NCBI GenBank assembly: GCA_030148485.1
Contig: JASBTJ010000040.1
Location: 1-64,000, forward strand
Reading direction: 5' to 3'
DNA: 64,000 bases
From: Gammaproteobacteria bacterium
GTDB taxonomy: Bacteria > Pseudomonadota > Gammaproteobacteria > Chromatiales > Chromatiaceae
The position numbers were made by a program, and so were the translations under genes. Positions 1 through 64,000 of the stretch are shown one piece after another. Positions within the stretch are counted from its first letter, which is position 1; each line of letters begins with the position of its first letter. Below the pieces are notes generated by a model. That model was not told the DNA's origin. It saw nothing but the letters and a program-made list of their open reading frames with translations, and made no database searches.

Positions 1-165
1 CCGCTTAAAGCCGTATCTCAACGGCATCCTCGCCCACTGTCGCTACCCCCTGCATACCAGCGTCTTGGAAGGCATCAACAACCGGATCAAGGTCATCAAA
101 CGTATCGGGACGAGGACTACTTCTTCCTCAAAATCCGCGCCGCCTTCCCCGGACATCTTCGATGA
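1..165 (+). pseudogene. 3' remnant of ISL3-family transposase, frameshifted
   Basis: The first frame reads through a segment typical of the C-terminal end of ISL3-family transposases (LEGINNRIKVIKR at about 68-103). Just after the KR pair the frame breaks: the expected continuation (RDEDYFFLKIRAAFPG, stop at 163-165) lies one frame over, starting at 106. Against the usual family pattern (KRMAYGYRD) about 13 nt are missing at 105/106. The gene is open at the left window edge, so how much of the element survives upstream is unknown. The family is recalled from the conserved ending, not from a search. Either the element is dead or this is a sequencing artefact. Confidence 0.75.
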
Positions 166-177
166 ACCAAAAGAAAA

Positions 178-207
178 ACGCCGCCCCTTTTGGGGGCGGC
201 GTTTTTT
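178..207. terminator. Bidirectional rho-independent terminator
   Basis: Arms CGCCGCCCC (179-187) and GGGGCGGCG (193-201) are perfect, with a 5-nt loop and T-run 202-207. An A-run on the left (170-178) gives a T-run on the other strand. It can close both the transposase remnant and the minus-strand rhd-tusA-dsrE2 transcript, whose last stop is at 228. Confidence 0.85.
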
Positions 208-227
208 CTACTGCACGTAATCCGGTA

Positions 228-707
228 TCAGATGTACAGGCAGATATCGGACTCGCCGGCAAACTCGAAGAAGGTTGCGGCACCGCCGTATTCAACGCCA
301 TCGATGAATTCAGCGGTGTCCATCTCGAACAGATCGACAGTCATTTGGCAGGCAATCAATTTGACGTCCGCTTCAAGACAAAGCTCGCGCAACTCTTCAA
401 CGCTCGCTACGCCCTTGGACGCCATCTTCTTTTTCATCATGGAGGTCATCATCGCCTCCATGCCCGGTAGCGCGGTCAGCAATACCGGGAACCACTTGTC
501 CATGCCCATTGGCATGGGCATGCCCGGATTGCCCAACGGCGTCACCTTCAGCGCGAGCTTCTTACGGAGCAGTTGCAACCCGTAAAAGGTCAAGAAGATC
601 TGGGTTTCGTAACCCAGGGCCGCGGCCGTGGATGCCAGAATGAAGGGCGGGTAAGCCCAGTCCAGCGACCCTTTGGTCGCAATGATCGCTAATTTTTTCT
701 CTTCCAT
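228..707 (-). CDS. dsrE2: DsrE2-type membrane-associated sulfur-relay protein
   Basis: This 159-residue DsrE/DsrF-superfamily protein has the N-terminal IIATKGSLDWAYPPFILAS fold start and a central hydrophobic, Met/Gly/Pro-rich stretch (about residues 60-90) that in DsrE2 proteins is membrane-associated. Cysteines lie in the ELCLEAD and IACQMTVD segments (about 110-120), the latter matching the conserved DsrE2 cysteine. It is the last gene of a rhodanese-tusA-dsrE2 cluster, known in purple and other sulfur oxidisers to pass persulfide sulfur from the rhodanese to TusA and on to the Dsr or Hdr oxidation machinery. A terminator follows directly. Confidence 0.9.
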   Translation of the reverse strand: MEEKKLAIIATKGSLDWAYPPFILASTAAALGYETQIFLTFYGLQLLRKKLALKVTPLGNPGMPMPMGMDKWFPVLLTALPGMEAMMTSMMKKKMASKGVASVEELRELCLEADVKLIACQMTVDLFEMDTAEFIDGVEYGGAATFFEFAGESDICLYI

Positions 708-781
708 TTGCCTCTCGTCCCCGTGATGATTCGGCAGATTCGGATATATTGTTGTTATTGTTCAGTTTTCGAGAAGTCCGA

Positions 782-1012
782 TCAGGATTTCTTGATCAGG
801 AAGTGGAACTTGCCACCTTCTTCTTTGGACTCCATCAGCTCGTTGCCGGTCTGCTTGGAGAAAGCCTCGAAGTCCTTAACGGAACCCGGGTCGGTCGCGA
901 TGATGTGCAGGACCTTACCTGCGTCCATGCCAGCCAGGGCCTTCTTGGCGCGCAGGATGGGCAGCGGGCAGTTCAGGCCGCTCGCGTCGAGTTCGTCGTC
1001 AAAGTTTGCCAT
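782..1012 (-). CDS. tusA: Sulfur carrier protein TusA
   Basis: This protein of about 76 residues has the TusA signature CPLPILRAKKAL near the N-terminus; the cysteine is the persulfide carrier. I chose ATG at 1012 because GGAGG sits six bases upstream; an in-frame TTG two codons earlier would lie inside the ribosome-site spacing. In sulfur oxidisers TusA carries cytoplasmic sulfane sulfur from rhodanese towards DsrE/DsrC or heterodisulfide-reductase-like complexes. It lies 74 bp upstream of dsrE2 and 121 bp downstream of the rhodanese gene, with a likely promoter of its own in that gap. Confidence 0.95.
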   Translation of the reverse strand: MANFDDELDASGLNCPLPILRAKKALAGMDAGKVLHIIATDPGSVKDFEAFSKQTGNELMESKEEGGKFHFLIKKS

Positions 1013-1061
1013 TTGCAACCTCCGGTTTTAGTGCAATGTTATGGGTGGGTCTATAAAACAG

Positions 1062-1097
1062 GCGTTTCCTTATATTAAAACTCTCTAAGGAACGCAA
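1062..1097 (-). promoter_or_regulatory. Candidate tusA-dsrE2 promoter inside an inverted repeat
   Basis: On the minus strand TTGCGT (1097-1092) and TATAAG (1074-1069) are spaced by 17 bp. An inverted repeat, GCGTTTCCTTA at 1062-1072 and TAAGGAACGC at 1086-1095 (one bulged T), overlaps both boxes. It could be an operator or an RNA hairpin. Confidence 0.4.
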
Positions 1098-1133
1098 GCG
1101 CCATCCCACGGGCGGGTGCCCTTGGGGGGACGC

Positions 1134-1463
1134 TCAAGCGGGCTGGGGACGCCCGATTTCAAATCCCTGAGAGGCCCAGTCGATGATCCCCCCCCGCAGG
1201 TTCACCACGTTCTGGACCCCTTGCTGCGCCAGATACGCGCAGGCCTGGTAGGAACGCGCACCACTTCGACAGTAAAGCACGACTTCGCGGTCTTTGGGCA
1301 AGTCGGCCATCTTCAGTGGAATCAGGTGCATCGGCAGGTGCTGCGCATTGGGCAGCACGCCTTGGGCCAGCTCGGCATCGGAACGGATGTCGAGGATCTC
1401 CACCGAGTCACCGGCATCCATCTTGGCCTTCAGTTCGGCAGAAGCAATTTCACGAACCAGCAT
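1134..1463 (-). CDS. Single-domain rhodanese (sulfurtransferase)
   Basis: This 109-residue rhodanese homology domain has active-site loop CRSGAR with the catalytic cysteine near residue 65, preceded by the EILDIRSDAE strand-helix start. It probably loads sulfane sulfur onto the TusA encoded next. The gene order rhd-tusA-dsrE2 is conserved in many sulfur-oxidising bacteria, which supports a role in delivering sulfur to the reverse Dsr pathway elsewhere in this window. No signal peptide is seen, so the protein should be cytoplasmic. A candidate promoter lies at 1497-1525. Confidence 0.9.
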   Translation of the reverse strand: MLVREIASAELKAKMDAGDSVEILDIRSDAELAQGVLPNAQHLPMHLIPLKMADLPKDREVVLYCRSGARSYQACAYLAQQGVQNVVNLRGGIIDWASQGFEIGRPQPA

Positions 1464-1496
1464 GTCGACCTCGCTTACGGAAAATTGGATTGGGCA

Positions 1497-1561
1497 AGAA
1501 TATTAACGTTTAATAATATAGTCAATCTTGATTGACACAATAGCCCGTTCACAGGGATTAT
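1497..1561. promoter_or_regulatory. Divergent promoters sharing a palindrome (rhd / cysG)
   Basis: A perfect inverted repeat GTCAATC-TT-GATTGAC (1521-1536) holds back-to-back -35 boxes. Towards rhd: TTGACT (1525-1520), 17 bp, TATTCT (1502-1497). Towards cysG: TTGACA (1532-1537), 18 bp, GATTAT (1556-1561). The symmetry could merely reflect two facing -35 boxes or could be a shared operator. Confidence 0.45.
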
Positions 1562-1644
1562 AAGTGGTTATGTTCACGGTTTTTTCCCGCTAACCTCGGT
1601 CCCGCAGTCGCGATTCACCGACCCTGCCCGCGCCAGCCAAGCCC

Positions 1645-3099
1645 ATGGATCATTTACCGATTTTTCTCGACGTTCGCGGCCGTTCCGCCCTGGTGGTCGG
1701 CGGCGGCGAGATTGCCACCCGCAAGGTCAACCTGCTACTGAGGGCCGGCGCCAAGGTGCGTCTGGTCTCGCCGCAGCTATCCGCGGAACTGGCGTCCCTG
1801 GCCGACCACCAGCAAATCGATCTGTCCCGGCGGACGTATGCCGATGGCGACGTATCCGGGGATTTGGCACTGGTGGTCGCCGCCACCGACAACCCTGCCA
1901 CCAACCAGGCGATCGCGGCCGCCGCCAAGGCGGCAAATCTGCCGGTCAACGTGGTCGATGACCCCGACGCCAGCAGCTTCATCGTGCCGTCCATCATCGA
2001 TCGCTCCCCGGTAGTGGCCGCGGTCTCCACCGGTGGTGCTTCGCCGGTACTGGCACGCTTGATCCGCGCCCGGCTTGAAAGCCTGATCCCGGCCGGTTAC
2101 GGCCGCCTGGCGGAATTGGCCGGAAAATTCCGCGACAAGGTCAAGCAGACCTTTGCCGATCCCAAGGATCGCCGGCTGTTCTGGGACCGCGTGCTACAGA
2201 GCGGCGTCGCCGAGCGGGTGTTCTCCGGCCATATGGCCGAGGCCGAGGCGGTGATGGACAAGGAGTTGGCCCACACCGACCCGAACAGCCACATGGGTGA
2301 GGTGTATCTGGTCGGCGCCGGCCCCGGTGATCCCGATCTGCTGACCTTTCGCGCGCTGCGCCTGATGCAACAGGCCGACGTGGTGGTGTACGACCGTCTG
2401 GTGGCCAAGCCGATCCTGGAGATGACCCGCTACGATGCCGAGCGCATCTATGTCGGCAAGGAACGGGCAAACCATGCCATGCGTCAGGAAGAGATCAACA
2501 AGCTGTTGGCGCGTCTCGCAAAGGAGGGTAAACGCGTGGTGCGTCTGAAGGGCGGCGATCCGTTCATCTTCGGCCGCGGCGGCGAAGAGATCGACACCCT
2601 GGCGGCCGAGGGCGTGCCCTTCCAGGTCGTCCCCGCGGTGACCGCTGCTGCAGGCTGCGCAGCCTATTCAGGCATCCCGTTGACCCACCGCGACTATGCG
2701 CAGTCGGTGACCTTCGTCACCGGCCACCTGAAAGACGACACCATGAACCTGAACTGGAATCAGCTGGCCCAGCCGGCCCAGACCGTGGTGTTCTACATGG
2801 GGCTGAAGGGGTTGTCGGTGATCGCCCGCGAGCTGATCGCCCATGGCCGTGCGGCGACCACGCCGGTGGCGCTGGTACAACAGGGCACCACCCACAAGCA
2901 GCGGGTATTCGTCGGCCGGCTGGACAATATCGCCGCGATTGCCGAACGTGAGCAACCCAAGCCGCCGACGCTGATCATCGTCGGCGAAGTGGTCGAGCTG
3001 CACGAAAAACTATCCTGGTTCAACGCACCGGAACACTCCACCCAGGGCGCCACCACGCCGATCACCGAGAACTCCAAAGGCTTGGACGGCCGCAGCTAG
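1645..3099 (+). CDS. cysG: Siroheme synthase (multifunctional CysG)
   Basis: This 484-residue fusion has an N-terminal precorrin-2 dehydrogenase/sirohydrochlorin ferrochelatase half ([16 protein letters not shown] nucleotide-binding loop near residue 20) and a C-terminal SAM-dependent uroporphyrinogen-III methyltransferase half ([17 protein letters not shown] from about 217, [16 protein letters not shown] near 300). Together these convert uroporphyrinogen III to siroheme, the cofactor DsrAB needs. It is divergent from the rhd-tusA-dsrE2 operon and its stop codon overlaps that of the convergent EAL gene (shared CTAG at 3096-3099). Confidence 0.97.
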
Positions 3100-4265
3100 G
3101 GCGTCGGCCGCCAATCGGCCAACCAGGCACCGAGCGCGGCGTCCGACATGGGCGCGCCGACGAAGTCGCCCTGTACTTCGTCGGCACCCAGGTCGCGCAC
3201 CAGATCCCATGCCGCCTGATTCTCGATACCCTCGGCGATCACCCTCAGTCCGAGGTTCCGGCCCAGGGTGATGGCCGCCTCCAGGATCACCCGGCCCTGC
3301 GCGTCCTCCAATCCGGCAAGCACGAAGCTGCGATCGACCTTCAACTCCGAGATCGGCGCCTGCTTCAACTGCGCCATATTGGAATAGCCGGTACCGAAAT
3401 CGTCCACCGCCAGTTGTACGCCTTTGAGCCGTAAACGGATCAGGGTGTCCAAGGTGGTGGTCACCTGCCCCATCAACTGGCTTTCGGTGATCTCGAGCAC
3501 CAACCGGTTAAGCGGATAACCACTGGCATCGGCGAGCACCTGCACCAGATCGGCGAAGGCCAGATCATGCAGTACGCGCATGGGCACGTTTACCGACACG
3601 CGGGGCATCTGGGCCGGATCCCGAAAGTGTCGACCGACCCGAATGGCCTGCTCCAGCATCAGTCGGGTGATGGCCGGCGCCAACTCACTCTCCTCGACCA
3701 TCATGACGAAGGCGCCGGCCGGGATCACCCCGTGTTCCGGATGCTCCCAGCGCACCAGGCTTTCCATGCCGCTCAACCGCCCGGTTGCCGCGCCAACCTG
3801 CGGTTGGAAGTAGGCCTGGAAGTGTCCCTGGTCCATGGCGGCACGCACTTCACGGCGGGTCAATCGCGGATACTGACGCGGCGTCACCACCGGACGTTGG
3901 CCGACACGCGCCAGCACCGCTTGCAAATGTTCCCGGCCCACCGGCTTGGTGAGCACACCCAACATGTGCAATCCGTGGGCCTGGGCCAGGGTATCCGCGG
4001 CCTGCAGGATCCGCAGATCCTCTGCCGTGAGCAGCACCACACCCCCGACATACTTGACCGCGGCCAACTGCCGCAGCAGCTGTATGCCATCCACGTGGGG
4101 CATATTCAGGTCGCTGATCACGACGTCAAAGTCGCTACCGGGCTCGCGTATCCGTGCGATGGCCTGCTGCGCATCAGGCACCCCGGTCACCCGGGTCGCG
4201 CCTGCATCGAGCAACATCGCCCGCATCAAGGCGAGCATATCCGGGTCGTCATCGACGACCATCAC
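3096..4265 (-). CDS. Response regulator with EAL (c-di-GMP phosphodiesterase) output
   Basis: This protein has about 389 residues. The N-terminal receiver has acidic triad VVDDDPD, phosphoacceptor in [12 protein letters not shown] and lysine in VLTKPVG. The C-terminal EAL domain keeps [25 protein letters not shown] and [10 protein letters not shown], with the signature written ESL instead of EAL, so hydrolysis of cyclic di-GMP remains likely. The start is uncertain: GTG at 4265 has no ribosome site and cuts into receiver strand 1. An in-frame CTG at 4298 lies nine bases after AAGGGAG and would give a complete receiver. It is last in a probable minus-strand run with the NarX/NarL-like pair, whose kinase could phosphorylate it. 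Confidence 0.88.
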
Positions 4266-4367
4266 GTGCAGCGGCAGCTCGGGATTCGGGTTGGACAGGG
4301 CAGGCGTCTCCCTTCAAATGGCCACAACCGGCTGCCACAATGAGGATAGCGACAGCATCACCGGCGC

Positions 4368-4844
4368 TCAGTCCTGCCAATCGTCGGGCTTGCGTTGATC
4401 GTCGCGCACCCTGGCCTCGAAATATTCGTCAGCATAGTCCAGATCGACATCATTGCCGTCCTTGTCGACCATAGGTTGGTCGTAATCCTTCCAGCCGCGC
4501 ATACCGGTCTTCAGCGAGTATATTTTTTCGTAGCCCAGCACCTTCATCGAGAACGCGGCCATCAGGCTACGGTAGCCGGAACGACACACCACCACCACAT
4601 CGCGGTCGCGGGCTCGCACCAGCTCAGGCACGGTTTCTTCATAATCCCATTCACAGGCGGATTCGAGGATACCGCGCGGCACATGCATGGCGCCCTTGAT
4701 GTGCATGGCATCGAACTCGTCCTGCTCTCGCACATCCAGCACCAGCAGGTCGCGCTTGTCACCCAGCATCTCTTCCAGGTCCCAGGGCATGATCTCCGGC
4801 ACGTCCTTGAGGGTTTCGTGCATCAGGTCGATGAAACGTTTCAT
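4368..4844 (-). CDS. Rhodanese-domain protein
   Basis: This 158-residue cytoplasmic rhodanese has LVLDVREQDEFDAMHIKGAMHVPRG at about 50-75 and active-site loop CRSGYR near residue 100. The acidic C-terminal tail (VDLDYADEYFEARVRDDQ) is not part of the core fold. ATG at 4844 was chosen because the frame upstream lies inside the preceding response-regulator gene; the ribosome site is weak. It follows the NarL-like regulator by 41 bp, suggesting co-transcription and a link between that two-component system and sulfur metabolism. The sulfur donor and acceptor are not evident. Confidence 0.85.
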   Translation of the reverse strand: MKRFIDLMHETLKDVPEIMPWDLEEMLGDKRDLLVLDVREQDEFDAMHIKGAMHVPRGILESACEWDYEETVPELVRARDRDVVVVCRSGYRSLMAAFSMKVLGYEKIYSLKTGMRGWKDYDQPMVDKDGNDVDLDYADEYFEARVRDDQRKPDDWQD

Positions 4845-4885
4845 GGCTATTCTCTTCGATACAACGTGAATCGGTTTGCCGCCCG

Positions 4886-5539
4886 TCAGTCCTGGACGAT
4901 GCGCTGACAGATGTTCTGCTCCACGGCGATCACCGCGGCTTCGACCCGTGAATGCACGTCCAGCTTGCGCAGGATCGCTTTGACGTGCAGCTTCACGGTG
5001 CCGTCTGAGATCCCCAGTTCCTTGGCGATGACCTTGTTGCTCTGGCCCGCTGCCAAGTGGCAGAGGATCTCCCGCTCTCGCGGCGTCAGATCGGCGATGG
5101 TCTTGGGCACCGCCTCCGCCGGCTCGCCCTTGACCGCACGCGCCAGCACGGCGGTCAACTCCGGCGCCACCACGGTCTCGCCCTCGACGATGCGCTGCAG
5201 TGCCTCGATCAATTCGTCCGGCTCCATGTCCTTGAGCAGATAACCCTGTGCACCGGACTGCAACGAGTTGATCACATCGCTTTCGTCCCGGCTGGTGGTG
5301 AGCATGCAAATGGGCATGGTTTGACCACGCTGGCGCAATTCACGCAGCACCTCGATGCCAGTCATCTGCGGCATGCGCATATCCAGCAGCACCACATCCG
5401 GCTGGCGTTGCTGTACCTCGGCCATGCCGTCGTTGCAGTCGCCATGGGCGGCGATCACCTTGATGTCCCGGCGCTCCAGCAGTTCGGTCAGACCGATGCG
5501 GAACAAGGCGTGGTCGTCGATCAGCAATATGTTCATCAC
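4886..5539 (-). CDS. NarL/FixJ-family response regulator
   Basis: This 217-residue protein has an N-terminal receiver (LLIDDHALFR acidic pair, VVLLDMRMPQMTG phosphoacceptor near residue 55) and a C-terminal LuxR-type helix-turn-helix (LTPREREILCHLAAGQSNKVIAKELGISDGTVKLHVKAILRKL in several conserved steps from about 150). Its start overlaps the end of the upstream histidine kinase by four bases (ATGA type), so the two are translationally coupled and form a cognate pair. Targets cannot be read from the sequence; the neighbouring rhodanese and EAL regulator are candidates. Confidence 0.93.
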   Translation of the reverse strand: MMNILLIDDHALFRIGLTELLERRDIKVIAAHGDCNDGMAEVQQRQPDVVLLDMRMPQMTGIEVLRELRQRGQTMPICMLTTSRDESDVINSLQSGAQGYLLKDMEPDELIEALQRIVEGETVVAPELTAVLARAVKGEPAEAVPKTIADLTPREREILCHLAAGQSNKVIAKELGISDGTVKLHVKAILRKLDVHSRVEAAVIAVEQNICQRIVQD

Positions 5540-7173
5540 ACGATCCAGCGTTTTTCCATATCCCGTGGCCGCGCCACCGGTTTATAGGTCAGTTCCACGC
5601 GCGTCCCCTCGCCCGGTTCGCTTTCAATACGCAGTTCGCCGCCCAGGCGACGCGCCCGCTCGTCCATGATGGACAGACCGATGTGCTCGCCCGGTTGGCC
5701 CTTGCGGGCGGACTGCTCAAAGCCGACGCCATCGTCCTCCACCAACAACACATAGGTGCCCGGTGTGCGACAGGAGAGCAACACGCGCACGGTCTGCGCC
5801 TGGGCATGCTTACGGATATTCGCCAACGACTCCTGCACGATGCGCAGGATCTGCATTTCTTCCGCCGCGTCCAGATTGACCTGACGACAATCCCGCTGGA
5901 AAAAGCTGTGGATACCGGTTTCCTCGCCGAAGCGTTGCACCAGCTTCTCCAGGCCGCTGACCAGGCCGCGTTGATCCACCGGCGCGCGAAAACTGTTGAG
6001 CAGTTCGCGCAGCTCGGTGTGCGCCTCGTCGATACCGTTGCGGATACGGGAAATATCCTCCCGCGCACGGTCGCTGACCTCGGTGCTTACCAGCGAGTCG
6101 CTCAACATACGGACCTGGAAGCGCAGGCTGGCCAGGGTCTGGGCCAACGAGTCGTGCAACTCGTGGGCCAGGGCGTTGCGTTCCTCGACGATCGACAGCC
6201 GCCGCGCCTCGGTGTCCGACTGCTGCTTGGCGACGGCCATGCCCAGATGTGAACCAATGGTCTCCAGCAGTTCCATGATGTCCTCGCGCCCGGAGATACC
6301 GGGCTTGCGCACGAACACGTGGTAAAGGCCCAGCACGTCGTCGTGATACGCCAACGGGACGGACACCAGCTCGATCTCGTCGTCGCCAAACATCTCCCGT
6401 CCGAGCTGCTTGGCGCAATGCTTGGCGTGATTGACACACATGATGTCGCCGGGCGACAAGGCGATGCCGCATAGACAGAGTTGCAGCGGCAACATCTGCT
6501 CTTCACGCATTACGCTGTTGTCCAGCCCGATGGAGCCGACCAGGCGCATCTTGCCGTCCGGCATCACCAGCCGCACGCTGGCGGCCATGCCGTTGACAAT
6601 CTCCTTAAGCACCCGCATGAAGCGGATCAGCAGTTCGTCCAGATCCTGCGCCTGGTTCACGCTGGCGGCGACGTCATAGAGGATCTTCAACGACGCGGTC
6701 TTCTGCGCCAACCGCGTGGTGTGGCGTGCGACCCGGCTGTCCATGTCTTCGTACAGGTCGGACAATTCCTCGTTCAGGCTGTCCACATCCCGCACCAGAT
6801 CGGTCAGCACGCCGGTCTCCGCCAAACTCAACGTGGCCCCCGGGTCGCCCTGACACACCCGACCCACCGAGGCCTCCAGCGCCACCAGCGGACGCAACAG
6901 CTGACGACGCAGACGCAACGCGCCAATGCCGAACGCCACCATGGCCACCAGGATCGACACAACCACCACCCGCCCGGGAATCGCTGCGCTGGACGCGGCA
7001 TCCTGTAGCAGCGCCGCCAGCAAGGCCACCACCAGGCTGGATACCAGTACGGCGAGGGGAACGACCAATCGGGCGTCCACCAACAGGCGCAGAACACCGT
7101 CCCCCTGAGCCGGGCGGGTCGACGAGGCGCGAGATGTTACAGCGGCGTTGTCAGCGGGAGCGACCATGGACAC
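5536..7173 (-). CDS. NarX-like sensor histidine kinase with cysteine-rich GAF region
   Basis: This 545-residue protein has two membrane segments close together near the N-terminus (about 35-55 and 65-85) with only a short loop between them, then a HAMP-like linker, a GAF-type region (about 160-320), HisKA_3 dimerisation motif with HELHDSLAQ near residue 345 and a HATPase end (GVGFEQ, IGLSIMDERA). The large periplasmic nitrate-binding domain of NarX is absent. The GAF region carries LCLCGIAL and CVNHAKHC, four cysteines that might bind a metal cluster or report redox state. It is coupled to the response regulator downstream. Confidence 0.88.
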   Translation of the reverse strand: MSMVAPADNAAVTSRASSTRPAQGDGVLRLLVDARLVVPLAVLVSSLVVALLAALLQDAASSAAIPGRVVVVSILVAMVAFGIGALRLRRQLLRPLVALEASVGRVCQGDPGATLSLAETGVLTDLVRDVDSLNEELSDLYEDMDSRVARHTTRLAQKTASLKILYDVAASVNQAQDLDELLIRFMRVLKEIVNGMAASVRLVMPDGKMRLVGSIGLDNSVMREEQMLPLQLCLCGIALSPGDIMCVNHAKHCAKQLGREMFGDDEIELVSVPLAYHDDVLGLYHVFVRKPGISGREDIMELLETIGSHLGMAVAKQQSDTEARRLSIVEERNALAHELHDSLAQTLASLRFQVRMLSDSLVSTEVSDRAREDISRIRNGIDEAHTELRELLNSFRAPVDQRGLVSGLEKLVQRFGEETGIHSFFQRDCRQVNLDAAEEMQILRIVQESLANIRKHAQAQTVRVLLSCRTPGTYVLLVEDDGVGFEQSARKGQPGEHIGLSIMDERARRLGGELRIESEPGEGTRVELTYKPVARPRDMEKRWIV

Positions 7174-7218
7174 AGATGCGCGGGAACCGGACCGGCAAGC
7201 TTATCAGAGCGAGCGGGA

Positions 7219-8358
7219 TCACGCGTCGGCGAGGATGCTGGTCAGCGCCTGTTCACGGGCCTGGCGCAACGCCTTCCCCAGCTCGGCGCCCTGTAGACCG
7301 GCCGCCTGCAGCACGTGCGCGTCGACCCCGGCCGCTGCCGATCGGGCGGCGCTCAGGCGTGCCGGCAAAGCCGCCGACACCTGGGGGGCGGCGCACCGGC
7401 ACGCGGTCACCAACTGATCGAACGCCGTTGGCTGGCGCAGTGCCCGCGCGCTTTCAAGAAACGCCATCCAAGCCGCCGCAGGCGCCGTCGGCAGCGCTTG
7501 GTAGCGCGGCAACTGCGTGCGCAGCAAATGCACCGACTGGGCGGCGGCCTTGTCCACCGGCAAGCGCCGCAACAGGGATTCGATATCCACCTCGACCGCG
7601 CCCATCAGGGCGGCCAGGCGCCAGTGGGGCGGCAACTGCGCCTCGGCGGCGCACCGCAGCGCCTGTAATGGCGCGGCGGTGTCGGCGGACCCATGCGCGA
7701 CACCATCCCCCAACGCATCCGCCAACTCCGGCAGCAGCGCCGCCAGTGCGCCACAGCGTTGCAGCACCTGAAGGAACCGCCAGGGCTGAGGTTCTTCCAG
7801 GGCGCGGCGCAGCTCCTGCCAGATACGTGACGGCTGCAAGGCGGCCAACTCGGTGCCGGTCGCCATACGCTTCATCAACCTGTGGGTGCCGTGCGCCACG
7901 TGAAAACCATAGCCGCCCAATTTGGCGGCAAAGCGCGCAATCCGCAGCAAGCGCACCGGGTCTTCGGCAAAGGCCGGTGTGACATGGCGCAACAGGCCGG
8001 CAGCCAGATCGTCGCGCCCGTTGAACGGGTCGATGAGCTTGCCCTTGGCATCCCGTGCCATGGCATTGACCGTCAGATCGCGGCGGGCAAGGTCCTCTTC
8101 CAGGGTGACATCCGGCCCGGCATCGATGGCAAAACCGCGGTAGCCGGCCGCCGTCTTGGTCTCACGCCGCGCCAGTGCGTACTCCTCGCCGCTCTCGGGG
8201 TGTAGAAACACCGGGAATGCGGCATCCGGATCCTTGTAGCGGTAGCCGGCATCGAGCATCTGCCGAGCCGTCGCGCCGGTGACCACCCAGTCGCGTTCGG
8301 TTTACGGGATGCCCAGCAGTTCGTCGAGTACCGAACCGCCGACCAGGTAGATGTTCAT
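7219..8358 (-). pseudogene. cca: CCA-adding tRNA nucleotidyltransferase, in-frame TAA at codon 19
   Basis: The ATG at 8358 overlaps the upstream ABC gene (ATGA) and begins MNIYLVGGSVLDELLGIP, followed by TAA (8304-8302) and then [15 protein letters not shown] and 355 more residues of an intact Cca body ([27 protein letters not shown]). The head holds the nucleotide-binding GGxVRD loop, here GGSVLD, and the catalytic acidic pair, here ERD instead of DxD. Re-initiation at the GTG at 8286 would leave all of these out. A single TAA-to-AAA change would restore the frame. Sequencing error, read-through or true loss are all possible; altered loop residues favour relaxed selection. Confidence 0.82.
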
Positions 8359-10166
8359 GCGGGCACCTGCTCGGTGCCTTCGTCCGCCTCGCGCTGCTGC
8401 AGTTCCCACATCTGCGCATAACGGCCGTTGGCCGCGAGCAGATCCCCGTGGCTGCCCTGCTCCAGTATGCGTCCGCCATCCATCACCAGGATGCGATCGG
8501 CGTGCACCACCGTGGAAAGCCGGTGGGCGATGACCAACGTGGTGTGATCGGCGGCCACCTCGCGCAGGGTTTCCTGGATGGCCTGTTCGGTATGCGAATC
8601 CAGCGAACTGGTGGCCTCGTCGAAGATCAGGATGCGCGGGTCCTTGAGAATCGCACGGGCAATGGCGACGCGCTGTTTTTCGCCGCCGGACAGCTTTAGG
8701 CCCCGTTCGCCCACCACCGTCTCCCAGCCATCGGGCAGGCCCGCGACGAAATCCTTGATATGCGCCATCGCCGCGGCCTGCTCGACCTGCGCTCGGGTGG
8801 CCTGCGGACGACCATAGGCGATGTTGTAGTAGATGGAATCGTTGAACAACACCGTGTCCTGCGGCACGATGCCGATAGCCCGGCGCAGGCTGTCCTGAGT
8901 CAGCTTGCGCACGTCCTGCCCGTCGATCACCACGCGACCGCGCTGCACGTCGTAGAAGCGATACAACAACCGCGACAAGGTGGACTTGCCGGCGCCGCTG
9001 TGCCCGACCACCGCCACCGTGCGTCCCTCCGGAACCTCGAAATCCACGTCGAACAGGATCTGACGTTCAGGCTGGTAGCCGAAGTCCACATGTTCAAACC
9101 GCACATGTCCCTCGGCGAGGGTCAAGGGCTGCGCATCGTCGGCGTCACGCACCTCGGGCTCGCGCTCCAGCAGCTTGAACACCAGATCCATGTCGGCCAA
9201 CGAATACTTTATCTGGCGATAGACGATGCCAAGAAAACCGAGCGGAATGAACAGCTGCAACATGAAGGCGTTGACCAGCACCAGATCACCGACGCTCATC
9301 TCGCCCTTCGCCACCCCGTTGGCTGCCAGGAACATCACCCCGGTCACGCCCAAGGCGATGATCGCGCCCTGACCGAAGTTGAGCATGGACATGGAACTCT
9401 GGCTGCGTACCGCCCAGTGCTCCCAATCACCCAAAGTATTATCGAACCGGTCCAACTCCAGTTTCTCGTTGCCGAAGTACTTGACCGTTTCGTAATTGAT
9501 CAGACTATCGAAGGCTTGGCTGTTGGCCTGGGAATCCAGTCGATTCATGTGGTGGCGGAAGTCCATGCGCCACTCGGTGATGGCAAAGGTGAAGCCCATG
9601 TACAACACCACGGTGGCCGCCATGGCGAGGGCGAACACCGGTTCGTACTGGCTCAGCAACACACCGAACACCAGGCCGAATTCCACCAGTACCGGCAGGA
9701 TGGAGAACGCCATGTAATTGAGAATGGTGCTGACCGAGCGCGTACCCCGCTCCAGGTCGCGGCTGATGGCGCCGGTCTGGCGTTCCAGATGAAAACGCAG
9801 TGACAGATCATGCAGGTGCGACAGCACCCGGGTGGACAGCCGACGCATCGCCCGGTAACGCACCTTGGCGAATACCACGTCGCGCAGCTCGTTGAACAGA
9901 CTGGCGCCCAACTTGAACGCACCATAGGCCAGCAGCAGGGTCACCGGCAGCATCAGCAACTGACCGGGCTGTTTGTCGAAACTGTCGACAATGCCCTTGA
10001 GTGCCAGCGGAACGCCCACATTTGCCCCTTTGGAGAGCACCAGACAGCACAAGGCAAACAGCGCGCGGCCGCGAAACTCCCACAAAAAGGGCAGCATGGA
10101 CTTGAGGTTATGCCAATCCCTTCGATCCTTGTGGACTTGCGGGCCGCTGTCGAACTGCTTGACCAT
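8355..10166 (-). CDS. Atm1/HMT-type ABC exporter (fused membrane and ATPase domains)
   Basis: This 603-residue half transporter has six membrane helices in the first 330 residues, then an ATPase with Walker A GHSGAGKST near 400, signature LSGGEKQRVAIARAI and Walker B ILIFDEATSSLD. N-terminal features (KSMLPFLWEFRGR, VPLALKGIVD) resemble the Atm1/HMT1 group, which exports glutathione-bound sulfur or metal conjugates and supports Fe-S assembly or metal resistance. It is first in a probable operon with the broken cca gene and the NarX/NarL-like system. It is divergent from an S24-like gene, with a small inverted repeat between them. Confidence 0.88.
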   Translation of the reverse strand: MVKQFDSGPQVHKDRRDWHNLKSMLPFLWEFRGRALFALCCLVLSKGANVGVPLALKGIVDSFDKQPGQLLMLPVTLLLAYGAFKLGASLFNELRDVVFAKVRYRAMRRLSTRVLSHLHDLSLRFHLERQTGAISRDLERGTRSVSTILNYMAFSILPVLVEFGLVFGVLLSQYEPVFALAMAATVVLYMGFTFAITEWRMDFRHHMNRLDSQANSQAFDSLINYETVKYFGNEKLELDRFDNTLGDWEHWAVRSQSSMSMLNFGQGAIIALGVTGVMFLAANGVAKGEMSVGDLVLVNAFMLQLFIPLGFLGIVYRQIKYSLADMDLVFKLLEREPEVRDADDAQPLTLAEGHVRFEHVDFGYQPERQILFDVDFEVPEGRTVAVVGHSGAGKSTLSRLLYRFYDVQRGRVVIDGQDVRKLTQDSLRRAIGIVPQDTVLFNDSIYYNIAYGRPQATRAQVEQAAAMAHIKDFVAGLPDGWETVVGERGLKLSGGEKQRVAIARAILKDPRILIFDEATSSLDSHTEQAIQETLREVAADHTTLVIAHRLSTVVHADRILVMDGGRILEQGSHGDLLAANGRYAQMWELQQREADEGTEQVPA

Positions 10167-10201
10167 GATAGAATTCAGGCTTTAAAAATCAGCTACTTCC
10201 G

Positions 10202-10223
10202 AAGATTCGCGCCGACGAATCTT
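10202..10223. promoter_or_regulatory. Inverted repeat in the Atm1 / S24-like divergent gap
   Basis: Perfect 8-bp arms AAGATTCG (10202-10209) and CGAATCTT (10216-10223) are separated by 6 bp. It lies in the 87-bp gap between two divergent genes, so it may be an operator. No T-run follows on either strand. Confidence 0.35.
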
Positions 10224-10253
10224 AACAGACCAGGCGTACAGCAGAGGTGCCCG

Positions 10254-10631
10254 ATGTCGGATCCCCTGAGCAGTTGCAGCAATTCCGAACCCTTTGCCCT
10301 GCAGGTACTGGGCAATAGCATGGAGCCGGAGTTTCCGGATCAGTGCGTGGTGATCGTGGAACCCTGGCAGTACCCTGCCGAGCACGGCATGTACGTCATG
10401 GCCATGGTCGAGGATACCCGTTGGTTCCGCCAGTACCTCAACGACGAACAGGGCGAGCGCCTGGTGGCGTTGAACGACATCTATCCGGACATTCCGCTGG
10501 AAGGCCTGGAGTGGAAGACCGAAGGGGTAATCGTGCAACGCAACATCAAGCTGGACTATGAACAGCACGGTCGCCGCCGGGACGTGAAGAAATTCGACTA
10601 CTCCAGGAAACCGCCCGCGGCCCAGCACTGA
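10254..10631 (+). CDS. S24/LexA-like peptidase-fold protein
   Basis: This 125-residue protein has the S24 core: ALQVLGNSMEPEFPDQCVVIVEP contains the serine loop (NSM near residue 22) and the strand that follows. The segment that normally carries the general-base lysine reads VEDTRWFRQYLN, with arginine rather than lysine, so self-cleavage is doubtful. No helix-turn-helix is present. ATG at 10254 follows AGAGGT by about six bases. Similar stand-alone S24 proteins are found in many proteobacteria without known function. It is 16 bp upstream of the RND adaptor and may share its transcript. Confidence 0.75.
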   Translation: MSDPLSSCSNSEPFALQVLGNSMEPEFPDQCVVIVEPWQYPAEHGMYVMAMVEDTRWFRQYLNDEQGERLVALNDIYPDIPLEGLEWKTEGVIVQRNIKLDYEQHGRRRDVKKFDYSRKPPAAQH

Positions 10632-10647
10632 ACAGCGAATCCCGCCC

Positions 10648-11682
10648 GTGAGCCGTATCGCCGCCGTCCTGTCGCTTGCCATCCTGCTGGCGGGTGCCGT
10701 GCTGGCCGCTGAGCCGGCCGGCAAAGCCGCGCGCAAGGCCAAACCGCAGCTGGTACAGGCGGTCACGGTCACACTGGCCGATACCCGCGTCAGTCACGAA
10801 CGCACCGGCACCCTGAGCTACAACCGCCAGGTGCGTATCTACAATCAGGAAGAAGGCCGTATCGTCGCCCTGCCCTGGTACGAGGGCGACCAAGTGGCGC
10901 AAGGCGAGCAACTGGTCCGCCTGGACGACGCCCTGATTCGCGCCGAACTCGATCGCTCCCAGGCGGAAGTCCGTCAAGCCCAGCTCGATCTCCAGCGCAT
11001 CAGCAACCTGGTGGAAAAACGTGCCGCATCCCAGGACGAACTGGCCCGCGCCCGCACCGCCGTGGATGTCGCCCGGGCAGACGCCAGCCTGCAGCGCACC
11101 CGCCTCGGTTACACGGCGATCTCGGCACCCTTTGCCGGCGTGGTCACCGAACGCCTGCTGGAGCCCGGCGACGTCGCGCCCAGATACAGCCACCTGCTGA
11201 CCCTGGCCGATCCGCGCTCGTTACTCATCGAGGCCCAGGTGTCGGGCCTGCTACTACCACAACTGCGCCAGGACGATACCGTCAGCGTGCGTATCGACGC
11301 GCTGGGCACGGACAGGCAACCCGGCCGCATCCTGCGCATCCACCCCCAGATCGACCCGGTCACCCGACTTGGCGTGGTCGAGGTGTTGCTGGACCCGGTT
11401 CCCGCCGGGGCCCGCGCCGGTCAGTTCGCCCGAGTCACGCTCACCGGCAGGGCCGTGCCGCGCCTGCTGGTGCCCTTCAGTGCATTGCGGCGAGATCACG
11501 GTGGCGAATACGTCTTCGTGATAGCCAACGGGGCTGCGCGACGGCACGCGGTGCAGTCCGGCCTACACCTGGGAGACCGGGTTGAATTATTGTCCGGCGT
11601 CGAGCCCGGGATGCAAGTGGTCACCCGCGGCTTTCTCGGCTTGACCGACGGACGCCCCGTCAGGGTCGTGCACAAGGATTAG
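10648..11682 (+). CDS. RND efflux periplasmic adaptor (membrane fusion protein)
   Basis: This 344-residue protein with GTG start and a signal peptide (ILLAGAVLAAEP) is exported to the periplasm. It has the biotinyl-lipoyl half motif (GRIVALPWYEGDQVAQGEQLVRLDD near residue 70), an alpha-hairpin coiled coil (about 95-145), the second lipoyl half (YTAISAPFAGVVTERLLEPGD near 150) and a beta-barrel end. Together with the RND pump at 12561-15659 it would form a tripartite efflux system; no TolC-type channel gene is adjacent. The substrate is unknown. Confidence 0.9.
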   Translation: MSRIAAVLSLAILLAGAVLAAEPAGKAARKAKPQLVQAVTVTLADTRVSHERTGTLSYNRQVRIYNQEEGRIVALPWYEGDQVAQGEQLVRLDDALIRAELDRSQAEVRQAQLDLQRISNLVEKRAASQDELARARTAVDVARADASLQRTRLGYTAISAPFAGVVTERLLEPGDVAPRYSHLLTLADPRSLLIEAQVSGLLLPQLRQDDTVSVRIDALGTDRQPGRILRIHPQIDPVTRLGVVEVLLDPVPAGARAGQFARVTLTGRAVPRLLVPFSALRRDHGGEYVFVIANGAARRHAVQSGLHLGDRVELLSGVEPGMQVVTRGFLGLTDGRPVRVVHKD

Positions 11683-11735
11683 TCCGTTCGGCACCGCACC
11701 GGTCGCGCCCCCTTTGACGACCATCAACTCCCTAC

Positions 11736-11761
11736 GATATGTAGGAAAATTCCTACATATC
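11736..11761. promoter_or_regulatory. Perfect 12-2-12 palindrome upstream of the barrel gene
   Basis: Arms GATATGTAGGAA (11736-11747) and TTCCTACATATC (11750-11761) are exact inverted repeats with AA between. The stem is AT-rich and followed by a pyrimidine-rich tract, so a weak terminator for the adaptor gene is possible, but the symmetry and position in the 218-bp gap before 11901 fit an operator better. Confidence 0.5.
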
Positions 11762-11900
11762 TTCTTCCTTTTTCCCGACTTGGGAATACGCCGCCCGCCC
11801 GTATGATTGGCACGGTACCCGACCGGGCGGGCCAGTCACCGCAAACCGGCGGGGCACACTAATAAATGCGTCAAGAAACTACTTCCGGAAAGGGGAAATC

Positions 11901-12410
11901 ATGCGTAAATCACTATTGGCCACGGCCATGCTGGGGGCACTTGCCTGTGCCAACGCCAACGCCGAGGGCGTGTATGGCGGACTGAAGTACATCAACGCGC
12001 AAACCGACGTCAGTGGCTTGGACGCCGCGACCAACGCCGGGCTGCTGTTGGGTTATGAATTCGGCAAGGACGACCTGCGGTTTGCCGTTGAAGGGGAATT
12101 CACCAAGACCGTATCGGATGGCGAGGGTACGATTTCTGGCTTCCCTGCGACCTGGAGCGTCGACACCATGGCCGTCTACGGCGTGGTTCGGTACGGCAAG
12201 GAGTTTTACGTGAAGGGCAAGGCCGGCTATCTAAACGAAGACGCAAAAATCAGCGCCGGCGGTGTCAGCTCGTCCGGGAGTGACAGCGGCATGTCGTACG
12301 GCATCGGTGCCGGCTACCGCGCCACCGATAGCGTCGCCATCGAGGCCGAATACACCATTGTGGAGGAAGACATCAATTTCCTCAGCTTGGGCGTGAATAT
12401 CGCGTTCTGA
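11901..12410 (+). CDS. Small outer-membrane beta-barrel protein
   Basis: This 169-residue protein has a clear signal peptide (MRKSLLATAMLGALACANANA) and alternating hydrophobic strands typical of an OmpA/OmpX-size eight-stranded barrel, ending in a C-terminal phenylalanine (SLGVNIAF), the usual barrel-assembly signal. AAAGGGGAAATC precedes the ATG. It lies between the RND adaptor and RND pump genes but is too small to be a TolC-type channel. A palindrome upstream and a strong hairpin downstream suggest it is a separate transcription unit. Role unknown. Confidence 0.82.
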   Translation: MRKSLLATAMLGALACANANAEGVYGGLKYINAQTDVSGLDAATNAGLLLGYEFGKDDLRFAVEGEFTKTVSDGEGTISGFPATWSVDTMAVYGVVRYGKEFYVKGKAGYLNEDAKISAGGVSSSGSDSGMSYGIGAGYRATDSVAIEAEYTIVEEDINFLSLGVNIAF

Positions 12411-12417
12411 TGCGATA

Positions 12418-12446
12418 GGCGCCGTGAGCATCCCGCTCGCGGCGCC
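12418..12446 (+). terminator. Strong hairpin after the barrel gene
   Basis: Arms GGCGCCGTGAGC (12418-12429) and GCTCGCGGCGCC (12435-12446) pair over 12 bp with one G-U, loop ATCCC. It begins 7 bp after the stop codon. There is no T-run, so it may protect the mRNA end or act as a weak terminator. Confidence 0.45.
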
Positions 12447-12560
12447 ATGCAACATCCATTGACCCGGCCCGCGTTCGTGGCGCCAACCTCACCTCCCGGC
12501 ATTGCCCCACCCCCATCACTCAGGTGATCATGCGAGTTCCGCACGCAGCCCCCTGAGCCC

Positions 12561-15500
12561 ATGAGAAAAATCCAAGGCGCCGGTATCGCCGGCTGGTCCA
12601 TCAAGCACCCGGTCGGTGTGGTGATGCTGACCCTGGCGGTCTGTGTGCTCGGGCTGTTTGCCCTGGAATCCCTCAAGATCGATTTGCTCCCGCATATCAT
12701 CTACCCCGAAGTCCGCGTACGGGTGATAGACCCTGGGGTGCCTGCCACCATCATGGAAGACGAGGTGACCCGCCAGTTGGAAGAACAACTGGCGATCACC
12801 GAAGACGCCATCCATGTGCAGTCGAACACCCGCGAAGGGCGCAGTTCGGTGGACCTGTCATTCGCCTACGGCAAGGACATCGACGTCGCCCTGCGGGACG
12901 CCTCCACCCGTCTGGACCGGGCCAAGCGCTTTCTGCCGGACACCATCGATCCGCCGATCATCTACAAGCGCGACCCGTCTCAGCTGCCGGTGGCCGAGTA
13001 TGTGATCGGGTCGACCCTCAGGGACGCGGTGCAGCTGCGCAGTTGGGTGGACTACGAGCTGTCGAAACAGCTGCTCAACCTGCCCGGCGTCGCAGCGGCG
13101 GAGGTGGGCGGTGGCCTACTGCGCCAGATCCAGGTGATCGCCGATCAACAGCGGCTGGCGGCACTGGGGCTGGATGTGCTGGATCTGGCCGACCTGTTGA
13201 CACGCGAGAACCGCGACATTGCCGGCGGGCGGTTGCTCATGGATGGCGGCGAGATCGCCGGTCGCACCGACGGCCGCTTCCGCAGCATCGCGGCACTGTC
13301 GGCGCTCCCGCTCGGGGCCGGCGATGCCCGTGCCGCGCTGGCCGGTGTCACCTTGGGCGAGGTCGCCCAGATACGCGACGGCAGCGAGGACGAGCGCCTG
13401 CGCGTACGCCTGGACGGCGTGCCCGGAATCAAGCTGTCGATCCAGAAACAACCCCAGGCGAATACCGTCGGGGTGGTGGATGAGGTGGCCACCAAATTGG
13501 ACGAGTTGGCGGCCAGCGGTCAGATCCCGCCCGACATCCGCGTACAACGGGTAGGCGACGAAGCCCGCTTCATCCGCCAGTCGCTGGACAACGCCATCGT
13601 CGCCGCCCTGTCGGGGGCCGTGCTGGCGATGCTGGTGGTGTACTTTTTCCTGGGCAGCCTGCGCCGCACCCTGGTGATCGGCAGCGCCATTCCCATCGCC
13701 GTGCTGGTGGCGGTAATCCTGATGGCGGTGGGCGGTTTGACGCTGAACACCATGACCCTGGGCGGACTGGCCTTGGGCATCGGCATGCTGGTGGACTCGA
13801 CCATCGTCATGCTGGAAAACATCTACCGTCATCAACGCCTCGGCGAATCCGCCACCGAGGCGTCCACGCGGGCGGCCGGTGAGGTCACGTCGGCCATCGT
13901 GGCGTCAACTTCGACCAACCTGGCGGCGGTGCTGCCGTTCCTCTTCATCGGCGGTCTGGTCGGCCTGTTGTTCCGTGAACTGATCGCCACCATCTCGGCG
14001 GCGATCCTGGCTGCCCTGGTGGTGGCAGTCACCCTGGTGCCGGCATTGGCCGGGCGCATCCCCGCCGGCCAAGAAGGATTGTTCAGGCGCACGGTCAACA
14101 AGGTCATCGGCACCCTGCAGGACGGTTACGCCAACACCTTGCGCAGGACCTTGAATGCCGGCGTCCCGGTGATGCTGGTGTTCGCCTTCGGACTGGGCTG
14201 GGCGCTGTGGCAGGGCCAGCTCACCGAGCCGCTGAAACGCTTTCTGCCCAAGCTGGACGACGGCCGCGTGTCGCTACGCCTGACGGCGGATCGCGGTACC
14301 AGCGTAGCGCAGATGGACGCCATGACAACGCGTATCGAGAAGCTGGTACAGGCGCAGCCGGAGGTCGAGACGGTATTCACCACGGTGGGCGGCTTCATTT
14401 TCGGTCGTTCGGAGTTCGAATCACCGAACCGCGCCAGCCTGGATATCCAACTCGCCCCGTACGCGCAACGTAGGATCAGCAGCGAGGAATGGATCAAGCG
14501 CATGCGCGCGCTCATCGCCAAGGAACAGCTTGCCGGTGTGAAGGCACGCATGTCGGTACGCGGCATCCGCGGCCTGCGTTTCAATCGCGGCAACGACGAG
14601 GTCGGCTTCCGCGTCCGCGGGCCTGACCTGGAGACACTGAACACGCTGGGGTTTGAGGTACTGGGCAGGCTCAAGCGTGTGCCGGGACTGAAGAACCTGG
14701 AACACTCCAACGAAGATGTCAGTCAGGAACTATCGGTCGAGGTGGACCGCGAACGTGCCGCCACGCTCGGGCTGGGGGTCGATGACGTGGGCCGGGCGCT
14801 GCGCTTTGCCCTGGCTGGCCGTGCGGTCACCGATTTCATCGCCGAGGACCGCAGCATCGACGTGGTGCTGCGATTGTCCCGGCGCGAGATCGCCAGCCCG
14901 GCGGACCTCGACCGCATCGTGCTGTTCAGTCGCACCGCGCCGCGGGTTCCCGTGCGCTTGGGGGAGATCGCCGACGTACGCCTTACCCCGACACCCGCCA
15001 GTATCCTGCGCGACAACCAACAACGCATCGTCGAGGTCAGTGCCGGACTGGAGGCCGACGCCAATCTGGGCGACGCCCTCGCCGCAGCCCAAGCCGCGCT
15101 GGTCGACCTTGACCTGCCCGACGGCTATCACCTGTACGAGGCGGGAAACCTGGACGCACTCGAGCAAAGCGAGCGGCGAAACCTCCAACTGTTGGCCCTG
15201 GCCGTGTTCCTGGTGCTGGTGGTGATGGCCGTGCAATACGAGTCACTGCGCAACCCGCTGATCATTCTGCTCAGCGTACCCTTCGCGGTCATCGGCGTGC
15301 AGCTGGGCCTGGGCTGGACCGAAACCCCGGTCTCCATGCCGGTCTGGCTGGGCCTGATCATGCTCGCGGGGATCGTGGTCAACAACGCCATCGTGTTGGT
15401 GGAGTACATCGAGCTGGAACGTGAACGCGGGCTGTCCCGGGTGGATGCCATCGTACAGGCCGCCCGTCTGCGCCTGCGTCCGATCCTGATGACCACGCTG

Positions 15501-15659
15501 ACCACGGTGGTCGGCATGCTGCCGCTGGCGATGGCACTGGGGGAAGGCTCAGAGATGCTGCAACCGCTGGCAATCACCATCGTCGCGGGGCTGCTGTTCT
15601 CGACCTTGGTCAGCCTGTTGCTGGTACCGGTGATGTATCGGTATCTCGCGGCAAGATGA
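12561..15659 (+). CDS. RND-family efflux transporter, inner-membrane pump
   Basis: This 1032-residue pump has the AcrB/CusA architecture: an N-terminal helix (GVVMLTLAVCVLGLFALESL), a first periplasmic domain, helices 2-6 around 345-480, a second periplasmic domain (about 560-830) and helices 7-12 to the C-terminus. PEVRVRVIDPGVPATIMEDEVTRQLE and the TLGGLALGIGMLVDSTIVMLENI helix-4 region with its aspartate are conserved. It is probably proton-driven. It uses the adaptor at 10648-11682; the drug or metal substrate class cannot be decided. It starts 150 bp after the barrel gene. Confidence 0.93.
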   Translation: MRKIQGAGIAGWSIKHPVGVVMLTLAVCVLGLFALESLKIDLLPHIIYPEVRVRVIDPGVPATIMEDEVTRQLEEQLAITEDAIHVQSNTREGRSSVDLSFAYGKDIDVALRDASTRLDRAKRFLPDTIDPPIIYKRDPSQLPVAEYVIGSTLRDAVQLRSWVDYELSKQLLNLPGVAAAEVGGGLLRQIQVIADQQRLAALGLDVLDLADLLTRENRDIAGGRLLMDGGEIAGRTDGRFRSIAALSALPLGAGDARAALAGVTLGEVAQIRDGSEDERLRVRLDGVPGIKLSIQKQPQANTVGVVDEVATKLDELAASGQIPPDIRVQRVGDEARFIRQSLDNAIVAALSGAVLAMLVVYFFLGSLRRTLVIGSAIPIAVLVAVILMAVGGLTLNTMTLGGLALGIGMLVDSTIVMLENIYRHQRLGESATEASTRAAGEVTSAIVASTSTNLAAVLPFLFIGGLVGLLFRELIATISAAILAALVVAVTLVPALAGRIPAGQEGLFRRTVNKVIGTLQDGYANTLRRTLNAGVPVMLVFAFGLGWALWQGQLTEPLKRFLPKLDDGRVSLRLTADRGTSVAQMDAMTTRIEKLVQAQPEVETVFTTVGGFIFGRSEFESPNRASLDIQLAPYAQRRISSEEWIKRMRALIAKEQLAGVKARMSVRGIRGLRFNRGNDEVGFRVRGPDLETLNTLGFEVLGRLKRVPGLKNLEHSNEDVSQELSVEVDRERAATLGLGVDDVGRALRFALAGRAVTDFIAEDRSIDVVLRLSRREIASPADLDRIVLFSRTAPRVPVRLGEIADVRLTPTPASILRDNQQRIVEVSAGLEADANLGDALAAAQAALVDLDLPDGYHLYEAGNLDALEQSERRNLQLLALAVFLVLVVMAVQYESLRNPLIILLSVPFAVIGVQLGLGWTETPVSMPVWLGLIMLAGIVVNNAIVLVEYIELERERGLSRVDAIVQAARLRLRPILMTTLTTVVGMLPLAMALGEGSEMLQPLAITIVAGLLFSTLVSLLLVPVMYRYLAAR

Positions 15660-15692
15660 AGGTGTGGGACCGCTACGCGGCGGATACCGTTC

Positions 15693-15719
15693 GGCGCAAT
15701 GCCCGGCGGTCATTGCGCC
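15693..15719. repeat. REP-like palindrome
   Basis: Arms GGCGCAATG (15693-15701) and CATTGCGCC (15711-15719) are exact inverted repeats. It lies in the 253-bp gene-free gap after the RND pump, beside two related elements at 15732 and 15870. Confidence 0.5.
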
Positions 15720-15731
15720 AGACCAACCCGC

Positions 15732-15764
15732 GTAGGGCGCGATAAGGCGAAGCCGCATCGCGCC
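15732..15764 (+). repeat. Interspersed GC-rich repeat, copy 1
   Basis: The element starts GTAGGGCGCGATAAGGCG and ends GCATCGCGCC, with self-complementary ends. It matches the inverted element at 15870-15904 and resembles short repeats seen scattered in many gammaproteobacterial genomes. Confidence 0.6.
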
Positions 15765-15869
15765 GGTTGAATCAATGAAAACCGCCTAGCTGCGTGCGCC
15801 ATACTGCCATCAAGCCGTGTTTCCACTAACCACCTGCAAGGCCCGGCGTCACCTCGCAGCCATGTCATC

Positions 15870-15904
15870 GGCGCAATGCGGCTACCGCCTTATTGCACGC
15901 TACG
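15870..15904 (-). repeat. Interspersed GC-rich repeat, copy 2 (inverted)
   Basis: Read on the minus strand it begins GTAGCGTGCAATAAGGCG and ends GCATTGCGCC, matching copy 1 apart from a few paired changes that preserve the stem. The two copies face each other across about 105 bp. The rest of 15660-15912 shows no gene. Confidence 0.6.
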
Positions 15905-15912
15905 TGAGCTGA

Positions 15913-16512
15913 TCAGGCCGCTCCGCTCCCCCGCATAAGCCGATAAAACTGCATCACCACGCCACTGGGACCTGATCCACACCGGATCAGTTCATAGCCT
16001 GCGGGCGTCGCACCGTCCGGGAAAAGACGTTTGCCGCAACCAACCACAACCGGGAAGGTCCATAGCCGCAGTTCATCGACCAGCCCCCACGATAGAAGCG
16101 ACTGCACAAGTCGCCAACTCCCGTGTACCTGGAGCAGTGGCCCGGCGCCCGTCTTAAGTTGGGTAAGCGCCTGTTGCACATCTCCGTCGATTTTCGTCGC
16201 GTTCCGCCACCTTAGTGCATCGACGCGGGAGGTCACGACGTACTTATTCGCGTCGTTGAGCCGGGCAGTCAGGGGCTCACCCGGCTCGGCCCGGGAAAAA
16301 TGCGCCGCGAAGCTGTCATAGGTGGCCCCGCCCAGCAAAAGATCATAGGGCTCCGCCATCGCCTCGCGGGCCACTTGCTCCATCGTTTCTGCCCAGTACG
16401 GCCGCGCCCACCCCCCTCGGGTGAATCCACCCGAGCGATCCTCCTGAGAATCGCTCGGCGCCTGCATCACGCCATCAAGCGTTTGAAACGTCAGCGTAGC
16501 CAGCGTTCTCAT
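15913..16512 (-). CDS. Dihydrofolate-reductase-fold (RibD C-terminal-like) protein
   Basis: This 199-residue protein of the RibD_C/DHFR-like group has the N-terminal TFQTLDGVMQAPS strand and loop, YDLLLGGATYDSF, NKYVVTSR, and LLQVHGSWRLVQSLLSWGLVDELRLWTFPVVVGCGKRLFPDG near 125-165, which form the NADPH-binding fold. Family members reduce pterin- or pyrimidine-like compounds but most stand-alone copies lack a known substrate. It is monocistronic, facing the repeat-rich gap after the RND pump. Confidence 0.85.
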   Translation of the reverse strand: MRTLATLTFQTLDGVMQAPSDSQEDRSGGFTRGGWARPYWAETMEQVAREAMAEPYDLLLGGATYDSFAAHFSRAEPGEPLTARLNDANKYVVTSRVDALRWRNATKIDGDVQQALTQLKTGAGPLLQVHGSWRLVQSLLSWGLVDELRLWTFPVVVGCGKRLFPDGATPAGYELIRCGSGPSGVVMQFYRLMRGSGAA

Positions 16513-16939
16513 AATGTCGCTCCTGAACCCGAGTCCGAAGCACGCGATAGGTATGCGGTATAGCAGTAATCATCGCGGCGTGTCGTGATCGGCGACCAAC
16601 AGCGGGATGCCGGGTGTTCTCTCTGAGAAGCCCCCGACCCAACAGCTGAGCGGGCAAAAGAGGCAAGCAAGTTGACGTGCAATACCCGACCATCAGTGAT
16701 GATCGGCGACGAACAAACGGCGAATTCTGTCGCCCAGCTCGTGATCCGCGGTTTTTACGAGGCTGCCGAGCTCAAGGCGCCGAGCCGGACGACGGCATAC
16801 CTGGCATAGCCTCAGCGCCCGGGCACCCACGCGGTCCCGCAAGGTCCAAGAATCATGAAGGCCGACGCGCCTTCATCGGCCGGGCCGGCCGGCGTAGAAT
16901 GCCGGCATCCATTTAATTCAAAGACGTGGGAGAACCCAG
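16513..16939. other. Gene-free stretch of 427 bp
   Basis: No convincing gene is seen. A 36-codon frame at 16699-16809 has no recognisable domain or ribosome site. The last bases hold the GGGAG ribosome site of the DUF302 gene. A GC-rich tract with self-complementary GGCCGG/CCGGCC steps lies near 16875-16910. The DHFR-like and DUF302 genes are divergent, so both promoters should lie here, but no clear boxes were found. Confidence 0.4.
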
Positions 16940-17329
16940 ATGTACGGATTCGACGTGAAGGTAAACGGCGGCTTCGACAGCGCCATCGAGAAAGTCACCG
17001 AGGAACTCGGCAAGGAAGGCTTCGGCGTACTGACCACCATCGACGTGAAGGGAACGTTGAAGAAGAAGCTGGACGTGGAGCGCAAGCCCTACACCATCCT
17101 GGGCGCATGTAACCCGGTGCTGGCCAACCAGGCCATCGAAAACGAACCGGATATCGGCCTGCTGCTGCCTTGCAACGTGCTGGTACGCGAGGAGGACGAC
17201 GGCACCGTCACCGTATCCTTCATGGACCCCAAGGCGGTACTGAATCTGGTGGACAACGACCAGATACCCGCGTTGGCCGCTCAGGTCCGCGAGAAACTGA
17301 TGCGGGTGCGCGATGCCCTGGCCGGGTGA
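16940..17329 (+). CDS. DUF302 protein
   Basis: This 129-residue single-domain DUF302 protein begins with the YGFDVKVNGGFDSAIEKVTEELGKEGFGVLTTIDVKGTLKKKL strands and continues with YTILGACNPVLANQAIENEPDIGLLLPCNVLVRE, the conserved centre of the family. GGGAG lies eight bases before the ATG. DUF302 proteins occur widely in sulfur- and metal-metabolising bacteria; the cysteines in GACNP and LPCNV are conserved in the family as I remember it, and a redox or metal role has been suggested but not shown. No obvious operon partner. Confidence 0.88.
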   Translation: MYGFDVKVNGGFDSAIEKVTEELGKEGFGVLTTIDVKGTLKKKLDVERKPYTILGACNPVLANQAIENEPDIGLLLPCNVLVREEDDGTVTVSFMDPKAVLNLVDNDQIPALAAQVREKLMRVRDALAG

Positions 17330-17346
17330 GCGGCCGCCGTATCGCC

Positions 17347-17362
17347 AGCCGGGAACCCGGCT
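17347..17362 (+). other. Hairpin after the DUF302 gene
   Basis: Exact arms AGCCGGG and CCCGGCT lie around AA, 18 bp after the stop, without a T-run. A second hairpin, CCCCTCTCC (17482-17490) with GGAGAGGGG (17496-17504), lies further on. Nothing else is seen in the 286-bp gap 17330-17615. Confidence 0.35.
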
Positions 17363-17615
17363 CACATTCCACTGCGGTCTCACTTGTCCGCAGCCGACCC
17401 GCCGCTGGCACTGATAGCGATTGGTTTTGACAAGGACCGCAAAATCCAGGACTTGCATGCGCGCAGGCTCGCACGGACTGGCCCCTCTCCCACGCGGAGA
17501 GGGGTGCAGCGGGCCGATCGCGGAACGGGGCAGCAGTCACCGCAACCCGGGGATTTCATGCCGTCCATCACCTCGCGCTTGGCGCTGAGAAGAGTCGGAC
17601 GCAAAACTTGCTAGG

Positions 17616-18239
17616 CTAATCGCCGGGCCGCCGACCGACCGCCGCAAGTGCCTGCTCGAACTGTGAACGACGCGCCGGTTGCAACCCCAATTCGTCGATC
17701 AGCAGCCGCTCCATCCGGGCGGCGCCCAGCCCCTGGCCTCGTGCCGGAACCAGCGTCACCCGCGGTACCAGACGGATCGGTGACGGGTCCGTCCCGGGTA
17801 CGCCGCAAGCGGCGGACTCCAATCGCAACCGGACGATGGTGTGACCATCGTCGTCGAACACCCCGACCAGCTGCAGTCTGCTGCGCAGCCTGACCAATGG
17901 CAGCAACGCGCGCGCACCGACCACCTGACTCAGCTTGTCACGCAGATAGCCGACCGGCAGATCGGCAGGATGGGTCGGGAATCGCCGGGCACGCACGCTG
18001 CCGAGTGGCTTGTACGTACCGGCGTCTTCCCAGATCAGGCTGTAGCGGTCGCCCGCCAGCTGCTTGACCAACAACGGGCCACCGGCGGCGTACAGCCGCC
18101 AGTCGACAGTGTCCAGATAGGTCCTCAGTAGTGTCTGTGGCGATGCCACCTGCACTGATACCTGGGCGACCAGACCCGCGATGAAACCCGCGGCATCGCC
18201 ACCTTCGGGCAAAAGATAAGCTTTACTGGACAAGGCCAT
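17616..18239 (-). CDS. CYTH-like domain protein without CHAD domain
   Basis: The product has about 207 residues from the ATG at 18239; upstream in-frame starts at 18275 and 18305 also exist and none has a good ribosome site. LLRTYLDTVDWRLYAAGGPLLV is the typical CYTH beginning (the chain usually binds triphosphate), followed by VRLRSRLQLVGVFDDDGHTIVRLRLES and a basic C-terminus. Most proteins with this opening continue into a helical CHAD domain; here the frame stops after LLIDELGLQPARRSQFEQALAAVG. It may be a naturally short form or a truncated CYTH-CHAD protein. Function uncertain. Confidence 0.6.
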   Translation of the reverse strand: MALSSKAYLLPEGGDAAGFIAGLVAQVSVQVASPQTLLRTYLDTVDWRLYAAGGPLLVKQLAGDRYSLIWEDAGTYKPLGSVRARRFPTHPADLPVGYLRDKLSQVVGARALLPLVRLRSRLQLVGVFDDDGHTIVRLRLESAACGVPGTDPSPIRLVPRVTLVPARGQGLGAARMERLLIDELGLQPARRSQFEQALAAVGRRPGD

Positions 18240-18334
18240 GAAACGGAAAACGGCGGCAGTGCTAAGGCAGCGCATTGTGACATAGCGGCCACGACCGTGC
18301 GTCATCGGCCCGGTAAGGGTGAAGCGCTACCTTG

Positions 18335-19138
18335 CTATCCACCGTCCGCCGCGCAGCGGAAACCGACCGAGCCATAGACAGCACCACCCTGGCGCGGCGG
18401 TTTGACGTTGCGAAACGAACTACGCAGATTGGGCCGGTCCTCGTCCCAGGAGCCGCCCCGTACCACCCGTTGTCGACCGCTGGACGGGCCGCTCAGGTCA
18501 CCTTGGGCATACAGCCGGGCGATCGCATCCGGCGCGTACCAGTTGGCCACCCATTCGGCGGCATTGCCGTGCATGTCATGCAGGCCAAAACCGTTCGCCG
18601 GACGGCTAGCCACCGGCCAGCTGCTGTCCCGGTAACAGCCGTCCGGCTCGCGCGTGCTGGGGGTCGGACTGACCGGGTCGAGAATGGCCTGCTCGCAGCC
18701 GATCTCGTCGCCCCAAGGCCACGTATTACCATCGGTTGCACCGCCGCGAGCAGCCTTTTCCCATTCCGCCTCGCTGGGCAGGCGACCGTCGGCCCAGCCG
18801 CAGTAATCCGCAGCTTGTGCCCAATCCAGGCAATTGACCGGGTGCGCCTCGTGGTCGGCTGCATCGTAGTTGCAGTATTTGTTGCGTCGATGGGTCAAAG
18901 GCGGGGAGCAGGCGCCATCCGCGACACAACGGCGGTAATCGCCCACCGTGACTTCGTTGCGATCGATCAGGAACCCCGGAACCGCAACCGCGATACCGCC
19001 ACGGTGGCCTTCGTCGTCCACGCAGCGGAGGTCGTGCCGGGAGCAACCCATCTGGAAGCTGCCGGCGGGGATCGGGACCCGGTCCGCGGCGAACAACGGT
19101 AAGCCCAACAGGCTGCACAGGATCGGCCAAACACGCAT
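18335..19138 (-). CDS. Exported SUMF1 (formylglycine-enzyme-like) domain protein
   Basis: This 267-residue protein starts at ATG 19138, three bases after a strong AGGGAGGTGG site. It has a signal peptide (MRVWPILCSLLGLPLFAA), then the SUMF1 fold: PAGSFQMGCS, FLIDRNEVTVGDYRRCV, PVNCLDWAQAADYCGWADGRLPSEAEWEKAARGG, NGFGLHDMHGNAAEWV, VRGGSWDED and VGFRCA. The cysteine pair needed by true formylglycine-generating enzymes is not evident near the C-terminus, so it is more likely a structural or ligand-binding relative. The periplasmic target is unknown. Confidence 0.85.
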   Translation of the reverse strand: MRVWPILCSLLGLPLFAADRVPIPAGSFQMGCSRHDLRCVDDEGHRGGIAVAVPGFLIDRNEVTVGDYRRCVADGACSPPLTHRRNKYCNYDAADHEAHPVNCLDWAQAADYCGWADGRLPSEAEWEKAARGGATDGNTWPWGDEIGCEQAILDPVSPTPSTREPDGCYRDSSWPVASRPANGFGLHDMHGNAAEWVANWYAPDAIARLYAQGDLSGPSSGRQRVVRGGSWDEDRPNLRSSFRNVKPPRQGGAVYGSVGFRCAADGG

Positions 19139-19228
19139 CTTCCACCTCCCTGCGGACGGTCGCGTCATAAACCACACGAGCAGGAGACCGGATAAGCGCG
19201 CCCGGTGTTACACCGACGCGGCCGTGCT

Positions 19229-19588
19229 TCAGCCGGCTGCCTGCAGCATCAGTCCCGCGATGCCGTCCAGGCCACCCACGTACGGCGCGATGCGGATGCG
19301 AATGCCTGGGTGCTCGTCCTGCTTGATCTTGACGTCGTTCGGGATGTCCTCGGCAACATGGCGACCGGCGGACAGAAAATACGGCAGCACAATCACCTCG
19401 TCGGCACCGCGGTCGATGCAACATTGGATGCCGTCGGGAATGGACGGTTCGGCCAACTCCAGGAAGGCACAATCCACCAGATTGTAGCTGTCCCCGGCTT
19501 GGGCGGTGACCCGCTGGGTCAGCTCACGGATCTCATCGTTGGACGCCGCGCGGCGACTGCCGTGGGCGACGATCAGGAGAGCTTTCAT
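19229..19588 (-). CDS. Small CbiX/SirB-type chelatase
   Basis: This 119-residue single-domain chelatase has VAHGSRRAASNDEI at the N-terminus with the metal-binding histidine and PYFLSAGRHVAEDIP near residue 80 with the second histidine. Family members insert Co2+ or Fe2+ (or Ni2+) into sirohydrochlorin. In sulfur oxidisers with dsr genes a role in siroheme supply alongside cysG and dsrN is reasonable but is inference. It ends a minus-strand pair with pepN, which lies only 6 bp upstream in the direction of transcription. Confidence 0.88.
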   Translation of the reverse strand: MKALLIVAHGSRRAASNDEIRELTQRVTAQAGDSYNLVDCAFLELAEPSIPDGIQCCIDRGADEVIVLPYFLSAGRHVAEDIPNDVKIKQDEHPGIRIRIAPYVGGLDGIAGLMLQAAG

Positions 19589-19594
19589 CAGTGA

Positions 19595-22246
19595 TTAGTC
19601 CTTCAAACTTTTACTGGCAATTTCGTAAACATCCTTGGACACGCCCGGCGCGCCGGCCAGGCGTTCCAATGCGGCGCGCATATGTATCTGGCGCCCCTGA
19701 TCATGGCGACGCCAACGTGACAGATTGCGGCTCAGGCGCGAGGCGATCTGAGGATTGAGCGCATCCAGCGCGAGTATCTGCTCCACCAGGAAGGCGTATC
19801 CCGAACCGTCGGCCGCGTGGAACCGCGGCACATTGCCCATGGCGAACGCACCGATCAGCGCGCGCACCTTGTTGGGATTCTTGATGGAAAACGCCGGGTG
19901 TCGCATCAAACCATGGATGTCGTAGAGCACACAGGCACGGCTGGCGGCCATGGCCTGTACGCTGAACCACTTGTCCATCACCAGGGGATCGTGGCGCCAG
20001 TTGCGGTCGAAATCCGCCAGCGCCTTGGTCCGCTCCGGCAGATCGCTGTCGGCAATCAGCGCCAAGGCCGCCATCACGTCGGTCATGTTGTGGCCGGCAC
20101 GATACTGGTCCAGGCAGCGCTGCACACCGCCGGGCGCGTCCGCCGCCATCAGGTAGGACAGACACAGGTTTTTCAGGCTACGCCGGCCTATCGCCTCAGG
20201 AGTCGGCTGGTAGGCGCCGGTCTCCACCAGGGCGTCGTACCGGGCGGACAGTTCAGCCGCGAAGCGTGTCCCGATATGCACGCGCAATGCCTGGCGCGCC
20301 GCGTGGATACCGTCGACGTCGACCACCTCCATCTGGTCGCCGAGGTAACTTTCCGCCGGCAGGGCCAGCACCTCGGCAAGCAGGGCGTGCTCGGACTCCT
20401 GATCGGCCAGGGTGTGCGCAAAGGCTTCGATGAAAGGCTCGGGCGCGGTCATGTCGGCGCCCGCAGCATGCCGTTCTACCAGCGCCAGGATGGATCGCTG
20501 CGCCAGGGTCTGGGCAGCATCCCAGCGGTTGAAACCGTCGCTGTCATGGGCCATCAGGAACATCAGCTGCTGATCGCTGTAGTCGACGCGCAGTTTGACC
20601 GGCGCCGAGAAACCGCGCAGCAACGAGGGAACCGGGGCCGCAGCTACATCCACGAAGGTGAAGCTCTGCTCGCGCTCCGTCAGTTCAAGCACCCGTGTGA
20701 GCCCACCGGCCTCATCCTCGCCCACCAACCGCAGCGGCAACCCGTCGCCCTGCGCGTCGATCAAACCCACGGCGATGGGGATCAGAAACGGCGGTTTGTC
20801 CCGCTGCCCGGGCGTATCGGGCACGTGCTGGCGGAAGTGCAAGGTGTAGCGTCGGGTGGCCGCATCGTACTCGGCTCGAACGCCGACCTCGGGCGTACCT
20901 GCATAGTCGTACCAGCGCTTGAATTGGGTCAGATCGCGACCGGCGGCGTCGGCCATGCACTGCACGAAGTCGTCGGTGGTCACGGCCTGACCGTCATGCC
21001 GTTGGAAATACAGGTCCGTGGCGCGGCGGAAGGTCTGCGGGCCGAGCAACTGTGCCTGCATACGAACCACTTCGGCGCCCTTCTCGTATACCGTCACGGT
21101 GTAGAAATTGTTGATCTCGATGTAACTGTCAGGCCGCACCGGATGCGCCATGGGGCCGGCGTCCTCGGCAAACTGATGGGCACGCAACAGCCGCACGTCC
21201 TCGATGCGCTTGACGCCCCGCGACCCCATGTCGGCGGAAAACTCCTGATCGCGGTAAACGGTGAAACCTTCCTTGAGCGACAGCTGGAACCAGTCCCGAC
21301 AGGTGATCCGGTTACCCGTCCAGTTGTGGAAATATTCGTGGGCGATGACACCTTCGATGCCTTGGTAGTCACGGTCCGTCGCGGTATCGGGGCTGGCCAG
21401 CACGTACTTGCTGTTGAAGATGTTCAGCCCCTTGTTCTCCATCGCGCCCATGTTGAAGTCGTTAACGGCGACGATATTGAACACATCCAGGTCGTATTCA
21501 CGGCCGTAGACGCGCTCGTCCCACGCCATGGATGCCTTGAGCGATTGCATGGCATGTGCGCACTTGTCGATATTCTCCGGCTCCACATAAATGCGCAGAT
21601 CGACGTCCCGCCCGGACAGCGTGGTATGGCTGTCGGCAACGCGCCTCAGATCACCCGCGACCAGTGCGAACAGATACGCGGGCTTGGGGAAAGGATCGTC
21701 CCATTCGGCATAGTGGCGACCCTCCGGCAGATGACCACTGTCCATCGGGTTGCCGTTGGACAACAACACCGGGTAAAGGTCCGCGTCCGCCTCGATCCGG
21801 GTGCGAAAGCGTGCCATCACGTCCGGCCGGTCCAAGTACCAGGTGATCTTGCGAAACCCTTCCGCCTCACACTGGGTGCAGAACATACCGCCGGACCGGT
21901 ACAGACCTTCCAGAGCGGTATTGGCCTCGGGTGCGATCTGCACCTCGGAATCGAGCACGAAGGTCTCCGGTGGTGACACCAGCGTCAGGCCGACGTCATC
22001 GAGCCGATAGTCGTCGGCTGTCAACTCGCGCTCATCAATGCGCAGTGAGATCAGGTCCAGACCCTCGCCGTCCAGTTGCAGACCCTCGCCCACAGGCACC
22101 TCGGGATTGCGCCGAAGTGCCAGCTTGGCGCGCACCCGGGTGCCTCGTTCGAACAGTTCGACACACAGATCGACACTGTCTATCCAGTAGGCGGGGGGCT
22201 GGTAATCGGCCAATAATTTTGTTCGCGGACTGGCGTCTCTTGCCAT
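19595..22246 (-). CDS. pepN: Aminopeptidase N (M1 family zinc peptidase)
   Basis: This 883-residue protein has the full bacterial PepN length. GAMENKGLN (near 265) is the substrate amine-binding motif. HEYFHNWTGN (near 300) with the downstream SLKEG glutamate forms the zinc site, and TVYEKGAEVVRM carries the catalytic tyrosine. It removes N-terminal residues from peptides in the cytoplasm. GGAG lies five bases before the ATG. It is followed almost directly by the CbiX-type gene, and divergent from glutaredoxin across 170 bp. Confidence 0.97.
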   Translation of the reverse strand: MARDASPRTKLLADYQPPAYWIDSVDLCVELFERGTRVRAKLALRRNPEVPVGEGLQLDGEGLDLISLRIDERELTADDYRLDDVGLTLVSPPETFVLDSEVQIAPEANTALEGLYRSGGMFCTQCEAEGFRKITWYLDRPDVMARFRTRIEADADLYPVLLSNGNPMDSGHLPEGRHYAEWDDPFPKPAYLFALVAGDLRRVADSHTTLSGRDVDLRIYVEPENIDKCAHAMQSLKASMAWDERVYGREYDLDVFNIVAVNDFNMGAMENKGLNIFNSKYVLASPDTATDRDYQGIEGVIAHEYFHNWTGNRITCRDWFQLSLKEGFTVYRDQEFSADMGSRGVKRIEDVRLLRAHQFAEDAGPMAHPVRPDSYIEINNFYTVTVYEKGAEVVRMQAQLLGPQTFRRATDLYFQRHDGQAVTTDDFVQCMADAAGRDLTQFKRWYDYAGTPEVGVRAEYDAATRRYTLHFRQHVPDTPGQRDKPPFLIPIAVGLIDAQGDGLPLRLVGEDEAGGLTRVLELTEREQSFTFVDVAAAPVPSLLRGFSAPVKLRVDYSDQQLMFLMAHDSDGFNRWDAAQTLAQRSILALVERHAAGADMTAPEPFIEAFAHTLADQESEHALLAEVLALPAESYLGDQMEVVDVDGIHAARQALRVHIGTRFAAELSARYDALVETGAYQPTPEAIGRRSLKNLCLSYLMAADAPGGVQRCLDQYRAGHNMTDVMAALALIADSDLPERTKALADFDRNWRHDPLVMDKWFSVQAMAASRACVLYDIHGLMRHPAFSIKNPNKVRALIGAFAMGNVPRFHAADGSGYAFLVEQILALDALNPQIASRLSRNLSRWRRHDQGRQIHMRAALERLAGAPGVSKDVYEIASKSLKD

Positions 22247-22416
22247 GGGGGCTCCGGCGGGAACGTCGCAAAAAAAGACAGAACGGCATCATAGGCCGAA
22301 CCCTGCGGCCAACCAAGCACGCAAACCCCCGTTCAACAGCGGTAATTACGCGCTCCGGCTGGCCCAGCGCCACATTGGCTTGCTAGGATGATCGGTCTGG
22401 ATTTACGGAGACGGTC

Positions 22417-22722
22417 ATGCCCAAGGTTGTGATGTATACCACCAACATGTGCCCCTATTGCGTGCGTGCAAAAATGCTGCTCAGCCACAAGGGCGTACCG
22501 GTAGAGGAGTTGAACATCCAGCGCGACCCAGCGTTGATGCGTGAGATGCTGGCGCGCAGCCAACGCCGCACCGTGCCGCAGATCTTCGTCGGCGACGTCC
22601 ACGTCGGCGGCTACGACGACATGGCCGCCATGGACGCGCGCGGCGAACTCGACCCCTTGCTGGGCCTGTCCGACGACCCGCATGGCTATGGCGCCGACGC
22701 CTCAGAGGACGGTCCCACCTGA
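22417..22722 (+). CDS. grxC: Glutaredoxin 3 (GrxC)
   Basis: This 101-residue dithiol glutaredoxin has CPYC at residues 11-14, TVPQIFVGDVHVGGYDDM forming the cis-proline and glutathione-binding region, and a short acidic tail. It reduces protein disulfides and glutathione mixed disulfides. The gene begins a plus-strand run with hslR two bases downstream, so the two are probably co-transcribed. Confidence 0.95.
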   Translation: MPKVVMYTTNMCPYCVRAKMLLSHKGVPVEELNIQRDPALMREMLARSQRRTVPQIFVGDVHVGGYDDMAAMDARGELDPLLGLSDDPHGYGADASEDGPT

Positions 22723-22724
22723 TC

Positions 22725-23132
22725 ATGGCGGACACCGCGGACAAACCGACCCGCATGCGACTGGACAAGTGGCTGTGGGCCGCCCGCTTTTACAAGACCC
22801 GTCAGTTGGCGGTGGAGGCGGTCAACGGTGGCCACGTCCACCTCAACGGCCAACGCACCAAGGCCGGCAGAGACGTACAGCCCGGCAGCAAGGTACGAAT
22901 CCACAAGGGCGGGCTGGACTGGGACATTGTGGTGGAAGTGCTGCCCAAGCAGCGTCGCCCCGCCGGCGAGGCCGTGACCTTCTACACTGAATCCGACCAA
23001 AGCCGTGCGCGCCGCAGCCAACGCCAGGCGGATTTGCGCAGCGCACGCCAGGCCAGTCCACTGCAGACACCCCGCAAACCCAGCAAGCGGGACCGCCGGT
23101 TAATCCACCGCTTCAAGCAGAGCAGCGAATGA
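22725..23132 (+). CDS. hslR: Hsp15-type S4-domain RNA-binding protein
   Basis: This 135-residue protein has the S4 domain at the N-terminus (MRLDKWLWAARFYKTRQLAVEAVNGGHVHLNGQRTKAGRDVQPGSKV) and a basic tail (RARRSQRQADLR, RKPSKRDRRLIHRFKQ). Hsp15 binds nascent-chain-carrying 50S subunits released during heat stress and helps recycle them. Length and motif order match E. coli HslR. It is tightly spaced after grxC. Confidence 0.93.
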   Translation: MADTADKPTRMRLDKWLWAARFYKTRQLAVEAVNGGHVHLNGQRTKAGRDVQPGSKVRIHKGGLDWDIVVEVLPKQRRPAGEAVTFYTESDQSRARRSQRQADLRSARQASPLQTPRKPSKRDRRLIHRFKQSSE

Positions 23133-23226
23133 CCCGCGCAGCGAAAAGACCGGCGCACGGCGGACCCGAGCTGTGTGCGGACAGCACCTGGGGCGGGCGC
23201 CCCCGGCAACGACGCGGCCAGTAACC

Positions 23227-23697
23227 ATGGACCAGGACGCCTTCCGAAAAACCTACCGAGAGGTCAACGAACGCTTTTGCGCCTATGAGAAGGGCGTGCT
23301 GACCAACCAATGCGACTGCAGCCAGGCGGAACGCTTCTGCATTGCCGAACGCGAAGGCGTGCACTGCAACTCGGACGACGGTCAGTCACGGTGTCTCGAA
23401 CTGCTGGGCCTGCTCAGGGAACACGCCAGCTTCGCGCTACGCGGCAATACCGAGGAAAAAGCGTTGCTACCCCACGGCAAGGCGATCCGCATCCAGGTGG
23501 GTGGCCTGCGCGGGCTACACGCCGTGCTGGAACCTAAGCAACCGGTGCCCGACCCCATCCCTGACATCTTTGCCCTGATCGCCCGCGCCGAGAAAACCTA
23601 CCAGACCCTGCAGGCGCTGCCCTTTTCCGAGATCATGCCCCAGATCGCGGCGTACAAAGGCCGGACCCGCTCACGCCGGCGGCGCAATAAGACCTGA
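23227..23697 (+). CDS. Conserved cysteine-rich protein of unknown function
   Basis: This 156-residue protein starts at ATG 23227. The N-terminal third has six cysteines: FCAYEKG, QCDCSQAERFC, HCNSDDGQSRC. These could bind zinc or an Fe-S cluster. The rest is mixed helix and strand (HGKAIRIQVGGLRGLHAVL) with a very basic end (RTRSRRRRNKT) that may contact nucleic acid. I do not recognise the family. It sits 94 bp after hslR and ends 13 bp from the convergent reductase gene. Confidence 0.7.
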   Translation: MDQDAFRKTYREVNERFCAYEKGVLTNQCDCSQAERFCIAEREGVHCNSDDGQSRCLELLGLLREHASFALRGNTEEKALLPHGKAIRIQVGGLRGLHAVLEPKQPVPDPIPDIFALIARAEKTYQTLQALPFSEIMPQIAAYKGRTRSRRRRNKT

Positions 23698-23710
23698 ACG
23701 GCGTCGCCGC

Positions 23711-24703
23711 TCACGGATTATACTTGCGCAAGGTCCGTAGGCGGTTGCAGGGCAGTCCCGCAGCGGTCAGAACATCCAACGCCTTCAGCCCCTCTCCCGG
23801 CAGTACCGCATAGCAGTCCCAGCCCGCCAGGTCACCGTGTTGCGCGACGACCTGGGCCATAGCGCCGTCGAAATTGCCCGCGCCGGCCGGCGCCAAATCG
23901 ATACTGTGGTAGTGAAAATCGTCCAGCGCATCCTGCCAGGCACGGCAGTAGTTGGACAGATAATGGCCATTCTGGACACCGGACAACCAATACAGATGCA
24001 TCGGACGCCCTTCATCGAGCTGGATGGCGTGGTCGATCAAACTGGCGATGGGCGCGAAACCGGTTTCCCAGGCGATGAAAATGATCGGGCGCGTCGATGT
24101 GTCGTCCAGGGTAAAGGTGCCCAGGGGGCCGGTGACAATCACCTCGCGGCCCTTTTGCAAGCGTTCGAACACCAAGTCGCTGAACGGGTCGTTTCGCCGG
24201 CGGCGTACATGAAAACGTAGATTCATGCCGTCGCACGGGCAACCCGCGAGCGCCATGGTCACCGGTTTCATACCGTCAAAATGCAGCTCCACCGACTGCC
24301 CGGCAAGGAACAACAGATTGTCGGAGCGCGGGGTGCGGACATACAGCTGCACCACGTCTTCCTGCAGGCGTTCGACCTTCTGCAGTTTCGCTCGTATGTG
24401 CTGTTCCGGAACCTCCGCCGCGGCACCCAGTTCGTGGGCTTCGATCTCGACGTCGGAGGCCGGCCGATGACAACACAGCAGGAAGTAATTGCGCTCCCTC
24501 TCCTGCGGGGTGAAGCGATAGTCGTAATGGTTCACCAATTCCAGGTCGCCGCACAGCAACCGGGCCCGGCAGGCGCCACAGGATCCGTTCGCACAATTGT
24601 GATCGAGATTCAGCCCTTCGCGGAGGCCGGCATCGAGCAAGGACTCGCACGTCTGAACCTCGAACGCATGTCCGCTTGGCTGTAGCTTGACCTGGAAACT
24701 CAC
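23711..24703 (-). CDS. 2Fe-2S ferredoxin-type flavin reductase (AscD/Fpr-like)
   Basis: This 330-residue protein has an N-terminal plant-type [2Fe-2S] domain (CANGSCGACRARLLCGD and LLCCHRP) fused to a ferredoxin-NAD(P)H reductase module (LFLAGQSVELHFDG, REVIVTGPLGTF, PIIFIAWETGFAPIASLIDHA). The usual RxYS flavin-binding motif is replaced by MKPVTMALAG, an unusual change. Such proteins pass electrons from NAD(P)H to oxygenases or dehydratases. The partner may be the HTH/coiled-coil gene just upstream, or one of several oxygenases in the window; this cannot be settled here. Confidence 0.85.
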   Translation of the reverse strand: MSFQVKLQPSGHAFEVQTCESLLDAGLREGLNLDHNCANGSCGACRARLLCGDLELVNHYDYRFTPQERERNYFLLCCHRPASDVEIEAHELGAAAEVPEQHIRAKLQKVERLQEDVVQLYVRTPRSDNLLFLAGQSVELHFDGMKPVTMALAGCPCDGMNLRFHVRRRRNDPFSDLVFERLQKGREVIVTGPLGTFTLDDTSTRPIIFIAWETGFAPIASLIDHAIQLDEGRPMHLYWLSGVQNGHYLSNYCRAWQDALDDFHYHSIDLAPAGAGNFDGAMAQVVAQHGDLAGWDCYAVLPGEGLKALDVLTAAGLPCNRLRTLRKYNP

Positions 24704-24767
24704 GCTCCCCCCAGTAAGGCGTCCCGACGTTCAGTCTAGGAAATCCCTTCTCCCTAGGACAAGGGGG

Positions 24768-25208
24768 TCAATGCGGTTCGCGCAGCTTGACCTGGTGCAT
24801 GTACCAGCCAATGAGGGTTCCGAGCATCATGGATTGTTGTTTGTCACAGCTTTCCTGCAGCGCCACCAAACGATCCGCCATCTCGTCGGACAGGTCCTCA
24901 TAACTGTGTATCTGATCCCGCAGCATCCCGTTTTCGATCCGCAAGCGCTGGATCTGCGCGTTGAGATGGTCGGGGTCGCGGTGGGGCTCCGCCGTGGCCT
25001 TGTCCAATGCCGCGGCCTGTATCCGCTTGACCTTTTCGAGAATCCCGGAATCGTCAGGCGCGGTATCCGGATAGAGCTTGAGCAACTCGGACATGCGCAG
25101 ATGTCCCTCGAACGTGGCGAGCTCCCCGGCCTGAATCTGCTGCTGGAGTACCTTACGCGGCACGCCCACCATGCGCGCGGCTTGGGAAAGACTCAGATCA
25201 CGATCCAT
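24768..25208 (-). CDS. HTH plus coiled-coil protein next to the reductase
   Basis: This 146-residue protein starts at ATG 25208, behind GGAGGTG; an in-frame start ten codons earlier would lie before that site. The N-terminus (LSLSQAARMVGVPRKVLQQQIQAGELATFEGHL) looks like a winged or excisionase-type helix-turn-helix. Residues about 85-125 form a coiled coil (LNAQIQRLRIENGMLRDQIHSYEDL), and the C-terminus is helical. The same pair with a ferredoxin-type reductase occurs in related bacteria as far as I recall. It lies downstream of dsrS without an obvious terminator between. Confidence 0.7.
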   Translation of the reverse strand: MDRDLSLSQAARMVGVPRKVLQQQIQAGELATFEGHLRMSELLKLYPDTAPDDSGILEKVKRIQAAALDKATAEPHRDPDHLNAQIQRLRIENGMLRDQIHSYEDLSDEMADRLVALQESCDKQQSMMLGTLIGWYMHQVKLREPH

Positions 25209-25320
25209 ACGCACCTCCGGGGCACCACGGTCGCCCACCCGCTTGGATGGGTGACTTCAAGTGTAGTTCACCGGTGGCAACACCGAAGGAAATGCATTCC
25301 CTGGTGGTCGCAGGTACGGT

Positions 25321-26439
25321 TCAGATCTTGCCGGCAAAAAGGTGGGCAACTTCGCCGAGCAGAGGCGAAATGACGGGTTCGAGCTTACGCCGCATCAGGC
25401 TACCGATGGCGGTCGAATCACGGAAAACCGGTCGCACCACGCCATAGCTCAGGCCGGACAGCAAGCGCGCCGCGCGCAAAGGATCCGCCAGTCCCGGCGC
25501 CCTGCCGCACAAGGCCTGGGCATGGGAGTCCGCACCGACCCAGCGCTCGGCGTCGGCCAGCAGTTCGTCCAGCGTCGCATCCACCATACCGTCCGGACGC
25601 GCTGCCGCGAAATAGTTTGCCACCACGTCCAGCGACGTATTGACCACCTCCTGGGTGGACGGCTTCTTGAACACCTTCACCACGGTGTCGAGATAGGCTT
25701 GACCCGCCGGGCTCAAGGCCCGCGCCAACAATCCGGCCAGCGGGTCGCCCTGACCGCTGCGCTCGTCAAGCAGGGCATTGTGTGCCTGCCACAACGGATG
25801 TGCCGGGCGCAGTTCGGGAATGGCATCCGGCACGGCGGACAGGAATCCCACATAGTACGGGTTCTTGCGTTGGGCGCGTTTCCACAATTCGTCGCGCTGC
25901 GCGTCGCTGATCAGCCCCGGCTGTAGCACCAAACTGACGGTAACCATCATTTGTTCGGCTTCTGTCTCGAACGCCAGGTGCTCGACCAGGTATTCCGCCA
26001 GCACCGGCCCCATCTGTCCCTGCACCACAGCCGGCTTGGTCAACATACGCCGCGCGTTTTCGCTGTCTTCCATCGCCCACCAGGCGCGACGAGCCAATTC
26101 GTCCGTGAGTCCTTCGGCACACACTGCGGCGACAACGGCCTCAGGCTCCCCCAGCAACAGCAATTGCTCCAGGCTTTCATCGCGCATTTGCCCCATACGC
26201 GTCCAGCGCTGCAGATACACTGGATATCCCCCCGGCGACCCCAGCACGTGCCCGGACAGCATCTCTTTCACTCGCTTGACGTACTGATCGTCCCGGCAGT
26301 TGGGATTGAGCGGGATTTCCGCCTGTCCCTTGTCGGACAGGCCGTAGACGGTCATGCGCGATTCATCGATACGAATGGCTTGAGGCTTGTTCGCCAGGAG
26401 CACATTCAGGCGCAGGGAATCTTCGGGAGACAGATCCAT
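25321..26439 (-). CDS. dsrS: DsrS, sulfur-oxidation operon protein
   Basis: This 372-residue soluble protein has no membrane segment or cofactor motif. Position as last gene after dsrR, length, and sequence character (LSPEDSLRLNVLLANKPQAIRIDESRMTVYGLS at the start) match DsrS of purple sulfur bacteria, the closing gene of dsrABEFHCMKLJOPNRS. Its function there is unresolved, with a regulatory role proposed. A small hairpin (26456-26474) separates it from dsrR. Confidence 0.88.
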   Translation of the reverse strand: MDLSPEDSLRLNVLLANKPQAIRIDESRMTVYGLSDKGQAEIPLNPNCRDDQYVKRVKEMLSGHVLGSPGGYPVYLQRWTRMGQMRDESLEQLLLLGEPEAVVAAVCAEGLTDELARRAWWAMEDSENARRMLTKPAVVQGQMGPVLAEYLVEHLAFETEAEQMMVTVSLVLQPGLISDAQRDELWKRAQRKNPYYVGFLSAVPDAIPELRPAHPLWQAHNALLDERSGQGDPLAGLLARALSPAGQAYLDTVVKVFKKPSTQEVVNTSLDVVANYFAAARPDGMVDATLDELLADAERWVGADSHAQALCGRAPGLADPLRAARLLSGLSYGVVRPVFRDSTAIGSLMRRKLEPVISPLLGEVAHLFAGKI

Positions 26440-26455
26440 AATCGGCGGGCGGGCG

Positions 26456-26474
26456 CCGACCGCGTCGCGGTCGG
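26456..26474. other. Hairpin between dsrR and dsrS
   Basis: Arms CCGACCGCG and CGCGGTCGG surround a single T (26465). The loop would need opening of the inner pairs. There is no T-run, so mRNA processing or stability is more likely than termination. Confidence 0.3.
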
Positions 26475-26481
26475 GACAGCC

Positions 26482-26799
26482 TTAGGCGTCTTCTTTGGGG
26501 GGAACGTAATTGGGATCTTTGGGATTCAGAAACACGAACTGGTGCGTGCCGTCGTCGAGTTCCACAAAGTCCATGGTCGCCTCATCCAACAACGGGACGA
26601 ATTCCGGTGCCATCACCAACTGAACGCCTTCGGACGCGAAGCGGATGTCGTCCTCGGTACCCTCGTCGAAGCCCATCACGTATTGGATGGACCCGTCGGC
26701 CGCTGTCTGGGCGGCCAGCCGCAGGGCCATGCCCTCGGTACCCCCCTGCTGGGCGGCGGCGCGGACTTGTTCGGCTGCTGCCGGAGTCACCTTGAACAT
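26482..26799 (-). CDS. dsrR: DsrR, IscA-like protein without cluster cysteines
   Basis: This 105-residue A-type scaffold fold (MFKVTPAAAEQVRAAAQQGG, MALRLAAQ, DIRFASEGVQLVMAPEFVPLLDEATMDFVEL) completely lacks the three cysteines that bind Fe-S in IscA, as expected for DsrR. In Allochromatium DsrR is needed for normal Dsr protein levels and acts post-transcriptionally. Here it lies between dsrN and dsrS in the standard order. Confidence 0.93.
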   Translation of the reverse strand: MFKVTPAAAEQVRAAAQQGGTEGMALRLAAQTAADGSIQYVMGFDEGTEDDIRFASEGVQLVMAPEFVPLLDEATMDFVELDDGTHQFVFLNPKDPNYVPPKEDA

Positions 26800-26831
26800 A
26801 AGCTGTTTGACCTCGTTACCGCCCGCCGGCT

Positions 26832-28217
26832 TCAGCCGCGGGCTGTCTGCTGTTGTTTACAACGCCGGACATGCTCCACGAAACGCGACACCCAGTGGTT
26901 TCCCCCGGTGTCGCGCATGTGGGTGTAGCTGGCCAGCAGATTCTTGTGGACGATGCCGTCGTGCTGACCATCGATACCGTAACCCCGCTCCACCCGGTAG
27001 GCGAAGCGGACATTCTCGGCCAGGTTCTCCAGGCCGGAATAGTGGAACTCATGGGCCGCGATCCCCTCCGCAGCCGGGGCGTTCGCCCGCCAGGGATGCT
27101 CGGCGGACTCCGCCAAGCGTACGTAACCACGGCCCTGCGGACGATCATGCATCCGCACGTCGGCAGGGATCGCGCCGACCATTTTACATTGCTTGTCGCC
27201 CCAGGTCAGTCGCCTGCTCAAATACATCAATCCGCCGCACTCGGCGTAGGCGGGGCCGCCGGCCTAGATGAAGTCCAGCACGGCGCGACGCATGGTGGTG
27301 TTCGCCTCCAGTTCCGCCATCCGGGTTTCGGGAAAGCCTCCCCCAATGAACAGGCCGTCCACCGCCGGAAGGCCTGGGTCGCGCGTCGCATCGAACGGTA
27401 CCAGCTCAGCGCCCGCCTCGCGAAACGCCGCCAGATCGCAGGGATAATAGAATCCGAACGCCTCGTCACGCGCGTAGCCGATGCGCACGTCCGGCGGCGC
27501 CGCTGGAGCGACCCTGGGCACCTCTGGCGCCTCAGGTGCGGTGCCAGCCAGAGCGACTACGCGATCAAGATCCACCTGCTCCGTGATACGTTGCCCCATG
27601 GCCGCAATACGTTGTGCACTGCTGTCGTCCTCGTTGCTGGGCATCAAGCCCAGGTGCCGCTCGACGATCACCATCTCGGGTGACTTGCCGACCGCGCCGA
27701 GCACCTTCACGTCCGTGTAATGCTCGATCACCTGCCGCAGCTTGCCCTCATGGCGTGAGCCGCCCACCTGGTTCAGTATCACCCCGGCAATGCGGATAGT
27801 CGGATCGAACGCCTGGTAACCCAGGATCAGCGGGGCGATCCCTCGGGTCATGCCCCGCGTGTCGAGTACCAGCACCACCGGCGCCGCCAGCTGGGCAGCC
27901 AACGCGGCATTGCTGTTGGAGCCATCCAGATCCAGCCCGTCGTACAGCCCCTTGTTCCCCTCAATCACACCAATGTCCGCGCCCGCCATCTGCTGCGCGA
28001 AGGTGGCGTCGATCTCGTCGCGTGCCATGGTGTAGAAGTCTAGGTTGTAACAAGCACGCCCCGCCGCGCGCCCAAGCCACAGCGGATCGATATAGTCCGG
28101 CCCCTTTTTGAAGGGCTGAACCGCCAGGCCACGCGCAGCCAGCGCCGCGCACAGACCGATGCTGACCGTGGTCTTGCCGGAGGACTTGTGCGCCGCGGAG
28201 ATGAACAGGTGGGCCAT
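26832..28217 (-). pseudogene. dsrN: DsrN (CobB-type amidase) with in-frame TAG
   Basis: The N-terminal part (MAHLFISAAHKSSGKTTVSIGL, a P-loop amidotransferase) runs 317 residues and stops at TAG (27266-27264). The same frame continues directly as AGGPAYAECGGLMYLSRRLTWGD, with the glutaminase cysteine (AECGG) beyond the stop, and ends at 26832, for 461 codons in total. A GAG-to-TAG change would explain it. DsrN resembles cobyrinate a,c-diamide synthase and is thought to amidate siroheme for DsrAB. A product ending at the stop would lack the glutaminase nucleophile. Error, decay or read-through must be told apart. Confidence 0.88.
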
Positions 28218-28256
28218 GATCTCGAGACCGTCGGAAAAGGCGTCAGCATAAACGAA

Positions 28257-28284
28257 AACGGGGCGACCACTCGGCCGCCCCGTT
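28257..28284 (-). terminator. Internal hairpin/attenuator between dsrP and dsrN
   Basis: Exact 9-bp arms AACGGGGCG (28257-28265) and CGCCCCGTT (28276-28284) are separated by 10 bp. On the transcribed strand the stem is followed by TTCGTTT, a broken T-run. It may lower transcription of dsrNRS relative to the upstream genes. Confidence 0.55.
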
Positions 28285-28311
28285 CCCTTTCAGCCTTGGT
28301 TCAGGGCTGCA

Positions 28312-29541
28312 TCACGCACCCTTGGCGGCGGCGTGCGGGTCCGCCACGTCGTCTGCCAGCGACTCCGGCAGGAAGCGCAGAACGCGTACCGCAACCAGGG
28401 TGGCGAGCAGCGCTACCGCGATACCGCCGATACCCAACAGGAACTCGGGCAGGCTCGGGCTGTAGCTGAGCGGATCGCCATTGACGCCGTCGTAGAATCC
28501 GGACGCGATGATGGTCTTATCCGGGAACATCGCCATCGGGAACGCCTGACCACCGATCACGATCACGTAGATCGCTGCGAAACCACCCAGGATGACCAGC
28601 GAGCAGGCGGCAACCAACGCACCGCGACTCTTGCCCAACGCCGGATGATAGATGATCCCCATGGGGATCAAACAGCCCGCCAGGATCCAGCCACCCCAGA
28701 ACAAGGTGGTGTAGATGCCCCCATCGCGCAGGATAAAGGCCTCATAGGCATGATTTTCTGTGCCGTACAGGTTGGTCAGGTGGTACACCACGGTGAAGTA
28801 CAGCACCGCAGCGACGAACACACCCAACAGGTTCTTGAGCCGGGCAATCAGCTTGTCGCCCAGTTCCCGTCCGTCGGTCTTGAAGGTGAACATCAGCACC
28901 AACAAGTAGATGGCCAGACCGTAGGCAAACGACATGATAATGAACATCGGCGCCATGATGGCCGCGTCATAGCCTTGGCGTGCCACCAGAAAACCGAAGA
29001 TCGAGCCGGTACCGGTGGTCAATGCCAAACGCCAGACGAACGCGAAGGTGCCGACCGACCTGGTATAACCCATCGCCTTGCGCTCCATCATGGTGAACAG
29101 GTAGACCGCGACGATGGCGAGGAAGCCGACATACAGGTAGATGTTCCAAGCGAAGATCGACTTGAAGTTGTATGTGGTCATGGCCACGATCAGACGCGCC
29201 GGCTGCCCCAGGTCCAGCACCAGCACCAACAGGCCGCCAATCAACAGCGTCATTGCCAAGAGACCAGACAAAGGCGCCAAGGGTTTGAAGACCTTTTTAC
29301 CGAACACCGAACCGATCGATGCAACGTTGAGGGCACCCGAAGCGGCAACGATGAGGAAAATCGCGAACACGTGAGGAATTCCCCACACGATCTGGTTGTT
29401 CATGCCCGTGACCCAGTGGCCCTCGTGCTCCATGTACAGGGTAGCGAAACCGGCAATGGCGACCACCGCTGCCAGCACGGCGAGCATGCCCCAGTAGCGC
29501 GGACTCTCGATACCCCATTCGCGGAAGTGGATCTTTTTCAT
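28312..29541 (-). CDS. dsrP: DsrP, NrfD/PsrC-type membrane subunit
   Basis: This 409-residue integral membrane protein has about ten helices (for example YWGMLAVLAAVVAIAGFATLY and LLAMTLLIGGLLVLVLDLG) and no cofactor cysteines, as in NrfD/PsrC quinone-interacting subunits. With DsrO and DsrJ it forms the quinone- and periplasm-facing half of the DsrMKJOP complex that moves electrons between the cytoplasmic sulfur-oxidation reactions and the membrane pool. It starts 23 bp after dsrO. Confidence 0.97.
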   Translation of the reverse strand: MKKIHFREWGIESPRYWGMLAVLAAVVAIAGFATLYMEHEGHWVTGMNNQIVWGIPHVFAIFLIVAASGALNVASIGSVFGKKVFKPLAPLSGLLAMTLLIGGLLVLVLDLGQPARLIVAMTTYNFKSIFAWNIYLYVGFLAIVAVYLFTMMERKAMGYTRSVGTFAFVWRLALTTGTGSIFGFLVARQGYDAAIMAPMFIIMSFAYGLAIYLLVLMFTFKTDGRELGDKLIARLKNLLGVFVAAVLYFTVVYHLTNLYGTENHAYEAFILRDGGIYTTLFWGGWILAGCLIPMGIIYHPALGKSRGALVAACSLVILGGFAAIYVIVIGGQAFPMAMFPDKTIIASGFYDGVNGDPLSYSPSLPEFLLGIGGIAVALLATLVAVRVLRFLPESLADDVADPHAAAKGA

Positions 29542-29564
29542 TTTCTGGAAGCTCCCCCGCCCGA

Positions 29565-30335
29565 TTAAAGACCGGTGTAACGAACGCCGGTGTTCAGTTT
29601 CAGGTCAGCCCGCACCTCGACGGTGGGGTACTTGGACATGGCCTGAGACACCGCACTGTTTGGATCCTTCAGATCACCGAAGATGATGGCCTGATGTCCG
29701 TCTTTGCTACACGCGTCCTGGCAGGCGGTGGTGGTCTCGCCCTGGTCCAGTCGGTGGACACAGAAGGTGCAGCTTTCGACACAGCCCTTGCCACGCGGCA
29801 CGGCGGTGGACTTGAGCAACACGTTCTCATGAATGAAGGAGCGCGCCTTGTAGGGACACGCCATCATGCAATAACGACAGCCGATACAGGTATGCCGGTC
29901 GACCAGTACCAGACCGTCCGCACGGCGGAAGGATGCGCCGGTCGGGCAGACGTCCACACACGGCGGGAACTCGCAGTGCTGGCATAGCATTGGCATGGTG
30001 GTGATACGGTCGGTCAAGTTGTCCTTGAGCTTGACCTCACGGATCCAGCGAGGACGCTGTCTTTCCCACTCCGCATCAGACGCGCCTTCGGGCTTGCCGA
30101 TGAGGTCGAGTCCGTTTTCCACGTCGCAGGCTTCCACGCACGCGGTGCAACCGTCGGCGCACTTCGTGGTGTCGATCAGCATGCCCCAGCGTACCTTGCT
30201 GGTGACGGGTTCTGCCCGTGGCGCGGCGTCGGCCACGCTGTGAAGGAATACCCCCGGAGCGACCGTGGTCGCCGCAGCGGCCGTCGCGGCGCGCGACAGG
30301 AAGTCACGACGCCCTTGATCAGTCTGCTTGCTCAT
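29565..30335 (-). CDS. dsrO: DsrO, periplasmic Fe-S electron carrier
   Basis: This 256-residue ferredoxin-like protein has a twin-arginine signal (GRRDFLSRAATAAAATTVAPG). Cysteine clusters CADGCTACVEACD, CQHCEFPPCVDVCPTGA, CIGCRYCMMACPYKAR and a fourth group (CVESCTFC) bind several [4Fe-4S] clusters. As part of DsrMKJOP it relays electrons between the haem protein DsrJ and DsrP. It overlaps neither neighbour but has only two bases after dsrJ. Confidence 0.97.
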   Translation of the reverse strand: MSKQTDQGRRDFLSRAATAAAATTVAPGVFLHSVADAAPRAEPVTSKVRWGMLIDTTKCADGCTACVEACDVENGLDLIGKPEGASDAEWERQRPRWIREVKLKDNLTDRITTMPMLCQHCEFPPCVDVCPTGASFRRADGLVLVDRHTCIGCRYCMMACPYKARSFIHENVLLKSTAVPRGKGCVESCTFCVHRLDQGETTTACQDACSKDGHQAIIFGDLKDPNSAVSQAMSKYPTVEVRADLKLNTGVRYTGL

Positions 30336-30337
30336 GA

Positions 30338-30838
30338 TCAGTTACCCGTTACCTGCTTGGCACTACCGCTTTCCATGCCGGCGTGCGCCTTTTCGATAAT
30401 CTCGGGGTCCATGCCAGCTGCGTGGGCCTTCACCTCTTCCAACAATTCCGGGGCGGGATTGATAGGCGTAGGCACGGTGGCGTGGCAGCTGAAACAATCC
30501 AGGGTTACCGCAGCACGGGTGTGACAGGTGGCGCAGAATTCGCCCGGCGCATTGATCGGCACCGGTTGGCCCTCTGCGTCACGACGCACATGGCAGTCGA
30601 TGCAACCGGCAATACTACTGTCGGTCTTGCGGATGCCTTCGTGAACCGTGATATCCCGCTGATGCTCGATAAGTTCGAAATGATTGCGCCGCATGAACGG
30701 CGTATCCCGAACGCAGGACTCCAGCTTGTCGGCTTTCGCCGACCCCTCGATCGCCTCACCCGCTTGGGCCACGCCCAGGCTGACGAACAGCCCGAGCGCG
30801 AACCCGACGAAGAGACGCATGACCTTGTTGCGGATCAT
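30338..30838 (-). CDS. dsrJ: DsrJ, triheme cytochrome c
   Basis: This 166-residue protein has an N-terminal hydrophobic anchor (MRLFVGFALGLFVSLGVAQA) and three CxxCH haem sites: CIDCH, CATCH and CFSCH. The lone cysteine in ESCVRDTPFM is the likely axial ligand of the unusual His/Cys haem described for DsrJ. It is periplasmic, part of DsrMKJOP. ATG 30838 is used; the ATG at 30820 is also possible and neither has a strong ribosome site. Confidence 0.95.
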   Translation of the reverse strand: MIRNKVMRLFVGFALGLFVSLGVAQAGEAIEGSAKADKLESCVRDTPFMRRNHFELIEHQRDITVHEGIRKTDSSIAGCIDCHVRRDAEGQPVPINAPGEFCATCHTRAAVTLDCFSCHATVPTPINPAPELLEEVKAHAAGMDPEIIEKAHAGMESGSAKQVTGN

Positions 30839-30860
30839 CGACTGTGCGACCCCTGATTGA

Positions 30861-32819
30861 TTACTCACCCAGGCCCATCTTGATGTAGCCGGTGGGGCAG
30901 ACATCGGAACAGATGTGGCAACCGATGCAACGGGCGTAGTCGGTATCGACGTAGCGGCCGGTGGTTGCTTCATCCTTCTTGACGCGGTACACGGCGTCCT
31001 GCGGGCAGAAGATGACACAGTTGTCGCACTCGAAGCACATGCCGCAGCTCATGCAACGCTTGGCTTCGTCGACGGCGGCCTCTTCCTCGAGGCAGATCAA
31101 GCGCTCGTGGAAGTGACCCAGGACCTCTTCCGCACTGGGGACTTCCTCACGACGCTTGTTACGCTCGTGATAGGCAAAGTGACCCAGGAACAGCTCGTCG
31201 TGCGGGATGATCTCCTGGAACGAACGGTCCTCGTAGTTGTGAACCGCGTACTTGGAGAACGACGTACCACGCTGATCGCCGGCGTTGGCATCGAAGTGCT
31301 CCGGATCGAGACCGGCTTCGTGCAGCTTGGCTTCCAGATCGAAGTGATGCACGTCGACCTTGGGACGCTTCTTGTGCTCGCTGCCCTTCAGGAACTCATC
31401 GATGGAGTCGGCGGCAATGGATGCCTGGCCGATAGCGGTGGTCAGCAGGTGCGGGCGAATGATGTCGCCAGCGACGAAGTGACCCTGCTTGCCCGGCACC
31501 TGATAGAAGGCGTCGGCATCAATCAGGTTACGCTCGTTGGCGAAGTCCTCCAGACCAGCCATGTCACCGCCCTGACCGATGGCGGACACGATCAGGTCGG
31601 CTTCGATGACCTGCTCGGTGCCCTCAATCGGGGTCGGACGACCGCCTTCCAGGGTGCACTTGGCGATCTTCAGGCCGGTCGCGCGACCGTCCTCACCGAT
31701 GACCAGGCCAACCGGCATGACTTCGTCGATGATGGTCACACCTTCGTGCAGCGCGTCATGCACTTCGTGCTCGGCAGCGGTCATGTTCTCTTTCGGGAAC
31801 AACGAGGTCAGGGTGACATCGGAACCCTGGGCGGCTGCGGTAATCGCGGTGTCCTGGGCGACGAAGCCGTCGTTCACCACCAGCTCCGGACGGTCGGTCG
31901 GGTTGGTGCTTTCGATGTTACCCAGACGACGGGCAACGGACACCACGTCGATGGAGGTATCACCACCACCGATGCACACCACTTTCTTGGCGGTGACCTT
32001 CATGCGACCTTCGTTGAAGGCCTTCAGGAAGGCGACACCGGACACGCAGTTCGGCGCGTCGTCCCAGCCGTCGACAGGCAGACCACGACCGGTCCAGCAG
32101 CCGATGGTCCACAGGATGGCGTCGTGGGACTTCTCGAGCTCTTCCACGGTCACGTCGGTACCGACGCGGGTATTCAGCTTCACCTCGACATCGCCCATGT
32201 CGATGATGCGCTGGATCTCGGCAGCCAGCTTGTCACGCGGAATCCGGTAGTTCGGAATACCGAAACGCATCATGCCGCCCAGATCGCTCAATGCCTCGAA
32301 TACGGTCACGGCGTGACCTTTGCGACGCAGTTGGTAAGCCGCCGCCATGCCGGCAGGGCCACCACCGATGATGGCGACTTTCTTACCGGTGGATTCGCCA
32401 GCGGCGAACGTGTAGCCATTGGCCAGCGCGGTATCACCGATGAACTGCTCGACGGAGTTGATGCCAACGAAGTCCTCGACCTCGTTACGGTTACAACCGT
32501 CCTGGCAGGGTGCCGGGCAGACACGCCCCATCATCGAGGGGAACGGGTTGGCATCGGTGGAACGACGGAAGGCGTACTCCTGCCATGCCATGTCGCCCGC
32601 GGGCTTCTCTTGACCGCGCACGATAGCGAGCCAGCCACGGATGTCCTCACCGGACGGGCAGGAACCCTGGCAAGGCGGCGTCTTGTGAATATAGGTCGGA
32701 CACTTGTGGGAAGTGTCCTCATTGAAGATCTTGTCGGTCCAAGAATCCCAAGTGTTTTTGCCGTCATCAAACCGACGCCAGGAAAGCTTGGTGTTCATTT
32801 CGTCACTAGGAGTCGCCAT
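30861..32819 (-). CDS. dsrL: DsrL, NAD(P)H-linked iron-sulfur flavoprotein
   Basis: This 652-residue protein is like the glutamate-synthase small subunit: an N-terminal cysteine region (HKTPPCQGSCPSGEDIRGW, CPAPCQDGCNR), FAD site VAIIGGGPAGMAAAYQLRRKGHAVTVFEA near 150, NAD(P)H site VVCIGGGDTSIDVVSVARR near 285, then a C-terminal ferredoxin domain (CMSCGMCFECDNC, CIGCHICSDVCPTG). DsrL couples DsrAB sulfide/polysulfide oxidation to pyridine nucleotide reduction in the reverse pathway. GGAGAG precedes the ATG. Confidence 0.97.
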   Translation of the reverse strand: MATPSDEMNTKLSWRRFDDGKNTWDSWTDKIFNEDTSHKCPTYIHKTPPCQGSCPSGEDIRGWLAIVRGQEKPAGDMAWQEYAFRRSTDANPFPSMMGRVCPAPCQDGCNRNEVEDFVGINSVEQFIGDTALANGYTFAAGESTGKKVAIIGGGPAGMAAAYQLRRKGHAVTVFEALSDLGGMMRFGIPNYRIPRDKLAAEIQRIIDMGDVEVKLNTRVGTDVTVEELEKSHDAILWTIGCWTGRGLPVDGWDDAPNCVSGVAFLKAFNEGRMKVTAKKVVCIGGGDTSIDVVSVARRLGNIESTNPTDRPELVVNDGFVAQDTAITAAAQGSDVTLTSLFPKENMTAAEHEVHDALHEGVTIIDEVMPVGLVIGEDGRATGLKIAKCTLEGGRPTPIEGTEQVIEADLIVSAIGQGGDMAGLEDFANERNLIDADAFYQVPGKQGHFVAGDIIRPHLLTTAIGQASIAADSIDEFLKGSEHKKRPKVDVHHFDLEAKLHEAGLDPEHFDANAGDQRGTSFSKYAVHNYEDRSFQEIIPHDELFLGHFAYHERNKRREEVPSAEEVLGHFHERLICLEEEAAVDEAKRCMSCGMCFECDNCVIFCPQDAVYRVKKDEATTGRYVDTDYARCIGCHICSDVCPTGYIKMGLGE

Positions 32820-32891
32820 TCTTACTCTCCTTACCAGTAAAGCCTACTGCCCAATCGGCAATCGTTGTCTCGTATTCAGATGCGGCCCTGA

Positions 32892-34430
32892 TCAGGCGGC
32901 ATCCTCGGCATCTTCTTCATCATCGTCATCGACCTGGCCGGTGAGGATGATGGCGTTTGAAACCAGTCCGTGGACACTCTGAATCATGTCCATGCCCATG
33001 CCGTAGAACGGCAGGACCTTGGTGAACTGCGCCTTACAGATGGCGCAGATCGCCGCCATGTGGGTAACCCCGTGGTCTTCGATCACGGTCGACAAGGCGT
33101 CCATACGCGGCTTGGCGCCCTTGACGCGCAGCTCCATCAGGTCGTCGGTCAGCAGACCACCGCCACCACCACAGCAGAAGGTCTTTTCGTGAATGGTGTC
33201 CGGCGCCATGTCCACGAAGTTGTTGCAGACCGCCTTGATCACGTTACGCGGGATGGTGAACTGACCACCCGGCTCGTCGCCCATGCGCGAGGCGCGCGCG
33301 ACATTGCAGGAGTCGTGGAAGGTCAGCACCATGTCGTCGTTGCGCGACTTGTCGATATTCAGCGTGCCCTTCTGGATTTCACCCCAGGTGAATTCCAGGA
33401 TGTGCTGAGGCACCGGGTACTTCGGATCCAGGAAGTCGAACGGACCGGCCAGGGTGTTCAGGAAACTGTAAGCCACCCGCCAGGCATGACCGCACTCACC
33501 GAAGATGATGCGCTTGACACCCAACTCCAGCGCCGCCTCACGGATACGCAGGGAGATGCGGCGCATGTTCTCGTAGGAGCCGATGAACATGCCGAAGTTG
33601 GCCGCCTCGGACGCCTTGGAACTCAAGGTCCAGTCGGCGCCCGCCTCGTGGAACACCTTGCCGTAACCGATCAAGCCGTCAACGTGCGGCTCAGCGAAAA
33701 AGTCGGCGGACGGGGTGACCAGCAGAATGTCGGCACCCTTCTTGTCCAGCGGATACTTGACCGCGACGCCGGTTTCGTCCTCGACGTCTTCCTCAAGGCC
33801 TTCCAGGGTATCGGCCAGGGCGTTCTCGGGCAGCCCCAGGTTGTTGCCGATCTTGAAGACCTTGTTGATGATCTCGTTGCAGTATTTCTGACCCAGACCG
33901 ATGCGGTCCATGATCTCGCGCGCGGCCATCGAAATCTCGGCGGTATCGATGCCGTACGGGCAGAACACCGAGCAGCGACGGCACTGGGAGCACTGGTGGA
34001 AATAGCTGTACCAGTCGTCCAGCACTTCCTTGTCCAGATCGACGGCGCCGACCAGTTTCGGGAAGTACTTGCCCGCAAAGGTGAAGTACCGGCGGTAGAC
34101 CTTGCGCAGCAGGTCCTGGCGCGCCACCGGCATGTTCTTGGGGTCGCTGGTGCCCAGGTAGTAGTGGCACTTGTCGGTGCACGCGCCGCATTTCACACAG
34201 GAATCGAGGAACACCTGCAGCGAGCGGTACTTGCCGAGCATCTCGCCCATCGCGCCGATGGCCTTGTCCTGCCAGCCGTCGACCAATTCACCGGGATAAC
34301 CCAGCGGCTCCTGGAATTCGACTTTGGACACGTACGGGCTGCTATGCGCCATGGTATCCGGCGTGACGGCCGGAACCTCGGTGTACTCGGTCAGCTTCGG
34401 TACTTCAAATTCAATGGGTTTCTTCGCCAT
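32892..34430 (-). CDS. dsrK: DsrK, HdrD-like catalytic subunit of DsrMKJOP
   Basis: This 512-residue protein starts at ATG 34430 (MAKKPIEFEVPKL); the open frame upstream overlaps dsrM and is not used. Two [4Fe-4S] ferredoxin motifs (CVKCGACTDKCHYY, CSQCRRCSVFCPYG) precede a CCG domain (FCCGGGGGLL near 430) that in HdrD-type proteins holds a noncubane cluster acting on disulfides. It is thought to act on the DsrC trisulfide or disulfide at the cytoplasmic face of the membrane. The acidic tail DDDDEEDAEDAA is notable. Confidence 0.97.
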   Translation of the reverse strand: MAKKPIEFEVPKLTEYTEVPAVTPDTMAHSSPYVSKVEFQEPLGYPGELVDGWQDKAIGAMGEMLGKYRSLQVFLDSCVKCGACTDKCHYYLGTSDPKNMPVARQDLLRKVYRRYFTFAGKYFPKLVGAVDLDKEVLDDWYSYFHQCSQCRRCSVFCPYGIDTAEISMAAREIMDRIGLGQKYCNEIINKVFKIGNNLGLPENALADTLEGLEEDVEDETGVAVKYPLDKKGADILLVTPSADFFAEPHVDGLIGYGKVFHEAGADWTLSSKASEAANFGMFIGSYENMRRISLRIREAALELGVKRIIFGECGHAWRVAYSFLNTLAGPFDFLDPKYPVPQHILEFTWGEIQKGTLNIDKSRNDDMVLTFHDSCNVARASRMGDEPGGQFTIPRNVIKAVCNNFVDMAPDTIHEKTFCCGGGGGLLTDDLMELRVKGAKPRMDALSTVIEDHGVTHMAAICAICKAQFTKVLPFYGMGMDMIQSVHGLVSNAIILTGQVDDDDEEDAEDAA

Positions 34431-34464
34431 GACCTTGCCTCTTCGCCTCGCCTTTAACCGGCCC

Positions 34465-35208
34465 TCAGGACCGATCCTCGAGCTTTTGAGCCCACGGCGC
34501 GATATGACGCTGCTCACGCGGGTTGTCGACCTGGTTACGGGTCGGGCTGAAGAACACACCCGGGGCGTGCAACAGCTTGCTGATGGGGAAGATGATCAAC
34601 AGCAGGGCGACCAGTGCCAGATGCACGATCAGGAACGGATCGGCCGGCAAATTGGGCATGCTTCCCCAGCTGAACGTCAACAGACCACGGAAAAATTCTT
34701 TCACTGCAATGATGTCGGTGTGCGCGACAAAGGTCATCGACGCGCCGCTGATTCCGATCAGCAACAACAACAGCAACATCAGATGGTCGGACGGTGCAGA
34801 GATGTAGCGCACGCGGTCGACCAGGAGCCTGCGGGCCCACAGGCCCAGCAAACCGATGATCATGGCAAACGCCAGATACTCGATCAGCGGCGACACCCAT
34901 TCCACGATCGCGGGCACGGGGTCCATGAAATAACGGAGGTGGCGGAACAGTACGGCAAACAGGGCCATGTGGAAGACCCAGCCGAACAGCCAAGTCCACT
35001 TGGTGGACTTGAACAGGCTTTCAAAGAAAGCCACCTCACGGAACATACGCAGGACAACACCCGTCTTGGTAGTGGGTGCCGGCGTAGTAGGAATCTTGAG
35101 CGGCGCCGGGGTCTTCGCGAAGATGACAATCTTGCGAACCACACCGATCAGGAAGATCGCGGTGGCGACATAGAATAGCGCGGCAAATGTGACCGTCAGA
35201 AACGACAT
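34465..35208 (-). CDS. dsrM: DsrM, NarI-like haem b membrane subunit
   Basis: This 247-residue protein has five to six membrane helices with histidines placed for haem b ligation (FGWVFHMALFAVLFRHLRYF, FLIVHLALVALLLIIFPISKLLHAPG). As the membrane partner of DsrK it links the cytoplasmic thiol chemistry to the quinone pool. It starts 74 bp after dsrC; a strong hairpin lies in that gap. Confidence 0.96.
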   Translation of the reverse strand: MSFLTVTFAALFYVATAIFLIGVVRKIVIFAKTPAPLKIPTTPAPTTKTGVVLRMFREVAFFESLFKSTKWTWLFGWVFHMALFAVLFRHLRYFMDPVPAIVEWVSPLIEYLAFAMIIGLLGLWARRLLVDRVRYISAPSDHLMLLLLLLIGISGASMTFVAHTDIIAVKEFFRGLLTFSWGSMPNLPADPFLIVHLALVALLLIIFPISKLLHAPGVFFSPTRNQVDNPREQRHIAPWAQKLEDRS

Positions 35209-35239
35209 GTTTCCGGGATCCTCATCAAGTTCTCAGGAA

Positions 35240-35262
35240 CCGGGGGACCAGATGTCCCCCGG
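35240..35262 (-). other. Stable hairpin between dsrC and dsrM
   Basis: Exact arms CCGGGGGAC (35240-35248) and GTCCCCCGG (35254-35262), loop of 5. No T-run follows. It could protect the 3' end of an abundant dsrC-ending mRNA after processing. Confidence 0.5.
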
Positions 35263-35282
35263 CGATCAAGCGACAGGCGCGA

Positions 35283-35615
35283 TTACACGCAGCCGGTCGG
35301 CTTCGGCAGGCCAGCGTAACGGCACGCTTGCTTACCCGGACCGTAGGGGAACAGACCGTACAGGTACTTGCTGTTGCCCTTGTCCTTACCCAGCTTCTTG
35401 GCCACGGCCTTGGTCAGCACGCGGACGGCCGGGGCGATCTGGTACTCTTCGTAGTACTCGCGCAGGAACTTGATGATGTCCCAGTGCTCGTCGGTCAGTT
35501 CCAGCTCGTCTTCCTTAGCCATCACTTCAGCAACGCCGGGCTCCCAGTCGTTGATGTTGGCCAGGTAGCCTTCTTCGTCGACCTCAAAGGTCTTGCCATT
35601 CACTTCGATAGCCAT
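35283..35615 (-). CDS. dsrC: DsrC, sulfur-carrier substrate protein
   Basis: This 110-residue protein has the DsrC fold (MAIEVNGKTFEVDEEGYL, WDIIKFLREYYEEYQIAPAVRVL) and the flexible C-terminal arm with both functional cysteines, ACRYAGLPKPTGCV, ten residues apart. These carry the trisulfide or persulfide that DsrAB oxidises. Compare the paralogue at 42321-42665, which lacks both. A ribosome site AGGAG precedes the ATG. Confidence 0.98.
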   Translation of the reverse strand: MAIEVNGKTFEVDEEGYLANINDWEPGVAEVMAKEDELELTDEHWDIIKFLREYYEEYQIAPAVRVLTKAVAKKLGKDKGNSKYLYGLFPYGPGKQACRYAGLPKPTGCV

Positions 35616-35654
35616 CAGGTTATCTCCTCAACAGGTAATTTGACTTGCCGGGGC

Positions 35655-35963
35655 TCAGACCCAAGCCTGAACCTTGTCGTTGGCTTCCACCAGATCGACA
35701 AAGCCGGTGTAATCGACCAGCTCGACGCCGTCGATGACTCGGTCTTCGGCGATGCCTCGGGCCGCGAGATCCGGGCCCAGGGCATAGACTTTCTTGTCGC
35801 CCATGGCAGCCTTGATTTGCTCTTCAACCGCGGTGCCTTTGACCGCGGCGTAGACAGCGTCCTCGTACAACAACACGGCGGTTCCGGCTTTGGAAAACTT
35901 CAGCGCGGAATCCAGGCTGTTCTTTTCGAACGGGGACTTGTTGATGGTGTACAGGTCACTCAT
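35655..35963 (-). CDS. dsrH: DsrH subunit of sulfurtransferase DsrEFH
   Basis: This 102-residue member of the DsrH/TusB group (MSDLYTINKSPFEKNSLDSALKFSKAGTAVLLYEDAVYAA) forms the hexameric DsrEFH complex that transfers sulfur from TusA to DsrC. It carries no catalytic cysteine. It lies between dsrF and dsrC with short gaps, in the normal order. Confidence 0.96.
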   Translation of the reverse strand: MSDLYTINKSPFEKNSLDSALKFSKAGTAVLLYEDAVYAAVKGTAVEEQIKAAMGDKKVYALGPDLAARGIAEDRVIDGVELVDYTGFVDLVEANDKVQAWV

Positions 35964-35972
35964 CGGATCACC

Positions 35973-36380
35973 TCAGAAGCTGAATACGACGTCGGACTCG
36001 TCGAGCAACTCGACAACCTTGTCGGCGTCGATCACTTCAACGATGTTGTCCACTTCCTCTTCGGTCTCCCAGTCTTCCCACTCGACCTCGATGAGATCGT
36101 CTTGGGTCAGACCGCGAGCCTCCAGGGAAGCCTTGTCCACGAACATGTGGCGCACGCCGTAGTCACCCAGGGTGCGGTAGGTCGGCGTGAAGTTCTTCAT
36201 CTCGATGTCGGCAGGCTTGGAGCCTTTTACCAGTTGGTAAACACCGTCATCGACGAACATCAGGCTGACTTGCTGATCGAAGGCCGCGCCGATCAGCACC
36301 ACTTCCAGGGATTCCCAGGCATAGATGGTGCCGTACGGTGCACGACGATTCAGGTACATGAACTTCTTGACTTCAGACAT
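35973..36380 (-). CDS. dsrF: DsrF subunit of sulfurtransferase DsrEFH
   Basis: This 135-residue protein starts at ATG 36380 behind GGGAGGT; the open frame upstream overlaps dsrE. MSEVKKFMYLNRRAPYGTIYAWESLEVVLIGAAFDQ matches DsrF/TusC. It is a structural partner of DsrE and DsrH without the active cysteine. It lies 16 bp from dsrE. Confidence 0.96.
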   Translation of the reverse strand: MSEVKKFMYLNRRAPYGTIYAWESLEVVLIGAAFDQQVSLMFVDDGVYQLVKGSKPADIEMKNFTPTYRTLGDYGVRHMFVDKASLEARGLTQDDLIEVEWEDWETEEEVDNIVEVIDADKVVELLDESDVVFSF

Positions 36381-36396
36381 TTCAGATACCTCCCGA

Positions 36397-36789
36397 TCAG
36401 TCGCCGAACACAACAGTGCGGTCGCACTGGATGGCCGCCTCGATCAACTGACCCAGACCGGAAATCCGGAACTTGTCAGCGATGTTGGTGCCATCCTTGC
36501 CGTTACGCTCGGCCTCGCCCTCGTCGACGATACCGCGACGCTGGGCTGCGGCCACACAGATGACCAGATCGAGGTCGTACTTCTCAGCCAGCTCCACCCA
36601 ACGGTTGACCACGTGACGATCGTCCTGCGGCGGCGTCGTCATGCGGGTGCCGTTGTTCACGCCGTCATGGTAGAAGAACACGCGAAACACCTCGTGACCT
36701 TTTTCCAGTGCAGCCTTGGTGAACATGTAAGCCGAGTCTGAGGCCTGATGCTGATAAGGCCCCTCGTTTACTTGAACTGCCAGTTTCAT
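36397..36789 (-). CDS. dsrE: DsrE catalytic subunit of sulfurtransferase DsrEFH
   Basis: This 130-residue TusD/DsrE protein has the catalytic cysteine in LVICVAAAQRRG (near residue 79), which accepts persulfide sulfur for onward transfer to DsrC. The N-terminus MKLAVQVNEGPYQHQASDSAYMF is typical. It follows dsrB by 38 bp. Confidence 0.97.
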   Translation of the reverse strand: MKLAVQVNEGPYQHQASDSAYMFTKAALEKGHEVFRVFFYHDGVNNGTRMTTPPQDDRHVVNRWVELAEKYDLDLVICVAAAQRRGIVDEGEAERNGKDGTNIADKFRISGLGQLIEAAIQCDRTVVFGD

Positions 36790-36827
36790 GAGTCGTATGA
36801 CCTCGTCTGGTTGCTAGCCAAGGGCGA

Positions 36828-37898
36828 TCAGAAGCGCACGTAGCTAGAAGAGTTGAGGCTCTTACGAGCACCACGCCAGTTGTCGATGTGGTACTTGGTG
36901 AAGGGCAGCTCGACCTCTTCGAAGAAACGCGGCCAACCGATGCGCTCGATCCACTCGTTGATACGCTCCCAATCACGTGCGCCTTCTTTGTAGGCCTTCA
37001 GGATACGCTTGACGATGGCGGTGGCTTCCGGCCAACGGGGCGGGTTGTTGGGGATGCCAGCGGCGACCAGCTTTTGGAAGGTCGGCTTGCCACGGGCGTT
37101 GGAGTGGTTACCACCAACCCAGATGGCCAGTTTGGTGTGCTCGGCGTCGTTGATCTGCATCGGCGGGCACGGCGGGAAGCAGGCACCGCAGCAGATGCAC
37201 TTCTTCTCGTCGACTTCCAGGGACGGCTTGCCGTTGACCATGGCGGGGCGAATAGCAGCAACCGGGCAGCGAGCCACAACGGACGGACGCTCACAGACGT
37301 TGGCGACTAGGTCGTGGTTGATCTTGGGCGGCTTGGTGTGCTGAACGTTGATGGCGATATCGCCCTGGCCGCCGCAGTTGATCTGGCAGCAAGAGGTGGT
37401 GATATGCACACGGTTCGGCATGTTTGCCTGTTTAAACTCGTCGATCAGCTCGTCCATCATGGACTTCACCACGCCGGAGGCGTCGGTGCCGGGGATGTCG
37501 CAGTGCAACCAGCCCTGGGTGTGAGAGATCATGGTGACGGAGTTCTGGGTACCACCAACGATGAAGCCGGCAGCTTCAACCGCGTCGATCAGCGGCTGAA
37601 CACGGGACTCTTCGGTGACCATGTACTCCAGGTTGGAGCGGATGGTGAAGTGGACGTAACCGTCGGCGAACTTCTCACCGATGTCGCACAGGGTGCGCAG
37701 GGTGAAGACGTCCAGGATACGCTGGGTACCAACACGGACGGTCCAGATCTCATCGCCGCTGTTGGCAACGTGCTTGAGCACGCCCGGACGCGGGTGCTCA
37801 TGGTACTTCCACATACCAAAATTCTTACGCATCACAGGATGCATGTACTGGAACGGATCAGGACATCCGGTTTCAATCGGCTCACGCATATCGGCCAT
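36828..37898 (-). CDS. dsrB: DsrB, dissimilatory sulfite reductase beta subunit
   Basis: This 356-residue subunit has the siroheme-[4Fe-4S] cysteines in TSCCQINCGGQGD and ERPSVVARCPVAAI and a ferredoxin domain CICCGACFPPCPPM. With DsrA it forms the alpha2beta2 enzyme running in the oxidative direction in this organism, judged by the presence of dsrEFH and dsrL. GGAG lies before the ATG. It is separated from dsrA by 114 bp that hold a strong hairpin. Confidence 0.98.
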   Translation of the reverse strand: MADMREPIETGCPDPFQYMHPVMRKNFGMWKYHEHPRPGVLKHVANSGDEIWTVRVGTQRILDVFTLRTLCDIGEKFADGYVHFTIRSNLEYMVTEESRVQPLIDAVEAAGFIVGGTQNSVTMISHTQGWLHCDIPGTDASGVVKSMMDELIDEFKQANMPNRVHITTSCCQINCGGQGDIAINVQHTKPPKINHDLVANVCERPSVVARCPVAAIRPAMVNGKPSLEVDEKKCICCGACFPPCPPMQINDAEHTKLAIWVGGNHSNARGKPTFQKLVAAGIPNNPPRWPEATAIVKRILKAYKEGARDWERINEWIERIGWPRFFEEVELPFTKYHIDNWRGARKSLNSSSYVRF

Positions 37899-37944
37899 TG
37901 TATATCTCCAGAATGCGGATAAATTCGCGTAGCTGTTCCCTAGC

Positions 37945-37977
37945 GGGCGGGATGTCGTACTGTGACACCCCGCCCGG
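37945..37977 (-). other. Strong hairpin between dsrA and dsrB
   Basis: Arms of 13 bp with one mismatch, CGGGCGGGATGTC (37945-37957) and GACACCCCGCCCG (37965-37977), loop of 7. No T-run on the transcribed strand. Such a stem could set RNase processing or translation of dsrB relative to dsrA. Confidence 0.55.
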
Positions 37978-38012
37978 TCGAACGGGAAAACTGTTGAAAG
38001 GTTGTCGGGCGC

Positions 38013-39263
38013 TTAGGAGGCTTCAGCCTGACGCTCGAACCACTTGACGGCTTCGTCGTCCCAACCGTCCATGCGGACGTAGGAGCACTCACGCGGGTGG
38101 CTGACCATGTTGGGGTCAACGTCGACGTCGATGCCTTCCAGGAAGTTCACCAGGCCGATACGCTCGATCATCTCACCGCAGCGCTCGTGCTCCAGGGCGT
38201 TCTCGGCCCAGAAGTCGATGATTTCTTCCGCCAGTTCGACCAGGGACTCGTAGTCTTCCTCGGTGTCCAGCTTCTTGAAGGGAACGACCACGGTGCCCAT
38301 CAGGTCACCGATCTTCAGGGTACGCTTACCACCGATCAGGATGGTCACGCCCTTGTCGTCGCCCGGGTGCAGCGCCTTCGGCATGACGTTCAGGCAGTGC
38401 ATGCAGCGCACGCAGTCCTGGTTGTTCACGGCCAGGGTGTCGTCGTCGTTCAGGGACAGTGCATTGGTCGGGCAACGGGTGATCACGTTGTCGATGATGT
38501 ACTGGCGACCCTTCTTGGCGATGAAGGCCTTGACCTCTTCCTGGTCGACCTTCATGTCGTCGCGCCAGGTACCCAGCACGGCGAAGTCAGCACGCTCGAT
38601 AGCGTTCTGGCAGTCGTTCGGGCAACCGGAGACCTTGAACTTGAACTTGTAGGGCAGAGCCGGACGGTGCACGTCGTCAGTGAAGTTGTTCACCAGCAGA
38701 CGGTGGATCTTCTGCTCGTTGGCGCAGGACATCTCGCAGCGGGCAGCACCGACGCAGGACATGGCGGTACGCACGCAGGGGCCAGCGCCGCCGAGGTCCC
38801 AACCGTACTCGTTGATCTCGTCGAAGAAGTGCTGGGTACGCTTGGTGTCGGTACCGATGAACATGATGTTGCCGGTCTGACCGTGGAAGGTCACCAGGCC
38901 GGAACCCCACTTCTCCCAGGAATCAGCCAGCTGACGCAGCATGGCGGTGGAGTAGTGGTTACCCGCGGGCGGCTGAACGCGCAGGGTGTGGAATTCTTTG
39001 GACTCGGGGAAGGCGTGGCCAACCTCGGAGAAACGGGGGATGATGCCGCCGCCGTAACCGAAGACGGAAACGGTACCGCCCTTCCAGTAACCCTTACGGG
39101 TCTCGTAGGAGTGCTCAAGCTGGCCCAGCAGGGAGGCGGTCACCTCGTTGATGCGCTGGTCCGGATGCTCGTCACGCAGACGCTTAATGCCGGAAATGAA
39201 GCTCGGCCACGGACCGGTTTCCAGCTGGTCAAGCATCGGAGTTGGGTACTTATCGATTGCCAT
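38013..39263 (-). CDS. dsrA: DsrA, dissimilatory sulfite reductase alpha subunit
   Basis: This 416-residue subunit has siroheme-Fe-S ligands in CVGAARCEMSC and SGCPNDC and a ferredoxin domain with CVRCMHCLNVMPKAL. It is the first gene of the 15-gene dsr operon, which runs to 25321. AGGAG precedes the ATG by nine bases. Presence of dsrL, dsrEFH and dsrNRS and absence of dsrD indicate the oxidative type. Regulation probably acts in the 399-bp divergent gap. Confidence 0.98.
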   Translation of the reverse strand: MAIDKYPTPMLDQLETGPWPSFISGIKRLRDEHPDQRINEVTASLLGQLEHSYETRKGYWKGGTVSVFGYGGGIIPRFSEVGHAFPESKEFHTLRVQPPAGNHYSTAMLRQLADSWEKWGSGLVTFHGQTGNIMFIGTDTKRTQHFFDEINEYGWDLGGAGPCVRTAMSCVGAARCEMSCANEQKIHRLLVNNFTDDVHRPALPYKFKFKVSGCPNDCQNAIERADFAVLGTWRDDMKVDQEEVKAFIAKKGRQYIIDNVITRCPTNALSLNDDDTLAVNNQDCVRCMHCLNVMPKALHPGDDKGVTILIGGKRTLKIGDLMGTVVVPFKKLDTEEDYESLVELAEEIIDFWAENALEHERCGEMIERIGLVNFLEGIDVDVDPNMVSHPRECSYVRMDGWDDEAVKWFERQAEAS

Positions 39264-39662
39264 GTCGCTTGTTCTCCTGACTGAATCGAGTTTTGCGTGG
39301 TGCCCCGCCGACGGCGACTACCGCCAACGGTTCTATCTATATAGAGAAGCGGCCTCACGCAGCTATTTGGGCGGGCCAACGACTGGGCGATCTCTTCATT
39401 GAGGACCTGACCCAGACTCCCTATCAACGGCGGCTAATATTAGTCGAGCTGCAACCGTCCCGGTACTGCACCAAAGGGGGATAGGGGTAGCCCCCATCTA
39501 TCCCATTTGGGATAGACCCCGGGTGGCACCGCACCCAGGGCCACTAAAACCTTGAGTCACAGGGCTTTTTCAACGGCTTCCGAATAAATTAGAATTTCGG
39601 GCTATTCGGAACAAATCCCCGGAACCGGCGCGGATACTAGTCCAACCGACCCAGACCGTCAA
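39264..39662. promoter_or_regulatory. Divergent control region dsrA / TauD-like operon
   Basis: This 399-bp gap has no gene but several symmetric elements. TCTATCCC (39497-39504) and GGGATAGA (39509-39516) form an 8-bp inverted repeat, with a further GGGATAG copy near 39478. CTAATATTAG (39434-39443) is a perfect palindrome and CTATATAG lies near 39335. TTCCGAATA/TATTCGGAA lies at 39578-39611. No consensus promoter towards dsrA stands out, which suggests an activator. Confidence 0.6.
39567..39611 (+). promoter_or_regulatory. Candidate promoter and operator of the TauD-like operon
   Basis: TTTTCA (39567-39572), 17 bp, TAGAAT (39590-39595). A perfect inverted repeat TTCCGAATA (39578-39586) and TATTCGGAA (39603-39611) brackets the -10 box, with one arm in the spacer and one near the start of transcription, a layout typical of a repressor site. 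Confidence 0.5.
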
Positions 39663-40583
39663 ATGACTGAAACATTAGACACCGGCACTATAGCGGCCGC
39701 ATCCCCGTTCGATTTAGCAGCCCCCGCGGCCTACGCCGCGTGGCGTGACGCGAAACTGTCCATGGCACCGCGCGGTCTTGATGACCTGCGGGTGGGCATA
39801 CGCGACCCCGCACGCTTGTCCGAGGCGGAAAAGACCGCGCTCGATCACCATCTGGGACGTGCGAACATGGCGCTGTTCCGATTCGCGCAGCCGCCGGAGG
39901 ATGTGGAACACGCGCTGCTCGAGCTCGGCGCACAATTCGGGCTGGACCGCTTGGATCGCAACCTGTGTGCACACGATACCGGCATTACCGCCATCACCGT
40001 GCGGGAAACCGGAACCGACAAGGCCTACATCCCGTACACCACGCGCCCACTGAGCTGGCATACGGACGGCTATTACAACGCCCCCGAACGAACCATCCGC
40101 GCTTGGCTGCTCTACTGCGATGCCGATGCCGCCGACGGCGGTGAAAACGAGGTCATGGACCATGAGCTCGCCTACATCCATCTGCGCGATCACAACCCCG
40201 AGTTCGTCCGGGCGCTGATGGCCGCCGACGCCTTCACCATCCCGGCAAACGACGAAGGCGGCGAACAGATCCGTCCCGACCAGACCGGCCCGGTGTTTTC
40301 CGTCGATCCCTCGACCGGCGCCCTCCACATGCGCTACTCCGCGCGCAGCCGTAACGTCATCTGGAAGGACGACGCCCTGACCCGGGACGCGGCAGGCGTG
40401 CTGCGCGACTTGTTTTCATCGCCGGACGCCCCCATATTCCGTCACCGCCTTGCGCCGGGGGAAGGCGTTCTGAGCAATAACGTACTGCACCGCCGCGAAG
40501 GCTTTCGCGACGACCCCACCACCGGGCACAAACGCCTGGTGTACCGCGCCCGCTACTACGACAGGGTCCGCCCCGTCGTCTGA
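39663..40583 (+). CDS. TauD/TfdA-type Fe(II)/2-oxoglutarate dioxygenase
   Basis: This 306-residue protein has an iron triad visible as SWHTDGYYN (H and D) near residue 128 and NNVLHRREGF (distal H) near 275, with KRLVYRARY supplying the 2-oxoglutarate arginine. The class usually hydroxylates or cleaves small sulfonates or amino acids. Here the gene opens a five-gene run ending in a DsrC paralogue and facing dsrA, so a sulfur-related substrate is plausible but unproven. A regulatory inverted repeat lies upstream. Confidence 0.88.
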   Translation: MTETLDTGTIAAASPFDLAAPAAYAAWRDAKLSMAPRGLDDLRVGIRDPARLSEAEKTALDHHLGRANMALFRFAQPPEDVEHALLELGAQFGLDRLDRNLCAHDTGITAITVRETGTDKAYIPYTTRPLSWHTDGYYNAPERTIRAWLLYCDADAADGGENEVMDHELAYIHLRDHNPEFVRALMAADAFTIPANDEGGEQIRPDQTGPVFSVDPSTGALHMRYSARSRNVIWKDDALTRDAAGVLRDLFSSPDAPIFRHRLAPGEGVLSNNVLHRREGFRDDPTTGHKRLVYRARYYDRVRPVV

Positions 40584-40603
40584 TTGCCAAAGGATCCACA
40601 ACC

Positions 40604-40792
40604 ATGCTTTACCTCAGCCAGATCATGATCGCCAACCAGGATCTCGACGATTTCGAGGAGCTGTGCGAGCTGATGAAGGAATACGCCAAGCGCGGCGAAC
40701 GCTTCCTGCGCTTCGACGTCAAGCCACCCTACCCCAACACCCCGGAAAACTGGGAAGACCGTCTGGAAGCCGCATTCAGCGCCCGGATCTGA
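40604..40792 (+). CDS. Small conserved acidic protein, unknown
   Basis: This 62-residue protein (MLYLSQIMIANQDLDDFEELCELMKEYAKRGERFLRFDVKPPYP) has a helical N-terminal two thirds and a Pro-rich turn. A ribosome site AAAGGA lies ahead of the ATG. It sits 20 bp after the dioxygenase and 10 bp before the next gene, so it belongs to the operon. No family recognised; the size fits a subunit or adaptor for a neighbour. Confidence 0.75.
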   Translation: MLYLSQIMIANQDLDDFEELCELMKEYAKRGERFLRFDVKPPYPNTPENWEDRLEAAFSARI

Positions 40793-40802
40793 GGACAGCA
40801 CA

Positions 40803-41519
40803 ATGGTAGATTTCTTCGACCCCAACAAGCTCGACGATACCGCCGCCGACTCGGTGCAGAAGCAGTTGGGCGAAAAAGCCCACCTGGAAGGCCTGGTGGT
40901 CGAGCTGAATGAGCAGATCGCCAACCTTCCCGAAGGCACCACCGACCTGCAGCGCGCCGAGTTGCACCTGGAATTGGGCCGCGCGCTGCAGATCCTCGAG
41001 CGCGGCAAGGAAGCCTGGCCGCATGCCCATAGCGCGTTGATGGAGTTCCTCAACAATGAGGCCTGGGAACAGGCTGCCGACGCCTGTGACGTGCTCTACC
41101 AGACCGGTGAGGATCAGGCGCTGCAGGCCCTCGGCCAAGGCATCTGGCTGGGCGTGACCTTCCCCATTGATCCCGAGATCACCGTACACCTGCTCAGCCA
41201 CGTGATCGACGACACCCCGGACGACTCGGACGGCGCCGCCGTAGCCGCGGCTACCGCCTGCTTCCTGGCCGACCTCCGCGCTACGGAAGGACCCGAGCGC
41301 GAGCGCCTGATGTTCTTTGCCCAGCAACTGCTCGGCAAGGTCGCGCGCCGCCACTCCCAGGTGGAGACCCAGGAACAGTTCGACTTCTGGATCGAGCGCC
41401 TGGAACTGAACGACCCGGACAAATTCCTGGTACGTCTGCGCAACGTGGTGGACGTACTGGTCCAGACCGACTGGTGGTTCGACCGCGAGGCCGTACAGGC
41501 CAGCATCCCCGCCAACTGA
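40803..41519 (+). CDS. Helical (TPR-like) protein of the TauD-Cas6-DsrC-like operon
   Basis: This 238-residue, nearly all-helical acidic protein has repeat-like pairs such as AELHLELGRALQILERGKEAWPHAHSALMEFLNNEAWEQAADACDVLYQTGEDQAL, which resemble TPR helices. No catalytic motif and no cysteine cluster. It probably acts as a scaffold or docking protein. It is 10 bp after the small gene and 25 bp before the Cas6-like gene. I do not recognise the family. Confidence 0.78.
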   Translation: MVDFFDPNKLDDTAADSVQKQLGEKAHLEGLVVELNEQIANLPEGTTDLQRAELHLELGRALQILERGKEAWPHAHSALMEFLNNEAWEQAADACDVLYQTGEDQALQALGQGIWLGVTFPIDPEITVHLLSHVIDDTPDDSDGAAVAAATACFLADLRATEGPERERLMFFAQQLLGKVARRHSQVETQEQFDFWIERLELNDPDKFLVRLRNVVDVLVQTDWWFDREAVQASIPAN

Positions 41520-41544
41520 GCTGCCGCCGCAGCAGGAGCGCACC

Positions 41545-42243
41545 ATGTTCTGGCAGGAAGACGACAACAAGCAGGAGTACAAGGTCCCGGACGACGTCCA
41601 GGACGTGCTCTTCGACCTGAAGTGCCGGGCGCTGCCGGTGCACCATATGTATGCACTCTCCCAGGCCCTGGTGGCACAACTGCCCTGGCTACAGGACGAA
41701 CCGGCGGCCGCCATCCACGAGATCCACCTCGCGGGCTCGCAAAACGGCTGGGAGCGCCCGGATCCCGAGCAAGGCCAGAAACTGATCCCGTCCCGCCGCA
41801 CCAAGATGACCCTGCGCCTGCCCAAGCATCGCATCGAGCAGGCCCAGGCAGAGCTGGACGGCGTCACTCTGGACATCGACGGCCACCCGCTATGCATCGG
41901 CAAGGCCAAGACCAAGTTGCTGGCCAAACAGAGCACCCTGTTCGCGCGCAACCTGGTGCTGGAAGCCGGCGAGGCCGAGGACGAGATGAAATTCCTCAAG
42001 CGCATGGTGGATGCGCTTGACCAACGCAACATCCGCGTAAAAAAGGCGATGCCCGGCAAGACCGTGGATATTCAGACGCCGGACGGCCCCCTGGCCACCC
42101 GCAGTCTGATGGTCGCCGACCTGACCACCGATGACGCCATTGCGCTGCAACAGCAGCCTTTGGGCGAGCACCGACTGCTCGGTTGCGGCATCTTCCTGCC
42201 CCACAAAGGCATAGATGCGGTCAAAAAAGCCGGGGATGACTAA
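41545..42243 (+). CDS. Stand-alone Cas6/Cmx6-like RAMP protein
   Basis: This 232-residue protein follows the Cmx6 (subtype MYXAN Cas6) pattern: an N-terminal strand then CRALPVHHMYALSQALVAQLPWL (the histidine of the Cas6 active site falls here, about 34-35), LRLPKHRIEQAQAELDG with IDGHPLCIG, QSTLFARNLVL, FLKRMVDALDQRNI, and an end DAIALQQQPLGEHRLLGCGIFLPHKG matching the glycine-rich RNA-binding loop and GCGxF ending. Cas6 cuts CRISPR precursor RNA, but no array or other cas gene lies in this window. Assignment is by motif memory. Whether RNA cleavage is kept is unknown. Confidence 0.82.
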   Translation: MFWQEDDNKQEYKVPDDVQDVLFDLKCRALPVHHMYALSQALVAQLPWLQDEPAAAIHEIHLAGSQNGWERPDPEQGQKLIPSRRTKMTLRLPKHRIEQAQAELDGVTLDIDGHPLCIGKAKTKLLAKQSTLFARNLVLEAGEAEDEMKFLKRMVDALDQRNIRVKKAMPGKTVDIQTPDGPLATRSLMVADLTTDDAIALQQQPLGEHRLLGCGIFLPHKGIDAVKKAGDD

Positions 42244-42265
42244 TTTGTGAACCCTATATTAGAAT
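42236..42265 (+). promoter_or_regulatory. Candidate internal promoter before the DsrC paralogue
   Basis: ATGACT (42236-42241), 18 bp, TAGAAT (42260-42265). The -35 box overlaps the stop codon of the Cas6-like gene. The same TTAGAAT core occurs in the TauD operon promoter. Weak -35, so low confidence. Confidence 0.3.
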
Positions 42266-42320
42266 CCGGTGAATTTTTTGAACCCCTATCGCTAACGTGA
42301 CAGAAATAGGAGCGCACGAC

Positions 42321-42665
42321 ATGGCACTCGAAGTAAACGGTCAGACCATCGAGACCGACAGCAACGGCAACCTGGTGAACCCCAACGACTGGAACGAAGA
42401 CGTGGCCCGCGCCCTGGCTGCGGCCGACGATGCATTCACCGGCGAGCTGACCCAAGAGCATTGGGACGTGATCAAGTACCTGCGCGACAAGTACTTCGAC
42501 GAGAACGAACAGCCCATGGAGCGCGTCATCAACAAGGAGATGGGCAAGATCTGGGGCAAGAAACTGTCCAGCAAGGATCTGTACAAGCTGTTCCCGCTGG
42601 CACCGTCCAAGCAGGGCAACCGCATCGCCGGCCTGCCTTACGTGGCACGCAAGGGCGGTTATTGA
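42321..42665 (+). CDS. DsrC paralogue lacking both functional cysteines
   Basis: This 114-residue protein starts at ATG 42321, behind AGGAG. MALEVNGQTIETDSNGNLVNPNDWNEDVARALAA and EHWDVIKYLRDKYFDENEQPMERVINKEMGK align with DsrC, but the arm reads KQGNRIAGLPYVARKGGY where DsrC has KQACRYAGLPKPTGCV. Both cysteines are gone, so it cannot carry sulfur in the DsrC manner; a regulatory or competitor role is more likely. It closes the operon beginning at 39663, and a repeat plus terminator follows. Confidence 0.92.
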   Translation: MALEVNGQTIETDSNGNLVNPNDWNEDVARALAAADDAFTGELTQEHWDVIKYLRDKYFDENEQPMERVINKEMGKIWGKKLSSKDLYKLFPLAPSKQGNRIAGLPYVARKGGY

Positions 42666-42692
42666 TCACCAATCCGGTGCAACATGCCCTAA

Positions 42693-42765
42693 GGAAGCGC
42701 TGAATAAGTCCATCCTGGACTTCTCAGCGCGCGCTGTGCTGCAAACGCGGTTTGCAGCTTGCTTC
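42693..42765 (+). repeat. Interspersed repeat, copy A
   Basis: The element contains GAAGCGCTGAATAAGTCC, then TCCTGGACTTCT, then a hairpin GCTGCAAAC-GCG-GTTTGCAGC, ending GCTTGCTTC. It matches the inverted element at 46534-46606 over most of its length. Both copies abut a terminator-like hairpin. Confidence 0.8.
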
Positions 42766-42790
42766 AACCTCTGAATTTTTCAGCGGTTCC

Positions 42791-42820
42791 AAAACGGCCA
42801 CGCTTGCGTGGCCGTTTTTA
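42791..42820 (+). terminator. Terminator of the TauD-Cas6-DsrC-like operon
   Basis: Arms AAAACGGCCACGC (42791-42803) and GCGTGGCCGTTTT (42806-42818) with TT between, followed by further T. It lies 126 bp after the stop of the DsrC paralogue, beyond the repeat. Confidence 0.8.
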
Positions 42821-43048
42821 TTTCGGCACACCACACATCGCCCGCTGGACCGCACCATAGCCGCACAGGCCCTTGCGGGCGCGCACCAAGGTTGCGCAAA
42901 CACGACCTGACCCGAGGTACCTCGGGAAACCCCACCTCCACTGTCAAGCGTCGGAAAAACGCGGTTCGTCAAAATTACGCCACAATTGGCCCGAAGCTTG
43001 CTGCGCTTCCACGCACTGCCCCAACAAGCATGCGTGAGGACCCCCGCG

Positions 43049-44221
43049 GTGCAACATCCCAATCACACCGGTCCACGGACCAGCCTGGCGCTCAGACATC
43101 TGCTGGTCCTGGCCACCGGCCTGAACCTGACTATCGCCGGTATTGCCTTGATCTGGGCCGACAGCGCCATCGGCGGGGCCCTCGCTGTGCTGTCCGCCGC
43201 CTTGTGCGCCCTGGCCGCCCGTCAGCATCGGCGCCAACACGAGCAGGTGCTCGCGGCCCTCTGCGCCTGGGAGGAAGGCGACGCCAGCAGCCGCCTGAGT
43301 GCCAAAGGGCTGGCCGAACACACCGCCCTGGCCCTGGCGCTGAACCGCTATGTACGTCACGTGGCCCAGCAGCGCGAACGGACCCGACACTCCAGCGACG
43401 AGCTCGACCACGCCGCGGGCGAGCTGCGCAAGCGGGCCGGCGAACTGGCCGAGGTGGCGGCTGCTCAACACGTTTCCGCCACAGCCACCGCTTCGGCGGT
43501 CGAAGAGCTGAGCGCCAGCGTCAGCGATATCGCCGACCAGAGCGCCACCTTGCGCGAAAAAGCCACCACCACCCAGGACGCCGCCCACACAGGCAATGCC
43601 CACGTCGACACCGTGCACCACGGCCTTGTGCAACTCGTGCAAAGCGCCGAGCAGATCGCCCAGACGTTGGAAATGCTGTCCGGGAAGTCCCAATCCATCG
43701 GCAAGATCACCGAGGTGATCAGCCGTGTATCCGAGCAGACGAACCTGCTTGCGCTGAATGCCTCCATCGAGGCGGCGCGTGCCGGCGCCCACGGTCGCGG
43801 TTTTGCCGTGGTGGCCGACGAGGTACGCGGACTGTCCCACGGGGTAGCCGAATCGGCAGCCGACATCGCCACCACCCTGGAAGACATCCGTCAGGCGATC
43901 GCCAAGAGCAACACGCAGACCCACGACCTGCACGAACAAGCCAATCATTGCGTCGCGGAAGCCAAACGGGCGACCGAGGCGCTTGACGCCATCGATCGTC
44001 ACAGCGCCGATACCCTGGCGGGGGCGGAACAGATCAGCACCGCAACCGAACAACAGAGCGTCGCCAGCCAGGACATTGCCCGACACGTTGCCGAAATCGC
44101 TGATCATGCCGAAACCCAAAGCGACATGGCCAAGGACACCGCCCAGGTGGCCCAGCACCTCGCGAGCCTGGCGTATTCGGTGAAGGATCAGCCCGTCGAT
44201 CGCATCCAAACCGCAGGATAA
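43049..44221 (+). CDS. Methyl-accepting chemotaxis protein without periplasmic domain
   Basis: This 390-residue protein starts at GTG 43049, eight bases after GAGGA. Two adjacent membrane helices ([20 protein letters not shown] and [17 protein letters not shown]) leave almost no periplasmic loop, so sensing must be cytoplasmic, membrane-based or through a partner. The signalling hairpin [40 protein letters not shown] is canonical for CheA/CheW contact. The next gene, 6 bp away, encodes a membrane-anchored helical protein that might be its sensor. Confidence 0.9.
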
Positions 44222-44227
44222 CCACCG

Positions 44228-45142
44228 ATGATCAGCCCTTGGTTTTCGATTGCCATACCGTTTGCCGCAGTGACCCTGGTTGCCGCTGTCGGCGCCGTCA
44301 GATCGAGTCGGGAACGCCGTAAGCTGCGCGCGTTGCATCATGACGGTGTCACCGCCATCCGGGCATTGCGACAGCTTCTTGAAGACATACAAACCCACCG
44401 CGGCCTGGTCAGCATGCAGCGCAACGGGGCGGACGGCATGGAGCGCCGCATCCACGAGCGCCAAGCGGGCATCGAACGCACCCTACGCGAGGTCGACAGC
44501 CACACACCGGCGGCCATTCTTCCGACCGGTCGCTGGCAACGGACGAAACAGTACTGGGCGCGGATTGCGCAGGACCTGCCGGATTTGTCCGCCGCCGAAA
44601 GCTTTGATCGTCACGGCGCCTTGATTCGCCAGCTGCTGTTCCTTATCCAGGATGTCGCGGACCAAGCCCGCCTCACCGAACTGCCGTCCGATGCAACATC
44701 GACAAACCAGGACAGCATCCTCACCCTGGCCACGACACTGCCGGAAATGGCCGAGGGCATCGGACAGGCGCGCGCCATCGGCGCCGGCGTCGCGGCGGCG
44801 GCGCACTGCTCGAGCGTCGCCCGTATCAGACTGCGTTTTTTACGCCATCAGGTCGCGGATGCCATCGACCAGCTGAGTACCGGGGACGCCCAGTCCCAAC
44901 AGCACGTCGCGGACGCGGTGCGCAAACTGGTCGCCGAGATCGATGCCAAGCTGTTGGCACCGACCCGGCCGGAGATCTCCGCCGAGCACTACTTCCAGAT
45001 CGCTAGCGACGCGCTAAAGGCCATCTACGTTGAATTCGATAGCCGCGGCGCGGCATTGATGCAGCGACTGACGGCGCGCGCACCAAAGGAACGATCCGTC
45101 CCCACTCAGACCTCGGCCCAACAACGCAGCAGGTTCGCGTAA
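44228..45142 (+). CDS. Membrane-anchored NIT-like helical sensor protein
   Basis: This 304-residue protein has one N-terminal membrane helix (WFSIAIPFAAVTLVAAVGAV) followed by long helices. DIQTHRGLVSMQRNG near residue 55 resembles the opening of the nitrate/nitrite-sensing NIT domain (normally LQxERG), and the helical bundle length (about 230 residues) also fits. No output domain is present. Immediate coupling to the chemoreceptor gene suggests a two-protein receptor. It overlaps the convergent oxygenase gene by 37 bp at the 3' end. Confidence 0.65.
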   Translation: MISPWFSIAIPFAAVTLVAAVGAVRSSRERRKLRALHHDGVTAIRALRQLLEDIQTHRGLVSMQRNGADGMERRIHERQAGIERTLREVDSHTPAAILPTGRWQRTKQYWARIAQDLPDLSAAESFDRHGALIRQLLFLIQDVADQARLTELPSDATSTNQDSILTLATTLPEMAEGIGQARAIGAGVAAAAHCSSVARIRLRFLRHQVADAIDQLSTGDAQSQQHVADAVRKLVAEIDAKLLAPTRPEISAEHYFQIASDALKAIYVEFDSRGAALMQRLTARAPKERSVPTQTSAQQRSRFA

Positions 45143-45780
45143 CTTCGATCGATCCGCTGGGTATGGGACTCGCCTGGCGCGGTACGCAGCAGGTGCTCAC
45201 GGGCCAGATCCAGATCGTGCAATAGCTCGCGCTGCGCCGGGTCGCGCACCAGGCTCTGAATCCAGGTCACTGCCACGAGGCGTTCACCGCGTGTCACCTC
45301 GGCGACGTGATGCAGACTGGACGACGGATAGATCACCGCATCGCCCGCATTGAGCTTGACCTGCTTGTCGCCGAAACTGGTCCGGATCACCAGCTCGCCG
45401 CCGTCGTAGCTGTCCGGTGCGCTCAGGAACACCGTCATCGACACGTCGGAGCGGAAGCGCGGACCACTGCCTCCCATCACCGGGTCGTCCACATGGTCGC
45501 CGTAGCGCATGCCCGCCTGGTATCGGGCAAAGATGAAGTCCGCCACCTTGTTCGGCAACGCCGCGCTCTTGAAGGTGCTGTCGTGTCCCAAGGCGGTCAT
45601 CAGGATCCGATACAACAACTGCAGCTTGTCCGGATCCACCGCCAGTTCTTCGTTCCGCTTGACCTGGGCGGCGGCCATGCCGGCGGTGAGCTTGCCATCG
45701 ACAAAGCGTGCACCCTCCAGCACCGAGAGGATCTTCTGCACGAAGGCGTCATTCAACAGTTGCGGGATTTCGATCAGCAT
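45106..45780 (-). CDS. PKHD-type Fe(II)/2-oxoglutarate hydroxylase
   Basis: This 224-residue protein starts at ATG 45780. Iron ligands appear as YGDHVDDPVMGG (H and D) near residue 97 and SSSLHHVAEV near 155, with RGERLVAVTWIQS carrying the 2-oxoglutarate arginine. It matches the PiuC/YbiX family of PKHD hydroxylases found beside iron-uptake genes in other bacteria; no TonB receptor is adjacent here. The ribosome site is weak. Confidence 0.92.
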   Translation of the reverse strand: MLIEIPQLLNDAFVQKILSVLEGARFVDGKLTAGMAAAQVKRNEELAVDPDKLQLLYRILMTALGHDSTFKSAALPNKVADFIFARYQAGMRYGDHVDDPVMGGSGPRFRSDVSMTVFLSAPDSYDGGELVIRTSFGDKQVKLNAGDAVIYPSSSLHHVAEVTRGERLVAVTWIQSLVRDPAQRELLHDLDLAREHLLRTAPGESHTQRIDRSYANLLRCWAEV

Positions 45781-45889
45781 GGAATTAAGATGATGCAAGC
45801 AGGGGTTATTGCAACTCGGCGGGCATGCCGGCTTTGCTAAGATAGCGCCCTCTTTGGAACCGCCAAGGCGCAACGTTCATACCCGAGCC

Positions 45890-46477
45890 ATGATACTGAA
45901 GCTGATTGTCGACGACCAATTGTACGAACTGAACGTACCGCCAGGACTGCTTGAGCAGGCCGAGGACTTTTTCGCCAAGATGGACCGGGACATGGACGCC
46001 GGCTGGCAGATGGGGCGCGAATGGGTGGAATCGCCCGACCTGCACCAGCGGATACAGATTGCCGCCAACAAACTGTTCACCACCCTGGAAAACGACAACC
46101 ATGATCTGGGCCGACTGATGGCCGGCTACATCGTGTCGCGTATGCCGGACGTAGCGGCCATCGAGATCAGTGCCACCACCGAGATCGGCGACATTGCGAT
46201 CCGTCGCAACGAACCCGACGCCAGGCCCGAGACCGTGGCGCCGGCGCCCGCCGCGCCCGCCGGCCCGGCGCCCCGCGGCCTGACCAAGATGGCGGCCATG
46301 GCGCAGGCCGGCAAGGACGTCACCCAGGTGTTCCGCTCCGGCAAGCAATGGAAGTTTTCGCTCTACAACCACAGCACCGGCCAGTGGGAGGAATCCCCCG
46401 CCATCTCCGACAAGGCGCAAGCGGAGGCCATGCGTGACTTCGCCTTCAAGAAACGCTTCGAGGAACTGTGTGGCTGA
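45890..46477 (+). CDS. Conserved hypothetical protein
   Basis: This 195-residue protein starts at ATG 45890 (MILKLIVDDQLYELNVPPGLLEQAEDFFAKMDRDMDAGWQMGREW). The N-terminal part is a compact helical/strand domain, the centre an Ala/Pro linker (PETVAPAPAAPAGPAP), and the C-terminal part (FRSGKQWKFSLYNHSTGQWEESPAISDKAQAEAMRDFAFKKRFEEL) may form a small second domain. No family recognised. It is divergent from the PKHD gene and ends at a terminator-like hairpin. Confidence 0.75.
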   Translation: MILKLIVDDQLYELNVPPGLLEQAEDFFAKMDRDMDAGWQMGREWVESPDLHQRIQIAANKLFTTLENDNHDLGRLMAGYIVSRMPDVAAIEISATTEIGDIAIRRNEPDARPETVAPAPAAPAGPAPRGLTKMAAMAQAGKDVTQVFRSGKQWKFSLYNHSTGQWEESPAISDKAQAEAMRDFAFKKRFEELCG

Positions 46478-46503
46478 CCTGCTAAGGCGCGGGAAGGTGT
46501 CGC

Positions 46504-46532
46504 CAAAATCGGTCACGGCAAGTGGCCGATTT
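46504..46532. terminator. Terminator-like hairpin after 46477
   Basis: Arms AAAATCGGTCAC (46504-46515) and GTGGCCGATTTT (46521-46532) pair with one G-U, loop GGCAA. The T-run lies within the 3' arm. Works in either direction. Confidence 0.65.
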
Positions 46533-46533
46533 T

Positions 46534-46606
46534 GAAGCAAGCGGCAAACCGCGTTTGCAGCGCAGCGTGTACCTAGAAGTCCAGGATGGACTTTATTCAG
46601 CGCTTC
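46534..46606 (-). repeat. Interspersed repeat, copy B (inverted)
   Basis: Read on the minus strand it begins GAAGCGCTGAATAAAGTCC and ends GCTTGCTTC, matching copy A at 42693-42765. Copies A and B are inverted and enclose 3.8 kb (chemoreceptor to 46477). In each case the element is followed, in its own direction, by a terminator-like hairpin. Confidence 0.8.
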
Positions 46607-46644
46607 TCTAAAGTTCCGACGCCCCGACAACGAGCAACACCCTT

Positions 46645-47016
46645 ATGGCGCAACTGGAATCCGTGACCGCCCCGCTGGTGATCCGCTTTGGCGACGGCAG
46701 CGAGAAAGTCGTTGCCGCGGCCTTCGAGCACCCACTCGGGGTGCTCTACCTGGACCTGTTCTGGCATCAACGCCAGCCACAGGAGGCCGCCCATTTGCTG
46801 CGCGGTGAACTGACCGGGGACGGACCCTGGCGCGTCGGCGACGCCCGTATCCGCCTACTCGGTTGCCACAACACGGATCCCCATCTGATGGACCAGTTCG
46901 GACCCTGGCGGCAATACCTCGAGCAGCACGGCGAGGACTACCCGCCGCCGGCCCAGATTCGTGACATCGCCGCCCGGCTCGGCGCCAAGCTCGTCGCGCC
47001 CGTCACCGGGGAGTAA
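46645..47016 (+). CDS. Conserved hypothetical protein
   Basis: This 123-residue protein (MAQLESVTAPLVIRFGDGSEKVVAAAFEHPLGVLYLDLFWHQ, then DARIRLLGCHNTDPHLMDQFGPWRQYLE) is probably a small alpha/beta cytoplasmic domain. One cysteine (LGCHNT) and two nearby histidines could bind a metal. No family recognised. It precedes the glycosyltransferase by 112 bp in the same direction. Confidence 0.7.
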   Translation: MAQLESVTAPLVIRFGDGSEKVVAAAFEHPLGVLYLDLFWHQRQPQEAAHLLRGELTGDGPWRVGDARIRLLGCHNTDPHLMDQFGPWRQYLEQHGEDYPPPAQIRDIAARLGAKLVAPVTGE

Positions 47017-47128
47017 CCACCGCCAAAGCACCAGGCCGTCTGGCGCGACGAACAATGGCAGCACCGCCGTCATCAATACTTAACGAAACTGTCTTTGAAT
47101 GGTTCGATCGTCAGCAAGACCATCGGCC

Positions 47129-48325
47129 ATGCGCATCCTCAAACTATCGGACGTCTACTTCCCCCGGGTCAACGGCGTCTCGACGGCCATTCGCACCTTC
47201 GCCCGGGAGTTCGTTTCCGCCGGGCACCAGGTCCAACTGGTCGCCCCGAGCTATCCGCAAGCGGCGCCGACCGAGCCCTTTCCCATCACCCGGCTGTCTG
47301 CCCGCACGCTGCCGTTGGACCCCGAGGACAAGCTGATCACCGGCCGCGCCGCCCGCGGTCTGGCCGCGCAATTGCGTGCCTCCGACTACGATCTGATCCA
47401 CATCCATACCCCTTTTCGCGCCCATTACCTCGGCGTGCAACTGGCTCGACGCTGGAACCTGCCGGTGGTGGAGACCTATCACACCTATTTCGAACAGTAT
47501 CTGGGCAAATACCTGCCGTGGCTGCCGGGGGGGTTGCTACGGTTGGCGGCACGACGTTTTTCCGTGTCCCAGGCCGACGCCGTGGATGCCCTGGTCGTCC
47601 CCAGTCAACCCATGCTGGACGTGTTACGCGGCTATGGTGTGCGCGCTCGCGCCGAGGTAATCCCCACCGGGCTTCCGGACGACGAGCTACCCGATGGCGA
47701 CGGCGCACGGTTTCGGGAGCGGCACGGCATCGGCCGGGACCGGGCAGTGCTGTTGTACGTCGGTCGCGTCGCCCATGAAAAGAACATCGACTTCCTGATC
47801 GGGGTCACCGAGCGGCTGCGCCATTCCCATCCCGACATCCTGTTGGTGATCGCCGGCGAAGGTCCGGCGACACACGCATTGCAGCGCAAGGTGTCCAGCG
47901 GCGGCCTGCACGCCCATGTGCGTTTCATCGGTTACCTGGATCGCGGTCAGGAACTGGCCGATTGCTACGCCTGCGGAGACATGTTCGTGTTCGCCTCGGA
48001 CACCGAGACACAGGGGCTGGTCCTGCTTGAGGCGATGAAGCTCGGCACCCCGGTGGTTACGACGGCGGTGATGGGCACGGCGGCGCTCATGGCGGATCGC
48101 CGAGGCGGCCTGGTGGCCGAACGCGACGAAGACCATTTTGCGGACCAGTGTCGGGTCTTGCTCGACAACCCGACCGAGCGACAGCGCCTGGCAAGAGAGG
48201 CCCGCCGCAAGGCCATCGACTGGGGCGCCCCCGCCATGGCCGCCCGCCTGCTGACCTTGTACGAGGAAATCACGCGGGACCATCGGAATACGATCCAAGT
48301 TCCCAGGACGAAGAGCGAACCGTGA
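47129..48325 (+). CDS. GT4-family glycosyltransferase
   Basis: This 398-residue protein starts at ATG 47129 (MRILKLSDVYFPRVNGVSTAIRTFAREF, the usual GT4 beginning); an ATG ten codons earlier is less likely. The Rossmann-like C-terminal half has LLYVGRVAHEKNIDFLIGVTERL and the donor motif ETQGLVLLEAMKLGTPVVTTAVMG with the EX7E glutamates. It probably transfers a sugar to a lipid or glycan (alpha-mannosyl/glucosyl-diacylglycerol type enzymes share this start). The acceptor is unknown. Confidence 0.9.
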   Translation: MRILKLSDVYFPRVNGVSTAIRTFAREFVSAGHQVQLVAPSYPQAAPTEPFPITRLSARTLPLDPEDKLITGRAARGLAAQLRASDYDLIHIHTPFRAHYLGVQLARRWNLPVVETYHTYFEQYLGKYLPWLPGGLLRLAARRFSVSQADAVDALVVPSQPMLDVLRGYGVRARAEVIPTGLPDDELPDGDGARFRERHGIGRDRAVLLYVGRVAHEKNIDFLIGVTERLRHSHPDILLVIAGEGPATHALQRKVSSGGLHAHVRFIGYLDRGQELADCYACGDMFVFASDTETQGLVLLEAMKLGTPVVTTAVMGTAALMADRRGGLVAERDEDHFADQCRVLLDNPTERQRLAREARRKAIDWGAPAMAARLLTLYEEITRDHRNTIQVPRTKSEP

Positions 48326-48464
48326 CTCTCTGCGCTGGGCGACTGCGCCGCCCCTCACAGAACCGGCAGACGACCGGGATCGCCGCTTCATACATCCCTA
48401 AGCTGATCGCATACAGCAATAATCACACACAAATCGGGTGCGGCGAGCACGCTGGGGGAAACAC

Positions 48465-48896
48465 ATGAAGCACGTCTACCACTATGGCAAACGGGTGACC
48501 CGCTCATTGGCCGTGGCAACCCTGGTAGCCGGCCTGACCACCGGCTGCGAACCAATCACCATGACCATGATGAGCATCGGCGCCAGCGCCGGCGTCTCGC
48601 ATACCCTGGGCGGCATGATCTACCGCACCTTCACCGCCTCGCAGCGCACCGTCAAACGCGCCAGCATGCGGGCACTGCGCGACATGGGCATCGAGATCGT
48701 CGGCACCGAAATCAACAAGGACGGTGAAACAGTGATCCTGGCCAAGGCACGGGACCGGGACATCGAGATACTGCTCGAACCGCTGACACCGCGCACCACC
48801 CGGATGCGGGCCATCGCCAGTAACGGCCTGCTCAAGGACAGCGCAACGGCCACCGAGATCGTTCTGCAGACCGAACGTGTCATGGCCGGTGCCTGA
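48465..48896 (+). CDS. DUF3568-type lipoprotein
   Basis: This 143-residue protein starts at ATG 48465 behind GGGGGAA. It has a lipoprotein signal with lipobox LTTGC near residue 28, then a short domain (RTVKRASMRALRDMGIEIVGTEINKDGETVILAKARDRDIEILLEPLTPRTTRMRAIAS) like the DUF3568 group of small exported proteins. Membrane-anchored in the periplasm. Function unknown. Followed by two hairpins. Confidence 0.78.
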   Translation: MKHVYHYGKRVTRSLAVATLVAGLTTGCEPITMTMMSIGASAGVSHTLGGMIYRTFTASQRTVKRASMRALRDMGIEIVGTEINKDGETVILAKARDRDIEILLEPLTPRTTRMRAIASNGLLKDSATATEIVLQTERVMAGA

Positions 48897-48975
48897 CCAC
48901 CCCTCACGGAGGCACGGCTGAGGAACACCCCTGGCAAAGCCACCATGCAGCCGCCATGACCCTGGGCGTAACCTT

Positions 48976-49003
48976 GGCGTTCGCCAGCCCGCTGGCGAAC
49001 GCC
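48976..49003. other. Perfect 13-bp hairpin in the 3' region of the lipoprotein gene
   Basis: Exact arms GGCGTTCGCCAGC (48976-48988) and GCTGGCGAACGCC (48991-49003) around CC. There is no T-run. It may stabilise the mRNA or be a remnant of a mobile repeat. Confidence 0.5.
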
Positions 49004-49092
49004 GGCTTGACCGGAGCCCAGCTAGGAAACGGCCGCGGTCTGGCCAAAGGGCGGACCAAATAGACAACCCCACAAAGGTAGTGCTGTGCACT

Positions 49093-49118
49093 GGGTCACC
49101 CACGGGTGACCCTTTTTT
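49093..49118 (+). terminator. Rho-independent terminator
   Basis: Arms GGGTCACCC (49093-49101) and GGGTGACCC (49104-49112) with T-run 49113-49118. It closes the transcript of the lipoprotein gene about 200 bp after its stop codon. Confidence 0.85.
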
Positions 49119-49929
49119 ATGCCTGCGATACCGCGACCCCGGACAGGGAGTCCACGGATTGCTGCGCGGCGATCACGTCGCGCCAGCATAAGAGTTCGAC
49201 CTTGCCGTCGTGGCGCTCCACCAGGGCGGTGTGGCTTTCCACCCAATCGCCGCAATTGAGATACTGCACGCCATCGACGTCGCGTATCTCGGCACGGTGG
49301 ATATGGCCGCACACCACGCCATCCAGATCCCGCTCGCGGGCCTCGCGCGCGACCGCTTCTTCGAAATCGCAAATATAATTCACCGCGTTCTTGACCTTGT
49401 GCTTCAGATAGCCGGCCAAGGACCAGTAACCCAATCCCAGGCGGTTACGCACCCGGTTGATCCACCGGTTGCAGTACAGCAGCAGGTCGTATGCGTGGCT
49501 GCCCAGCTTCGCAAGCCAGGGACTGCATTGCACGACACTGTCGAAGGCGTCGCCGTGCAGTACCAGAAAACGTCGCCCGTCCTTCAGCTCATGCACCACT
49601 TCATCGTGGATCGCGATATTGCCGAACTCCATGCCCTCGTAGGCGCGGAACAACTCGTCGTGGTTGCCCGGGACGAATACTACCCGGGTGTCGTGCTTGG
49701 CCTTGCCGAGCAACGACCGCACCACATTGTTATGCGCCTGCGGCCAGTACAGGCTGCGTTTCATGCTCCATATATCGACGATGTCGCCCACCAGATAGAG
49801 CGTCTCGCATTCAACGCTATGCAGAAAATCCAGTAACAGCTCAGCGCTGCAGCCGCGAAAGCCCAGGTGTACGTCGGATATCCAGATGGTGCGAAACCGC
49901 AACGGTTTCATGCGTTCGACCGTGCCCAT
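49117..49929 (-). CDS. LpxH-like metallophosphoesterase
   Basis: This 270-residue calcineurin-type phosphoesterase has metal ligands in ISDVHLGFRG, LVGDIVDIW, PGNHDELFR, LHGDAFD and CGHIHRAEI. It is related to UDP-2,3-diacylglucosamine hydrolase but longer at the C-terminus, like the UDP-diacylglucosamine diphosphatase-related group found beside glycosyltransferases. The glycosyltransferase at 47129 is nearby. ATG at 49929 follows GGGGAG by eight bases. Confidence 0.88.
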   Translation of the reverse strand: MGTVERMKPLRFRTIWISDVHLGFRGCSAELLLDFLHSVECETLYLVGDIVDIWSMKRSLYWPQAHNNVVRSLLGKAKHDTRVVFVPGNHDELFRAYEGMEFGNIAIHDEVVHELKDGRRFLVLHGDAFDSVVQCSPWLAKLGSHAYDLLLYCNRWINRVRNRLGLGYWSLAGYLKHKVKNAVNYICDFEEAVAREARERDLDGVVCGHIHRAEIRDVDGVQYLNCGDWVESHTALVERHDGKVELLCWRDVIAAQQSVDSLSGVAVSQA

Positions 49930-50011
49930 GGTGATGTCTCCCCGCAGAGGTACGGGGCAAGCATGGCCGGCGTAGGTGTCAGTTCGGTTGCCGGGCGATG
50001 AAGCTTGCGTG

Positions 50012-50389
50012 TCAGTCGGCGGATAGCACGGACAGCGCCGCTTCGACCTTGGCTTCGGTCACCGGAAAAGCGATGGCGGCATGAATCGGCGCCCGTTCCT
50101 GAAGCTTACCCAGTTTGTCCGCGTGCTCGGGAAAGTGGAAGACAATCAATTTGACGTGCGGATGTTTTTGCAGAATCGCAAACAAGGTTTCCAGATTCGA
50201 ACTGCGATCGCGAAAATCCGACTGCACATTGAACTCGGCGACGATCACGTCGGGTATGGTTTTCTTGAGATAGGTACGCGCCTTGCGCTGGGAATTGGCG
50301 ATATCCACCGCGTAGCCGAAGCGCTGATACAGTGACATCAGATTGGGATAGCCACCCAGCTCAACAATTGCCAACAAGCGCCTGCTCAA
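50012..50389 (-). CDS. Receiver-like protein with altered phosphorylation site
   Basis: This 125-residue protein has CheY-like topology (MSRRLLAIVELGGYPNLMSLYQRFGYAVDIANSQRKARTYLKKTIPDVIVAEFNVQ). The strand-3 position expected to hold the phosphorylated aspartate reads VIVAEFN and the N-terminal acidic pair is reduced to a glutamate, so it is probably a pseudo-receiver. Its start overlaps the preceding oxygenase gene by four bases, indicating coupled translation and a possible joint role. No family name recognised. Confidence 0.7.
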   Translation of the reverse strand: MSRRLLAIVELGGYPNLMSLYQRFGYAVDIANSQRKARTYLKKTIPDVIVAEFNVQSDFRDRSSNLETLFAILQKHPHVKLIVFHFPEHADKLGKLQERAPIHAAIAFPVTEAKVEAALSVLSAD

Positions 50390-51003
50390 CGGAACACCAC
50401 CAAGGTGGTGGCCATGTACTTGACGCCTTCACGCAACTCGGCGGCACGGTGCTCATGGGTCCAGAAGGGGGGAAACAACAGCATCTTGCCCTGTTCCGGT
50501 TTGACCGCCACATCCTGATAGAGAAACTCTGTCTCACCGCCAGGCCCGGGCACGTCGTTCAGATACCAGATGGCCACCAGCTGGCGATCCGCGAACTGGT
50601 GACTGCCACCATCGATGTGCCAATGGTAGAACTCGCCCGGCTGGTAACGCTGGACCTGATAACCCAGATCCTTGAAAGGGCCGCTGAAAAAGGGATAGCT
50701 GTCGCGAAACTCCGCCAAGGCGGCACCCATGCAGCGGAAGAACAACTGATCGATATCCTGCCAATCGGGCTTGTCGCTCACCACCAGGTCCATGGTGCGC
50801 TTGATGCCGCTGTCCTCGTTGCCCTGTTGCCCGATGACGCCCTTGCGCTGCTGCTCGGGGTTGGCTTCGAAACGGCGAATGATCTCTTCACACCAATCCG
50901 CGGGAATGGTGTTGGGGCGTTCAAAGATGAAACTGCCCGGCTTGACCTCGCGAAAGGTTTTCAGCGGCGTTACCGCACGTTCGATGGGAAAAGGATTGGG
51001 CAT
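50386..51003 (-). CDS. Prolyl-4-hydroxylase-like Fe(II)/2-oxoglutarate oxygenase
   Basis: This 205-residue protein has an iron site FYHWHIDGGSH near residue 125 (HxD) and PPFWTHEHRAAELREGVKYMATTLVVF (distal H and 2-oxoglutarate-binding basic residue) near 180. The fold is that of the P4H-type oxygenases. Translationally coupled to the pseudo-receiver gene. The target could be a protein proline or another residue, but nothing here identifies it. Confidence 0.87.
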   Translation of the reverse strand: MPNPFPIERAVTPLKTFREVKPGSFIFERPNTIPADWCEEIIRRFEANPEQQRKGVIGQQGNEDSGIKRTMDLVVSDKPDWQDIDQLFFRCMGAALAEFRDSYPFFSGPFKDLGYQVQRYQPGEFYHWHIDGGSHQFADRQLVAIWYLNDVPGPGGETEFLYQDVAVKPEQGKMLLFPPFWTHEHRAAELREGVKYMATTLVVFR

Positions 51004-51074
51004 GGGTAGTCGAGGCCTTGGTGTAACCGGCCGTCATTATCGCCGAAGCACCCCCGGCACCCCAAGCATCAAGG

Positions 51075-52127
51075 CTACAGGCTGTTGGCCCGGACCCGTT
51101 CCGCGATGCGGCCGGCGGCGGTCGGGCCATGCGCCCGGTGCAAGGCCACCAGATCCGCGGCCAGGGCGGCAAAATGCCGGGCACCACGACCGGCGATCTC
51201 TCGCAAAGGCTCCGGCTCGTTGTCCACCAGCCATTGCCGGTAGGCCGCGTCGAAGGCCGGAAACAATTGCCGGCGCATCGCGCTGAGGTTGCCGGCAAAG
51301 AAGTGGATCGACGCCGCCCGGTTGGTCGCCGCCAGCATCGGCAGAGTGCGGGTGCAATCGGCCAGGTGATCCCGCACGGCACGGGCCATCAACTCTGCCG
51401 GGGTGTGGGCGAGATCCAGCAGCATGTCGTTCCAGCGCCACCCCAGCCGCTGCCCGGCGAGATACTCGCCGATCTCGTGCTCGCGCGCCGCAGCCAGCTC
51501 GTTGTCGGTCATGCGATCGAGCGCGGTCTCCACGTCGTCGTCGAAGGGATAGCACGCCAGGGCCCTGGCCAGCGCATTGCGCGGGCGGCTCCAGCGCCAG
51601 GATTCCAGCTTTTCCCACAGATAGCGTCGCAAGGACTCCCGCCGCAGGAAAATGGTCTTCCCGACGTTCATCGCCGGCGGCGCGTTCAGGCAACGTACCA
51701 GCTCGCGACCGGACAGCCACAGCTCGAACCCGTCCACCGGTTTCTCCCGGGCTTCCAGTTCCGCCAGGAAAAAGTGTGGCCGCGCACCGTGCACCAGTCC
51801 GGCGCTGTACACCAGCCGGAAAGGCTCGAGCGCGGCATTGATGGCCTGGCTGTCAAAGGCGTCGAAATGCCGTTCTCCCACCCGTACCGATGCGAAATCC
51901 TGCTCCGCCACATCACCCCACAGCGCCTCCCTCGCCACCAGCCAGTCCCCCACCTCGTCCTTGCTCAGATGCGCGTCAAACGGCAGTCCCCGCTCCCAGC
52001 GGTAGAACTCGCGCATTTTCATCAGGTAGGTACACATGCCGTAGTCGGCGCCGTGACGGGCGTCGGCGATATGGCAGTTATGACGTACGCTGTCGATCAG
52101 GGACTCGGGCGGAATGCTCGTCACCAT
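51075..52127 (-). CDS. Sfum_1244-family conserved protein
   Basis: This 350-residue protein starts at ATG 52127 (MVTSIPPESLIDSVRHNCHIADARHGADYGMCTYLMKMREFYRWE). The HNCHIADARHGADYGMCTYL motif is the hallmark I recall for the Sfum_1244 family. His, Cys and Asp residues there could bind metal. No known function. It is followed after 71 bp by the P4H-like gene on the same strand. Confidence 0.78.
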   Translation of the reverse strand: MVTSIPPESLIDSVRHNCHIADARHGADYGMCTYLMKMREFYRWERGLPFDAHLSKDEVGDWLVAREALWGDVAEQDFASVRVGERHFDAFDSQAINAALEPFRLVYSAGLVHGARPHFFLAELEAREKPVDGFELWLSGRELVRCLNAPPAMNVGKTIFLRRESLRRYLWEKLESWRWSRPRNALARALACYPFDDDVETALDRMTDNELAAAREHEIGEYLAGQRLGWRWNDMLLDLAHTPAELMARAVRDHLADCTRTLPMLAATNRAASIHFFAGNLSAMRRQLFPAFDAAYRQWLVDNEPEPLREIAGRGARHFAALAADLVALHRAHGPTAAGRIAERVRANSL

Positions 52128-52254
52128 TGCCAGACCTGTTGCAGGGTGATCGGGTGATCGCCACGACGTAGAATGGCGACACTTTAGTGGCACGCTAGCA
52201 CGACCCCCAAGGTCGCCCAAGCGGCGCGGCCCCACAGACTATGAGGTAGATACC

Positions 52255-52815
52255 GTGGCCCTTCGTATCAAAAGCCGCTGGCACGACGACGAACAGGAGC
52301 GCTCGGTCGAGGAAATCGGCGGCGCGCTGGCATTCATCATCTGGCGCATCGCCAAGGACAAGGCGATCAATCTGCATGGTCAGGACTTCGTCTACGAATC
52401 GGACGAACAACGCATGGCGGTGATCGTCGAATACCTGATCTTCCAGTTGCAGATCGTGGACCGGCTCGCCCGGGACCAGCTCGGTATGGACGATGAAAGC
52501 CGCCAAGCACTGGTCATCGAGTTGGCCCGGAAGCTGGCCGGTCACGTGCAGGACAACAGCGCCGACCTGTTCGGTCCGGGCGACTACGTGCAACCCTTTG
52601 TGGCAAAGCTGAACGAGCGCGGCGCCGAATACAGCGAGTTCAGTTACAAGGACGACGGGCCCTCGTATCCGTTCATGCGCCATCTGGGCTTCGAGATGCA
52701 GCGGATCATGGGCGACTCCCAGGCCAACCGCTGGGTGATCGACCAAGTGATGGACAAGGACGGCTACGAGGTGGACAAGGAACTGCGCCGAGCGGTATAC
52801 AACCTGTTCGACTGA
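52255..52815 (+). CDS. Conserved hypothetical protein
   Basis: This 186-residue helical protein starts at GTG 52255, preceded by GAGGTAG at a suitable distance. It begins MALRIKSRWHDDEQERSVEEIGGALAFIIWRIAKDKAINLHGQDFVYESDEQRMAVIVEYLIFQLQIVDRL. No cysteines or membrane segments. Divergent from the Sfum_1244-like gene across 127 bp. Closed by a strong bidirectional terminator. No family recognised. Confidence 0.78.
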   Translation: MALRIKSRWHDDEQERSVEEIGGALAFIIWRIAKDKAINLHGQDFVYESDEQRMAVIVEYLIFQLQIVDRLARDQLGMDDESRQALVIELARKLAGHVQDNSADLFGPGDYVQPFVAKLNERGAEYSEFSYKDDGPSYPFMRHLGFEMQRIMGDSQANRWVIDQVMDKDGYEVDKELRRAVYNLFD

Positions 52816-52841
52816 ACCTTGCCCGAGTCATTCAGGCAAAC

Positions 52842-52870
52842 AAAAAGGCGACCGTGTTGGTCGCCTTTTT
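52842..52870. terminator. Bidirectional rho-independent terminator
   Basis: Arms AAAAAGGCGACC (52842-52853) and GGTCGCCTTTTT (52859-52870), loop GTGTT. It serves both the plus-strand gene ending at 52815 and the minus-strand gene ending at 52973. Confidence 0.88.
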
Positions 52871-52972
52871 TGATGCGTGCCGGCCAGATCCGCGCCGGTA
52901 GCGAGACACAAAAAAGGTGGGGATCGCCCACCTGTTTTGCTCGGCCCTAAAGCCGTACAGGGAGAGGCCGGA

Positions 52973-53170
52973 TCAGCCTTTCGCCCAGTTACCCAGGTTA
53001 TCCAGGTTCTTTTCTTCGCCGTCGCCGTAGCCAGCTTCATAGGCCTCGGTCACGCGCTGCTCTTCACGCTTCGGGTTCTGCAGGAAGCCTGCCTGCCAGC
53101 CCTGGATGTACTCTTCGTCGACACCCATTTCTTCCATCTTGGTGACGGCGTCGTAGTAGAACTGGTTCAT
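52973..53170 (-). CDS. Small protein with RMF-like glycine/tyrosine pattern
   Basis: This 65-residue protein starts at ATG 53170 behind GGAG. MNQFYYDAVTKMEEMGVDEEYIQGWQAGFLQNPKREEQRVTEAYEAGYGDGEEKN has spaced aromatic-Gly motifs (GWQAG, AYEAGYGDG) reminiscent of ribosome modulation factor, but it is more acidic. The likeness is weak. Well-defined ribosome site and terminator argue for a real gene. Confidence 0.7.
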   Translation of the reverse strand: MNQFYYDAVTKMEEMGVDEEYIQGWQAGFLQNPKREEQRVTEAYEAGYGDGEEKNLDNLGNWAKG

Positions 53171-53466
53171 AATCCGGTCTCCGAAAGAAAGCCACAAACC
53201 TTAGCCCGGCATTTTCGCACGGGCTGTTTATGTGCCACAAGTACCTATTCGGAATCCTGCGGCCAGTCGCAACTTCTGAGCGTACAAATGCCCAGCGGCT
53301 GCAAAAACGGGGCATTAGAATAAGCTGTTTTACTGATGCCTGACAAGCGGATTTATGACCTGGGTCCGGTCGCCACGGAAATCCGCGCCGCCACGGGGTT
53401 GATCTTTGCCGCCCGGCTCACCATCCTTGCGCGCTTCGAGCCAATATTTATCAGCCCGGAGACGCC
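53171..53466. other. Gene-free stretch with TATTCGGAA motif
   Basis: This 296-bp divergent gap has no supported gene; a 51-codon frame at 53337 lacks a ribosome site and domain. TATTCGGAA (53246-53254) repeats an arm of the TauD-operon inverted repeat at 39603-39611. Promoters of the small RMF-like gene and the MoxR gene should lie here. Confidence 0.4.
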
Positions 53467-54510
53467 ATGCGCCCCGCCCAGTTGTTGACCATCCTGGATC
53501 GCGAGTTCCTCAGTACCGACGCCGGCCATCATACCCCGGTCATGCTTTGGGGCCCCCCTGGCGTGGGCAAATCCGACATGGTGCGCCTGACCGGTGACAA
53601 ACATGGCGTACAGGTAATCGACATCCGTCTGTCGCAAATGGAGCCCTCGGATCTGCGCGGCATTCCGTTTCGCGACGGCGACAACGTCGAATGGGCGGTA
53701 CCGGCGATCCTTCCCGATGCGCAACGTCACGGCAGCAAGGGTATTCTGTTCCTGGACGAGATCACCTCAGCACCGCCGAGCGTGTCCGCCGCCGCCTATC
53801 AGCTGATCCTCGATCGCCGCCTTGGCGAATACCAGGTTCCCGACGGCTGGGCGATCTTTGCCGCCGGCAACCGCCAGGGGGACCGCGGTGTTACTTATAC
53901 GATGCCGGCACCGCTGGCGAATCGTTTTTCGCATTTCGAGGTGGAGACCCATCTGGACGACTGGGTGGCCTGGGCCTACAAAAGCGGCATCGACGAGCGC
54001 GTCATCGCCTTTCTACGGTTCCGTCCGGAACTGCTGTTCGACTTCGACCCGGCGCACAACCCGGTGGCCTTCCCCTCGCCCCGTTCCTGGGAGTTCGCCC
54101 ACCGCGGCCTGCAGAAATTCGGCGACAACCCCGCGCTGCTGCAAGGCACCCTGCAAGCCTGCGTGGGTCCGGCCGCCGGTGTCGAACTGACCGCCTTCGT
54201 CAACAGCCTGGACAAGATGCCGGACCTGGACGACATCGTGGCTGGCAAGGACGTCCCCACGCCGGACGAAATCGACCTGCAATACGCCGTGGCTGCCGCG
54301 CTGGTGGGTCGCGCCATTCGTGCCAAGGACACCGCGGAAGGCGCCCGGGTGATCGGCAACATCCGCAACTACGCGCGCAGTTTCCCGCAGCGCGAGATGG
54401 GCGTGATGCTGGTCTCCGACCTGCATCGTGCGGTAGGCGAGTTCCTGTTCAGCGTGCCCGAATTCAGCGACTGGGCAAACGCCATCGCCGATGTGATGCT
54501 CTATCAGTAA
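53467..54510 (+). CDS. MoxR-family AAA+ ATPase
   Basis: This 347-residue protein has Walker A WGPPGVGKSDMVR near residue 30, Walker B GILFLDEITSAPP near 95, sensor FAAGNRQGDRG and arginine finger region APLANRFSHFEV. MoxR ATPases work as chaperones with a VWA-domain partner, here encoded 118 bp downstream. Client unknown. Confidence 0.93.
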   Translation: MRPAQLLTILDREFLSTDAGHHTPVMLWGPPGVGKSDMVRLTGDKHGVQVIDIRLSQMEPSDLRGIPFRDGDNVEWAVPAILPDAQRHGSKGILFLDEITSAPPSVSAAAYQLILDRRLGEYQVPDGWAIFAAGNRQGDRGVTYTMPAPLANRFSHFEVETHLDDWVAWAYKSGIDERVIAFLRFRPELLFDFDPAHNPVAFPSPRSWEFAHRGLQKFGDNPALLQGTLQACVGPAAGVELTAFVNSLDKMPDLDDIVAGKDVPTPDEIDLQYAVAAALVGRAIRAKDTAEGARVIGNIRNYARSFPQREMGVMLVSDLHRAVGEFLFSVPEFSDWANAIADVMLYQ

Positions 54511-54628
54511 CGTCAGGACCGCCCATGGCGGCACAAAGGACAGAGAGAAACGTGTTTACGAGTTCATGGCGTATTAACGATGCAATCCGCCCCCTCTGTG
54601 ATCTCTGCGCCGCTGTGGTGACTACCTC
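54511..54628. repeat. Possible dispersed repeat between moxR-like and VWA genes
   Basis: The gap has loosely inverted tracts (GGACAGAGAGAA on the left, CCTCTGTGATCTCTG on the right) like dispersed elements remembered from other gammaproteobacteria. No other copy was seen in this window. Confidence 0.3.
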
Positions 54629-55975
54629 ATGTCGATAGACCTTCAAGCCATCGAGACCAAGCTCACCGCGGCCAGGACCAAGCTGATCCTGGACAAGCCG
54701 TTTTTGGGGGCGCTGGTATTGCGACTGCCGATGGTTGCCGCCAACCCCGACTGGTGCCCCACCACGGCCACCGACGCGCGTAAGTTCTATTACAACGCCG
54801 AGTTCATCGACAGCCTGTCGATGAACCAGACCCAGTTCATGTTGGCCCACGAGGCGTTACACTGTGCGCTGTCGCATTTCGCCCGGCGCCAACACCGGGT
54901 CAAACACCGCTGGGACCTGGCCTGCGATTATGCCATCAACCCCCTGCTCATCGAAGACGGCCTGTCACCGCCGCCCAACTATCAGGTGATGCCCGAGTAC
55001 AAGGGCATGACAGCAGAAGAGATCTACCCCCTGCTGCAAGACAACGAGGACAATGAGACCCTCGACCAACACGTCTACGACAAGGAATCCGAAGGTGGCG
55101 GCGGGGCCGGCAACAACCCGCCCCCGGAACAGCGGCAGGAACAGAAACCGCAGGACAAGAAGCCCGACCCGGAGGACCGGGACCCTGATCAGGAACCGTC
55201 CGACGGCAAGGGCAACCAACAGGAACAGGACCTCGAGCAGCCGGGCGGCCAGGGCGAGGGCGAGCAGCCGCAACAACCCCAGGGCAGCCCCACCGAGGCC
55301 GACGACGACGGCGAAGCCGACACACCGCCGCCGCTGACGCCCGACGAGCGCGACACCCTGGACGTACAGTGGCAGCAGCGCCTGGCGGGCGCCGCCCAAC
55401 AGGCCATGCAGGCCGGCAAGCTCGGCGGCACCCTGGCGCGCATGATCGACCACCTGCTGCAGCCGCAACTGCCGTGGCGCATGCTGCTGGCGCGCTACAT
55501 GACCGCGGTCGCGCGCGACGATTTCAGCTACATGCGCCCAAGCCGACGCGAAGGCGACGCCATCCTGCCGTCGCTGCGCTCTTCGCAGGTCGAGGTGGTG
55601 GTCGCCCTGGATACCAGTGGCTCCATCAAAACCAGCGAAATCGACGAATTCATCGCCGAAATCAACGCCATCAAGGGTCAAATGCGCGCCCGTGTTACCT
55701 TGATACCCTGTGACTCGACGATTCCTGACGGCGCGCCCTGGATCTACGAGCCTTGGGAGGAGTTCAGCTTCCCCCACAGCGTCAAAGGCGGCGGGGGAAC
55801 GGACTTTCGCCCGGTCTTCGATTGGATAGCACGATCCGACCGCCGCCCGGAACTGCTGGTCTACTTCACCGACGCCGCGGGCAGTTTTCCGGAACATGAA
55901 CCGAACTTCGATGTGCTTTGGCTAGTCAAGGGGAAGCAGAAAGTGCCCTGGGGCCAGCGCGTGCAATTGAACTGA
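54629..55975 (+). CDS. VWA-like protein with putative metallopeptidase domain
   Basis: This 448-residue protein has an N-terminal domain with the zinc-like motif FMLAHEALHCALSHF near residue 75, a long low-complexity acidic and Gln/Pro/Gly linker (about 150-235) and a C-terminal VWA-like domain (VVVALDTSGSIKTSEID near 325, MIDAS-type DTSGS). This matches the DUF2201/metallopeptidase-VWA partner of MoxR ATPases. The linker is unusual in composition but common in the family. The next gene starts after only 6 bp. Confidence 0.9.
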   Translation: MSIDLQAIETKLTAARTKLILDKPFLGALVLRLPMVAANPDWCPTTATDARKFYYNAEFIDSLSMNQTQFMLAHEALHCALSHFARRQHRVKHRWDLACDYAINPLLIEDGLSPPPNYQVMPEYKGMTAEEIYPLLQDNEDNETLDQHVYDKESEGGGGAGNNPPPEQRQEQKPQDKKPDPEDRDPDQEPSDGKGNQQEQDLEQPGGQGEGEQPQQPQGSPTEADDDGEADTPPPLTPDERDTLDVQWQQRLAGAAQQAMQAGKLGGTLARMIDHLLQPQLPWRMLLARYMTAVARDDFSYMRPSRREGDAILPSLRSSQVEVVVALDTSGSIKTSEIDEFIAEINAIKGQMRARVTLIPCDSTIPDGAPWIYEPWEEFSFPHSVKGGGGTDFRPVFDWIARSDRRPELLVYFTDAAGSFPEHEPNFDVLWLVKGKQKVPWGQRVQLN

Positions 55976-55981
55976 GAGACT

Positions 55982-57460
55982 ATGGCCGTCATTCCCTCCC
56001 GCAAAACCCTGGGCGGTGCGTTCACCGCACTTACCGTGAGCGCCTTGCTGGTCCTACCCGGGGCGGGAAATGCGGATGCCTTGCCGACCCTGCCGGACTT
56101 CGGCGACGTCTCCGGCAACGTGCTCACGCCGGCCGCGGAGCGCCGCTTGGGGCAGGCCTTCATGCGCAGCGTGCGTGCCAGCGAAAAGGTGCTCGACGAC
56201 CCGCTGCTGGACGACTATCTGACCGACCTGGGCAAGCGCCTGACCCGACACACGGACGCCGGCGTCGACGGCTTCCATTTCTTCTTTCTGCAAGACCCCA
56301 GCGTCAACGCGTTCGCCGGCCCCGGGGGCTATATCGGGGTCCACACCGGACTGGTCACCACCTCCGAGTCCGAAAGCGAGCTTGCCGCCGTGCTGGCGCA
56401 CGAGATCGCACACGTCACCCAACTCCACCTAGCGCGCACTTGGCAGGCGGCCAGCGACATGAGCATTCCGCAAGCCGCCGTATTGATCGCGGCAGCGGCC
56501 CTTGGCGCCACCGTGGGCGGCGAAGCGGCGATCGCCGCCGCGCTGGGCGGCCAGGCGGCGATCCTGCAAAGACAGATCGATTTCACCCGTGCCAACGAGC
56601 AGGAAGCGGACCGTGTCGGCATCGATCTGCTGACCCAGGCGGGGTTCGACCCGCGTGCCATGGCCAGCTTCTTCACCCGTATGGGACGCGCCAACCGCGA
56701 TCAGTCGATACAGGTCCCGGAATTCCTCAGAACCCACCCGATCACCACCAGCCGGGTCGCCGAAGCCATGGACCGGGCGGCCAGCATTGGTTATCGCCAG
56801 CCCTCTGACGATCTGCGTTACCAACTGGTGCGGGCCCGGCTGAACGTGTTGCAGGCGATCGACCCGGCCACCGAGGTCAGCGATCTACAGCGAGCGCTCG
56901 ATGACGGGCGCTTTCGCAACCGGGATGCAACGCGCTACGCGCTGGCCCTGGCGTTGGGAGCCGACCAGCGCCCCGTCCAAGGGCTCGCCATTGCCGCGGA
57001 ATTATTGAAGGCACGACCGGGCATCATCGAGTATGCCGCCGCAGCGGCGGATCTGGCCGCCCGCAGCGGCGACTATGCGCGTGCGCTGAGCATCCTTGAT
57101 CAGGCTGAGCGTCAGCATCCGAACAACCTGCCGTTGCTGTTGCTGCGCGGGCGTCTGTTGCTCGAAGCCAAGCGTCCCAAAGACGCTTTGACGGTCGCCA
57201 AACAGCTCACGGACGGTTGGCCCTCGGATCCCCGCGCCCAGTCCCTGGCGGCACGCATCTACGGCGTGAACGGACAAACCCTGACCGCTTACGAACACTT
57301 GGCCCAGGAGAAGTTTCTGCAGGGCAACGCGCAAGGTGCGGTACGCCAGATCGAGATCGCACTACGCCTACCGGATTTGGATTTCTTCAACGCCAGTCGC
57401 CTGGAATCCCAGCTGGAACGCTATCGGGCGGAACTCGCCGTGATCCGCGACAGTCAGTAG
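55982..57460 (+). CDS. M48 metalloprotease with TPR domain (BepA-like)
   Basis: This 492-residue protein has a signal peptide (LTVSALLVLPGAGNADA) for export, M48 motif HEIAHVTQLH near residue 140 with the third ligand in NEQEADRVG near 205, and C-terminal TPR repeats from about 290. BepA-type proteases tend outer-membrane protein and LptD assembly in the periplasm. Separated from the VWA gene by 6 bp, so co-transcribed. Confidence 0.93.
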   Translation: MAVIPSRKTLGGAFTALTVSALLVLPGAGNADALPTLPDFGDVSGNVLTPAAERRLGQAFMRSVRASEKVLDDPLLDDYLTDLGKRLTRHTDAGVDGFHFFFLQDPSVNAFAGPGGYIGVHTGLVTTSESESELAAVLAHEIAHVTQLHLARTWQAASDMSIPQAAVLIAAAALGATVGGEAAIAAALGGQAAILQRQIDFTRANEQEADRVGIDLLTQAGFDPRAMASFFTRMGRANRDQSIQVPEFLRTHPITTSRVAEAMDRAASIGYRQPSDDLRYQLVRARLNVLQAIDPATEVSDLQRALDDGRFRNRDATRYALALALGADQRPVQGLAIAAELLKARPGIIEYAAAAADLAARSGDYARALSILDQAERQHPNNLPLLLLRGRLLLEAKRPKDALTVAKQLTDGWPSDPRAQSLAARIYGVNGQTLTAYEHLAQEKFLQGNAQGAVRQIEIALRLPDLDFFNASRLESQLERYRAELAVIRDSQ

Positions 57461-57525
57461 GACTGCGAAAAGCCAAAATGGCGCAAATATAAGCAAAATC
57501 TAATGTTTTTGACCAAAAATAGTCC

Positions 57526-57553
57526 TTGCCAAGCGTCAGCCAATGATTATCCT
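57526..57553 (+). promoter_or_regulatory. Candidate sox promoter
   Basis: TTGCCA (57526-57531), 16 bp, TATCCT (57548-57553), in an AT-rich part of the 232-bp gap upstream of soxX. The match is moderate. A TTGACC further left is less well placed. Confidence 0.35.
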
Positions 57554-57692
57554 ATCGCTACCCGCTCAGGGAATGGTTTCGGCTCCAAGCGCTTGTCGCT
57601 GGCAGGCGGTATGACAGCCACCCGGAAGCCGTAATAACGAGAACTCACCCCTTCCACCACAAGTAGAAATCGAGTCTGTAGGAGGACATGTG

Positions 57693-58067
57693 ATGCGGAA
57701 GACCGCGAAATTTCTGGCAACGGCGGCGTCCTTGGCTGTTTTGGTCGGCAGTGCAAGCCTCGTCCCGCAAACCGCCTCTGCCGCTGCCCATGGCGACATG
57801 GTCAAGCAAGGCAAAGAAGTCGCCTTCGATCGCAAAAAGGGCAACTGTCTGGCTTGCCACATGATGGACGACGGCACCAGCCCGGGCGACATCGGCCCGC
57901 CCCTCGTTGCCATGAAGGCACGCTTCCCGGACAAGGCCAAACTGCGCGCGCAGATCTGGGATCCCCAGGTGAACAATCCTGAGACCCGCATGCCGCCGTT
58001 CGGCAAACACAAGATTATCAGTGAAAAAGAAATCGACGCTATCGTCGAGTATCTCTACACCCTGTGA
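57693..58067 (+). CDS. soxX: SoxX, monohaem cytochrome c of SoxAX
   Basis: This 124-residue exported protein (signal FLATAASLAVLVGSASL...ASA) has a single haem site CLACH, DIGPPLVAMKARFPD and the methionine ligand in TRMPPFGKHKIISEKEIDAIVEYLYTL. It pairs with SoxA to attach thiosulfate to SoxY. I chose ATG at 57693, seven bases after AGGAGG; GTG three bases earlier is possible. Confidence 0.97.
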   Translation: MRKTAKFLATAASLAVLVGSASLVPQTASAAAHGDMVKQGKEVAFDRKKGNCLACHMMDDGTSPGDIGPPLVAMKARFPDKAKLRAQIWDPQVNNPETRMPPFGKHKIISEKEIDAIVEYLYTL

Positions 58068-58105
58068 CCGGCAACTCACAGTAGACCCAACTAGGAGTTA
58101 AGTTG

Positions 58106-58582
58106 ATGAACACAAGCATGAAACGTCGGGTATTTCTGAAGGGCTCCCTGGCCGCAAGCGCCATGGGTGCCGCTGTGGGCGCCGGCCTGCTGACCCCTCA
58201 AGCCGTCTTGGCCGCATGGCCGAAGGCTGCTTTCGAGGCCAAGAAGGTGGAAGACTCTCTGAGCAACCTGATGGGCACGGCAGCGACCGACGCCTCCAGC
58301 GATATCACCGTCAAGGCCCCGGACATCGCCGAAAACGGCGCCGTGGTCCCCGTGACCGTCTCCACCAGCATCGCAGGCGTGGAGTCCATCGCCATCCTGG
58401 CCGAAAAGAACCCGTCCCCGCTGGCGGCTTCCTTCGACCTGGGTAAAGGCGCAGAAGGCTTTGTTTCCACCCGTATCAAGATGGGTAAGACCGGCGACGT
58501 GATCGGCGTCGTCAAGGCCGGCGGCAAGCTGTACGCAGCCCGCAAAGGCGTCAAGGTCACCATCGGTGGTTGCGGCGGCTGA
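58106..58582 (+). CDS. soxY: SoxY, thiosulfate-carrier subunit
   Basis: This 158-residue protein has a twin-arginine signal (KRRVFLKGSLAASAMGAAVGAGLL) and the carrier C-terminus GGCGG. The cysteine there bears the sulfur intermediates. ATG at 58106 follows AGGAG. Partner of SoxZ encoded next. No soxB or soxCD is seen in the window. Confidence 0.97.
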   Translation: MNTSMKRRVFLKGSLAASAMGAAVGAGLLTPQAVLAAWPKAAFEAKKVEDSLSNLMGTAATDASSDITVKAPDIAENGAVVPVTVSTSIAGVESIAILAEKNPSPLAASFDLGKGAEGFVSTRIKMGKTGDVIGVVKAGGKLYAARKGVKVTIGGCGG

Positions 58583-58633
58583 TCGCCCCCACTCCCCACG
58601 GATACATACAAAGTCATTACGAGGTTTAGAGAA

Positions 58634-58945
58634 ATGGCCAAATCGATCAAACTCCGCGCCAGCGCCAAAGGTGATGAAGTCACCGTCAAGTGCCTGATCA
58701 CCCACCCGATGGAAACCGGCTCCCGCAAGGACAAGGCCGGCAAGCCCATCCCCGCCCACTACATCACCGAAGTGACCGGCGAGCATGGCAGCAACAAGGT
58801 GATGACCGCCTATTGGGGCGGTGGTGTGTCCAAGAACCCGTACTTGTCGTTCAAGTTCAAGGGCGGCAAGCCCGGAGACGAAGTCAAGATATCCTGGGTG
58901 GACAACCAGGGCAACAGCGACAGCTCGTCCGCCAAAATCAAATAA
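58634..58945 (+). CDS. soxZ: SoxZ, SoxY partner
   Basis: This 103-residue immunoglobulin-like protein (MAKSIKLRASAKGDEVTVKCLITHPMETGSRKDKAGKPIPAHYI) forms the heterodimer with SoxY in the periplasm; it has no signal peptide and is exported with SoxY by the Tat system. Position soxXYZA is standard for bacteria with the branched thiosulfate pathway that stores sulfur. Confidence 0.97.
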   Translation: MAKSIKLRASAKGDEVTVKCLITHPMETGSRKDKAGKPIPAHYITEVTGEHGSNKVMTAYWGGGVSKNPYLSFKFKGGKPGDEVKISWVDNQGNSDSSSAKIK

Positions 58946-59021
58946 GCACGCCTAAGGCAATGGTGGCGCCCGGCCCTTCGCGGGCCGGGCGAAATAACCC
59001 ACTTGGGGAGGAGAGATACCC

Positions 59022-59873
59022 ATGAAAAAAAGCATCTTCGCAGTCGCTGCCCTTTGCATGGTAAGCGCTACTGCCGCGACCGCCGGCGAGAAGGCCGGCG
59101 ATAGCACCCCGGCACAAGACCTGGAGAAGTACCGCAGCTTCTTCATGAAGCGCTTCCCGGGCGTGCCCCTGCAGGAATTCGCCAACGGCGTGAACGCCGT
59201 CAGCCCGGCCAACCGCGAGAACTGGGAGGCCATCGAGGAATTCCCGCCTTACGAGCCCATGATCGAGGAAGGTAAGGCCTTGTGGGAAAAGCCGTTCGCC
59301 AACGGCAAGACCTACAGCGCCTGCTTTGCAGAAGGTCCGGGACAGCGTAAGAACTACCCTTACTGGGATGCCAATCGCAAGATGGTCGTGACCATGGAAA
59401 TGGCCGTCAATGAGTGCCGCACGGCGAACGGCGAGAAGCCCCTGAAGTACAAGAAAGGCGCCATCACCCGCCTGACCGCTTACATGGCGTACATGTCCCG
59501 TGGCCAGAAAACCGATGTGAAGGTACCGATGAACGACTCGGGCGCAGTGGCTGCCTACAACGACGGCAAGAGCTTCTACTTCGCCCGTCGTGGTCAGCTG
59601 AACTTCTCCTGCGCTCAGTGCCACTTGGAAAGCGCCGGTCAGCGTGTACGTACCAACGTACTGAGCCCGTCCCTGGGTCACACTACCGGTTGGCCGGTTT
59701 ACCGCTCCAAGTGGGGCGACCTGGGCACCCTGCACCGTCGTTTCGGCGGCTGCAACAAGCAGGTTCGCGCCAAGCCCTTCAAGGCGCAGGGCAAGGAATA
59801 CCGTAACCTGGAGTACTTCCTGACCCACATGAGCAACGGCATCGAATACAACGGCCCCTCGGCCCGTCAGTAA
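59022..59873 (+). CDS. soxA: SoxA, monohaem type
   Basis: This 283-residue protein has a signal peptide (AVAALCMVSATAATA) and one CxxCH (CAQCHLE near residue 200). The N-terminal haem site of dihaem SoxA is reduced to YSACFAEG. The active-site cysteine (FGGCNKQVRAKPF near 245) is present. Together with SoxX it forms the c-type haem enzyme that couples thiosulfate to SoxYZ. A strong terminator follows. Confidence 0.96.
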   Translation: MKKSIFAVAALCMVSATAATAGEKAGDSTPAQDLEKYRSFFMKRFPGVPLQEFANGVNAVSPANRENWEAIEEFPPYEPMIEEGKALWEKPFANGKTYSACFAEGPGQRKNYPYWDANRKMVVTMEMAVNECRTANGEKPLKYKKGAITRLTAYMAYMSRGQKTDVKVPMNDSGAVAAYNDGKSFYFARRGQLNFSCAQCHLESAGQRVRTNVLSPSLGHTTGWPVYRSKWGDLGTLHRRFGGCNKQVRAKPFKAQGKEYRNLEYFLTHMSNGIEYNGPSARQ

Positions 59874-59891
59874 GCGATACCCGCTCGACCG

Positions 59892-59925
59892 AAAAGCCCG
59901 GCCTTCTGGCCGGGCTTTTTTTTTT
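59892..59925 (+). terminator. Terminator of the soxXYZA operon
   Basis: Stem AAAAGCCCGGCC / GGCCGGGCTTTT, loop TTCT, with a ten-base T-run up to 59925. Strong rho-independent type. It marks the boundary with the acquired-looking region beyond. Confidence 0.92.
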
Positions 59926-60007
59926 ATTCCATATACACCACCTATCAGTGCAACATCTGCACGTTATGAGGTGATGTGCGGGTATGGATACCCAGTAAAG
60001 CGAGCAG

Positions 60008-60068
60008 GAAGTGCAAGACTTGCACTTCTTGAAGATGCGGCCTATACTGTGTGCAAATGTTGAACACA
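60008..60068 (+). promoter_or_regulatory. Recombinase promoter covered by palindromes
   Basis: Exact arms GAAGTGCAAG (60008-60017) and CTTGCACTTC (60019-60028) around one A. The -35 box TTGCAC (60020-60025) lies in the right arm, and TATACT (60043-60048) follows after 17 bp. A second near-palindrome TGTGTGCAA-ATG-TTGAACACA spans 60048-60068 near the transcription start. GTGCAA also occurs at 59948, 60011 and 60051. Confidence 0.6.
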
Positions 60069-60079
60069 AAGGTCGCCTA

Positions 60080-61252
60080 ATGCCCACCGTTTTGTCACTC
60101 CACAACGAGAACCGCTCCCAAGAGGGGCCGGGCTCGTTTGCTGGCCTGACAGAGCGGAACCGCAAAATCGCGGAAAATCTTGTCAGCGACTGGCACGCGA
60201 AGATCTCCCTGATGGGCGAGGCGGAGAATTCAACCGCCGATAGCTACCTGACAACGGTGAATCGCCTTCTGGCATTCGCGGGCAAGGCCCCGTGGGAGCT
60301 CTGCAAACGTGATGTGACGGCTTTCCTGGCACATCGCCACTCACAGAACGGAAAGCCTCTGGCTGAGCGTACGGTGGCAGGCTACGCATCCGCATGGCGT
60401 AGCTTCCAGGCATACATGCTCATGCAAGAGATCGCGAACGAGATCGCGGTTGCTACCAGCGTTCGTCCGCAAGAGTTCATCGACGAGCAGAACTGCATCC
60501 CTGTTCGTCGTGCCAAGAGTGACCATGCTCCGAAGGGCTGGGCGATCACTCCGGAATATATCGACAAGATCGAAGACGAATTGCTTCACATGATCAAGGT
60601 CGCCAAACAGCGCCGGAGCAAGTCGTACTACGCACTGATTCGAGATCGCGTGATGTTTCACCTCGCAATTCACTTTGCGCTTCGTGTATCAGAGTTGGTG
60701 ACCTTGACGCTGCAACAGTTCAGCCCTCACACCAGCCCTCACATGCGCGAGAAGTATGGCAAGTACGGTGCACTGACTGTTACCGGCAAGAACAAGGTCA
60801 CCGGAACGATTCCGATGCGGGAAGAGGCAATCCACCGCCTGCTCGTCCTGTACATCGAGAAGGTGCGCCCAAAGCTTCTGTTGCGCAGAGCGGGCAACAA
60901 CAAAAATGGGCTGACTAAATACAAGGGCAAGACCTACGCAGTAGCGGACCTGCTCTTCTTTTCCGAGCGGGGCAACGTGCTCAATCCACAAAGTTTTCGG
61001 AAGCGGCTGGAAGATCTATCCATGCGGGTCATGACACCGCAGAAAATCACGCCGCACACGCTGCGTCACACTGGCTGCACACTAATGGCACCACTTTACA
61101 CACCGGATGTTGCCCAGAAGTACATGCGGCACAAGAATCTGGCTACCACGCTGTATTACTACCACCCTGATCCGCTGAATGCCGGAGCACATCACAACCC
61201 CGAATACGATGTACCCGGCTGGTATGAGGATGAAGATGACGACGACTATTGA
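60080..61252 (+). CDS. Tyrosine recombinase/integrase
   Basis: This 390-residue protein starts at ATG 60080. It has an N-terminal SAM-like core-binding domain (STADSYLTTVNRLLAFAG) and catalytic residues visible as ALRVSELVTL (R), TGKNKVTG (K), HTLRHTGC (HxxR), YMRHKNLATTLYYYHP (H, Y). The acidic tail YEDEDDDDY is unusual. Its promoter is overlapped by palindromes, suggesting autoregulation. It precedes the HTH gene by 9 bp. Confidence 0.9.
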   Translation: MPTVLSLHNENRSQEGPGSFAGLTERNRKIAENLVSDWHAKISLMGEAENSTADSYLTTVNRLLAFAGKAPWELCKRDVTAFLAHRHSQNGKPLAERTVAGYASAWRSFQAYMLMQEIANEIAVATSVRPQEFIDEQNCIPVRRAKSDHAPKGWAITPEYIDKIEDELLHMIKVAKQRRSKSYYALIRDRVMFHLAIHFALRVSELVTLTLQQFSPHTSPHMREKYGKYGALTVTGKNKVTGTIPMREEAIHRLLVLYIEKVRPKLLLRRAGNNKNGLTKYKGKTYAVADLLFFSERGNVLNPQSFRKRLEDLSMRVMTPQKITPHTLRHTGCTLMAPLYTPDVAQKYMRHKNLATTLYYYHPDPLNAGAHHNPEYDVPGWYEDEDDDDY

Positions 61253-61261
61253 GAGGCCGCT

Positions 61262-61714
61262 ATGAAGATTTCCTTGAAGAACAACGTGCGAACGACCATG
61301 GCCAGTCGCGATATCACCATGTGGAAGGACCTGGCAGAGCGACTCCGTGGGAATCAGGACTATTCGATTAGTCGGACCTCGTTGGCTCGCCAAATTGATC
61401 AGGAGACCCCGGCTTATTCACTGAAGCTGATCGAGGCACTATGCAATGAACTTCAGTGCCTGCCGAACGATCTGTTCCAGATCGAAATATCCGACGCCAC
61501 CCCTGAAGATATTCGGAAGTTGACCCGCCGGGATAAACCTTTCGAGTTTGGTCACATCATCGAGGCTGAGGGCGGGCAGACTACCGCGAAGGAGTCGACC
61601 AAGACTGCATTGAAGCAGCCACCGCCGGAAGACGATGACGACCTTGATGATGAACTGGTGGGCGGACGCGTTTCGCACCTGAGCATCGATAAGGTCACCA
61701 AGAAGGATTCGTAG
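61262..61714 (+). CDS. Cro/C1-type helix-turn-helix protein
   Basis: This 150-residue protein has an N-terminal HTH (MWKDLAERLRGNQDYSISRTSLARQIDQETPAYSLKLIEALCNELQCLPNDLFQI), followed by a linker and an acidic stretch DDDDLDDE. It may repress the recombinase promoter or act as a directionality factor. It is separated by 9 bp from the recombinase and 4 bp from the next gene, so all three are one transcript. Confidence 0.8.
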   Translation: MKISLKNNVRTTMASRDITMWKDLAERLRGNQDYSISRTSLARQIDQETPAYSLKLIEALCNELQCLPNDLFQIEISDATPEDIRKLTRRDKPFEFGHIIEAEGGQTTAKESTKTALKQPPPEDDDDLDDELVGGRVSHLSIDKVTKKDS

Positions 61715-61718
61715 CCTA

Positions 61719-63017
61719 GTGGATAGGAAGTGCACTATTTGCCAAGGCATTCTTCATGTGGAGTCACATCGACACTCCTATCGAGTGAAGACGTGCCGAC
61801 AGCAATTGGCAAAGCCCGGTTCTGGTTGTTGGTTTGCACTGGGTGGATTGCACGAGCTCATTGGCGCATCGCTGCTCAAGCGCAGGCCGATCGCCGAAGG
61901 TGCGGCCGAGAGGCGCGAGGATCTTATGCGCGGGCTTCAGGGTGCGGCGACTGTTAGTGAGCCTGTCGCGAAACAGCACCTAGCTGGGCTCACCCCATCA
62001 GACCGCTATGCGCTCCTGCAATTCGCTGTGCCCGATCTTCGGGACTGGCTGCTGGCCGTGTACAAGGCGGAGGAATTGAGCGTTGTCCCTGACCTCAAAC
62101 CTGTTTACTACCCAGATTTACCAGAGGCATTGCTGTCCACACTCAAGCAATGGGAAGCCAAGAATCGGAACAGGCTCAATGCCCGAATGAAACTGGGCCA
62201 TGACCGCGCGACGAGCACGCTTCGGCGTCTGATGGCCGAACCGATTGCATTGGCGCGTTTTCTCGTAGAACACGGGGTCGCCCGCTGGGACACGATGAAA
62301 ATGAGTGACCGGGTGGCATTTGCCAAGACACGTCCAAAGCGAGTTCAGCAGAAGCTTCGTCCGTTTATTGATTTCGTCGAAGGGCGCAACCCCTTTAAGA
62401 CGGAACGACGCGGGCGCCCGCCAAAGAAGGCTACATCGGTGATCAAGGAGGCGCGCCAGATACCAATACTGCCGCCGGATGAGCTGAAAGCACGGATCAA
62501 AGATGCCAGTCTCCGTCTTCCCGACGATCAATATCTGCTCTACTGGCTGGTGGCCAAGCTTGGTCTCACTGCTAAAAAGGCATACGGGCTGACGCTGGAT
62601 CGCGTCACCATCAACCAGAAGGGGAAGTTGGTCATCCGTCCGGCAGATGCTTGGATTGCATTGCCCAAGAGCCTCGCGCCGACAATGGAGTTGCTAGCAC
62701 GGGCCGCAGATAGTGCCTGGCCCTACGATGAACCCGAGAAAGCGGCGCCAATTCCGGTCATGGCTGCGGCTATTCCGGAGCACCGCCTCGGAACAGATGT
62801 ATTCCGTGGTGAAACGGCGCTTCTGCGTTCTTCCGCTATTTATGCCGCCTTGCATGAAGGTCAGTTGGGCCGAAAGTCACTGGCCGCGATCACCGGGGTT
62901 TCACTAACGACGATTGCCGCTATGGAATACATGGTTCCGGCGGATATTTACAGCCTGGCGAGTCACAAATTGGTCTCCGCTCGGAACGCAGCAATTCTCG
63001 GTGACGGTGATGGATAG
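61719..63017 (+). CDS. Zinc-finger protein with degenerate recombinase-like C-terminus
   Basis: This 432-residue protein starts at GTG 61719. The N-terminus has cysteines CTICQGI, KTCRQQ and SGCW that could bind zinc. The centre is basic and helical (RRGRPPKKATS). The C-terminus (YLLYWLVAKLGLTAKKAYGLTLDRVTI, ... LLRSSAIYAALHEGQLGRKSLAAITGVSLTTIAAMEYMVP) follows the rhythm of a tyrosine-recombinase catalytic domain, but the catalytic R and HxxR are missing. Probably a partner protein for the recombinase. No family recognised. Confidence 0.65.
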   Translation: MDRKCTICQGILHVESHRHSYRVKTCRQQLAKPGSGCWFALGGLHELIGASLLKRRPIAEGAAERREDLMRGLQGAATVSEPVAKQHLAGLTPSDRYALLQFAVPDLRDWLLAVYKAEELSVVPDLKPVYYPDLPEALLSTLKQWEAKNRNRLNARMKLGHDRATSTLRRLMAEPIALARFLVEHGVARWDTMKMSDRVAFAKTRPKRVQQKLRPFIDFVEGRNPFKTERRGRPPKKATSVIKEARQIPILPPDELKARIKDASLRLPDDQYLLYWLVAKLGLTAKKAYGLTLDRVTINQKGKLVIRPADAWIALPKSLAPTMELLARAADSAWPYDEPEKAAPIPVMAAAIPEHRLGTDVFRGETALLRSSAIYAALHEGQLGRKSLAAITGVSLTTIAAMEYMVPADIYSLASHKLVSARNAAILGDGDG

Positions 63018-63315
63018 TCGCCCTTGGTTCGTGTATCTGCTGGCATGCCGATCTGGACGCATTTACACCGGTGTAACCCCTGATTTGGGGTCACGCATGA
63101 GCAAGCATCGCAATGGCACAGGTGCCATGTTTACTCGGCTGAACCGCCCCGAAGAGCTACTGGCCGTGAGGCCATTCCCTTCCAAGGTTGAAGCCATGCG
63201 GGTTGAATATCAGGTGAAACGTCTCACCTCGGTACACAAACGTTTTCTCGCGTCACGATGGCGCGAGGAGTACCCGCTGGACCAGTTCGCGGAGCAGCTT
63301 CCGACGTTCGTCTAG
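63010..63315 (+). CDS. GIY-YIG nuclease-domain protein
   Basis: This 101-residue protein starts at ATG 63010, overlapping the preceding gene by eight bases. FVYLLACRSGRIYTGVTPDLGSRMSKHRNGTGAMFT is the GIY-YIG fold opening (here YLL/YTG), and KVEAMRVEYQVKRLTSVHKRFL completes the short YhbQ-like domain. It could nick or bind DNA for the mobile unit, or be a cellular UPF0213 protein. Its 3' end overlaps the convergent kinase gene by 63 bp. Confidence 0.85.
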   Translation: MDSRPWFVYLLACRSGRIYTGVTPDLGSRMSKHRNGTGAMFTRLNRPEELLAVRPFPSKVEAMRVEYQVKRLTSVHKRFLASRWREEYPLDQFAEQLPTFV

Positions 63316-64000
63316 AACCTCATAGAGCTCGTATTGGTTGTCTGGCAACACCGATCCAACCTGCACACCGCATACGATGGCCGATAGCATGGCCCAGTCT
63401 GGCAACGCATTGATTCGCTCAACCATTTCACCGCATTCGAAGTGGCCCAGCATGCCCATCATGGGGTGAATATTGGGAAAGCCTGACGACCCTAGTTTGC
63501 CGAGCGAGTCCTTGAGGTCAGCCCCGCAGGACAACAGCGCATTGCCTTGATCGAGCGCGAACAGGATGTTCGGCCCGCTTTCGTCGAGCTGCCCTTTGAT
63601 GTTGAGATCACGGTCCTCATTGCCTATCCAGAGATCGAATACCGCCAGCTGGGCGGCCTCCATCGGATATCGGTCGCACAGCCGCTTGAACTCCCAATAG
63701 AAACCGGTTTCGTTGTAGGCCCCTGCGGGGGCTGGTGGTGCATCAGGATCGGGTTCTGCCTCAGTGAAGTCGAAGATCCGGGTGCCGTGGTCCGCCACCC
63801 AGAGACTCGCGAAACGCGACAACTCGGGGTTGATTGAGTCTCTGGCCGCTACCCCCAAGGCAACAGGAAGCCCGAGAAACTGGGCAAGCCGATTCGACAC
63901 CAGTTCAGAGTAGACCTGTGTCGGATTTTGATCGCCATCCCGCTTAACGGCGACCTGAATCTGGCCAAGCCTCGCCTCAGTTGTTGATTTCTGGGTAAGG
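63253..64000 (-). CDS. HipA-like kinase, 5' end beyond the window
   Basis: The open frame continues to the window edge: the part upstream of 63900 reads LGQIQVAVKRDGDQNPTQ, with the likely ATP-binding lysine, then YSELVSNRLAQFLGLPV. FDLWIGNEDRDLNIKG and FALDQGNALLS give the HipA-type catalytic D..N and metal D. No HipB antitoxin is seen within the window. At least 248 residues. Convergent with the GIY-YIG gene. Confidence 0.8.
   Translation of the reverse strand, partial: LTQKSTTEARLGQIQVAVKRDGDQNPTQVYSELVSNRLAQFLGLPVALGVAARDSINPELSRFASLWVADHGTRIFDFTEAEPDPDAPPAPAGAYNETGFYWEFKRLCDRYPMEAAQLAVFDLWIGNEDRDLNIKGQLDESGPNILFALDQGNALLSCGADLKDSLGKLGSSGFPNIHPMMGMLGHFECGEMVERINALPDWAMLSAIVCGVQVGSVLPDNQYELYEVLDERRKLLRELVQRVLLAPS

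Follow-up and report, generated by a model that had tools for sequence, protein, structure and literature searches.

A dsr-linked gene cluster with a Cas6-family protein and a cysteine-less DsrC: a possible RNA-level layer in the control of sulfur oxidation

The five genes opposite dsrA and their control region

The DNA analysed here (the window) is a stretch of 64,000 nucleotides from a gammaproteobacterium of the Chromatiaceae, in which five plus-strand genes at 39663-42665 lie opposite dsrA. A preliminary description had read them as five genes with gaps of 10-80 bp that encode a TauD-like dioxygenase, two unknown proteins, a Cas6-like protein and a cysteine-less DsrC, and all are present as described:

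39663..40583, plus strand: TauD-like gene (PF02668, E 2e-22)
40604..40792, plus strand: 62-aa ORF without Pfam or NCBIfam family
40803..41519, plus strand: 238-aa ORF, TPR-like, without Pfam or NCBIfam family
41545..42243, plus strand: Cas6-like RAMP gene, 232 aa (PF09559, E 7e-57)
42321..42665, plus strand: cysteine-less DsrC paralogue (PF04358, E 4e-32)
38013..39263, minus strand: dsrA, which heads the divergent dsr operon (TIGR02064, 656.9 bits)
35301..35618, minus strand: canonical dsrC region within the dsr operon

The intergenic gaps in the cluster are 20, 10, 25 and 53-77 bp, and for the DsrC-like gene the ATG at 42321 is a more plausible start than the GTG at 42297. No gene fusions between the five families were found, and an Rfam scan of the window returned nothing. 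A sigma-70-like promoter (TTTTCA-17-TAGAAT) is located at 39567-39595 and a second promoter at 42236-42265, upstream of the DsrC-like gene, which may thus also be transcribed alone. The interval between the Cas6-like and DsrC-like genes was searched for a hairpin or motif; the sole recurring elements were a ribosome site and a promoter-like TTAGAAT. The palindrome-bearing promoter previously placed at 39567-39611 does exist, but its palindrome, TTCCGAATA/TATTCGGAA (39578-39611), is not conserved in relatives and was discarded as a regulatory element. The terminator assigned to position 42791 can be read from the sequence as a hairpin and T-run at about 42793-42820, although a consensus scan does not list it.

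A different palindrome, at 39497-39516 and hence outside the promoter named earlier, is conserved. It marks the first of two operator-like sites:

39499..39514, no strand assigned: operator-like site A, TATCCC-N4-GGGATA, without a second exact copy in the genome
39466..39481, no strand assigned: operator-like site B, 6-N4-6, degenerate, at fixed spacing (operator-anchored logo, 75 non-redundant loci)
39437..39442, minus strand: probable dsrA -10 box, TAATAT; a conserved block, AAGTCTA / CTAATATTAG, keeps a constant distance to sites A and B

Site A occurs in 84 of 103 loci with no more than 3 mismatches in 14 positions, where shuffled sequences would give about 1.6 such loci, and the centre of site B is 33 bp closer to dsrA. 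In two genomes in which the module has been relocated, the operator remains 146 bp upstream of dsrA. Judged from these alignments, the tandem operator sits in fixed register at the dsrA promoter. Its 6-bp stems and 4-nt loops resemble Cas6 substrates, and for this reason TATCCC-N4-GGGATA was also weighed as a hairpin in RNA that the Cas6-like protein would cut. This idea is disfavoured because in both operons the inferred -10 box comes downstream of the palindrome, because a second site accompanies it in a fixed 33-bp register, and because the palindrome remains at dsrA where the Cas6-like gene has moved away.

The cluster had also been proposed to be regulatory in itself. However, the probable transcription regulator is not among the five genes; the candidate is a two-component pair at 4886-7173:

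5536..7173, minus strand: GAF-HisKA_3 histidine kinase (Pfam), probably paired with the response regulator
4886..5539, minus strand: NarL/LuxR-type response regulator (Pfam), a candidate for binding to sites A and B

Orthologues of the response regulator (E<1e-60) accompany dsrA in 109 genomes; 20 genomes have only one of the two and 240 have neither. The regulator tracks dsr in 109 of 119 genomes, usually at about 15 kb from dsrA. In one locus the histidine kinase orthologue directly adjoins the TauD-like, small and Cas6-like genes. This NarL-type response regulator probably binds the tandem operator.

Conservation of the cluster with dsr

Purple sulfur bacteria, vent and clam symbionts and other abundant marine groups oxidise sulfur by reverse Dsr, whose control is poorly known. 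That the five genes belong together as a system with a link to sulfur oxidation, as had been proposed, is borne out by their recurrence in other sulfur oxidisers. The order dsrA / TauD-like, 62-aa, (TPR-like), Cas6-like, cysteine-less DsrC is shared synteny in about 100 loci, and the cluster adjoins dsr genes in nearly every sulfur-oxidising gammaproteobacterium sampled. Among 369 Gammaproteobacteria, PF09559 and dsrA are both present in 111, one occurs alone in 7 and 8, and neither occurs in 243 (Fisher p 7e-75, which is inflated and not an independent-sample probability, since the genomes share ancestry). Several of the mismatches are contig breaks adjoining dsrA; in two outliers the contig ends beside dsrA, and the RKGGY-type DsrC is nevertheless present. 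Genomes reduced to 1.0-1.1 Mb retain the pair in four cases. The five genes are not a chance arrangement, as their recurrence is far beyond chance, and gene content and order firmly support their reading as an accessory module dedicated to dsr, within the oxidative (reverse) Dsr pathway. The module runs divergently from dsrA, and the two have a common regulatory region. None of 47 non-gammaproteobacterial dsr genomes contains the Cas6-like gene, and because these do without it the module is not part of the core chemistry. A literature search found no paper describing the cluster; most subscription papers lay outside this search, which makes the blank weak evidence of novelty.

The encoded proteins

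The Cas6-like protein reaches 192.9 bits against PF09559 (cut-off 26.7) and 93.4 bits against TIGR02807 (Cas6/Cmx6), just under the cut-off of 98.85. Its structural model (pLDDT 88.5) matches 8fcj_B, the Cas6 of a type I-B CAST, with Z 24.2 and rmsd 2.0 over 199 residues, and many other Cas6 proteins with lower but still clear Z; the profile match to 8fcj has E 1.6e-21. According to the model the complete Cas6 fold is present, and this makes it reasonable to call the system RNA-linked, as had been suggested. His34 occurs in 120 and His58 in 115 of 121 relatives, and the C-terminal glycine-rich loop of the RAMP fold (G213/G215) is kept in 117 of them; as six relatives lack His58, the protein may not be catalytic in all of them. 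Of the candidates considered, the palindrome and a dsrA-dsrB hairpin, none emerged as its RNA target. The dsrA-dsrB intergenic hairpin was rejected as a target: it occurs in about half of the Gammaproteobacteria, several carriers of the Cas6-like gene are without it, and some Cas6-less genomes have it.

The DsrC-like protein scores 111 bits against PF04358 (cut-off 24.9), contains no cysteine at all and ends in ...RKGGY, and thus is without the two cysteines of the C-terminal arm of DsrC (...C...GC[VI]). A KGGY C-terminus is found in 97 relatives, 85 of which have no cysteine, versus GC(V/I) in 93 canonical DsrC proteins from the same loci, so that by sequence two clean DsrC subfamilies can be separated by their C-terminus. 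The KGGY protein is not obligatory, since in some genomes its gene lies elsewhere and in others it was not found. RspA, the name we take to denote these cysteine-less proteins, appeared in no paper recovered by the literature search. Additional DsrC homologues that lack both cysteines are known from the Solemya velum symbiont and were judged unable to work as DsrC (PMC4287430). According to another paper (PMC5944118), DsrC itself binds DNA upstream of dsr.

The TauD-like protein (306 aa, PF02668) is of the Fe(II)/2-oxoglutarate dioxygenase type, and its active-site residues are complete: it has the HxD...H iron ligands and the 2OG-binding arginine R291, and H133, D135 and H276 together with the arginines 291/295/297 are invariant in 82 relatives. 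Its nearest solved relative is TmpA (6npb, E 3e-7). The 62-aa protein, found in 103 loci, has the motif DvkPp..DTP..WEd.lEaaF with invariant S5, P41, P47, W50, E55 and F58. The 238-aa protein is encoded in 66 loci, about half of the total. Its AlphaFold model (pLDDT 89) is all-helical with 11 helices and matches only TPR-type structures, with a best Z of 13.4, a value within the range common for helical repeats.

A possible layer of dsr control, its alternatives and its known relatives

A Cas6 relative without CRISPR and a cysteine-less DsrC, both encoded beside dsr, suggest that a CRISPR enzyme has been recruited to sulfur metabolism. The reading we tentatively prefer, which falls a little short of an even chance, is a dsr accessory module with RNA-level control by a domesticated Cas6-family protein and a non-redox DsrC partner. 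In this model, the NarL-type two-component system would bind the operator and switch dsr, possibly together with the module, according to sulfur supply. In the Cas6-like protein a CRISPR RNase would have been put to new use, binding or cleaving a particular RNA, most probably the dsr transcript or one produced alongside it, and adding a post-transcriptional layer to dsr control. The cysteine-less DsrC, for which sensing of or competition with DsrC had been suggested earlier, would dock at DsrC sites (on DsrAB, DsrEFH or DsrK) without carrying sulfur, a role that we infer from its sequence, and because it cannot carry sulfur it might report or limit the occupancy of these sites. The TPR-like protein may be the scaffold. 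The dioxygenase and its 62-aa partner, also found opposite dsrA in four non-gammaproteobacterial genomes, would form an older layer that probably modifies a small molecule or residue needed by Dsr. The fuller version, in which a CRISPR Cas6-family endoribonuclease has been domesticated as an RNA-level regulator of sulfur oxidation, and works with a transfer-dead DsrC that signals the condition of the Dsr machinery through its invariant -RKGGY tail, is somewhat less likely than not.

A maturation module, whose genes would assist in making or safeguarding active DsrAB, e.g., through its sirohaem(amide) cofactor, is a less likely alternative. Here the dioxygenase would act on a precursor, the cysteine-less DsrC would be an assembly placeholder on DsrAB, and the Cas6-like protein would bind protein or RNA. 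Divergence from dsrA both in Gammaproteobacteria and in the four other genomes is as expected, and in three of these four the gene for sirohaem synthase CysG follows the TauD-like and small genes, in one of the three after a gene for a DUF6967 protein; retention in genomes of symbiont size also fits. However, this leaves unexplained why a Cas6 fold, together with its putative active-site histidine and its glycine-rich loop, has been conserved, and non-gammaproteobacterial DsrAB matures without Cas6.

A branch of tRNA or RNA thiolation, in which a DsrC/TusE-like protein and a Cas6-like binder act with DsrEFH (TusBCD-like) and are paced by sulfur supply, is improbable. TusE, a DsrC homologue, does act in tRNA 2-thiouridine synthesis (the protein is mentioned in PMC3368242), and an RNA-binding fold is encoded adjoining a DsrC fold, but with no cysteine in 85 of 97 relatives and no canonical GC(V/I) tail the DsrC-like protein cannot carry persulfide as TusE does. 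Still less probable is passive hitch-hiking, in which the genes travel with dsr by ancestry or transfer with no functional tie. Kinship among the genomes does inflate the co-occurrence p-value, but the association spans dozens of GTDB families, mixed families are concordant in that the genes and dsr are jointly present or absent (G065/G209 versus G316 in f33, G627 versus G140 in f108), module genes unlinked from dsr are retained in four genomes, and the 1-Mb genomes keep them. That the Cas6-like protein is left over from CRISPR, or serves a CRISPR system elsewhere in the genome, is hardly credible in spite of its Pfam and NCBIfam names, its fold match to CRISPR Cas6 and the presence of Cas1 in 26 of 49 carriers (including the genome of the window), and the remnant reading is ruled out by synteny, missing Cas1 and missing repeats: the protein tracks dsr and not Cas1, it is not tied to CRISPR given that 23 of the 49 carriers are without Cas1, no cas genes or repeat array occur near the locus, and it is retained in Cas1-less genomes of about 1 Mb.

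Should RNA-level control by the module prove true, the regulator would combine a CRISPR part with a decoy carrier protein, and a CRISPR RNase family would have a second life in core energy metabolism. In Gammaproteobacteria, a PF09559 'Cas6' would then mark sulfur oxidation rather than CRISPR, thereby misleading annotations and CRISPR surveys that count PF09559. The tandem operator and the two-component candidate make the question of the dsr switch directly testable.

Three of the module proteins can be set beside a known system. With TauD/TfdA-type dioxygenases such as TmpA and gamma-butyrobetaine hydroxylase, the TauD-like protein shares the complete HxD...H and arginine motif and a profile match, but it stays far under the cut-offs of the named enzymes (for TmpA, 46 versus 400 bits). 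The cysteine-less DsrC is homologous over its full length to the DsrC/TusE family (PF04358, TIGR03342) and shows about 50% identity to the DsrC of its own operon, from which it differs in the loss of the functional cysteines and in the RKGGY that replaces the C-terminal arm. To our knowledge, DsrR and DsrS, two proteins encoded by dsr genes of Allochromatium vinosum, are unrelated in sequence to the module proteins, and neither has an RNase fold. DsrR is, like the cysteine-less DsrC, a degenerate paralogue, and it has been linked to the regulation of sulfur oxidation as an IscA-like protein without Fe-S binding, as worded in a title cited in PMC11406059. Known Cas6 proteins (PF09559/TIGR02807), of which the type I-B CAST Cas6 (8fcj/8fcu) is the nearest solved, have the same whole-length fold and glycine-rich loop, and His58 aligns with a histidine of CAST Cas6. 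In contrast to these, the Cas6-like gene is dsr-linked, has no cas operon or array at its locus and often no Cas1 in its genome, and an extra invariant NGWERPD segment together with invariant R85/R91 sets its product apart as a distinct subfamily.

Conservation of the module and its association with dsr

The five plus-strand genes described at 39663-42665 are confirmed in the window, where the Pfam search of the encoded proteins assigns gene 1 to TauD (E 2e-22), gene 4 to Cas6 (E 7e-57; its NCBIfam Cas6/Cmx6 score is marginally below the cut-off) and gene 5 to DsrC (E 4e-32), with no significant match for genes 2 and 3, which encode a 62-aa and a 238-aa protein. Recurrence of the cluster in other dsr-positive genomes had been set beforehand as a test, and such recurrence was found. 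When the Cas6-like protein was used as query against 84,980 species genomes, 41 loci were matched, most of which, where long enough, have dsrA divergent from the genes for TauD, the 62-aa protein, in some cases the 238-aa protein, the Cas6-like protein and the DsrC-like protein. Among 122 loci mapped with profiles made in this analysis, for which stretches of further genomes were added, all six genes are present in 37, all except the 238-aa gene in 28 and all except TauD in 17. Both the existence of the module and its link with dsr have strong support.

In a sample of 369 genomes spread evenly over the class, with dsrA scored by TIGR02064 at E<1e-30, the Cas6 family PF09559 and dsrA occur together in 111 genomes, neither in 243, and singly in 7 and 8, respectively (Fisher p 7e-75, which overstates independence because the genomes are related). 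This pattern covers dozens of GTDB families, and in the mixed families f33 and f108 both are present or both absent. Several exceptions are assembly gaps. The contig ends immediately upstream of dsrA in G239, and dsrA begins 658 bases from a contig end in G143, both genomes still carrying the KGGY-tailed DsrC; in G160 the contig ends just past TauD. In a phylum-wide sample, three gamma genomes contain dsrA, the window's own among them, and in all three the Cas6-like gene adjoins it; the Cas6-like gene was found in 0 of 47 non-gamma dsrA genomes. Ten non-gamma genomes without the Cas6-like gene (G425, G428, G453, G465, G479, G489, G497, G500, G536 and G563) each have two divergent dsrA matches.

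At the loci of four non-gamma dsr genomes (L217-L220), TauD and the 62-aa gene also lie opposite dsrA, with the Cas6-like gene and KGGY DsrC absent, and therefore this pair may predate recruitment of the Cas6-like gene. A serious rival explanation links the dioxygenase pair to the DsrAB cofactor, in favour of which the sirohaem synthase CysG comes after the pair in L218-L220. A Pfam-confirmed DUF6967 protein follows the pair in L217 and L220; by eye, its frame resembles that of a small gene which, in four gamma loci (L160, L163, L167, L168), stands in place of TauD and the 62-aa gene, with dsrA on one side and the Cas6-like gene on the other. A PKHD-type 2OG-Fe(II) hydroxylase-like gene was noticed by eye at 45106-45873 (minus strand), about 3 kb past the window's cluster, and the Cas6-like gene of locus L044 has a PKHD-type hydroxylase gene about 0.4 kb downstream, on the opposite strand.

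The shared regulatory region and its candidate regulator

The regulatory features of the window are as follows.

4886-7173, minus strand: GAF-HisKA_3 histidine kinase and NarL-type response regulator (Pfam)
39499-39514: conserved element TATCCC-N4-GGGATA between dsrA and the module, sole exact copy in the genome
39567-39595: sigma-70-like promoter ahead of the module (sequence scan)
42236-42265: second sigma-70-like promoter, ahead of the fifth, DsrC-like gene (sequence scan)

The palindrome placed in the module promoter by the preliminary description (39578-39611) is present in the window and was not seen in relatives. The conserved operator occurs with at most 3 mismatches in 14 in 84 of 103 loci (about 1.6 expected in shuffles). 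Alignment of 75 non-redundant loci anchored on it reveals, each in fixed register, a second 6-N4-6 site 33 bp closer to dsrA and a -10-like block 35 bp beyond this second site, an arrangement expected of an activator that binds the dsrA promoter at two sites. In two genomes whose Cas6-like gene is away from dsrA, G142 and G258, the operator remains 146 bp upstream of dsrA and therefore belongs to dsr.

Sites of the NarL family are palindromic, and the best candidate for operator binding, which we infer, is the NarL-type response regulator with its GAF histidine kinase; the pair at 4886-7173 is a candidate dsr regulator. Of 119 genomes with dsrA, 109 also have an orthologue of the response regulator (E<1e-60); in Gammaproteobacteria it mostly sits about 15 kb away from dsrA, at the distal end of the operon. 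In L044 such a regulator and GAF kinase adjoin the TauD, small and Cas6-like genes, behind dsrP- and dsrN-like genes.

The cysteine-less DsrC

DsrC-family proteins of the mapped loci end either in KGGY (97, of which 94 in RKGGY) or in GC(V/I) (93), with almost no intermediates. The copies downstream of the Cas6-like gene belong to the KGGY group, whose 97 members contain no cysteine in 85 cases, as in the window, and one in the other 12. Where the cluster has no KGGY DsrC, a same-tailed copy is often found elsewhere in the genome (G265, G047, G130, G209, G142, G258, G357); a search of G094 and G337 found none. A binding role is suggested by the tail, which is free and invariant, and KGGY DsrC may dock on Dsr proteins, a step that we propose tentatively. 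The authors of a study on the Solemya velum symbiont concluded that its extra DsrC homologues cannot work as DsrC because the cysteines are missing (PMC4287430); extra DsrC genes without an established role, one near dsr by locus number, are also listed in a second genome paper (PMC5944118). At least seven DsrC/TusE-family genes occur in G000 (C53, C51, C76, two on C55 and C13 among the contigs), and an imperfect TATCCC-type palindrome stands directly behind the gene on C76.

The Cas6-like protein and RNA

The Cas6-like protein probably acts on RNA; that this RNA would be dsr-derived is a rather doubtful proposal. The dsrA-dsrB gap (37899-38012 in the window) contains a strong hairpin, and stems of at least 9 pairs, of unrelated sequences, occur there in 47 of 102 gamma loci (shuffled mean 5). 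This hairpin, which perhaps protects the mRNA, was rejected as the target because it does not track the Cas6-like gene. CRISPR membership of the gene was likewise rejected, since Cas1 is absent from 23 of 49 carriers tested and a repeat check within the window saw no array-like repeats near the locus; Cas1 is absent from all five 1.0-1.1 Mb carriers tested (G072, G174, G287, G319, G382), and the window's own genome encodes a Cas1 elsewhere.

Among 121 relatives of the protein, His34 is kept in 120 and His58 in 115, and NGW 67-69, R85 and R91 are nearly invariant. His34, NGW 67-69, R85 and R91 mark a distinct subfamily. From the modelled fold and the conserved residues we infer that the protein binds or cuts RNA. 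A profile search retrieved the Cas6 of a type I-B CAST (E 1.6e-21), a histidine of which aligns with His58, and the AlphaFold model (pLDDT 88.5) matches many Cas6 proteins, with the highest Z for this same Cas6 in the type I-B CAST Cascade (Z 24.2, rmsd 2.0, 199 residues).
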